A stretch of DNA of 31,567 nucleotides from a virus. Below the pieces are notes generated by a model that was not told the origin of the DNA, did not search any database, and was given only the letters and a program-made list of their open reading frames with translations. Position 1 is the stretch's first letter, and every line of letters begins with the position of its first letter. The translations under genes were made by a program, and so were the position numbers. This document shows positions 1 to 31,567 of this stretch, one piece after another. The stretch is from positions 1-31,567 of IMG/VR virus record IMGVR_UViG_3300009103_000108. One strand, 5' to 3'.

Positions 1-1449
1 GCAGTCGGCATTCCGCTTGAAGAGCTTGAAAGAATGGAGGGCGAGGACAAGACTAACCCCAACTACGTGCAATATCAGTGGAACTCAGGTGGATTAACCT
101 TTGAGAACTGGCAGATCGCACACTTCCGCATCCTTGGTAACGATAAATTTGCTCCATATGGCACTTCGGTGCTTGAAGGAGCCCGCAGAATCTGGCGTCA
201 ACTTACTTTGCTTGAAGATGCGATGATGGCATACCGTATTGTGCGCTCACCAGAGCGTCGAGTGTTCTATATTGACGTTGGTAACATCCCGCCGCACGAT
301 GTAGAGCAGTTTATGCAGAAAGTCACGACTCAGATGAAGAGAAATCAGGTTGTTGACCCCACAACCGGTCGCGTTGACCTTCGATACAACCCAATGAGCA
401 TTGATGAGGATTATTTCATCCCTGTTCGTGGCGGTGAGAGCAGTAAAGTCGAGTCTTTGCCCGGTGGAACGTACACCGGCGACATTGATGACGTTAAATA
501 CCTCCGTGACAAGCTGTTTTCCGCTTTGAAGATTCCAATGTCCTATCTTTCACGCGGCGAAGGCGGCGAAGAGGACAAGACCACACTCGCACAGAAGGAT
601 GTGCGCTTCGCAAGGACGATTCAGCGCCTTCAGCGCTCTGTCATCTCCGAGTTGGAGAAGATCGGCATCATTCACCTGTTCACTCTGGGCTTTAGAGGCG
701 ATGATTTGATTTCGTTTAAGCTACAACTTAATAACCCGTCCAAGATTGCAGAATTGCAAGAACTTGAGCACTGGAACACTAAGTTTGACACAGCTTCAGC
801 CGCAACGGAAGGATTCTTCAGTCGCCGCTGGGTTGCAGAGAATTTGCTTGGTATGTCCGCAGAAGAATTCCTGCGCAACCAGCGCGAAATGTTTTATGAC
901 AAGAAGATTCAGGCAATGCTTGAAGCTGCAGCCGAGCCTCCCGCCGAAGCCGGCGAAGAAGGCGGCGGCGGCTTGGGCGGTGACCTTGGCGGCGACCTCG
1001 GCGGCGATTTAGGCGGTGACTTAGGTGGCGAAGAAGGTGGTGACCTCGGCGGTGACTTGGGCGGTGACCTTGGCGGCGAAGAGGGCGGTGAAGAGGGCGG
1101 CGAAGAAGATACCGCACTGCTGGCTGCACCCGGTCACCGCGAAGACGGCGGCTATGTAACTCCCGGCTCGAAGGGCAAGGTTTATTATCCAGTTGTCAAC
1201 AAGTCCGGTCCAAAGCGCGGCGCCCGCAAGCGTAGCCACCATGCAGATTCGGGAATGTCGATAGCCAGCACATCTAATAGGAATCTTTTTAAGGGACTTA
1301 ATGACCTGAGCCGGCTCAGCCATGGGCTAAACGAGAATGTCGAACCTAATTACACCGAAGAGAAGAAGGTTATCGCCAGCCATTCAGAAACTAAGTCGTT
1401 GATTGAGAGTTTGCAAAATTTGGAGTCTAAAAAAAATGAAGCACAATAA
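1..1449 (+). CDS. Portal protein, T4 gp20-like (5' partial)
   Basis: The reading frame is open from base 1, so the gene starts upstream and only about 482 C-terminal residues are present. Portal proteins form the dodecameric ring at the capsid vertex through which DNA is packaged and on which the neck is built. The segment around window residues 35-190 (HFRILGNDKFAPYGTSVLEG, RIWRQLTLLEDAMMAYRIVR, then YLRDKLFSALKIPMSYL) matches what I know of T4-type portals. After about residue 310 it changes to a low-complexity tail of GGDL and GGEE tetrapeptides and then a basic, Ser-rich stretch not typical of T4 gp20. The stop codon overlaps the next gene by 14 bases. Family assignment is confident; the role of the C-terminal extension is unknown. 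Confidence 0.85.
   Translation, partial: AVGIPLEELERMEGEDKTNPNYVQYQWNSGGLTFENWQIAHFRILGNDKFAPYGTSVLEGARRIWRQLTLLEDAMMAYRIVRSPERRVFYIDVGNIPPHDVEQFMQKVTTQMKRNQVVDPTTGRVDLRYNPMSIDEDYFIPVRGGESSKVESLPGGTYTGDIDDVKYLRDKLFSALKIPMSYLSRGEGGEEDKTTLAQKDVRFARTIQRLQRSVISELEKIGIIHLFTLGFRGDDLISFKLQLNNPSKIAELQELEHWNTKFDTASAATEGFFSRRWVAENLLGMSAEEFLRNQREMFYDKKIQAMLEAAAEPPAEAGEEGGGGLGGDLGGDLGGDLGGDLGGEEGGDLGGDLGGDLGGEEGGEEGGEEDTALLAAPGHREDGGYVTPGSKGKVYYPVVNKSGPKRGARKRSHHADSGMSIASTSNRNLFKGLNDLSRLSHGLNENVEPNYTEEKKVIASHSETKSLIESLQNLESKKNEAQ
961..1107 (+). repeat. GGDL/GGEE low-complexity repeat in portal gene
   Basis: A 12-base-period coding repeat gives seven GGDL and four GGEE tetrapeptides in a row. Codons vary (ggc/ggt, gac/gat, ctt/ctc/ttg/tta), so the protein repeat is better conserved than the DNA repeat. 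It lies in the C-terminal part of the portal protein. Confidence 0.9.
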
Positions 1450-2254
1450 AAAAAGAAATACAGCATTCCTGTATGAAACTTTGGTTAGAGAGTTGACCAG
1501 TAGTGTCGTCAACGAAGACGCTGCTCGCAACAAAAAGATCATTTCTATTATGAAAGGGTTCTTCAAGCGCGACACTCCGCTGGGCTTAGAGTTAGAACTT
1601 TACAGAACACTATATGAGACAGTTGAAGTGGACCCGATGACTGCCGAAAAGCTTCTTCTAGAAGTCAAGCGGGTTTATCAGGCGCTCAATCAGGACGAGG
1701 TGTTTGCCCAACAGTCTCAGCTTATTGGGACCATCAATAGAGAACTTGGCAAAGATACGTTCAACACGTTTGTGCCAAACTATAAAGACCTTGCAACGAT
1801 TTCTCAGATTTTCGATAAGCGAACCACAATCAAGAAGCGCACGCTTCTGGAGAATAACGTACTCAACAAAATGAGCGCCGGCGCATCGACTCTGACTGAG
1901 AGCACGATGAAGCCAATTGATAATATTGTCTACGGCACGTTCGTCAAGAAGTTTAATGAGCAGTATTCAAACTCTTTGCGAGAAGAGCAGAATAATCTAC
2001 TCAGCGCATACATTGTCTCATTCTCGGACAATGGTATTGCGCTGAAAATGTTTTTGAACGAAGAGTTAGCCCGTCTGAAGAATATAATCACAGAATCGCG
2101 CTCTCTGAATGAGATTGCTTCAGATAAGAATATGCTCAGCAAGACTGACAAGGTTGTTGAAACTATCGACAGCTTTAAAACACGCCAGATTGACCGTGAA
2201 ATGCTAATGCAGGTTATGAAGATTCAAGAACTGGCAGCGGAGATTCAAAGTTAA
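1436..2254 (+). CDS. Conserved phage protein of unknown function
   Basis: This 272-residue protein starts at the ATG at 1436, inside the end of the portal gene; an alternative start at 1403 would overlap far more. Its N-terminus is basic (MKHNKKRNTAFLYETLVREL) and the rest appears mostly helical, with many charged residues and no membrane segment or signal peptide. I remember similar proteins next to portal genes in uncultured marine T4-like phages, but no function. Its position between portal and protease is where T4 keeps small prohead-core genes (67, 68), so a head-assembly role is possible. It contains several I/L-x-E triplets (ITES, LNEI) that a gp21-type protease could cut; this is inference. 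Its stop overlaps the next ATG by one base. Confidence 0.75.
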   Translation: MKHNKKRNTAFLYETLVRELTSSVVNEDAARNKKIISIMKGFFKRDTPLGLELELYRTLYETVEVDPMTAEKLLLEVKRVYQALNQDEVFAQQSQLIGTINRELGKDTFNTFVPNYKDLATISQIFDKRTTIKKRTLLENNVLNKMSAGASTLTESTMKPIDNIVYGTFVKKFNEQYSNSLREEQNNLLSAYIVSFSDNGIALKMFLNEELARLKNIITESRSLNEIASDKNMLSKTDKVVETIDSFKTRQIDREMLMQVMKIQELAAEIQS

Positions 2255-2829
2255 TGGCAAGTCTCGTAATCAAGGTAGGCAAGAGCGACGAGTACGATGA
2301 GGAAAATCGCGTAGACACAGAGAAGCAGACCCAAGCAACTGTTACGCTTGACGTACGCAAGACTCTTGGTGGAGATCTTGCTATCTATGATCATGAAGAT
2401 ATTGATATTATTATTTCGCCCAAAACTAAAGCCGTGATTGCGTTCGCCAAAGATGAGTTGAACGACATGGTTTACGATGCGCAGAGTCGCTTGTTCGATT
2501 ACCTCTCCAAAAAGGGAGTGGTCAAGCGCGAGACTATTGAAGGTGGCAATGTATACGGAGCGATGCAAGCCACGCTTGAGGAGTCCACAAATGAAGGACT
2601 CGACCCCATAAACATAGCAGTGTTGAATGTTACGAAGTTTATGGAAGAAGAGGCTCCAAGATTCATGTATCAGCGTATGTACGATGAGCAAGAAGAAGAA
2701 GCATTGACGGATCCCGACTCAGAAGAGTCCACAGAACTTGGTGAGGTTCCACACAAGAGAGAGAAGGGCTCTATTCGACCCGGCATTTATCGCAACGCAT
2801 ACATGCACAACAGATTTTATAGAGCATAA
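2254..2829 (+). CDS. Conserved phage protein of unknown function
   Basis: This 191-residue protein is translationally coupled to the gene before it: TAATG gives a one-base stop/start overlap. The first 80 residues look like a compact alpha/beta domain (MASLVIKVGKSDEY, then DLAIYDHEDIDIIISPKTKAVIAF). The middle is helical, and the end is acidic followed by a basic, Tyr/Arg-rich tail (GIYRNAYMHNRFYRA). There is no membrane segment and no catalytic motif I recognise. The location in the portal-to-protease block suggests a head-morphogenesis or minor virion protein, but the sequence does not show this directly. Confidence 0.7.
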   Translation: MASLVIKVGKSDEYDEENRVDTEKQTQATVTLDVRKTLGGDLAIYDHEDIDIIISPKTKAVIAFAKDELNDMVYDAQSRLFDYLSKKGVVKRETIEGGNVYGAMQATLEESTNEGLDPINIAVLNVTKFMEEEAPRFMYQRMYDEQEEEALTDPDSEESTELGEVPHKREKGSIRPGIYRNAYMHNRFYRA

Positions 2830-2838
2830 GAGGTAGTA

Positions 2839-3138
2839 ATGGATTTATTATGGTTTTGTTTAGCAGCATATGGGCTTACTCAGATGCTTGTATACGGTTC
2901 TGTCTTTGACGCGATTCGACCCGTAAAGGGTTCTTTGGGAAAACTCTTCCAATGTCCAATGTGTTTGGGCTTCTGGGTGGGCTTATTTTTGTTCGGCGTT
3001 AACTACAATACAGAACTATTTACGTTTGAGTACACTGCCGCTAATTTTCTGATCTGTGGCTTCGTATCATCAGCCGTTTCATATATCCTTTGCTCAGTCT
3101 TTGGAGATAACGGCATTCAATTAGGAAGGGAGCAATAA
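2839..3138 (+). CDS. Small membrane protein, DUF1360-like
   Basis: This 99-residue protein has hydrophobic segments at about residues 3-20, 43-55 and 66-86. A CPMCLGFW motif (Cys39, Cys42) precedes the second segment. That combination is characteristic of the DUF1360 family of small membrane proteins, found in bacteria and many phages, with no established function. A GAGG ribosome site precedes the ATG (agaggtagtaatgg). A membrane protein is unusual in the middle of a head-assembly block and could act at the host membrane rather than in the virion. The stop codon overlaps a possible tiny gene (TAATG). Confidence 0.75.
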   Translation: MDLLWFCLAAYGLTQMLVYGSVFDAIRPVKGSLGKLFQCPMCLGFWVGLFLFGVNYNTELFTFEYTAANFLICGFVSSAVSYILCSVFGDNGIQLGREQ

Positions 3139-3206
3139 TGGATACAGATATCTGGACAGTGAAGTGGATGCTTCAACCAGTGCGTCTTTGTAAGAAGGGC
3201 TGCTGA
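3138..3206 (+). CDS. Possible 22-residue peptide
   Basis: A short frame starts at the ATG overlapping the previous stop (TAATG at 3136-3140), with AGGGAG about seven bases upstream. It encodes MDTDIWTVKWMLQPVRLCKKGC and ends just before a terminator hairpin. Good ribosome site, coupling and placement before the terminator favour translation; the tiny size and lack of any family argue for caution. The CKKGC end is notable. Confidence 0.4.
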   Translation: MDTDIWTVKWMLQPVRLCKKGC

Positions 3207-3208
3207 CT

Positions 3209-3234
3209 CGGGCGGGTAGCGCCCGTCATTTTTT
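3209..3234 (+). terminator. Rho-independent terminator
   Basis: A six-base-pair GC stem (CGGGCG / CGCCCG) with loop GGTAG is followed by TCATTTTTT. It separates the portal block from the protease gene. Confidence 0.8.
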
Positions 3235-3247
3235 ATTAGAGAATATT

Positions 3248-3856
3248 ATGAAGAAAGTACTTTTACGAGAATATTATGAGTTATGCGAAGGCGGCGTCTG
3301 TCAGGATCTCCTGACGGAAGAGGAGAAGATCTATGTCGGAAACGGCGGTATGATTCTTTCCGGCAAGCTGCAAGAAGCAGATGTTCAAAATGGCAACGGT
3401 CGTGTCTATCCAAGAAAGATTCTTGAGAGAGAGATGAAAACGTACCAAAAACTTGTACAAGAAAAGAGAGCCCTTGGGGAGTTAGACCACCCCGAGGATT
3501 CAGTTATTAACCTTAAGAACGCTTCGCACATGGTTACCGATGTGTGGTGGGACGGACCTTCGGTTATGGGAAAGGTCAAAATTTTAAACACTCCATCTGG
3601 CAATATCCTTAGAGAGCTTGTCAATGACGGTGTGAAACTCGGGATTTCGTCTCGCGGGCTAGGTTCGGTCAGCGAGTCGCAAGGGCGCACAATGGTAGAG
3701 GATGATTTTCAGTTAATCTGTTTTGACTTCGTATCTGAGCCTTCGACTCCCAATGCCTTTATGGGGCTTAGTGAGGGTAAAACCTACAGAGAACCAAATG
3801 TTTTCACAAAAGCGGATAAGATTAACCGCTTACTAAATGATATCGTTGAGGAGTAA
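3248..3856 (+). CDS. Prohead core protease, T4 gp21-like
   Basis: This 202-residue serine protease would mature the prohead by cutting scaffold, core and capsid proteins. The features fit the T4 gp21 family: an N-terminal domain with GNGRVYPRKIL at residues 49-59, a candidate catalytic His81 in GELDHPEDS, a candidate nucleophile Ser134 or Ser135 in GISSRGLGS, and a conserved FDFVSEPSTPNA segment near residues 159-170. Length is close to T4 gp21 (about 210 residues). The ribosome site is weak (AGAG). The two genes immediately downstream and the capsid gene carry I/L-x-E triplets near their N-termini that fit the known gp21 cleavage rule. Confidence 0.85.
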   Translation: MKKVLLREYYELCEGGVCQDLLTEEEKIYVGNGGMILSGKLQEADVQNGNGRVYPRKILEREMKTYQKLVQEKRALGELDHPEDSVINLKNASHMVTDVWWDGPSVMGKVKILNTPSGNILRELVNDGVKLGISSRGLGSVSESQGRTMVEDDFQLICFDFVSEPSTPNAFMGLSEGKTYREPNVFTKADKINRLLNDIVEE

Positions 3857-3862
3857 ACGAAA

Positions 3863-4186
3863 ATGAAGATTACAAAAACAAGACTTAAGCAGATTATTAA
3901 GGAAGAGCTTGAGGCAGTCGTGAACGAAGAAGAAGAGGAAGACCAAGTAGAAGAAGCATATGCTGGCGCTCGTCCCGGTCCATCTCACAGAGATCGCCCC
4001 GGCTATCAATCAGCCACGGTTCGTGGTCGTGTCGCATCGCGCACACCTACACTGGATGCAGCCGCAGATGCTTTGGGTGTTAGCCCATCGCAGCTTATGA
4101 TGGATCTGGCTAAGGAAATGGGTGCTATCCCCGGTGACGAAGACGTTCCTTCCGAGCCACCTCTTGATGTACCCGAAGGGGAGTAG
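3863..4186 (+). CDS. Small acidic prohead-core-like protein
   Basis: This 107-residue protein begins MKITKTRLKQIIKE, an N-terminal motif that I recognise from many marine phage proteins, followed by a run of Glu residues and a Pro/Arg/Ser-rich linker. A short helical part lies near residues 67-90 (LDAAADALGVSPSQLMMDLAKEMG). A GAGGAG ribosome site lies at the end of the protease gene. The IKE at residues 12-14 fits the (L/I)-x-E rule of T4-type prohead proteases, so the first 14 residues could be a removable capsid-targeting peptide. Position next to the protease parallels T4 genes 67/68, but homology is not demonstrated. Confidence 0.7.
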   Translation: MKITKTRLKQIIKEELEAVVNEEEEEDQVEEAYAGARPGPSHRDRPGYQSATVRGRVASRTPTLDAAADALGVSPSQLMMDLAKEMGAIPGDEDVPSEPPLDVPEGE

Positions 4187-4187
4187 C

Positions 4188-4607
4188 ATGAACAAAGCCG
4201 AATTAAAGGCTGTACTAAAACCCCTAATCAAAGAGTGCATTAAAGAAGCGATTTTTGAAGAAGGGGTTTTGTCGGGTATTATTACTGAGGTAGCCCAAGG
4301 GCTTACCGCAGGCACACCTTTGGTTGAATCAGTGCCCGTGACTAAGGCACGCCCCCAACCACAAAGAACGAATAAGCGCTCTCCGCAAGCAGAGCGTGCA
4401 AGAAAGGATCTGATCGAGTCAATTAATAAAGATGCTTATGGCGGTGTTGACCTTTTTGAAGGGGTCGAACCAATGACCTCTGGAGGCAAGCCATCTGGCG
4501 AACCGCAGCCCGGCAATCCGCTGGGCGACGTTGCTCCTAGTGATCCCGGCGTCAACATTGACGGAATCTTGAATATTGCAGGTGACTCTTGGGGCAAATT
4601 CATTTAG
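4188..4607 (+). CDS. Small protein, possible prohead core component
   Basis: I chose the ATG at 4188 (139 residues) because GGGGAG lies just upstream and it follows the previous stop directly; an upstream ATG at 4122 would add 22 residues inside the previous gene. The N-terminus (MNKAELKAVLKPLIKE, then IKEAIFEE) is a Lys/Glu amphipathic helix with several I-x-E triplets. The middle is basic (residues about 45-70) and the C-terminus is Gly/Pro-rich. It has the same overall plan as the gene before it: short basic helix with a potential protease site, then a disordered body. A head-core or packaged-protein role is inferred from this and the location. Confidence 0.65.
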   Translation: MNKAELKAVLKPLIKECIKEAIFEEGVLSGIITEVAQGLTAGTPLVESVPVTKARPQPQRTNKRSPQAERARKDLIESINKDAYGGVDLFEGVEPMTSGGKPSGEPQPGNPLGDVAPSDPGVNIDGILNIAGDSWGKFI

Positions 4608-4612
4608 TCAAT

Positions 4613-4622
4613 ACTATTTATC
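4613..4622 (+). promoter_or_regulatory. Recurrent element ACTATTTATC (candidate promoter)
   Basis: This copy of the ACTATTTA element lies 30 bases before the start of the next gene, in the only sizeable gap between 3863 and 5122. Related copies occur at 13048, 15982, 16641, 23451, 26590 and 28417. Its function is not known to me. Confidence 0.4.
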
Positions 4623-4642
4623 GAAGGAAAGGAATATAAAAA

Positions 4643-5110
4643 ATGGCAGGAAACGATTCATTTAACTACGGAGTTGGACTTAACAACGTAGGCTCGTACA
4701 TGGCTTCGGGCGACCCATGGGTTTCGGGTTCAGACTCCCAAGCAGCAAACGAAGAAGTTAGGTACCAATTTCCTTGGGTAGCAAAGAAGGTCACAGTTTA
4801 CAACTACTCTGCGCGAGTGTTGCGTGTACACTTTAATGCCACAGGTTCAGACGGCGACGTGGTTGGCGGTATCGGATCTGCTACTTCATACGGTGGTCAG
4901 CATTATCTTGAGGTCCAGCCTGTGTCTGGTTCTCAGGCAGTCTTGGAACTCGATTGCAAATGTGCCGAAATTTATGTTTCTATCCCTAACGATGGCGGTG
5001 GCGCTGGACACTACAGAGTGTTTGCAGAACTTACCGGCATCCCACCCGGCAGAATGTATGCTCTTACTGGTTCTGGTTTGACCGATGCTCCTGCTGGCAG
5101 TGACGCATAG
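4643..5110 (+). CDS. Small beta-rich virion protein (putative)
   Basis: This 155-residue protein has an AAGGA ribosome site (aaggaatataaaaaatgg). It is rich in Gly, Ser and Val with alternating hydrophobic residues (VAKKVTVYNYSARVLRVHF, HYRVFAELTGI), suggesting a beta-sandwich, and its N-terminus is Gly/Asn/Asp-rich. There is no signal peptide or membrane segment. I associate similar short proteins with structural clusters of marine phages, where they are annotated as virion proteins without a defined role. A head decoration or fibre-associated protein is plausible given that a very long fibre-like gene follows in the same unit. Confidence 0.65.
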   Translation: MAGNDSFNYGVGLNNVGSYMASGDPWVSGSDSQAANEEVRYQFPWVAKKVTVYNYSARVLRVHFNATGSDGDVVGGIGSATSYGGQHYLEVQPVSGSQAVLELDCKCAEIYVSIPNDGGGAGHYRVFAELTGIPPGRMYALTGSGLTDAPAGSDA

Positions 5111-5121
5111 GTATAACATAG

Positions 5122-5499
5122 ATGGCATTTCGCAGAAATAGAAATTACAATAGACGACGTACGCACAAACCTCGCCGCCGAGAGCGCGAAGTAGCGCCGG
5201 GACCACGTAGGCAGTCGAATGTCACTGTTGTTGCGCGTAAAGGTGAGCCGGCTGAGAAGATGATCCGCCGGTTTGTGCGCAAATGCAAGAAAGAACGGAT
5301 TATTGAACAAGTTCGCGAGAAAAGATATTATACAAAGCCCTCCGAAGCAAAGCGGCTTAAGCGCGCCGCGTCTATCAGAGAGGCTGAAAGGCTCCGCAAA
5401 AAGGCTGAACGAAAGAAAACAGCCCAGCGCAAGCGACAAGCAAAGCTGCGCCGCATGAGAGCCAAGGGAGGCGGCTCAAATGGCTCCACCACCCGATGA
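5122..5499 (+). CDS. Phage-encoded ribosomal protein bS21-like
   Basis: This 125-residue, extremely basic protein has a bS21 domain at about residues 33-100. It contains VTVVARKGEP, then IRRFVRKCKKERIIEQVREK, RYYTKPSEAKRLKRAASIRE and a Lys/Arg helix. This lines up with E. coli S21 ([40 protein letters not shown]). bS21 sits on the 30S platform near the anti-Shine-Dalgarno end of 16S rRNA and takes part in mRNA binding. The protein is longer than host S21 (about 70 residues): it has an Arg-rich N-terminal extension of about 30 residues and a Gly/Ser-ending tail. Its ribosome site is weak. The last 20 bases overlap the start of the giant fibre gene. Phage bS21 genes are known; it could also be a structural protein built from this fold. 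Confidence 0.75.
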   Translation: MAFRRNRNYNRRRTHKPRRREREVAPGPRRQSNVTVVARKGEPAEKMIRRFVRKCKKERIIEQVREKRYYTKPSEAKRLKRAASIREAERLRKKAERKKTAQRKRQAKLRRMRAKGGGSNGSTTR

Positions 5500-8400
5500 T
5501 TATGGATGGGCGTATATTGACGCCCAACGAGCCACGGCTTCGGCTGACGGTCCATCCGGCTCACTACAGTTTAGATGGGGTAGCGAAGACCTAATCCCCG
5601 GTCAGTTCAGCGGTTCTGCTGATCTGGTCTTTTATCCAAACTCCACAGCGCATAGCGCTGATGGTTCGCCTGACAGCACCACAGGTGACGGCGCTCATAA
5701 CCAGCAGTCACACGATATGTCTGGTTCGTCGCTGTATCTATATGGAAACATGTATATCAGTGGCGCAATCATGGCAGAGAAGTATTCGATCCGCGAGGTA
5801 ACCGCAACAGAGATTGATGTATCTGGTAGTACGATCTTTGGTGACACCAGCGATGACACTCACCGACGCACCGGCTCTCTGGAAGTTAGCGAAAACGTTA
5901 TTGTTACCAAAGACATTCATGTGGGCAACAAGATTAAGCATTTAGGCGACGGAGAAACCGACGACCACTCTGATACCTATCTTGATCTGACGAACGACAA
6001 AGCTGTTTTACGAGTTGGTAGTGCCAACTCAACTACGTGGTATGGTTCTGATGCATCTGGCAGTCAGAACTACGTTATGTTTAATGGCGATGGCGTGGAC
6101 ACCGATTTCTTTATTAGAGGCGCCGGCGGTCCTACCACAACGGTATTTAACTTGGTAGCCAGCGACTCTGACGTAACTGCTGGCGCCCAACTACACATCT
6201 CTGCCGCCCTAGGACCAGTTACAGGTTCTGGCGAGATTCATGCATCTAGATTTGTAAGTAACGATATCTTTACTTCTGGCTCTGTCCACATTGGCGGGAG
6301 CGACCCTCTAGCCCAGCCTGACGAAAAGAACGATCTGGTTATTGGAGATCATACTACACCGGCGGGCAAGACAGGCAACCGTGGAATGACAATTGCTTCC
6401 ACGAACACCGGTGTCGGTACTATTAGATTTGCACCCTTTGCGTCAGCGAACAATGGCGAAGGTTGGATTGATTATTCCGGCAACACCAAAAATATGCGTT
6501 TCGGGACAGACGGGCTCAATACTCGAATGACCATCACCTCGACAGGCAATGTCGGTATCGGCGTAACAGATCCTGATACCCAGCTTGAAGTGTTGGGTAC
6601 AGGCACCCAGCTTAAACTTTCATATGACGCCACCAACTCCACGACACTTGGCATCGACTCCAGCGGGAACTCTACGCTCACCCCCGGCGGCGGAAGACAT
6701 ACCGTCGTTGCCACCAACAACGCCGCCTCTGGACGGGTAAGGCTAGATACTCGCCTTCTCCAGATCGGAGAGAACAATACTTCCGATGTAACCATCGGTC
6801 TTCGCGGCTCAACAAACGACCTCCAAATCGTTTATGACGAGTCAGCCAAGACATTAGCATTTGACACTAGTGATTTGTTTATTGATGCCGCGAACGCAAG
6901 AGTCGGCATTGGAACGGCATCACCCGTTAAAATGCTTCATGTAGCCGGCTCAAGTGTCCACGGCGCGGCTGGTTCAGACCTCCACGCTTTTACTGGTGAT
7001 ATACATCTTACCGGCACCATCGGCGTCAAGAGCGACGTTCTGGTTGGCGGGACTATGTGGGTTGCTAACAAGATAGCCCACAAGCATGACGGAGAAGGCT
7101 CAGGTCATTCAGATACCTATTTTTCGTTTACCGATGACCAAACTGTTCTTCGAGTCGGTAGCGCCAACTCAACTCAATGGTATGGTTCCGATTCATCAGG
7201 TAGCCAGAACTATGTTGTTTTTAACGCTGACGGGGTTGACACCGATTTCTTTATTAGAGGCGCCAGTGGTCCCTCCTCAACAGTATTTAACTTGGTAGCC
7301 AGCGACTCTGACGTAACTGCTGGCGCTCAACTGCACATCTCTGCTGCTCTCGGACCAGTTACAGGTTCAGGCGAGATTCACGCAGCTAGATTTGTAAGTA
7401 ACGATATCTTTACTTCTGGCTCTGTTGGCATCGTGACGCAGGGCTCTGTTGGCATTGGAACGAGCGCCCCTCTCTCTCAGCCGGATGAAAAGAACGATCT
7501 TGTTATTGGAGATAACACAGGCAACCGTGGAATGACAATTGCCACCGCAGGAACTGGTGTTGGCACTATTCGATTTGCTCGATCCGCAAACGCAAATGAT
7601 GGTGAAGGTTGGATTGACTATTCCGGCAACACCAAAAAAATGCGTTTCGGGACAGACGGGCTCAACACTCGAATGACCATTACCAGCACCGGCGATGTTG
7701 GAATCAACACCTCCAGCCCGACCTGTCAGCTTGATGTCGAAGGTGACGCTAGGTTTGGTTCTGTCAACAGCGGAACGGGTTCATCGAATGTCACTACATT
7801 CTACAATACCCTGACCGGAGCAGCTTGCGGCGATGGCGGCGGCGATATTTTTGCCAACCAGCTTTACGTTAATGATATTTATCTTTCTGGTACAGCAACT
7901 GGTATCACTGCCACATACGTCTCTGGCACAAGTGCCGATCCCCGCTCATATTCACATCTTGGCTGGGAGACTTCAGGTTACCTAAAGGCATCCGGCTCGC
8001 TGACGGTGGGCACCAACGCCACTATTGGCGGTTTGCTTACAACACAGTTGCTCAAGATGCCCGACAACACGGCTTTAAAGATTCTTGTCGCAGACGGCAA
8101 CACCTTTCAAGAGGTCGCCGTTGCAGGTGACGCTACTATCTCGGGCGTGAGCGCCGGTACTGCGACAGTTACTATCGCTGCCGACGCAGTTCATTCAACA
8201 ATGCTCAACGACGATTGCATCAGTGGCTTTAGTAATATCGCTGCCATTCCCGCCCAAGCAGACGAATTCTTAATCTCTGACGGCGGTGTGCTTAAAGCCA
8301 TTACATTCTCTCAGCTTGAGGATTCAATCTTTGCCAGTGTTTCAGGTGACGCAACAGTTGCTGCAGGCGGTGCTATCACTATTGCAGCAAATGCGGTCGA

Positions 8401-11400
8401 AGGCTCGATGCTGAATACGGATGTTATTTCTGCTCAGACTGCGATGACTGGTGATGTGGCAGACACAGATGAAGTATTGATTTCAGATGCAGGCACTCTT
8501 AAGAGAGCAGACTTTAGTGTTCTCCGAGATGCAGTGTTTAATGATGTTTCTGGTGATGCCACAGTCGCAGCCGGCGGCGCTCTCACTATTGGATCTGGAA
8601 AAGTTCATGGTGGGATGCTTAATGATGATCTGATCACGGCTGCTGGCAATGCACTCGGAAGTGCAGCCTTGGCGCAAGGCGACAAATTCTTATTTACCGA
8701 TGTGGGCACCGGCAACGATGTTCTCATGAGTGTTACCTTTTCAAATCTTGAAGATTCAATCTTCGGTAATGTTTCGGGTGATGCCACAATCGCTGCAGGC
8801 GGTGCTCTCACTATTGCGGCTGATGCGGTTCATGCGTCAATGCTTAATGATGATTGCATCAGTGGCTTTAGTAACATTGCCGCTATCCCTGCGCAGGCAG
8901 ATGAGTTCCTAATCTCTGACACTGCCAACGGTGCGCTTAAGGCTATCACCTTTGATCAACTTGAAAACTCGGTCTTTGCTCACATCTCAGGTGACGCAAC
9001 TGTTGCAGCCGGCGGTGCTTTAACTATCGCGGCTGGCGCTGTCGAGGGCTCGATGGTTGCTGATGATCTTATCTCTTCTCAGACCAACATTGGTGCTAAC
9101 GCTCTTGCTCAAGCAGATGAATTCTTGGTTTCCGACAACGGCACGCTCAAAGCCATTACATTCTCGAATCTTGAAGACATGATCTTTGGCAATGTGTCCG
9201 GTGATGCAACTGTTGCATCAGGTGGCGCCTTGACTATTGCAGCAAATGCGGTTGAAGGCTCTATGCTCAATTCTAACGTCGCCGGCGTAGGTATTGCATT
9301 AACCAGCAACACTCTTGCTCTCGACTTGAACGAAGTTGCGGAAGTTGCTGTTAATGTAGCCGCAGACAGCATCGCCTTTGTCGATGCGGACGATTCAAAT
9401 GCGACCAAGAAAGACACTATTGCCGATCTCGTAACTGCCATGGCGGGTTCAGGACTTAATTCGCCCAGCGCTGGTGTTATGGGGGTTAACGTAGACGGCA
9501 CTGGCATCGAAATATCCTCTGATGCAATCCGCCTGAAGGATGACGGTGTTACCGCCGCCAAGCTTAATGATAATATCATTTCTGGACAGTCTCAACTTGG
9601 CAGTGCCACCATTGCATCGGCAGACGAATTCTTAATGTCGGACAATGGCACCCTTAAAGCGGTTATTTTCTCAAACCTTGAGGACTCAATCTTCGCTAGC
9701 GTTTCAGGTGATGCGACAATTGCTGCCGGCGGCGCTCTTACTATTGCCGCTGATGCGGTGCATGCAACAATGCTTAATGATGACTGCATTTCTGGTCAGA
9801 CTGAATTGGCTCACGCTGATATCGCTGATGCTGATGAATTGATGATCTCTGATGCTGGTACAATCAAGAGAGTTGGTGTTGACAGTCTTCGTGATCACTT
9901 CTTCGGTGTTGTTAGTGGTGACGCTACAATCGCTGACGGTGGTGCTCTCACTATCGCTGCCGGCGCTGTCGAAAACAGCATGCTTGCCGATGACGCTGTT
10001 GGAGCAGATCAGATTGCCAGCGATGCTGTTACGAACGCGAAGATAGCAGATGGCGCAGTTGACACGGAACACATGGCGAATCTCGCGATCACCAACGCAC
10101 TAATTGATAACGCTACGATTCGCGCAGATAAGCTCGATATCAGTAACAGTACCGATATTGGCGAGGCTCTTGCTGATGACGACGTAATGAATATTGGCAA
10201 CACTAGTGCCAGCGCAAACCGCAAGACCGCAGTAAGCAGATTTAAAACATATACTAAGACAGATATTGGCACTATCGGCACTGCCGAGGCTAGTAAGGCT
10301 GTCATTCTCGACGCATCCAAGAACATTGCAACTCTGGGAACAGTGGGCTGCGGCGCTATCACATCGACAGGCGCATCCACCTTTGGCTCAGTGTCGGGAT
10401 CATCGCTAAGTGCCCTCGGCGCTGCACACATTGGTGGCACACTAACAATGGACGGTGCTGGGATTGTGTTCAATGTCGCAAACTCAGCAGGCACCGTAAA
10501 CTTACAGGTTAATGATGGCGCTGGTGCTGACACCGCGATTACTTTGGGCAAGAACGGAAAGGTTACTAAGATTGGTGACGATACGCCGAGCGATGGGCAG
10601 TATCTCTCTTGGAATGCCACAGCCGGCAAGGTTGCGTGGGCAGATGGTCTAACCGTATGGGGTATGTCAGGTTCTGATGCGCACTATTCTAGCACAGAAC
10701 TTAGAACATCAGGTGATCTCGCTGTTTCGGGCTCGGTCACTCTCGGCGGTATTTCTTCTGGCACGCCGGCTTCCAGTTTGTTCCTAGGTCTAGATAACAA
10801 TAATAACATTGTCAAGGCTGCAGCCGGCGGCTCATGGTATCTCGAAGACTCAGACGGCACAGAGGTTAATATAACCGCAGACAAGGAAGTTAAATTTATT
10901 GGCTCTGGTATTACGACTAACTGGACCGATGCATCTCATGGATCGGATGCCGATCCATATGATCTCACCTTCACAGTTGACGCCGCACAGACTGGCATTA
11001 CGTCTATCCTCGCAACCGATCTCAAGATTGGCGAGGATGATCAAACCAAGATTGACTTTGAAACCAATGACGAGATTCACTTCTACGCTGCCAACGCGCA
11101 TGAGATAACCTTAGCGGCAAACACATTCAAGCCCGCAACGGCAGATGGCATTGCTCTCGGCGCCGCCAACGCCGAATGGTCAGATTTATTCTTAGCTGAT
11201 GGCGGCACAATCCAGCTTGGCGATGATCAGGAGATACAACTGATTCACGAACACGACTCTGGACTTATTATTAAGCGTACGCGCACTAACGATAACAGCC
11301 CGGTGAACCTCACCCTTCAGACCGGCGAGACTTCCATCGAAGGTGGCGATATTCTTGGTAGATTGCAATGGCAAGCGCCCGATGAATCCAATACAGGCGA

Positions 11401-13003
11401 CGGCACAACGATTGCCGCATCGATGCATGTGCAGGCATCGGGTACGTGGAACGCTTCGGTTCAGAAATCTTCCATTGTTTGGAGCACTGCCGATGCTGGC
11501 GAACTTTACCCATGGATGCATCTGCATTATGACGGTCTTCTGAGCGGCAGCAATTGGACTGTTAATGTAGATGGTACGGGCTCATATTCAGAACTTGATG
11601 TGTGGAACCGCATTACATGCGCGCAGCAAGAGAATACTAAGATTGAACTGACGCCCGGTAAGATGACCTTACACGCCAACACAGCTACCCAGCCACAGCT
11701 TACTATTACTAACACCGAAGTTGTAGTTAACGAAGGTAGTTCCGGCGCTCAAGATTTCCGTGTTGAATCGAATGGGCAGACTCATGCTTTCTTTGTCGAT
11801 TCTACCGACAACACAGCGCAAATTAAATTCGGCGGCGGTTACGGAGATACAGGTGTTTCAATCGGCGCAACTGGTTCGATGAATCTTGACGGAGTGCTCC
11901 ATGCCCAATCTGGACTTGAAACAGGGGGCGATTTACAGGTCGGCGGTAACGACATCAAGGACAGTGGTGGTAACGTCGTCCTTTCCTTTGACGGAGACGG
12001 AAACCTCGATAATGATCTTACGATTCAGTCCTCCACCGCCGCCACTAAGCTTGTTAGCACCTCCGGCGAGAGCACTTTATACATGTACGGTCGCGGTGCT
12101 AGCATGTCTTCCGGCGGGAACATCGGCGCCGTCCGGTTCTATGGAACTGAAGACGATGGCACTGGCAACTCTGCTCAAACTAGTTATATATTGGCTGAAA
12201 CTGCAGAATCGGCATGGGCATATGCCTCTTCGTTAGCTACTAGGTTGAAGTTTGCTGTTGGTATTAATGGCTCAACCACGCTTGAAGAGGTTTTCTGTCT
12301 TGACGGGTCTAACAGCGACTACGCTAGGGTTGGCATTGGCACCATCGATCCGACTTATCTACTTTCGGTGGAAGTTGATGACGGTGCCGAATATATTGCA
12401 CAGTTTAGACAACACAGTTCGACCGGATATGGTATTCGGATCCGAAATGCTGATGATTCTTCCGGCAGGCATGTAACATTTGCGAACGATGGCGGAACAA
12501 ACGGTGGTCACATCACGATGAATGGCACCACCGTTGCTTATGGTACGTTTACTGGGTACCACCCAGCTTCGCTTCCGGCTAGCGATCATGATACTGGTTA
12601 TGAATACGGAACTATTGTTAAGATTGCGTCCGTTGATTCGACAACTTATGAAAAGTCAGTAGATTATGATGTTGCAAAAACTACCACCGCACAGGACAAA
12701 GCTGTTCTTGGCGTGTGGGCGGGCAAGATGGGCGAATGTTTTAATGATGATGGCACTCCTGATCGCGAAAGCGGGAAGCATCAAATTTTTGCACTTGGCG
12801 ATGGTCACGTCCTTGTTTGCTCCGAGGGCGGCAATATTGAGACAGGCGATTTTATCTGTTCTTCTAACATGGACGGATACGGAATGTTACAACCAGATGA
12901 CCTTTTGCACAACTACACGGTTGCCCGAGCATCCGAGCCTGTGGACTGGTCAACAGAACAATCCAACACTAAGCTTATTGCGTGTACATATCACGCGGGA
13001 TAG
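5480..13003 (+). CDS. Giant repetitive fibre-like structural protein
   Basis: This 2507-residue protein starts at an ATG behind AAGGGAGG inside the bS21-like gene. It is rich in Gly, Ser, Thr, Asp and Ala, with no membrane segments. Visible modules are: an N-terminal unique part (1-150); two near-identical blocks at about 149-361 and 529-741; eight copies of a roughly 70-residue unit starting SGDATVAAGGALTIAA at about 883-1508; a block with LKIGEDDQTKIDFETNDEIHF near 1840; and a C-terminal domain from about 2340. The end (GDFICSSNMDGYGMLQPDD, then YTVARASEP) resembles C-terminal domains of the peptidase G2 type that can self-cleave during fibre maturation; I see no SDxRLK motif of the S74 type. 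A receptor-binding or head/tail fibre is likely. Its site between protease and scaffold genes is unusual. Confidence 0.75.
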   Translation: MAPPPDDYGWAYIDAQRATASADGPSGSLQFRWGSEDLIPGQFSGSADLVFYPNSTAHSADGSPDSTTGDGAHNQQSHDMSGSSLYLYGNMYISGAIMAEKYSIREVTATEIDVSGSTIFGDTSDDTHRRTGSLEVSENVIVTKDIHVGNKIKHLGDGETDDHSDTYLDLTNDKAVLRVGSANSTTWYGSDASGSQNYVMFNGDGVDTDFFIRGAGGPTTTVFNLVASDSDVTAGAQLHISAALGPVTGSGEIHASRFVSNDIFTSGSVHIGGSDPLAQPDEKNDLVIGDHTTPAGKTGNRGMTIASTNTGVGTIRFAPFASANNGEGWIDYSGNTKNMRFGTDGLNTRMTITSTGNVGIGVTDPDTQLEVLGTGTQLKLSYDATNSTTLGIDSSGNSTLTPGGGRHTVVATNNAASGRVRLDTRLLQIGENNTSDVTIGLRGSTNDLQIVYDESAKTLAFDTSDLFIDAANARVGIGTASPVKMLHVAGSSVHGAAGSDLHAFTGDIHLTGTIGVKSDVLVGGTMWVANKIAHKHDGEGSGHSDTYFSFTDDQTVLRVGSANSTQWYGSDSSGSQNYVVFNADGVDTDFFIRGASGPSSTVFNLVASDSDVTAGAQLHISAALGPVTGSGEIHAARFVSNDIFTSGSVGIVTQGSVGIGTSAPLSQPDEKNDLVIGDNTGNRGMTIATAGTGVGTIRFARSANANDGEGWIDYSGNTKKMRFGTDGLNTRMTITSTGDVGINTSSPTCQLDVEGDARFGSVNSGTGSSNVTTFYNTLTGAACGDGGGDIFANQLYVNDIYLSGTATGITATYVSGTSADPRSYSHLGWETSGYLKASGSLTVGTNATIGGLLTTQLLKMPDNTALKILVADGNTFQEVAVAGDATISGVSAGTATVTIAADAVHSTMLNDDCISGFSNIAAIPAQADEFLISDGGVLKAITFSQLEDSIFASVSGDATVAAGGAITIAANAVEGSMLNTDVISAQTAMTGDVADTDEVLISDAGTLKRADFSVLRDAVFNDVSGDATVAAGGALTIGSGKVHGGMLNDDLITAAGNALGSAALAQGDKFLFTDVGTGNDVLMSVTFSNLEDSIFGNVSGDATIAAGGALTIAADAVHASMLNDDCISGFSNIAAIPAQADEFLISDTANGALKAITFDQLENSVFAHISGDATVAAGGALTIAAGAVEGSMVADDLISSQTNIGANALAQADEFLVSDNGTLKAITFSNLEDMIFGNVSGDATVASGGALTIAANAVEGSMLNSNVAGVGIALTSNTLALDLNEVAEVAVNVAADSIAFVDADDSNATKKDTIADLVTAMAGSGLNSPSAGVMGVNVDGTGIEISSDAIRLKDDGVTAAKLNDNIISGQSQLGSATIASADEFLMSDNGTLKAVIFSNLEDSIFASVSGDATIAAGGALTIAADAVHATMLNDDCISGQTELAHADIADADELMISDAGTIKRVGVDSLRDHFFGVVSGDATIADGGALTIAAGAVENSMLADDAVGADQIASDAVTNAKIADGAVDTEHMANLAITNALIDNATIRADKLDISNSTDIGEALADDDVMNIGNTSASANRKTAVSRFKTYTKTDIGTIGTAEASKAVILDASKNIATLGTVGCGAITSTGASTFGSVSGSSLSALGAAHIGGTLTMDGAGIVFNVANSAGTVNLQVNDGAGADTAITLGKNGKVTKIGDDTPSDGQYLSWNATAGKVAWADGLTVWGMSGSDAHYSSTELRTSGDLAVSGSVTLGGISSGTPASSLFLGLDNNNNIVKAAAGGSWYLEDSDGTEVNITADKEVKFIGSGITTNWTDASHGSDADPYDLTFTVDAAQTGITSILATDLKIGEDDQTKIDFETNDEIHFYAANAHEITLAANTFKPATADGIALGAANAEWSDLFLADGGTIQLGDDQEIQLIHEHDSGLIIKRTRTNDNSPVNLTLQTGETSIEGGDILGRLQWQAPDESNTGDGTTIAASMHVQASGTWNASVQKSSIVWSTADAGELYPWMHLHYDGLLSGSNWTVNVDGTGSYSELDVWNRITCAQQENTKIELTPGKMTLHANTATQPQLTITNTEVVVNEGSSGAQDFRVESNGQTHAFFVDSTDNTAQIKFGGGYGDTGVSIGATGSMNLDGVLHAQSGLETGGDLQVGGNDIKDSGGNVVLSFDGDGNLDNDLTIQSSTAATKLVSTSGESTLYMYGRGASMSSGGNIGAVRFYGTEDDGTGNSAQTSYILAETAESAWAYASSLATRLKFAVGINGSTTLEEVFCLDGSNSDYARVGIGTIDPTYLLSVEVDDGAEYIAQFRQHSSTGYGIRIRNADDSSGRHVTFANDGGTNGGHITMNGTTVAYGTFTGYHPASLPASDHDTGYEYGTIVKIASVDSTTYEKSVDYDVAKTTTAQDKAVLGVWAGKMGECFNDDGTPDRESGKHQIFALGDGHVLVCSEGGNIETGDFICSSNMDGYGMLQPDDLLHNYTVARASEPVDWSTEQSNTKLIACTYHAG
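5926..6562 (+). repeat. Duplicated block in giant fibre gene, copy A
   Basis: This in-frame block matches 7066-7703 at a 1140-base (380-codon) offset. Long stretches are identical at DNA level, for example around GTATTTAACTTGGTAGCCAG and GACACCGATTTCTTTATTAG. It encodes LRVGSANSTTWYGSDASGSQ through MRFGTDGLNTRMTITSTG. Confidence 0.9.
7066..7703 (+). repeat. Duplicated block in giant fibre gene, copy B
   Basis: This is the second copy of the block at 5926-6562. It differs by scattered, often silent substitutions and by small length changes that cancel, near the GDHTTPAGKTGNRG / GDNTGNRG and GSVGIVTQGSVGIG segments. Confidence 0.9.
8126..10005 (+). repeat. Eight-copy ~70-residue repeat array in giant fibre gene
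   Basis: Each unit begins with (S/A)GDAT(V/I)AAGGALTIAA, continues with AV.xSMLNDD.IS and ADEFLISDNGTLKAITFSNL, and ends with ED.IFxxV. Eight units are readable. The sixth is expanded by an insert (LALDLNEVAEVAVNVAAD to AAKLNDN), and the eighth departs from the pattern after MLADDAVGADQ. A related unit occurs in the second fibre-like gene near 22558. Confidence 0.85.
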
Positions 13004-13047
13004 GTCTTTACACGAAAATAGAAAATTGGCACTTTGCTGATGATGGA

Positions 13048-13057
13048 ACTACTTATT
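13048..13057 (+). promoter_or_regulatory. Recurrent element ACTACTTATT (candidate promoter)
   Basis: This variant of the ACTATTTATT element lies in the 100-base gap between the giant fibre gene and the scaffold gene, 56 bases before the scaffold ATG. No clear terminator hairpin is visible in this gap. Confidence 0.35.
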
Positions 13058-13103
13058 AATGGAAAACCGTATCTATTTCCTATTCTAATTAAGAGGATTA
13101 TTA

Positions 13104-14156
13104 ATGTCTAGTATGCTTGAACAGGCAATCGTTGATGCAGCGGCTTTGAAAGAGGCTGCGCTGAAGAACGCGGAAACTCAAATTCTTGAGAAATACGCGC
13201 CAGATATCAAGGATGCTGTAGACCGTCTTTTGAACGAGGCTCCAGAAGACGAAGAGCTTGGTCTTGAACCAGAAGAGCCCGGTGTTGAAAGTCCCATGGA
13301 CCCGATGGGCGGCGAGGAAGATCCCACCGCCGAGACTGACTTGGACGCTCCCCCTTCGTATGCTGAAGGTGAGAAGCTGTGCCCTTGTCCCGACGAAGAA
13401 GAGAAGATTGAGTTGGATTTAGACCAGCTAGCTGCTGCTGTTGCTGCCGAAGAAGAGGCAGGAGGCATTGGAGCCGGCGCCGCCGAGCCCCGCGAGGATG
13501 CTATGGTGGCACTCGAAGAGGGCGAAGGCGAAGAAGATATTGATTTAACTGAGGAGCAGTTGGCTGCTATCCTACAGGAGTTGACCGAAGAGGTTAACGT
13601 GACTGTAGACGTTCAGCCCGTTCCCAATGGGCATCCCGGCGATGCCACGCGCACTGAGGTCGCGGAAGCGGAAGCACAAGGTCAAGCTGCCGATAAAGAC
13701 ACAGAACTCTCGGAAGAGAACGAGGATCTGCGCAAAGCAAAGAAAGATTTAGAAGAGCAAGTCACGGCACTAACCGCCGACAAAGAAAAGCTTGCTGGAG
13801 AATATAACGAATTGAAGAGTATTGCATTGAAGATGAAGGACAACCTTGAGGAGTCCAACCTTTCCAATGCTAAACTCGTCTATACTAATCGTGTACTGAA
13901 TAGTGTCTCCTTGAATGAGCGACAAAAAAATAAAATTGTCGAAGCACTGTCTAACTCACGTACTGTCGAGGAAGTGAAGGTTATTTATGAAACCCTTCAG
14001 AGCACAGTGGGAACCGCTTCAACCAAGAAGGGTCCACAATCACTGAGCGAAGCCATTAATAGAAAGTCTACTCTCTTACCAAGACGCAAAACACAAAGAT
14101 CAGTTGGTTCCGAGCACGCGGTAAACCGTATGCAGAAACTAGCTGGTATTAAATAA
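13104..14156 (+). CDS. Prohead core scaffold protein, T4 gp22-like
   Basis: This 350-residue protein directly precedes the capsid gene, as gene 22 precedes 23 in T4. Scaffold proteins fill the prohead and are degraded during maturation. The N-terminal helix is followed by a strongly acidic, Pro/Glu-rich region (about 45-180). A coiled-coil-like helix lies at about 200-260 (EENEDLRKAKKDLEEQVTAL). A conserved C-terminal helical part follows (LVYTNRVLNSVSLNERQKNK to about 310), then a basic tail. It contains several L-x-E triplets that a gp21 protease could cut (LNEA near 43, LTEE, LSEA near 317). The ribosome site is GAGGA. Two Cys residues (CPCPDEEE near 92) are unusual in such an acidic stretch. 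Confidence 0.8.
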   Translation: MSSMLEQAIVDAAALKEAALKNAETQILEKYAPDIKDAVDRLLNEAPEDEELGLEPEEPGVESPMDPMGGEEDPTAETDLDAPPSYAEGEKLCPCPDEEEKIELDLDQLAAAVAAEEEAGGIGAGAAEPREDAMVALEEGEGEEDIDLTEEQLAAILQELTEEVNVTVDVQPVPNGHPGDATRTEVAEAEAQGQAADKDTELSEENEDLRKAKKDLEEQVTALTADKEKLAGEYNELKSIALKMKDNLEESNLSNAKLVYTNRVLNSVSLNERQKNKIVEALSNSRTVEEVKVIYETLQSTVGTASTKKGPQSLSEAINRKSTLLPRRKTQRSVGSEHAVNRMQKLAGIK

Positions 14157-14182
14157 GACAAAACAAGGAGAACAATTTAAAA

Positions 14183-15910
14183 ATGTCTATTATTAATAAA
14201 CTGACTGAAGGTATTGTTGCTCGTGATGTGTCGAAGGAAGGTGCTGCCCTGCTTGATAAGTGGGAACGCACAGGTCTTTTAGAGGGTCTTGAGAATAGCC
14301 GATCCAAGGATACTATGGCTCGCCTACTTGAGAACCAAGCTAAGGAACTACTTCGTGAGGCATCCACCATGGCTGGTGGTGACGTTGAAGGATTTGCCGC
14401 TGTTGCATTCCCCATCGTACGTCGCGTATTCGGTGCCCTCATTGCGAACGATCTCGTATCTGTTCAACCCATGAGTCTCCCAAGTGGACTCATTTTCTTC
14501 CTTGACTTCCAACATACGTCTGCCAAGCTTAACGCTGCTGCAGGCGAGTCGCTGTACGGCGGCAACGTTGTTGGTCAAGAACTCACCGGCGGCGTCACAG
14601 TTGATGACGCTACCACTGGTCATGAGCCTTCCCGTTACGGCGAGAAGTCGTTCTATGGCTTGAACCAAGGTTCTAGCTCTCCCACCGGGTCTATCACTCT
14701 CGCTTCTGGCGATGTAAAGGATTCTGGCGAGGGAGTTTTCATGGTTGGTAACTCAGCCCTTACTGATAAGTATCTTCGTTTCGATCCCGATCTTGCATCT
14801 GGCTCGTATGCGCAGGTTCTTCACATGACTCTTTCTGACGAAGAGCGTGAGCAGATAGGTCTTGACGGAAGTAACCAAAACCCTGTTGCTCTGAAGATTA
14901 CCCCTTCGAGCGGTAGTGGTGGATCTCAGGTTCGTCGCCTTTCCAAAGCTTCTGGCTCTATTCTCGAAGTCGTGTTCCACGGAACCGGCTCCTTCGTGAG
15001 TCTTGCCGCACAAGCTATGACCCTTACTCATCCACTGGTGGATGACTTCACTGGTACTGCTGCTGCTGGATCCAATCAGGCTCTCGGCGCGGTTGTCGGT
15101 ACTGATGATTGGGGCTTGGAAGCAAACGAGGGCATTGCCGAAATCGACATCAAGGTTGATTCCATCAGTGTCACCGCTGTGACCAAGAAGCTTAAGGCTA
15201 AGTGGACTCCAGAATTGGGACAGGATCTTAATGCCTATCACAATCTGGATGCCGAGGTCGAGTTAACCTCCATTCTCTCTGAGCAAATTGCTCTAGAGAT
15301 TGACCGCGAGATCGTTGAAGATCTCATCAAGGGTGCAACTGCCGGTACTTATTACTGGTCGCGCTCCCCCGGTCTGTTCGTGAAGCGTACAACCGGCGTT
15401 GAAATTGGTGCTGCTACTAAGGCTCCCGACTTCACTGGTACTGTCAGTGAGTGGTACGAGACTCTTGTAGAAACCATCAATGATGTGTCGGCTCAGATCC
15501 ACCGTAAGACTCTGCGTGGTGGCGCTAACTTCCTCGTCGTAGGACCAGAAGTTGCCAACATTCTTGAGTTCACCAGTGGATTCCGCGCTAAGATCACCGC
15601 CGATGACTCTAAGGGTCAAGTCGGTGCTGTCAACGTTGGAAGCATTTCCAAGAAGTGGGACGTTTATGTAGACCCCTACTTCCCAAGAAACGTCGTCCTC
15701 GTTGGTCGCAAGGGTGGTTCCTTCTTGGAGAGCGGTTATGTATACGCTCCTTATGTGCCACTGCAAGTCACTCCCACCATCTTTGGTGTCGAGGACTTCG
15801 TGCCACGCAAGGGTGTCATGACTCGCTACGCTAAGAAGATGGTGCGTCCTGATATGTACGGTCTAGTCATCGTCCGCAGTCTCTTAGGAGAGGGTGGATC
15901 TAGTTCTTAG
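14183..15910 (+). CDS. Major capsid protein, T4 gp23-like
   Basis: This 575-residue protein forms the capsid shell. It follows a strong AAGGAG site, sits immediately after the scaffold gene and is closed by a strong terminator, as expected for the most abundant virion protein. The segment FPIVRRVFGALIANDLVSVQ, then PMSLPSGLIFFLDF, near residues 76-111 matches the start of the HK97-type fold in gp23-like proteins. The C-terminal part (DVYVDPYFPRNVVLVGRKG and YAPYVPLQVTPTIFGVEDF) is also typical of gp23. Length is near T4 gp23 (521). A probable protease site, LLRE/A at residue 59/60, would remove the N-terminal delta domain. Confidence 0.9.
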   Translation: MSIINKLTEGIVARDVSKEGAALLDKWERTGLLEGLENSRSKDTMARLLENQAKELLREASTMAGGDVEGFAAVAFPIVRRVFGALIANDLVSVQPMSLPSGLIFFLDFQHTSAKLNAAAGESLYGGNVVGQELTGGVTVDDATTGHEPSRYGEKSFYGLNQGSSSPTGSITLASGDVKDSGEGVFMVGNSALTDKYLRFDPDLASGSYAQVLHMTLSDEEREQIGLDGSNQNPVALKITPSSGSGGSQVRRLSKASGSILEVVFHGTGSFVSLAAQAMTLTHPLVDDFTGTAAAGSNQALGAVVGTDDWGLEANEGIAEIDIKVDSISVTAVTKKLKAKWTPELGQDLNAYHNLDAEVELTSILSEQIALEIDREIVEDLIKGATAGTYYWSRSPGLFVKRTTGVEIGAATKAPDFTGTVSEWYETLVETINDVSAQIHRKTLRGGANFLVVGPEVANILEFTSGFRAKITADDSKGQVGAVNVGSISKKWDVYVDPYFPRNVVLVGRKGGSFLESGYVYAPYVPLQVTPTIFGVEDFVPRKGVMTRYAKKMVRPDMYGLVIVRSLLGEGGSSS

Positions 15911-15937
15911 AACAACTAAACCTCCAAAGTAATAAAG

Positions 15938-15970
15938 CTCCCATCTGGTTTCGATCAGATGGGAGTTTTT
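15938..15970 (+). terminator. Strong Rho-independent terminator after capsid gene
   Basis: A perfect 10-base-pair stem (CTCCCATCTG / CAGATGGGAG) with an eight-base loop is followed by TTTTT. It ends the scaffold-capsid unit. Confidence 0.92.
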
Positions 15971-15981
15971 GTATCTGCGAA

Positions 15982-15991
15982 ACTACTTAAT
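15982..15991 (+). promoter_or_regulatory. Recurrent element ACTACTTAAT (candidate promoter)
   Basis: This variant lies 12 bases after the capsid terminator, in the context GCGAAACTACTTAATTG. The same CGAAACTAnTTA context follows the terminator at 28373-28404. It stands just before the structured leader of the next gene. Confidence 0.4.
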
Positions 15992-15992
15992 T

Positions 15993-16078
15993 GTAACCTC
16001 CACCGATTTACTTCGGCTCATGTATGGCTTGCCGTGCAAGGGTTTGGGGGTTACTATGTTCAATAAAACTATGGAGGT
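15993..16078 (+). promoter_or_regulatory. Structured leader with possible ribosome-site switch
   Basis: A 10-base-pair outer stem pairs 15993-16002 (GTAACCTCCA) with 16045-16054 (TGGGGGTTAC), with one G-T wobble. It encloses two small hairpins: CCGA/TCGG at 16003-16016 and CTTGC/GCAAG at 16028-16040. The same ACCTCCA at 15996-16002 is also perfectly complementary to TGGAGGT at 16072-16078, the ribosome binding site of the next gene, so the two pairings exclude each other. This was read by eye; no folding energy was computed. Confidence 0.35.
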
Positions 16079-16086
16079 ATTAATGA

Positions 16087-16566
16087 ATGGCTTTTTCACA
16101 AAACATTGCAAGACTTCGCGATTTGCTTCAAAACTTTGAGGTGAGCGAGGTTAAGCTTCTTAAGGCAATGTCCTATCAGCGTGCAACCTTGAGTGTAGGG
16201 TCTACTAAGACTCTCGATCCTTCGGAATCGGGACGACTGGTTTTCCTTGAATCTTCGGGCGGTGCGTTTACTTGTACTCTTCCTTCCGCTGCTGCTGGAC
16301 TTCACTATCGTATGATGGTAACTGAAGATACGCCTACTGGAGCAATCACGATTGCTGCTGGTTCCGCGATCCTTTTCGGTAACGTTAACGAGTCTGAAGT
16401 TGACACCGACGAAGATGCTCCCGGCTCAAGTGGTGCGACTGGTGTTTCTAACATCATCATCGGCACTACTGCCAAGAAGGGACTCTGGCTCGAATTGTAC
16501 AGCGACGGCACGTCTTGGTATTTCTTCGGAAACGCTCAGATCGACGGTTCTGTTACGACTTCCTAA
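16087..16566 (+). CDS. Small beta-rich protein, candidate capsid decoration
   Basis: This 159-residue protein is encoded alone between two terminators, directly after the capsid gene. A short N-terminal helix (about 4-30) is followed by a beta-rich body. The pattern of LDPSESGRLVFLESSGGAFT, then TLPSAAAGLHYRMMV and GLWLELYSDGTSWYFFGNA, is common in phage surface and fibre domains. A separate, apparently strongly expressed unit next to the capsid gene suggests a head decoration protein; a fibre or baseplate role cannot be excluded. The start is an ATGAATGG doublet: the ATG at 16083 leads to an 18-codon dead-end frame, while 16087 gives the long frame. Confidence 0.7.
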   Translation: MAFSQNIARLRDLLQNFEVSEVKLLKAMSYQRATLSVGSTKTLDPSESGRLVFLESSGGAFTCTLPSAAAGLHYRMMVTEDTPTGAITIAAGSAILFGNVNESEVDTDEDAPGSSGATGVSNIIIGTTAKKGLWLELYSDGTSWYFFGNAQIDGSVTTS

Positions 16567-16601
16567 TCAGAAGCTTTCACTTATAATAAGATTTTATCTT
16601 T

Positions 16602-16628
16602 CCCCGACCCCTTGTGGGTCGGGGTTTT
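16602..16628 (+). terminator. Rho-independent terminator
   Basis: A nine-base-pair perfect stem (CCCCGACCC / GGGTCGGGG) with loop CTTGT is followed by TTTT. It ends the single-gene unit 16087-16566. Confidence 0.9.
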
Positions 16629-16640
16629 CCTTTTCGAGAA

Positions 16641-16650
16641 ACTAATTACG
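16641..16650 (+). promoter_or_regulatory. Recurrent element ACTAATTACG (candidate promoter)
   Basis: This variant lies 13 bases after a terminator and 30 bases before the next ATG, in the context GAGAAACTAATTACGAAAG. Confidence 0.35.
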
Positions 16651-16670
16651 AAAGACGGAGGATATAATGA

Positions 16671-17960
16671 ATGAGTCACCCAGAGTTAACACCAAAAAGC
16701 AATTTAAGCAAAGTAATATTATCATCGACAGGATCGACAGATGATGTTACGTCTGCTTTGCCGTATGGCATCTACACCTCCAACGCAGATTTCATTTCTG
16801 GAGCAGCCGATCAGGTAGCGTATACATACAAGAAGCTTGGCGGCGACGTGTTGGACATTGAACTTACAAATGCAAATGTATATGCATCATACGAAGAGGC
16901 GGTCCTAGAATACTCATATATCATCAACTCTCATCAAGCCAAGAACACTCTTTCTGATTATCTCGGCTCGATGACCGGTACATTTGATCATGACGGAGAA
17001 CTTAAGGCAGGAGAACTTTCTTCAAGCCTAAGTGGTGCCGGCGGTATTGCATTGAAGTATCCTCGATTCGAGTTTGCATATGCACGCCGAGTCGCTGAAG
17101 GTATGGCTGGTGATGCCGGCGTCGGTGGTAACACCACTGAATACTCATGCTCCTTTAGGACCGTGACGAACTTGCAAGATTATGATTTAGATTCTATCAT
17201 CCAAGATGCTTCGGATTCGGGCGTCGATGCCGCCGGAAACGTGGTGAACTTCGCCGGCTTGGTTGGAAAGAAGCACCTGACGATTAGAAAGGTTTTTTAC
17301 AAAACACCACACGCAATGTGGCGATTCTATGGCTACTACGGTGGCTTGAATACGGTCGGCAACCTGTCAAACTACGGACAATATTCAGATGATTCTACAT
17401 TTGAGGTGATTCCGGCATGGCAGAACAAGGCACAGTCCATGGCATTCGAGGATTCTATCTATACCAGAAACTCACACTATTCATTTGAACTCAAGAACAA
17501 CCAGCTTAGGCTCTATCCGAAGCCGGTCAGTTCAAGTCCGAAATACTTTTGGATCCAGTTCACTATTCCGACCGAGCCATGGGAAACCAGCGGTTCTGCG
17601 GATATCGGAATCGACGGTGTTAACAACCTTAACAATGTGCCGTTTCAGAACCTTCCATACAAAAGCATTAACTCAATTGGCAAGCAATGGATTCGCAGAT
17701 TCGCGCTGTCTTTGAGCAAAGAGGTGTTAGGTCAGGTGAGAAGCAAGTTTGCTGCGATTCCTATCCCCGGCGAGAGCGTCACCCTTAATGGTGAATCGCT
17801 GATGACACAAGGCAAGGAAGAACAAGAAGCTTTGAGAACAGAGTTGAAAGAATTACTCGACGAGTTGACATACAATGCCATGATGACAGGCGATGCCGAG
17901 AAGGTTGATCAAGTTAATAATATTCAAAAGAAGATCCCATTGTCGATCTTTGTATTTTAG
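16671..17960 (+). CDS. Probable neck / head-tail connector protein
   Basis: This 429-residue protein follows GGAGG and an ATGAATGA doublet (ATGs at 16667 and 16671; only the second opens the long frame). Near residues 45-90 it has the helical pattern typical of head-tail adaptor proteins, with acidic and Tyr residues (YASYEEAVLEYSYIINSHQA). A mixed beta region follows, with KYFWIQFTIPTEPW near 290. The C-terminal helices include RTELKELLDELTYNAMMTG. Its place after the capsid gene and before the tail genes fits a T4 gp13-type neck protein, but I see no sequence motif that proves it. The N-terminal 20 residues are polar and probably flexible. Confidence 0.55.
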   Translation: MSHPELTPKSNLSKVILSSTGSTDDVTSALPYGIYTSNADFISGAADQVAYTYKKLGGDVLDIELTNANVYASYEEAVLEYSYIINSHQAKNTLSDYLGSMTGTFDHDGELKAGELSSSLSGAGGIALKYPRFEFAYARRVAEGMAGDAGVGGNTTEYSCSFRTVTNLQDYDLDSIIQDASDSGVDAAGNVVNFAGLVGKKHLTIRKVFYKTPHAMWRFYGYYGGLNTVGNLSNYGQYSDDSTFEVIPAWQNKAQSMAFEDSIYTRNSHYSFELKNNQLRLYPKPVSSSPKYFWIQFTIPTEPWETSGSADIGIDGVNNLNNVPFQNLPYKSINSIGKQWIRRFALSLSKEVLGQVRSKFAAIPIPGESVTLNGESLMTQGKEEQEALRTELKELLDELTYNAMMTGDAEKVDQVNNIQKKIPLSIFVF

Positions 17961-17969
17961 GAGTAAGTT

Positions 17970-18467
17970 ATGTCAGATCCTAAAGATAAATGGAAACAAC
18001 CAGAACAGCCGCCAAGTCCACTCTTCACGGGACAGAAAGAGCGTGATTTGGTCAAGCAGGTTAATGACGAACTTATCGAGAGAGTCGTTGGCCAAGAACT
18101 TTTGTACTTTCCGCTTGATATTGAGCATACCAACTACCACTCTTTGTACGGCGAGGCGATGAACAAGACATACTTGCCTCCAATAGCCGTCAAAGCGCTT
18201 ATTGAATGGGAAGGCGTGGAAACAGCCTACTTAGAAAGCATGGGCATCGATAAGAAGACAGCATTTACTGCACATTTCCACAAGAGAAGGCTCACGGAAG
18301 ACCAAGACCTGTTTGTGCGAGAGGGAGACATGGTGAGATACGGAGAACAGTTCTATCAGGTCGTAACAGTCAAAGAGCCCACTCGACTCTTTGGGCAGAT
18401 TGAGCATATGATGGAAGTTAGCGCGAAATGCGTCAAGGTAAGAGAGGGCATTTTCGATGGCGAATGA
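17970..18467 (+). CDS. Probable neck / head-closure protein
   Basis: This 165-residue protein has a GGAG site before the ATG. A polar N-terminus is followed by QVNDELIERVVGQELLYFPL near residues 31-50. The C-terminal half is beta-rich, with paired GD and Y motifs (EGDMVRYGEQFYQVVTVKEP, then FGQIEHMMEVSAKCVKVREG). This small beta-barrel pattern recalls head-closure or stopper proteins of tailed phages and T4-like neck proteins of marine phages. The gene overlaps the next by 11 bases, so the two products are probably made together. The neck assignment is inferred from pattern and position. Confidence 0.5.
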   Translation: MSDPKDKWKQPEQPPSPLFTGQKERDLVKQVNDELIERVVGQELLYFPLDIEHTNYHSLYGEAMNKTYLPPIAVKALIEWEGVETAYLESMGIDKKTAFTAHFHKRRLTEDQDLFVREGDMVRYGEQFYQVVTVKEPTRLFGQIEHMMEVSAKCVKVREGIFDGE

Positions 18468-19731
18468 TACAAACCATTTTGCGGACTCTTTTGCTTTATC
18501 CGAGGGAGCACCATTAAAAGATATAGATTTTCAACCAGCCGTTGTTGAAACACATGACTATGCATTGTTTAATTATTTAGATGTAGAGTGCAACTTTCAT
18601 GTTAACTCCAACAAGGGCTGGCGCAAGGTGCCTGTGATATGGGTTGGAGCAGAAAGAGCATTTCAGGTTAAAGAGCGCAAAGAGATCCGCGATTCCGGTG
18701 GCATGTTAGTGCTGCCGCTGATTGCTATCGAGCGCATGTCAATCACCAAAGACCCCACTCGTAAAGGGATGATGCCCGCGAACATTCGCGACAATCCAGA
18801 TGAGCAGGGCGGCTCGATCACTATCGCACGCCGCATTAAACAAGACAAGACTGCTATTGCTCGAAATGCAGCAACAAAAAGAAAATGGTCTGGCGATGAA
18901 TATGATGGCGATGGTCAGCGACCCACCATGTCTAGCAGATTTAAGACCCAGAAGCAGGATGGCAAGGTTATCTACGAAACGATTACCATGCCAATGCCCA
19001 GCCGTATTTTAATCGAATATAAGCTGTCAGTTCAGACGGATTTTCACACACAAATGAATGAGATTTTGCAGGCGATCCATGCAAAGCTTAAAAACCATAA
19101 AGAATTTTTTATCAATCACGACGGTCATCGCTTCACTGCATTTTTGGATGACTTTTCGTTTAATAATAACCTTGCAACTCTGGAGGAAGAGGATCGTGTT
19201 TTGCGAACCGACATGACAATCAAGGTGGAAGGTTATTTGATCGGTGGTGGTCCCAACGATCCCAAGCCCAAGTACGCTAGAAGGCAAAATGCTGTGCATA
19301 TTGCTATCCCACAAGAAGGCATCCTTGTCACCGGCGCCGGATTTGATTTTACGATTCCTGAAAAGTTTGCAAGACTATCTAGCGATACTGCTGTGCGCGA
19401 AGTAAGAAGAATTTTGCAAGAAGCTTCGGTGCGCGGCAACGTGAAAGTTTCAGCCGGCTCTTCATCTGGAAGTGGTGTTTCCGCAGAAGATGTTATTCAT
19501 CATTCGGATTTTATCATTCAGCAGTCGTTGAGCGGCGATCTGGATGGTTCAAATACTACCTTTACTGTGTCATCTGAGGTGAGGTCGGGTACATTAACCT
19601 TGATCCAAAACGGTCTGGTGTTAGCTGAAGGCGCAAGCAGCGATTATACTGTTAACGGGCAAACTATTACAATGACACAAGCACCAGACGAAAATGACCG
19701 CTTAGTGGTCAGCTATGTTAAATCATCATAA
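18457..19731 (+). CDS. Tail completion / sheath stabiliser protein, gp15-like (probable)
   Basis: This 424-residue protein resembles the general plan of T4 gp15, which caps the tail and joins it to the head. It has a beta segment RKVPVIWVGAERAFQVK near residue 49, and then LVLPLIAIERMSITKDPTRK. A central MPSRILIEYKLSVQTDFHTQ segment precedes a helix, MNEILQAIHAKLKN. After that come a strand pair and LEEEDRVLRTDMTIKVEGYL near 245-265. The last 70 residues form an extra beta module (TTFTVSSEVRSGTLTLIQNG, then DYTVNGQTITMTQAPDENDR) like those seen in phage fibre proteins; T4 gp15 (about 272 residues) lacks it. The assignment is by pattern, not by alignment. Confidence 0.6.
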   Translation: MANDTNHFADSFALSEGAPLKDIDFQPAVVETHDYALFNYLDVECNFHVNSNKGWRKVPVIWVGAERAFQVKERKEIRDSGGMLVLPLIAIERMSITKDPTRKGMMPANIRDNPDEQGGSITIARRIKQDKTAIARNAATKRKWSGDEYDGDGQRPTMSSRFKTQKQDGKVIYETITMPMPSRILIEYKLSVQTDFHTQMNEILQAIHAKLKNHKEFFINHDGHRFTAFLDDFSFNNNLATLEEEDRVLRTDMTIKVEGYLIGGGPNDPKPKYARRQNAVHIAIPQEGILVTGAGFDFTIPEKFARLSSDTAVREVRRILQEASVRGNVKVSAGSSSGSGVSAEDVIHHSDFIIQQSLSGDLDGSNTTFTVSSEVRSGTLTLIQNGLVLAEGASSDYTVNGQTITMTQAPDENDRLVVSYVKSS

Positions 19732-19747
19732 ATAAGGAGAAAAAGTG

Positions 19748-20152
19748 ATGTGGAAGAAACAATGGAATAAGCTCAAGACGGCACTCGGAACCCCCGAAGA
19801 GTATGTCGCAGAAGAAGGAGATGAAGCTGTGGAAGAAGAGCAGAAAGAAGAGCCCCAATATAATACTGAGCCCATAGTCGAAATCGCAAATGCGGATTTT
19901 GCCCCGTTAGCGGCAACAATGGATGCGATGAAAAGCCTGAAGGTTCAGATTGGAGACATGACGCTCCGACATGAAACTGAACGTGCGAGGGCAGTACAAT
20001 TAAATTCTGATTTAAATCAACAGTGGACAGTGCAAATCAACAACCTTAGAACTATATATAATGTCGAACCCACTGTTGATTATGAACTCAATTTTCCTAC
20101 GGAAGAAGGAGGCACAGGTTCTTTTGTGCGAGGAGAAACCAGCGAAGAATAA
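19748..20152 (+). CDS. Small acidic protein of unknown function
   Basis: This 134-residue protein starts at the ATG at 19748, eight bases after GGAG; an adjacent GTG at 19745 would add one residue. The basic start (MWKKQWNKLKTALG) is followed by a very acidic stretch at about 20-40, a helix near 50-100 with many charged residues, and a Glu-rich end. It has no membrane segment or known motif. It closes the neck/tail-completion unit and precedes a terminator. I do not recognise its family. Confidence 0.65.
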   Translation: MWKKQWNKLKTALGTPEEYVAEEGDEAVEEEQKEEPQYNTEPIVEIANADFAPLAATMDAMKSLKVQIGDMTLRHETERARAVQLNSDLNQQWTVQINNLRTIYNVEPTVDYELNFPTEEGGTGSFVRGETSEE

Positions 20153-20213
20153 TTTGCTGTCTCTAACCCCTGATCAGTAGTAAATGCCCTTCATTTTAAC
20201 GGTGAGTAAGACC

Positions 20214-20247
20214 CCGTGAGGTACAAATTTATCTCACGGCGCTTTTT
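20214..20247 (+). terminator. Rho-independent terminator
   Basis: A seven-base-pair stem (CCGTGAG / CTCACGG) with a 12-base loop is followed by CGC and TTTTT. It separates the neck unit from the second fibre-like gene. Confidence 0.75.
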
Positions 20248-20270
20248 CATAAACTATGGAGGTAAAATGA

Positions 20271-23200
20271 ATGGCACGAACATTAGTAAACTCTCACCAG
20301 TTAGCACCCTTTTCAGGTTCAACTTCAAACCAGATCCAAGTTGACTCGCTTATTTTCAGCGGTCCCGGTGGCGGCGCTGCAGCAAAAGATGCAGCATTGA
20401 ACATGACTTCGGGTTCTATCGACAAGGTGGGTACAATTTATTTCTCTGATGGAACAACCGGCACTGCTGGTTCCATCGCAGGAGCGAGTTCCGGGATCCA
20501 ACTCTACGGAAACACAGACATTGATGGTACTTTAACGGCAAACACCAGCCTTACCCTTGATGCAGTCACGATCACCACTGCGGAGATCACAGTACTGGAC
20601 GGTGTAACTGCAGGTACCGCTGCAGCTTCCAAGGCGCTTGTCTTGGACGGTAGCAAGAATATTGCTACTATCGGTACAGTTGGTTGCGGTGCTATCACTT
20701 CAACTGGCAACTCGGCTATGGCTCAACTCACGACCTCTGGTCGCGTAATCGTTGATGACGCCACCGAAGCAACTTCTACAACCGATGGTTCTTTACAGAC
20801 CGATGGTGGTTTAAGTGTCGTAAAGGATGCAGTTTTCGGCGACGACGTTAAGTTGTTAACTGACTCTGCGGTTCTTTCGTTGGGTGCAGGTAGTGATGCT
20901 ACTTTCACACACGATGGTACAACTGGAGTTGTCATCGCAGCTAGCCCAATCACTTTGGATTCTGGCGACGACATCATCCTTGACGCAGAGGGCGCAGACG
21001 TTATCCTTAAGGATGGTGGAACCGAATTCGGTCGCTTCACAAACTCAAGCACAGATTTCGTTATGCAGTCTGCGGTTTCAGACAAGGATATCCTTTTCAA
21101 AGGTAACGACGGTGGCTCTACAATCACTGCCCTTACTCTTGATATGTCTGCTGCAGGTGCTGCTTCTTTCAATAGCTCTGTAACAGCGGTCGGTTCTTTC
21201 ATTATTGGCTCTGCTGATATGTCAGAGGCTGACTTAGAGCAGCTTGATGGCATCACTAAGGGTACCGCTGCTGCCAATAAAGCAATGGTAACCGATGCTA
21301 GCAACAACATCGCTTCTCTTGGTACTCTTGGTTGCGGTGCTATCACTTCAACCGGTAACTCGGCTATGGCTCAACTCACGACCTCTGGTCGCGTAATCGT
21401 TGATGACGCCACCGAAGCAACTAACACTACTGACGGTTCTTTACAAACTGACGGTGGCTTGAGCGTTGCAAAGGATATTGTTGCTGGAGATGATGTAAAG
21501 CTTCTCTCCGATGGCGCTGTCCTTGCTTTTGGTGCTGGTGGTGATACCACTTTGACTCACGTTGCTGATCAGGCTCTCTTGCTCAACAGCACTAGAGCAA
21601 TGTCTTTCGGCGACTCAGGCACTTACATTCATCAGGCATCTGATGGTGTCCTGAAGCTTGCTGCAGATGGCACGCTTCTCTTGTCCACCCCTGTTATATC
21701 GGCTGAGTCTGCTGATGCCAATGAGCCGGTTTTTCAATTGAAGAACACAAATGCAGATGCTAATGGCTCCATTCTTCGCTTCACCAAAGATGGTGCTAGC
21801 GTGGCAGATAACGATGTTATCGGAGTAATGGAGTTCGTCAGCGAAGATGACGCTAGCAATAGCCACGTCTTTGCACAGATGGTTGCAACTATCGCAGACG
21901 CCTCTGCAGGAGCAGAAGGTGGTAGACTTGAATTCAAAGTTGCGGAGCACGATGGAACTGTTACTACAGGTCTGAAGCTTCAAGACGGCGATGCCGATGG
22001 CGAAATCGATGTAACTCTCGGTGCTGGTGCCAACTCTGTTGTCACTATCCCCGGTAACCTCTCGGTCGCTGGTACCACGACCACAGTTAACACTGTGACC
22101 ATGGAAGCCGCAAACGCTATTGTGTTTGAAGGCGCTACCGCTGATGCCCACGAGACTACTCTTAGCATTGTAGACCCAACAGCAGATCACATTTTCTATC
22201 TGCCAGATTTGGGAGGCAGTGCCACTTCTGCTTATGTCGCTGCATTTGCAGCCAGCCCCGGTACTACGTTGGTCACTTCAACACCTGCTGAGCTTAACTT
22301 GCTCGACGGCGGTACCTCAGTTGGCAGCAGTGTCACTGTTGCTGATAGCGACGGTATGATTCTTAACGATGCGGGTACAATGAAGACCATCCCAATGTCT
22401 GATATTAAAACTTATGTTGCCGCATCTCTGGATATCGATGGCTATTCTGCTCTCGGTGGAACTGGTGTCGCCCAAGGCGATCACTTCGTATTCTCCGATG
22501 GTGGAACCGAAAAGAAGATCACATTTTCCAACATGGAAGATGCAATCTTCGGCAACGTCTCTGGCGATGCCACTATCGCTGCTGGCGGTGCTTTGACAAT
22601 CGCTGCAGGCGCTGTTGAAAACAGCATGCTTGCTGATGACGCTGTTGGTGCTGATGAGTTGGCTGCAAACGCAGTTGTTGAGGCTAGCATTGTTGATAAC
22701 GCTGTTACTCTTGCTAAGATGGCTGGACTTGCTCGTGGTAAGTTCATCTATGGTGATTCTAGTGGTGACCCGGCGGCTCTTGCTGTCGGTAGCGCACACC
22801 AATTTTTGCAGGCTGATGGTACAGACCTCGCATGGGTTTCCATGTCGGGTGATGTTACTTTGGCTGCTGGTGTAGCTACCATCCAAGCGGCTTCTGTTGA
22901 AGGTTCTATGCTTAACAATAACATTGTTTCTGGCTTGACCGACATCGGCGGAGCTATCGCTGCGGCTGACGAGATGATCGTCAGTGATAATGGTGTGATT
23001 AAGAGAACTGATGTGTCTCGACTCGGCGACTTCCTTGCTGCTGGTTCTTCCGGTATCGGCGTTGCCAGTGGTCAGCTTACTGTTGACTTCGAGATCGATA
23101 CTGTTATCGGCTCTTCTGGTCACAACTACGCTTCTGCTACTGGTGTTTACACCTTGGGCGAGATCCCTGTTAGCGGATCTGAAATGGTCTTCCTTAATGG

Positions 23201-23339
23201 TCAGATGCTTATGCGCGGTGCAGACTTGGCTGCTGGTGATTATACCTGCAGCTACTCTAGTTCTGGCTCTGTAGAGCTTCACCCCGATCTGAAGCTTGAC
23301 GGCGATGACGTTCTTAGTGTTTATTATCTTGGTACCTAA
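20271..23339 (+). CDS. Second repetitive fibre-like structural protein
   Basis: This 1022-residue protein lies alone between two terminators, behind GGAGG and an ATGAATGG doublet (20267/20271). It is Gly/Ser/Thr/Asp/Ala-rich and shares modules with the giant fibre protein: GTVGCGAITSTG, the SGDATIAAGGALTIAA unit (about residue 763) and ENSMLADDAVGAD. A duplicated internal segment starts near residues 138 and 354. The last 50 residues (GSEMVFLNGQMLMRGADL, then DYTCSYSSSGSVELHPDLKL and DDVLSVYYLG) form a compact beta module like the one at the end of the gp15-like protein. No enzymatic domain is seen. It is likely a fibre, whisker or head/neck appendage; the single-gene unit next to neck and sheath genes suggests independent dosage. 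Confidence 0.75.
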   Translation: MARTLVNSHQLAPFSGSTSNQIQVDSLIFSGPGGGAAAKDAALNMTSGSIDKVGTIYFSDGTTGTAGSIAGASSGIQLYGNTDIDGTLTANTSLTLDAVTITTAEITVLDGVTAGTAAASKALVLDGSKNIATIGTVGCGAITSTGNSAMAQLTTSGRVIVDDATEATSTTDGSLQTDGGLSVVKDAVFGDDVKLLTDSAVLSLGAGSDATFTHDGTTGVVIAASPITLDSGDDIILDAEGADVILKDGGTEFGRFTNSSTDFVMQSAVSDKDILFKGNDGGSTITALTLDMSAAGAASFNSSVTAVGSFIIGSADMSEADLEQLDGITKGTAAANKAMVTDASNNIASLGTLGCGAITSTGNSAMAQLTTSGRVIVDDATEATNTTDGSLQTDGGLSVAKDIVAGDDVKLLSDGAVLAFGAGGDTTLTHVADQALLLNSTRAMSFGDSGTYIHQASDGVLKLAADGTLLLSTPVISAESADANEPVFQLKNTNADANGSILRFTKDGASVADNDVIGVMEFVSEDDASNSHVFAQMVATIADASAGAEGGRLEFKVAEHDGTVTTGLKLQDGDADGEIDVTLGAGANSVVTIPGNLSVAGTTTTVNTVTMEAANAIVFEGATADAHETTLSIVDPTADHIFYLPDLGGSATSAYVAAFAASPGTTLVTSTPAELNLLDGGTSVGSSVTVADSDGMILNDAGTMKTIPMSDIKTYVAASLDIDGYSALGGTGVAQGDHFVFSDGGTEKKITFSNMEDAIFGNVSGDATIAAGGALTIAAGAVENSMLADDAVGADELAANAVVEASIVDNAVTLAKMAGLARGKFIYGDSSGDPAALAVGSAHQFLQADGTDLAWVSMSGDVTLAAGVATIQAASVEGSMLNNNIVSGLTDIGGAIAAADEMIVSDNGVIKRTDVSRLGDFLAAGSSGIGVASGQLTVDFEIDTVIGSSGHNYASATGVYTLGEIPVSGSEMVFLNGQMLMRGADLAAGDYTCSYSSSGSVELHPDLKLDGDDVLSVYYLGT
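20682..20774 (+). repeat. 93-base duplicated segment, copy 1
   Basis: This segment matches 21330-21422 with two differences in 93 bases by my reading. It encodes GCGAITSTGNSAMAQLTTSG and continues to DDATEAT. Confidence 0.9.
21330..21422 (+). repeat. 93-base duplicated segment, copy 2
   Basis: This is the second copy of 20682-20774, 648 bases (216 codons) downstream. The flanks are more diverged but still related (DGSLQTDGGLSV and DDVKLL in both). Confidence 0.9.
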
Positions 23340-23368
23340 TAGGTGCTGAGTTTTAACGCTCTTTTCTT

Positions 23369-23400
23369 GGGGGGTCCGCTGGTCGGACCCCCCTCTTTTC
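23369..23400 (+). terminator. Strong Rho-independent terminator
   Basis: A perfect 10-base-pair stem (GGGGGGTCCG / CGGACCCCCC) with loop CTGGT is followed by TCTTTTC. It ends the second fibre unit. The remaining 150 bases before the sheath gene contain one ACTATTTATT element and a weak 31-codon frame that I did not accept. Confidence 0.92.
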
Positions 23401-23450
23401 TGTCCCGGCATAAGATTTCCATTCTTTCATGTCCGTTGGAGTTTCCATTG

Positions 23451-23460
23451 ACTATTTATT
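23451..23460 (+). promoter_or_regulatory. Recurrent element ACTATTTATT (candidate promoter)
   Basis: An exact copy of the element, 51 bases after a terminator and 100 bases before the sheath ATG. It is identical to the copy before the tail-tube gene at 26590. Confidence 0.45.
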
Positions 23461-23550
23461 ACTGAAATATGGCGACAAAGAAGCTGTATGAAGAACGCAT
23501 ACGCCCTTGTTGTGCGAGGGTTAAAGTATTAATGCAGGAGATTAAGCATA

Positions 23551-26547
23551 ATGTCAATCACTAAGTTTAAGTTTGTTTCACCCGGTGTGTATATCAATGA
23601 GATCGATAACTCTCAACTACCACGCCTGAGTGATCCTATTGGTCCAGTTATTATTGGACGCTCTGAGAGAGGTCCATCGATGCGACCCACTCAGATTAAT
23701 TCATTTTCAGATTTTATCGAGGTTTTCGGTAGTCCAGTCGGCGGTCGAAACGGCTCCGATGTGTGGAGAGAGGGAAACCTGATCGGACCCACCTACGCTG
23801 CGTACGCTGCGCAGGCGTGGCTCCGTAACACCAATGCACTGACCTTCATTCGATTGGTGGGTCAGCAACACGAAGATGCTACCACTGCCGGTACTGCCGG
23901 CTGGTCAGCAGGCAATGTTGGTACCGATGGCGGTGCTTATGGCTTGTTCGTTGCAAACTCGGGCTCTGGAACCACCGCCAACAAGGGTGCTCTTGCAGCC
24001 ATTTGGTATTTGAAGAGTGGCGAACTCGCCCTTAAGGGTACGTGTGCCGGCTCTACTCGTGACGATGTTACAGTCTCTGGCTCTAACGTCTTGATCGAGT
24101 CCAACGGCAACTACTGTGGATTCACAGCACAAGTTATGACAGGCTCCACGGTCTTACACGAAACTGCATTTAACTTTGACAGAACTTCAGCAACTTATAT
24201 TAGAAACGTATTCAATACTAACCCTATGCTCTGCAACTCGCAGATCACCTCAGACACCGAAACCTACTGGCTTGGTCAAACTTATGACCGCCACTTGGTT
24301 GAGCAGTGTGGACAGCAAGCTTCTGGCTATGACGGCACCGCTGGCTCTGCAGATATCTCTGATGGCTCTGACGGTACATACTACGGCTTCGTCGCTCCCC
24401 TGAAGCTTGGCTCGAACGAACCCGGTAAAATGACCATGGGTGCAAAGTACGCAAAGTCTGGCTGGGTTATTGGTCAGGACTTAACTTCTAACTATAGCTC
24501 GTACGACGCAGCTAGCATGCAGAAGTTGTTCCGCTTCGTCTCTCTTTCGCCCGGCGACTGGGAGCAAAAGAACCTTAAGATCTCTATTCAGAACATTAAG
24601 GTTTCTTCAAACGATTACAACAAGTATGGAACATTTGATGTTGTTATCCGCAAGGCGGACGACCTCGATAACTCCATCGCGATTGTTGAACGCTTCTCTG
24701 GCTGTAACTTGAACCCGTTCTCTGCTAACTTCATCGGTCGCAAGGTCGGTGACAGACGAATTGTGTGGAGTGACACAGAGCGCCGCTACAGAGAGTACGG
24801 CGAGCACCCCAACATGTCCAAGTTTGTTCGTGTTGCCCTTAACGGCGACATCGAGAATGGTACCGCAGACCAGCTTCTGCTTCCGTTCGGATTCTGGGGT
24901 CCACCCCGCTACATCGGATTCAGCATCAACTCTGGCTCTCTTGCCGCAGCCGTTGCAACCGATGGTGGCGTCACTATGGTCGCCAATCCCGGTAACGATC
25001 TTACCAACGGCAAGTACCAAAACGTATTCGGTAAGGACGGAGGCTCTGGCGAGCCCGGTTCTGAAGTCGGTAACGGTGACCCTGACGTTGCAGGTGGCTG
25101 GGCAGGTGGCGTAACCTCTGGCTCGGTCCTAGTACACGTCTCTGGCAACTTGGGAGAAGTTGGCTTCACAGGCTCCTACACTTTCCCAAGGCTATACATG
25201 AGGGCTTCGGCATCTCAGGGTGGTCTGTCGGATGCAGGAGATGCATACTGGGGCGTTGATACGACCCGCGAAGACTCTTCGATTCTACTTGAGGATAGCT
25301 GGGGAGACACTGTGTTCCCGCTGGCTTACGGAATCGATCCGCACGACGCAGATTCCAGTTCAGATACTGAAGTTTCTTTTTACTTCTCGCTGGACAACAT
25401 TATTAACAACTCTTCGCCGACTGATTATAAGCCTTCCGAGTCAACTCACTTGTCAGGATCTCGCGTTGCTGGTACTTCAATGAGCGCAGTTAGTTCTTCC
25501 TACAAGTCAATTCTCTTGGCAGGCGCAGACCGCTTCACCTTACCACTGTATGGTGGGTTTGAGGGAGTAGATATTCTGCAGTCCGAGCCGTTCAGTAACG
25601 TTGAGATTTCTTCAACGGCTACCGACACCACGAACTATGCATACTACACGGTCAAGAAGGCAATCGACATGTGTTCGGACCCAGAGGTTGTGGACATGGA
25701 CTTGCTCTGCATGCCCGGTCTGACCCATGAGGGTCTTACCAACCACATGATTAATGTGGCAGAGTCACGCGGAGATTGCTTGGCGATTATTGACCTTGGC
25801 AACGCATACACGCCGAAGTCTGAGTCAACCGCTGCTGCGGAAAGTCGTGGCGCAAACGTCAGCACTGCAGTGAGTAACATGCGTAGCCGAGGACTTAACT
25901 CTAGCTACGGAGCGTGCTACTTCCCATGGGTTCAGATTTCTGACCCACAGACTGCACAACGTGTTTGGGTTCCGCCCTCTGTTGTTGCTCTTGGAGCAAT
26001 GTCCTACGGTCAGAAGACTCAGGAACTTTGGTTTGCTCCCGCAGGCTTCACCCGAGGTGGATTGTCAGAGGGTCGCGGCGGACTTCCAGTAACCGCTGTC
26101 TCAGAGCGCCTGACTTCTCAGGAGCGTGACGACCTTTACGACGCAAACATTAACCCCATTGCTCAGTTCCCCGCAGAAGGTATTGTTATCTTCGGTCAGA
26201 AGACCTTGCAGGTAACCGAGTCTGCACTGGACAGAATCAACGTTCGTCGTCTCATGATTTACGTCAAGAGAGAGATTTCCAGAATGGCAGCAACCCTGCT
26301 CTTCGACCAGAACGTTCAGTCCACTTGGGACCGCTTCACCGGTCGCGTGAACCCCTTCCTTGCCAGCATTAAGTCTAGACTTGGACTTATGGACTTCAAG
26401 GTAGTCTTGGATCACACCACTACTACACCCGATCTTATCGACAGAAACATTATGTACGCTAAGATCTTCCTTAAGCCTGCCAAGGCAGTCGAGTTCATCG
26501 CTATTGATTTCGTGATTACCGACTCTGGCGCAGCGTTTGAGGACTAA
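23551..26547 (+). CDS. Tail sheath protein, T4 gp18-like
   Basis: This 998-residue protein forms the contractile sheath. Both ends are typical: the N-terminus FVSPGVYINEIDNS, then VIIGRSERGP near residues 8-50, and the C-terminal region with VRRLMIYVKREISRMAATLL and FDQNVQSTWDRF, ending in AKAVEFIAIDFVITDSG. The C-terminal third carries the residues that link neighbouring subunits. It is about half as long again as T4 gp18 (659 residues); the extra length lies in the middle, about residues 130-640, which is Gly/Ser/Asp-rich and has several aromatic and Cys residues. Such inserted domains would be displayed on the outside of the tail. The ribosome site is GGAG, ten bases from the ATG. Confidence 0.92.
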   Translation: MSITKFKFVSPGVYINEIDNSQLPRLSDPIGPVIIGRSERGPSMRPTQINSFSDFIEVFGSPVGGRNGSDVWREGNLIGPTYAAYAAQAWLRNTNALTFIRLVGQQHEDATTAGTAGWSAGNVGTDGGAYGLFVANSGSGTTANKGALAAIWYLKSGELALKGTCAGSTRDDVTVSGSNVLIESNGNYCGFTAQVMTGSTVLHETAFNFDRTSATYIRNVFNTNPMLCNSQITSDTETYWLGQTYDRHLVEQCGQQASGYDGTAGSADISDGSDGTYYGFVAPLKLGSNEPGKMTMGAKYAKSGWVIGQDLTSNYSSYDAASMQKLFRFVSLSPGDWEQKNLKISIQNIKVSSNDYNKYGTFDVVIRKADDLDNSIAIVERFSGCNLNPFSANFIGRKVGDRRIVWSDTERRYREYGEHPNMSKFVRVALNGDIENGTADQLLLPFGFWGPPRYIGFSINSGSLAAAVATDGGVTMVANPGNDLTNGKYQNVFGKDGGSGEPGSEVGNGDPDVAGGWAGGVTSGSVLVHVSGNLGEVGFTGSYTFPRLYMRASASQGGLSDAGDAYWGVDTTREDSSILLEDSWGDTVFPLAYGIDPHDADSSSDTEVSFYFSLDNIINNSSPTDYKPSESTHLSGSRVAGTSMSAVSSSYKSILLAGADRFTLPLYGGFEGVDILQSEPFSNVEISSTATDTTNYAYYTVKKAIDMCSDPEVVDMDLLCMPGLTHEGLTNHMINVAESRGDCLAIIDLGNAYTPKSESTAAAESRGANVSTAVSNMRSRGLNSSYGACYFPWVQISDPQTAQRVWVPPSVVALGAMSYGQKTQELWFAPAGFTRGGLSEGRGGLPVTAVSERLTSQERDDLYDANINPIAQFPAEGIVIFGQKTLQVTESALDRINVRRLMIYVKREISRMAATLLFDQNVQSTWDRFTGRVNPFLASIKSRLGLMDFKVVLDHTTTTPDLIDRNIMYAKIFLKPAKAVEFIAIDFVITDSGAAFED

Positions 26548-26554
26548 GACATAA

Positions 26555-26595
26555 AATAGTGGAACGGTAGGGGTTTTCCTTTCCGTTCTACTATT
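26555..26595 (+). terminator. Long hairpin after sheath gene (terminator or processing stem)
   Basis: A 13-base-pair stem pairs 26555-26567 (AATAGTGGAACGG) with 26583-26595 (CCGTTCTACTATT), with one G-T wobble and a 15-base loop. It is followed by TATTAGAG rather than a clear T run. Its right arm contains the start of the ACTATTTATT element. A second, smaller stem (CGGGTAC / GTGCCCG) lies at 26609-26630. It probably reduces read-through between sheath and tube. Confidence 0.55.
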
Positions 26596-26599
26596 TATT
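26590..26599 (+). promoter_or_regulatory. Recurrent element ACTATTTATT (candidate promoter)
   Basis: An exact copy, 71 bases before the tail-tube ATG, overlapping the right arm of the hairpin after the sheath gene. The wider TTTATTAGAGAA also occurs just before the protease gene at 3232. Confidence 0.45.
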
Positions 26600-26660
26600 A
26601 GAGAAAGCCGGGTACGCTAAAAGGTGCCCGATACAAAGAATATTTCGGAGGATATTAATC

Positions 26661-27179
26661 ATGGCAGGAAGTTTTTGGAACGAACCAGATGTCGAACCAA
26701 AGAGGAAATTTAGATGGATTTTGAGCGTGGGCGACAGCGACATTCCCGCTTGGGTCATTAAGAAGGTTACGAAACCTACTTTTACGTTGAGCGAGGTTAA
26801 GCATAGCTTTATTAATCACTCGTTTTACTATCCCGGTCGCGTAGAATATAATGAAGTTGAGTTTACGCTTGTAGATCCGGTTGATCCTGATATGGCAGCA
26901 AACCTTCTAGACATTATCAAGGGATCAGGCTATGAGTTACCCGAAACGTACGATGTTTCAAAGCAAACGATCACAAAGGGCGAGGCTGTTAGCCGCTTGA
27001 ACCACTGCTACATTCAGCAGATCGATCACGAAGCAAACATTATTGAGCAATGGGATCTCATTAACGCATGGGTTAAGGAAGTTAACTTTGGCGACTTGGA
27101 CTATGAGTCTGACGACATTAACGAGATTACCGTCAAGATGCGCTACGATTTCGCGAAGCTGACCGTGGGCACCCCATAG
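26661..27179 (+). CDS. Tail tube protein, T4 gp19-like
   Basis: This 172-residue protein forms the inner tube of the contractile tail. Length and order directly after the sheath gene match T4 gene 19 (163 residues). The N-terminal RKFRWILSVGDSDIPAWVIK, the segment YYPGRVEYNEVEFTLVDPVD near 53-72 and the C-terminal INAWVKEVNFGDLDYES, then DINEITVKMRYDFAKL, fit the gp19 beta-barrel family. A GGAGG site precedes the ATG. A 71-base AT-rich gap follows, with no T-run terminator. Confidence 0.92.
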   Translation: MAGSFWNEPDVEPKRKFRWILSVGDSDIPAWVIKKVTKPTFTLSEVKHSFINHSFYYPGRVEYNEVEFTLVDPVDPDMAANLLDIIKGSGYELPETYDVSKQTITKGEAVSRLNHCYIQQIDHEANIIEQWDLINAWVKEVNFGDLDYESDDINEITVKMRYDFAKLTVGTP

Positions 27180-27210
27180 GTCTAAAAAATCACTAAAACA
27201 TTTTAAATAA

Positions 27211-27244
27211 CTGACAGTATAAGTTATACTATAATCATATTGGA
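27211..27244 (+). promoter_or_regulatory. AT-rich gap with palindrome and -10-like boxes
   Basis: A perfect 15-base palindrome, AGTATAA-G-TTATACT, occupies 27216-27230. It overlaps TATACT (27225-27230) and TATAAT (27230-27235), both good matches to a host sigma-70 -10 box. CTGACA at 27211-27216 resembles a -35 box but is too close (13 bases to TATAAT). It could be a host-type promoter with an operator, or simply a small hairpin before the GGAGG site of the next gene. Confidence 0.3.
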
Positions 27245-27250
27245 GGATTA

Positions 27251-28156
27251 ATGTCAGGTCGTAACAACGACGAACGGACAGGAGCAAGTCAAGCCAACGA
27301 AGGCGACTCTTCTGCAGCCGTTCAAGCTGCCACGCAGCACCCTAGAGAAACTAACCAGTCGGGACTAAACTTTGTTGTCCCAACAGAATTTGTAGAGTTA
27401 CCATCGGGCGGTAGATACTATGCCGATGGTCACCCATTACAAAAACAGGACACGATTGAGATCAAGTTCATGACAGCCAAGGACGAAGACATTCTTACGT
27501 CTCGTTCGCTGCTGAAGAAGGGCTTGGCTATCAATCGTTTCTTGCAGAACATTATTGTTGACAGGAGTATCAAAGTAGACGATCTTCTTGTCGGAGATAA
27601 GAATGCCATTCTGACGGCAGCGCGTATTTCGGGCTACGGTGCAGAATATATTACTAACACAACTTGTCCAGCGTGCAACTCTACTACTCAGTATGAGTTC
27701 GATTTGAATCAAGGAACCATCACAGGGTTCCATACAGAACATTGCGATCACAGCAAGTTTGAGAACCGTGTCACAGACAACCGCGACGGTACATTTAATA
27801 TTCTTTTGCCAAAGTCAGAAGTAACGGTTACGGTTCGCATGCTCACCGGTCGCGACGAGACACAGCTAGCCGAAGGCATGAAAAAGAAGAACAAGAGTAG
27901 TGTCGTGGGACACGATACTAGCATGACAGACCAAATGAGAACTTATATCTCAGCAGTCAATGGAAGTTCGCAGACGGCACACATCTATGGATTTGTGAAC
28001 GCCATGCCTGCATCAGACTCACGCCTTTTGAGAGCCACCTATCAGGCGTTAATGCCAAATTATGACCTTAGACAGATCTTCGCATGCGAAGAGTGTGGTT
28101 ATGAGCAGGACATGGAGGTGCCGTTTACTGCGGACTTTTTTTGGCCTAAGCAATGA
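27251..28156 (+). CDS. T4 gp26-like baseplate protein with CxxC zinc site
   Basis: This 301-residue protein fits the T4 gp26-type baseplate family. A disordered N-terminus is followed by FVELPSGGRYYADGHPL at about 47-63 and FMTAKDEDILTSRSLLKKGL at 73-92. A long helix with LLVGDKNAILTAARISGYGA comes next. CPAC (Cys139, Cys142) and CEEC (Cys279, Cys282) together could bind one zinc, and another Cys/His cluster lies at 161-167 (HTEHCDH). The gene sits between the tail tube and the tape measure, where most long-tailed phages place their tail assembly chaperones. It ends in TTT TTT TGG, four codons before its stop, and the next gene is in the +1 frame. Confidence 0.8.
   Translation: MSGRNNDERTGASQANEGDSSAAVQAATQHPRETNQSGLNFVVPTEFVELPSGGRYYADGHPLQKQDTIEIKFMTAKDEDILTSRSLLKKGLAINRFLQNIIVDRSIKVDDLLVGDKNAILTAARISGYGAEYITNTTCPACNSTTQYEFDLNQGTITGFHTEHCDHSKFENRVTDNRDGTFNILLPKSEVTVTVRMLTGRDETQLAEGMKKKNKSSVVGHDTSMTDQMRTYISAVNGSSQTAHIYGFVNAMPASDSRLLRATYQALMPNYDLRQIFACEECGYEQDMEVPFTADFFWPKQ
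28136..28142 (+). other. T7 run, candidate +1 frameshift site
   Basis: Seven T residues read GAC TTT TTT TGG in the gp26-like frame, with the stop TGA at 28154. A one-base forward slip of the Phe tRNA on TTT T would continue as GGC CTA AGC into the frame of the next gene, giving a product of about 368 residues. The downstream frame stays open through the whole overlap region from before 28062. Confidence 0.35.
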
Positions 28157-28160
28157 TTAC

Positions 28161-28358
28161 ATGCAAAATGTTTATGAGCAGTTCTTTCTGCTCAAATATC
28201 ATGGTGGATGGAGTTTCATAGAAGCATATAACCTCCCAGTAAAACTACGCACATGGTTCATGAAACGGTTGCAGAAGCAGTTTAAGCAGGAAGCAGCGCA
28301 GATGAAGAAAGCCCAAAAGGGCAGTTCTGGATCCTCCATGCCACGCGGTCCTCGTTAG
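28161..28358 (+). CDS. Small tail-assembly protein next to gp26-like gene
   Basis: This 65-residue protein would start at the ATG at 28161, four bases after the gp26-like stop, with no recognisable ribosome site; coupling or frameshifting would be needed. The sequence LLKYHGGWSFIEAYNLPVKL, then RTWFMKRLQKQFKQEA, is a pattern I associate with small proteins beside gp26-like genes in T4-type phages. In other long-tailed phages the equivalent position holds the C-terminal part of a frameshifted tail chaperone. The tail is basic and Gly/Ser-rich. Function is unproven; helping gp26-like or tape-measure assembly is the best guess. Confidence 0.65.
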   Translation: MQNVYEQFFLLKYHGGWSFIEAYNLPVKLRTWFMKRLQKQFKQEAAQMKKAQKGSSGSSMPRGPR

Positions 28359-28372
28359 AGATACCGCTTTTT

Positions 28373-28404
28373 AAAAAGATCGGAAGTTATTTCCGGTCTT
28401 TTTT
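28373..28404 (+). terminator. Rho-independent terminator
   Basis: An eight-base-pair stem (GATCGGAA / TTCCGGTC, one T-G wobble) with loop GTTAT is extended by AAAAA/TTTTT and followed by a T-rich tract. The A tract on the left could also make it work on the other strand. Confidence 0.85.
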
Positions 28405-28416
28405 CTTTTTTACGAA

Positions 28417-28426
28417 ACTATTTACA
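28417..28426 (+). promoter_or_regulatory. Recurrent element ACTATTTACA (candidate promoter)
   Basis: A copy of the element in the context ACGAAACTATTTACATGAG, 13 bases after a terminator and 45 bases before the preferred start of the next gene. Confidence 0.4.
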
Positions 28427-28461
28427 TGAGGACAGTAGTATGTTTTACTGGAGGATCGGGA

Positions 28462-28797
28462 ATGAATGAAGATCAGGGCGACTTAGCGCCTATTGTTATA
28501 GACCTTAGTGCCGCATCGAGCGGTGAGTTAAATGAGAGTTGGTTATCCATGTTTGGTGGAGGGATCAAGATGATTCTCCAGCGCATGTTTGGCGGCGACA
28601 AGGTTCCGTTGATTGTTAGAGGTAACAAGAGACAGGTTAAGGATTTTACTCGCACCTTAGCCGGCGAGAAAAGATATTACAAAGACTATGTGAAATATGG
28701 GCTAGATGATCCTCGCACTTATCGCAGCAAATATGCTCTCCGAGGTGCCGTCAAGAAGTTTGAGCGCAGCACGGGTATCGACTGGCCATTCAAATAA
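28462..28797 (+). CDS. Small conserved tail-region protein, unknown function
   Basis: I prefer the ATG at 28462 (111 residues) because GGAGG lies seven bases upstream; the longer start at 28426 has no ribosome site. The first 30 residues are acidic (IVIDLSAASSGELNESWLSM). A hydrophobic helix follows (FGGGIKMILQRMFGG, 31-45), then a basic C-terminal half (VPLIVRGNKRQVKDFTRTLA, EKRYYKDYVKYGLDDPRTYR) ending STGIDWPFK. I have seen similar proteins before tape-measure genes in marine T4-like phages, without a known function. The next gene begins 30 bases later. Confidence 0.7.
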   Translation: MNEDQGDLAPIVIDLSAASSGELNESWLSMFGGGIKMILQRMFGGDKVPLIVRGNKRQVKDFTRTLAGEKRYYKDYVKYGLDDPRTYRSKYALRGAVKKFERSTGIDWPFK

Positions 28798-28827
28798 GCC
28801 ACTACCCCCAAGGAGATCACTTAGAAT

Positions 28828-31567
28828 ATGTCAGTTTTTGATTTGACGGACGAACAGGTTGGCGCATTAACGAAAGCACTTGAGGATGCTGGAGTTAGCG
28901 CTACCGATATTGTTACGACGATGGATTCCCTTCCCGGCAAGATCGATAAGGCTGTTCAGCTTACTATAGATCAAAACAAGAACCTGCAAGATCAAGTTAA
29001 TCTTCTAGAAAAATCTGAAGACTCACTTAAGGCACAGGGAGAGTGGGCTGAAGCGATTAACCAGATTAATATCGCCCGCATGCAACAAGAGAAAAACAAT
29101 CTCAAGATGCTGCGCGACCAAGGGTTGATCACACAGGACATATACGAAACAGAACTCCTTATCCTTAAAGCCAAACAAGAGGAAGAGGGGCACGCTCACA
29201 ATGCAGGACAGAATGCGCTTAATATGGCTCAGACGCTTACTGGCGTTAGCGGTGCATGGAAAGGCACGCTCATTGGCTCATTCTTTCAGGGCGATTTCAA
29301 CAAGAACATAGAACGGGCGGGTGCAGCGCTCAAGGAGAACTTCTCCGCAGCAAATATGTTAGGCTCTGCCTTGATGAAGGTAGCAGAGTCCACAATGATG
29401 ATGGTTGTCTCAGCCGATGCACAGTTTGCCGAGGTTAACAAGCTTACTAATGGCACTGGTGAATACAATGACATGATCATGGACACCATGGCGAACAACC
29501 AGCAGTACAACGTTAGTGTTGAAGATGCTGGTGAGGCTGTGAAGTCCCTGTATACTGAAATGAGCAACTTCAGTAACATGTCGAAAGAGGCTCAAGCGGC
29601 AGCAGTAGAAACCACGGCTCAGTTGAAGGGTCTTGGTATTGATGCACAGACAACTGCAGCAAACTTTGAGATTATGACAGGTGCTCTCGGTATGTCATCG
29701 GCTGCAGCGGGCGAAGCACAGAAAGACTTTGCGGCTATGGCTGCAGACTTGGGCGTGAGCGCAGGAAAGATCGCGAAGGACTTTGAGAGAAACGCTGATG
29801 TATTTGTTGCCTATGGCGACGATGCCACTCAGGTATTCAAAGATGTTGCTGCAGCAGCTAAGGCTACTGGCATCGAGATGGATGCTCTGCTTGGCATTAC
29901 CACACAGTTCGACACCTTTGAGGGTGCTGCGAAGGCTGCAGGACAGTTGAACGCTGTTCTCGGTGGTGGATTATTAAACTCTATGGATCTTTTGAACGCT
30001 TCTGAGGAAGAGAGAGTTCGCATGCTGATCAGTTCAGTTGAGGCGTCTGGCAAGAGTTGGCAATCCATGAGCAAGTTTGAGAAGCAAGCTGTTGCCAACG
30101 CTGCCGGCATTAAAGACATGACTCAAGCCAGCAAGCTATTCGGACAGAGCCTCGCGGAGTACGATGCAGCCCAAGCAAAGGTTGAGGATAACGCAGAGGC
30201 GCAAGCAAAGTTGGAAGAGCGTGCGGCTGCTGCTGCCAACATGCAAGACAAACTCAAGCGCATCATGGAGCAGTTCGCAGTAGCTGTACAGCCGATTATT
30301 AATGCTGTTCACTTTCTCTTAGACGGGCTGTTGAGTCTTAATGACATGACGGGCGGCATGCTGATCCCCACACTTATTGGATTAGCTACGGCGATGATGG
30401 CAATCCATCACTGGTCAAAGTTATCAGCGATGTGGAGCACAATCATGACAGGCAAGGCGGTTGTTCAAGCCACAGCCGAAGGCGGTCTTGCTGGTGCCAA
30501 GGCTGCACTTACTACAGCGACAGCAGCCCAGACTGCTGCCGCACCCGCAGCCGCGACAGGCTCTAAGCTTATGGCAAAGGGCATTCAATCATTGGGCAGG
30601 GCTGCAGCCATGGCTGGTCCGAAACTGATGGCGATCCTTGGTCCTATTGGCGCCATTGCGGTTGCTGTTGCCGCTCCAATTCTGCTGCTAGCTGTTATTA
30701 TCTGGTCAATGAAAGAGTTGGTCTTGGCGTTCATGGCAGCACCAGAGGCGATCATCCCTGCCATGCTGGGACTGATGGCATTTATCGGAGTAGCTGCAGT
30801 CGGACTGCCAATATTGGGTGCTGCCTTTTCAGCCTTCTTTATTGCGCTAGGTAATCCAGCATCAATCGCTGCGATGACTGCGTTGATGCCAGTGCTGCCC
30901 ACTATGGCTGTTAGTTTTGGTCTGCTTTCTGCATCATTGTGGATTCTAGGGAAGGCAATTCAGGAGTTCATTGGTAAAGATATGCCGGGCGCAATGCTGT
31001 TGGCTTTGGCTTCTCTCTGGGCATTTGGTTTGGGGCTTTTACAGCTTGGACCCCTGATGAAAAAGAGTTTCAGGAAGGTCGGTATAAACGTCGGAATCTT
31101 GGCTATCGCTTTGCTGCTTTTAGGCAAAGCTTTGCAAGAGTGGAATAACGTTGGCGTCGGCGAAGCGATGGCGGCATATATTAGCCTGTGGGTTTTCGCT
31201 TTAGCCCTGATACCTCTCGCGGAAGTGTTGGATGAGGGCGCATTCAAGGTGGGCGTTGCCGTGGGCATCCTTGGGCTTGGCTTATTGCTCCTAGGGATGG
31301 GGCTCCAATCATTCAACGATGTTGGAGTCGGAGCAATGATTGCAGCTACCGTTGCTCTAATAATCTTTGGACTAGCCCTGAATTACATTGTTGCTCCAGC
31401 GCTGACCACTGGTGCTCTGATGGTTGGCGGCGCCGCAATCCTTCTAGGCATTGGTCTTATACTATTGGCTAAAGGCATTGGCGCGTTTGAAGAGATCCCG
31501 CCCGGCTTGCTCATAGGTCTGCCTATCGCGCTGGCAATCTTTGGCTGGGGTCTTCTCGCCGCTGGCA
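28828..31567 (+). CDS. Tail tape-measure protein (3' partial)
   Basis: The frame starts at an ATG after AAGGAG and is still open at the window end (913 codons seen). Tape-measure proteins set tail length and are ejected through the tube. The N-terminal part has a charged coiled-coil-like region (about 40-130). Next come Ala-rich helices (about 170-470) including VAYGDDATQVFKDVAAAAKA and QLNAVLGGGLLNSMDLLNAS, which are typical of tape measures. From about 495 it turns strongly hydrophobic, with several potential membrane segments, and from about 708 it shows tandem units of 57-59 residues. T4 gp29 (about 590 residues) is shorter, so the tail may be longer or the protein may carry an extra membrane-acting part. 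Confidence 0.85.
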   Translation, partial: MSVFDLTDEQVGALTKALEDAGVSATDIVTTMDSLPGKIDKAVQLTIDQNKNLQDQVNLLEKSEDSLKAQGEWAEAINQINIARMQQEKNNLKMLRDQGLITQDIYETELLILKAKQEEEGHAHNAGQNALNMAQTLTGVSGAWKGTLIGSFFQGDFNKNIERAGAALKENFSAANMLGSALMKVAESTMMMVVSADAQFAEVNKLTNGTGEYNDMIMDTMANNQQYNVSVEDAGEAVKSLYTEMSNFSNMSKEAQAAAVETTAQLKGLGIDAQTTAANFEIMTGALGMSSAAAGEAQKDFAAMAADLGVSAGKIAKDFERNADVFVAYGDDATQVFKDVAAAAKATGIEMDALLGITTQFDTFEGAAKAAGQLNAVLGGGLLNSMDLLNASEEERVRMLISSVEASGKSWQSMSKFEKQAVANAAGIKDMTQASKLFGQSLAEYDAAQAKVEDNAEAQAKLEERAAAAANMQDKLKRIMEQFAVAVQPIINAVHFLLDGLLSLNDMTGGMLIPTLIGLATAMMAIHHWSKLSAMWSTIMTGKAVVQATAEGGLAGAKAALTTATAAQTAAAPAAATGSKLMAKGIQSLGRAAAMAGPKLMAILGPIGAIAVAVAAPILLLAVIIWSMKELVLAFMAAPEAIIPAMLGLMAFIGVAAVGLPILGAAFSAFFIALGNPASIAAMTALMPVLPTMAVSFGLLSASLWILGKAIQEFIGKDMPGAMLLALASLWAFGLGLLQLGPLMKKSFRKVGINVGILAIALLLLGKALQEWNNVGVGEAMAAYISLWVFALALIPLAEVLDEGAFKVGVAVGILGLGLLLLGMGLQSFNDVGVGAMIAATVALIIFGLALNYIVAPALTTGALMVGGAAILLGIGLILLAKGIGAFEEIPPGLLIGLPIALAIFGWGLLAAG
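30949..31567 (+). repeat. Tandem 57-59-residue hydrophobic repeats in tape measure
   Basis: Units begin GKAIQEF (30949), GKALQEW (31123), GMGLQSF (31294) and AKGIGAF (31471, cut by the edge). Each continues with xxVGVGxAM or a similar turn, then two hydrophobic helices. The repeats are diverged at DNA level. Confidence 0.7.

Follow-up and report, generated by a model that had tools for sequence, protein, structure and literature searches.

The gp26-like gene of this viral DNA is followed, in an overlapping and shifted reading frame, by a small open reading frame (ORF), and the question that the locus raises is whether the two encode separate proteins or form one gene from which a short and a long tail assembly chaperone (TAC-N and TAC-NC) are made. 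Judged from sequence, the latter is very probable, the long form being produced through a programmed +1 ribosomal frameshift. The features concerned lie in the window, that is, the whole stretch of 31,567 bases that was analysed, and are as follows.

26661..27179, + strand: tail tube protein gene, upstream context (phrog_4542, tail tube, E 5.3e-22)
27251..28156, + strand: gp26-like gene, read as the short tail assembly chaperone TAC-N, 301 aa (PF12322, phrog_150), with stop TGA at 28154-28156
28136..28144, + strand: putative shift site TTT TTT TGG, with presumed P-site TTT at 28139-28141 and A-site TGG at 28142-28144
28143..28358, + strand: +1-frame C-terminal domain (GLSNDYMQNVYEQFFLLKYHGGWSFIEAYNLP...), 71 codons, stop at 28356-28358, which would give the long form TAC-NC of 368 residues
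28154..28156, + strand: zero-frame stop TGA; in the +1-group relatives a TGA, TAA or TAG lies 2-6 codons after the shift site
28161..28163, + strand: ATG, a possible but unlikely separate start of a 65-residue ORF, without SD-like motif, the codon not being conserved
28426-28797: ORF of 123 residues that separates the chaperone pair from the long ORF, with no usable family match
28828..31567, + strand: long ORF running off the window, probable tape measure gene by position, context

The gp26-like gene and its surroundings

The 301-residue protein matches PF12322 (T4_baseplate) above the curated cut-off (E 2.2e-11, 44.3 bits vs a cut-off of 24.5), its residues 48-298 aligning to profile positions 7-219, and it also matches phrog_150 (E 2.3e-15); it is the one PF12322 copy within the 31,567-base record, which is a fragment. 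The small protein on its own gave only weak Pfam matches (PF06440, E 0.031; DUF6760, E 0.047), of which no use was made. The gene pair sits between the tail tube gene, assigned by PHROG, and the tape-measure position, as is the case for TAC-N/TAC-NC. Neither Pfam nor PHROG gave a match worth using for the long ORF at 28828..31567, which is taken as the probable tape measure gene from its position and from Flavobacterium phage immuto, where the gene after the chaperone pair is annotated as tail tape measure protein. An ORF similar in size to that at 28426-28797 occupies the same place in HTVC008M and Melnitz. Elsewhere in the window, positions 5480-13003 and 20271-23339 encode very long proteins (2507 and 1022 aa) that share repeated SGDATVAAGGALTIAANAVEGSMLN-type segments.

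The initial annotation placed GAC TTT TTT TGG at 28133-28144, four sense codons from the stop of the gp26-like ORF, and a re-reading of the codons agrees: the ORF ends with GAC (28133-28135), TTT (28136-28138), TTT (28139-28141), TGG (28142-28144), CCT, AAG, CAA and TGA (28154-28156), such that the T run occupies 28136-28142 and TGG is the first of the last four sense codons. The +1 frame, as had also been described, is open from upstream of the T run, through the overlap and into the 65-residue protein, to the stop at 28358 (ORF 28062-28358). Read from the shift, its translation begins GLSNDYMQNVYEQFFLLKYHGGWSFIEAYNLPVKLRTWFMKRL..., and when TTTT is read as one Phe, with one base skipped, the fusion comes to 368 residues, as against the figure of about 368 that had been proposed for a +1 slip on the T7 run. 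That ATG 28161 has no ribosome site likewise holds, no Shine-Dalgarno (SD)-like motif having been found before it in the window. The canonical -1 pattern X XXY YYZ is absent here, GAC preceding the run and the domain lying in the +1 frame; so too is the prfB-type +1 signal, the A site being UGG and SD-like motifs lying mostly at -24/-25. Since the window has an in-frame ATG, it is, taken alone, compatible with a separate small protein.

Frame, site and codon choice among relatives

Three groups of relatives were assembled. Searching IMG/VR with the 301-residue protein yielded 80 loci, and group A is made up of the window and 78 close relatives (79 readable junctions), L001 having a protein identical to that of the window and L020 (gene cut) and L048 (no stop) being left out. 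Group B consists of 78 relatives of Microcystis phage Mel-JY01, without L234 and L263 (no stop), and group C of 90 relatives of P-SSM4 and HTVC008M, without L197 (partial) and L159 (C domain not called); L294 (cut) was left out of the genome-bin loci. Dereplication at 90%, applied to 244 loci and limited to full-length genes with no unknown letters, gave 48 loci in A, 55 in B and 61 in C. The frame of the C-terminal domain was called with an HMM that took the window as its seed and was iterated on translations of the two shifted frames and of the zero frame beyond the stop.

This HMM places the domain in +1 in 79/79 loci of group A and 78/78 of group B, and in no locus was it found in two frames. 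Three group B loci (L238, L267 and L275) had been assigned to -1 by a longest-open-frame rule, which was overruled as the HMM puts all of group B in +1. Six out of six further loci on genome-bin contigs, four of them titled Bacteroidota, are +1 as well. Group C carries the domain in -1, according to this model in 87/90 loci and according to a model seeded within the group in 89/90. Persistence of the T run, the +1 relation and the open overlap among relatives had been named beforehand as a test of the frameshift: the relation and the overlap are kept in 157/157 loci of groups A and B, and the unbroken T7 run in 149/157. None of the 157 combines a separate ribosome site with stop codons in the overlap, the case named as telling against a shift, and the two members with a start of their own at the stop, L085 and Cygsa01, are distant ones.

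The sites in these 157 loci are TTT TTT TGG in 149 (76 in A, 73 in B), CTT TTT TGG in 3 (all B), TTC TTT TGG in 2 (both A), TTT TTT TAC in 2 (both B) and TTT CTT TGG in 1 (A). In group C they are NNT TTT TTC (80) or NNT TTT TTT (9), the base before the run being T in 89/89. Annotated or named phages extend the +1 series, with TTT TTT TGG in Mel-JY01, TTT CTT TGG in immuto, TTT TTT CAC in SP-15, TTT TTT AGT in LIS04, TTC TTT CGT in GXN1 and TTT CTA in an uncultured huge phage. The +1 relation is kept without a T7 run at TTC TTT TGG (L047, L070), TTT CTT TGG (L059 and immuto, L084), TTC TTT CGT (L086) and TTT CTA (L083). On the other side, a -1 frame is found in KVP40-type V09, Aeromonas 65, Melnitz, OLIVR5, SRB7757 and, weakly, Yut3, and a -1-frame ORF in Stenotrophomonas RAS14 (T TTT TTT, with weak HMM support) and Pseudomonas Paride (T TTT TTC, not among the HMM matches listed). 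Two Ackermannviridae, Matapan and 0507-KN2-1 (L284, L286), have a gp26 that ends ATT TTC ATT TAA and a C domain in the -1 frame, with no start codon, no canonical slippery heptamer and no small ORF annotated; the HMM scores of the Ackermannviridae and of Yut3 are weak (E 1e-4 to 8e-4, group C model).

The choice of codons at the site departs strongly from what the Phe codon use of the same genes would give. In the dereplicated sets TTT-TTT is present in 45/48 loci of group A and 52/55 of group B, for which 21.2 and 29.2 are expected, and in 2/61 of group C against 31.7 expected, where TTT-TTT is rare because the group uses TTT TTC. A final T in the codon just before the run is seen in 2/48 and 0/55 loci of groups A and B (22.4 and 27.1 expected) and in 61/61 of group C (37.5 expected). 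In other words, the -1 heptamer is avoided in the +1 groups, where U UUU UUU occurs in 2/103 dereplicated loci against an expected 49.5, and is required in the -1 group.

Selection is also apparent beyond the run. In 48/48 loci of A and 55/55 of B, T is the last base of the codon that follows UGG (UAC in two of the loci), with 14.4 and 14.1 expected. In the +1 frame this T stands second in a Leu codon, such that Leu is kept there in 103/103 dereplicated loci against 28.5 expected. The residues after the shift are Gly-Leu in 79/79 of group A and 76/78 of group B (TL in the other 2). Tyr is found at +1 position 5, just upstream of ATG 28161, in 75/79 of A and 75/78 of B (150/157), and at +1 position 10 in 78/79 of A; the +1 residues keep a fixed spacing while the zero-frame stop moves. 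Synonymous choices protect the T run, avoid the -1 heptamer and keep the +1-frame leucine.

Mechanism of the probable shift and its rivals

The conserved +1 relation, the conserved site, the selection on codons, the loss of start codons and the homology of the C domain with the C-terminus of T4 gp51 are established. We infer that the event is ribosomal and in the +1 direction, and the same holds for its frequency and for the role of each form. On this reading most ribosomes would end at TGA 28154, giving the short form of 301 aa. In a minority, tRNA-Phe on UUU 28139-28141 in the P site, with UGG in the A site, would slip forward by one base and re-pair with UUU 28140-28142 without loss of pairing; GGC would be read next, and reading on to 28358 would yield the 368-residue long form with its C-terminal helical domain. 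If lambda gpG/gpGT is a guide, the tape measure may be coated by the short form, and tube subunits may be recruited by the extra domain of the long form. Where the P codon is CUU, as in L059 and immuto, the slip would be that of prfB, which occurs on CUU U, with UUU and CCC the next most slippery codons there according to the part of PMC10885494 that was available. A stimulatory SD at the prfB spacing was not seen, SD-like motifs lying at -24/-25 in 28/48 group A loci and at -7 in 4/48; nor is there a stop codon in the A site, UGG being a sense codon. Downstream structure is weakly above that of shuffles, at a mean z of -1.2 in A and -0.8 in B (up to 30 loci per group).

The initial annotation regarded coupled re-initiation as the simpler alternative. 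Here ribosomes that have terminated at TGA 28154 would restart at ATG 28161, 4 bases past the stop, which would make the 65-residue protein a subunit in its own right. An ATG stands at this position in 35/79 group A loci, and a usable overlapping or adjacent start exists in the two distant members already named. As a general explanation, however, re-initiation fails, since the codon at 28161 varies while the Tyr upstream of it is kept: in group A the codon encodes M in 35 loci, I in 35, T in 3, A in 2, V in 2 and other residues in two, and in group B it is R or K in 78/78. Moreover, 113/157 loci have no ATG, GTG or TTG in the first ten shifted codons (39/79 in A, 74/78 in B; also 27/89 in C), although the window, with ATG 28161, is not among them; such a codon is present there in 40/79 of A, the window included, 4/78 of B and 62/89 of C. 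With the search widened to the first 15 codons and to the stretch upstream as far as the in-frame stop, none is found in 7/79, 27/78 and 26/89 loci respectively, and in 13 group B loci CTG, ATT, ATC and ATA are also absent from the first ten codons and upstream. Where the ATG at the 28161 position does exist, an SD-like motif precedes it in only 3/35 loci. Residues of the +1 frame are conserved upstream of the ATG, and T4-type relatives carry the same domain fused in frame, as gp51. Re-initiation is accordingly judged unlikely as the source of the small domain in the window. In Cygsa01 (L280) and the uncultured huge phage L085 an ATG that overlaps or closely follows the gp26 stop (TAATG, TAATGG) begins the small ORF, and lineages like these may make it as a separate protein.

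The same frame would also be reached by a -2 ribosomal frameshift on the U7 run, as occurs in phage Mu (PMC5009743, text available in part), with a product longer by one Phe, and by reading of the sites 154/157 permit the re-pairing. Such a slip is impossible at the TTC TTT TGG and TTT CTT TGG relatives and in L083 and L086, yet the frame is kept in all of them, and for the window we hold a -2 event to be very unlikely. Transcriptional slippage, in which the T7 run would give rise to a mixed pool of mRNAs, draws on the presence of that run in 149/157 sites and is harder still to credit, as runs broken by C (L047, L059, L070, L084) stay +1 and a T before the run, which should help by lengthening it, is avoided. 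Indeed, the sites TTC TTT TGG, TTT CTT TGG, TTC TTT CGT and TTT CTA speak against both -2 shifting and T7 slippage for the members that have them. Finally, an indel of sequencing or assembly, with the true gene being a single in-frame ORF, would be suggested by a homopolymer in metagenome contigs, and its probability is close to nil: the same +1 relation recurs in 157 loci of many assemblies, in six genome-bin contigs and in the annotated Mel-JY01 and immuto, and the zero-frame stop shifts in both position and type (TGA, TAA, TAG). The +1 ribosomal frameshift of the initial annotation is hence the reading which the site, the frame and the codon selection in relatives support.

Kinship with T4 gp26/gp51 and other chaperone systems

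T4 gp26 and gp51 belong to the same family, both matching PF12322 over most of their length. The C-domain HMM matches the C-termini of gp51 from T4 and the other Straboviridae tested, and none of four gp26s; T4 gp51 is found at E 4e-6 with the group C model (the best of 200 shuffles reaching 0.02) and at E 0.002 with the group A model, and RB43 gp51 with the group C model only. With the domain in gp51 and not in gp26, the long form corresponds to gp51 and the short form to gp26. In other words, T4 has the two lengths from two separate genes, whereas in the window they would come from one gene with a +1 shift. This two-gene arrangement of T4 is already published (Vladimirov, Gautam and Davidson 2022, here through papers that cite it): the PRFect paper (PMC10885494, in the text available) cites it for certain T4-like phages in which a short gene and a longer, fused one coexist, and the phage Adele paper (PMC12846349, likewise) for poly-T -1 signals.

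Comparisons of fold hint at a chaperone. AF2 models of the window protein and of gp51 have pLDDT values of 87.5 and 82.9. For the window model the best PDB rows are the HK97 tail assembly chaperone 2ob9 (Z 5.5, rmsd 5.6, 86 residues) and, equally, YqbN 3klu (Z 5.5, rmsd 8.3, 91 residues), which we take to be of the chaperone class; a Z of 5.5 is too low to be relied on alone, and the next row is at 3.0. With VIA-align, gp51 finds the HK97 chaperone at rank 4 (Z 3.7). With Foldseek the best E for gp51 was 1.1, and no hit of the window protein reached E <= 0.001; single-sequence hhalign of T4 gp51 and gp26 against the fusion profile gave too weak a match to be of use.

The cyanophage and pelagiphage relatives (P-SSM4, HTVC008M), the KVP40-type phages, Aeromonas phage 65 and Melnitz resemble the window in having a homologous small domain after gp26, in a shifted frame, at a Phe-Phe site. 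They differ from it in that the frame is -1, on canonical U UUU UUC/U (89/89 of the group C loci with a called frame). This -1 arrangement explains why cyanophage gp51 was described as being without its first ~200 residues in Sullivan 2010 (PMC3037559), the available part of which makes no mention of frameshifting. In HTVC008M (L107), immuto (L084), SP-15 (L088) and RAS14 (L087) the small second ORF is annotated from an internal start, such that the long chaperone is cut in these public records.

In lambda the chaperone genes lie between the tube and tape measure genes. The window is like lambda gpG/gpGT and the chaperones of other long-tailed phages in this location and in having a short form and a predicted long form that depends on a shift shortly before the first ORF ends; lambda-type shifts are mostly -1 and that predicted for the window is +1, and no sequence relation was seen. 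The G-T frameshift was called widely conserved 'except T4' in a 2016 review (PMC5009743), the available text of which also lists +1 shifts in structural or chaperone genes of the haloarchaeal myovirus HSTV-2 and of Listeria PSA, A118 and A500. The window shares its direction with these, although the PSA type has CCC in front of a stop or pseudoknot, unlike the window. As in prfB (CUU UGA), the slip would be a forward one, from a pyrimidine-U-U codon in the P site onto U, and some group members have CUU UGG; prfB has a stop in the A site and an SD at a characteristic distance, and the window has neither.

The system is read as one of a known kind, a programmed frameshift in tail assembly chaperones, and +1 is the rarer direction of the phage chaperone frameshift. 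Its +1 version appears to be new for the T4-type family: no description of a +1 shift in the T4-type gp26 family was found in the literature as available, in which Vladimirov 2022 is represented by the papers that cite it. On balance we favour the view that the frameshift has changed direction within one orthologous chaperone gene: it would be -1 on U UUU UUY in the cyanophage- and KVP40-type phages and +1 on YUU|UGG in the large aquatic groups of the window, and in T4 a gene duplication would have taken its place, selection being evident at the one base that precedes the run. The +1 signal would then belong to a sense-codon type not described before, in which UGG follows UUU or CUU and there is neither a stop nor an SD at the prfB spacing.

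T4-type phages have been listed as an exception to the chaperone frameshift and, later, as users of another mechanism. The present results suggest that much of the T4-type family does shift, in either direction, at the same Phe-Phe site, and how a frameshift changes sign or yields to gene duplication while both protein lengths are kept becomes testable here. Public records miss or truncate the long form, which a search for YUU UGG at the ends of PF12322 genes would help to fix.
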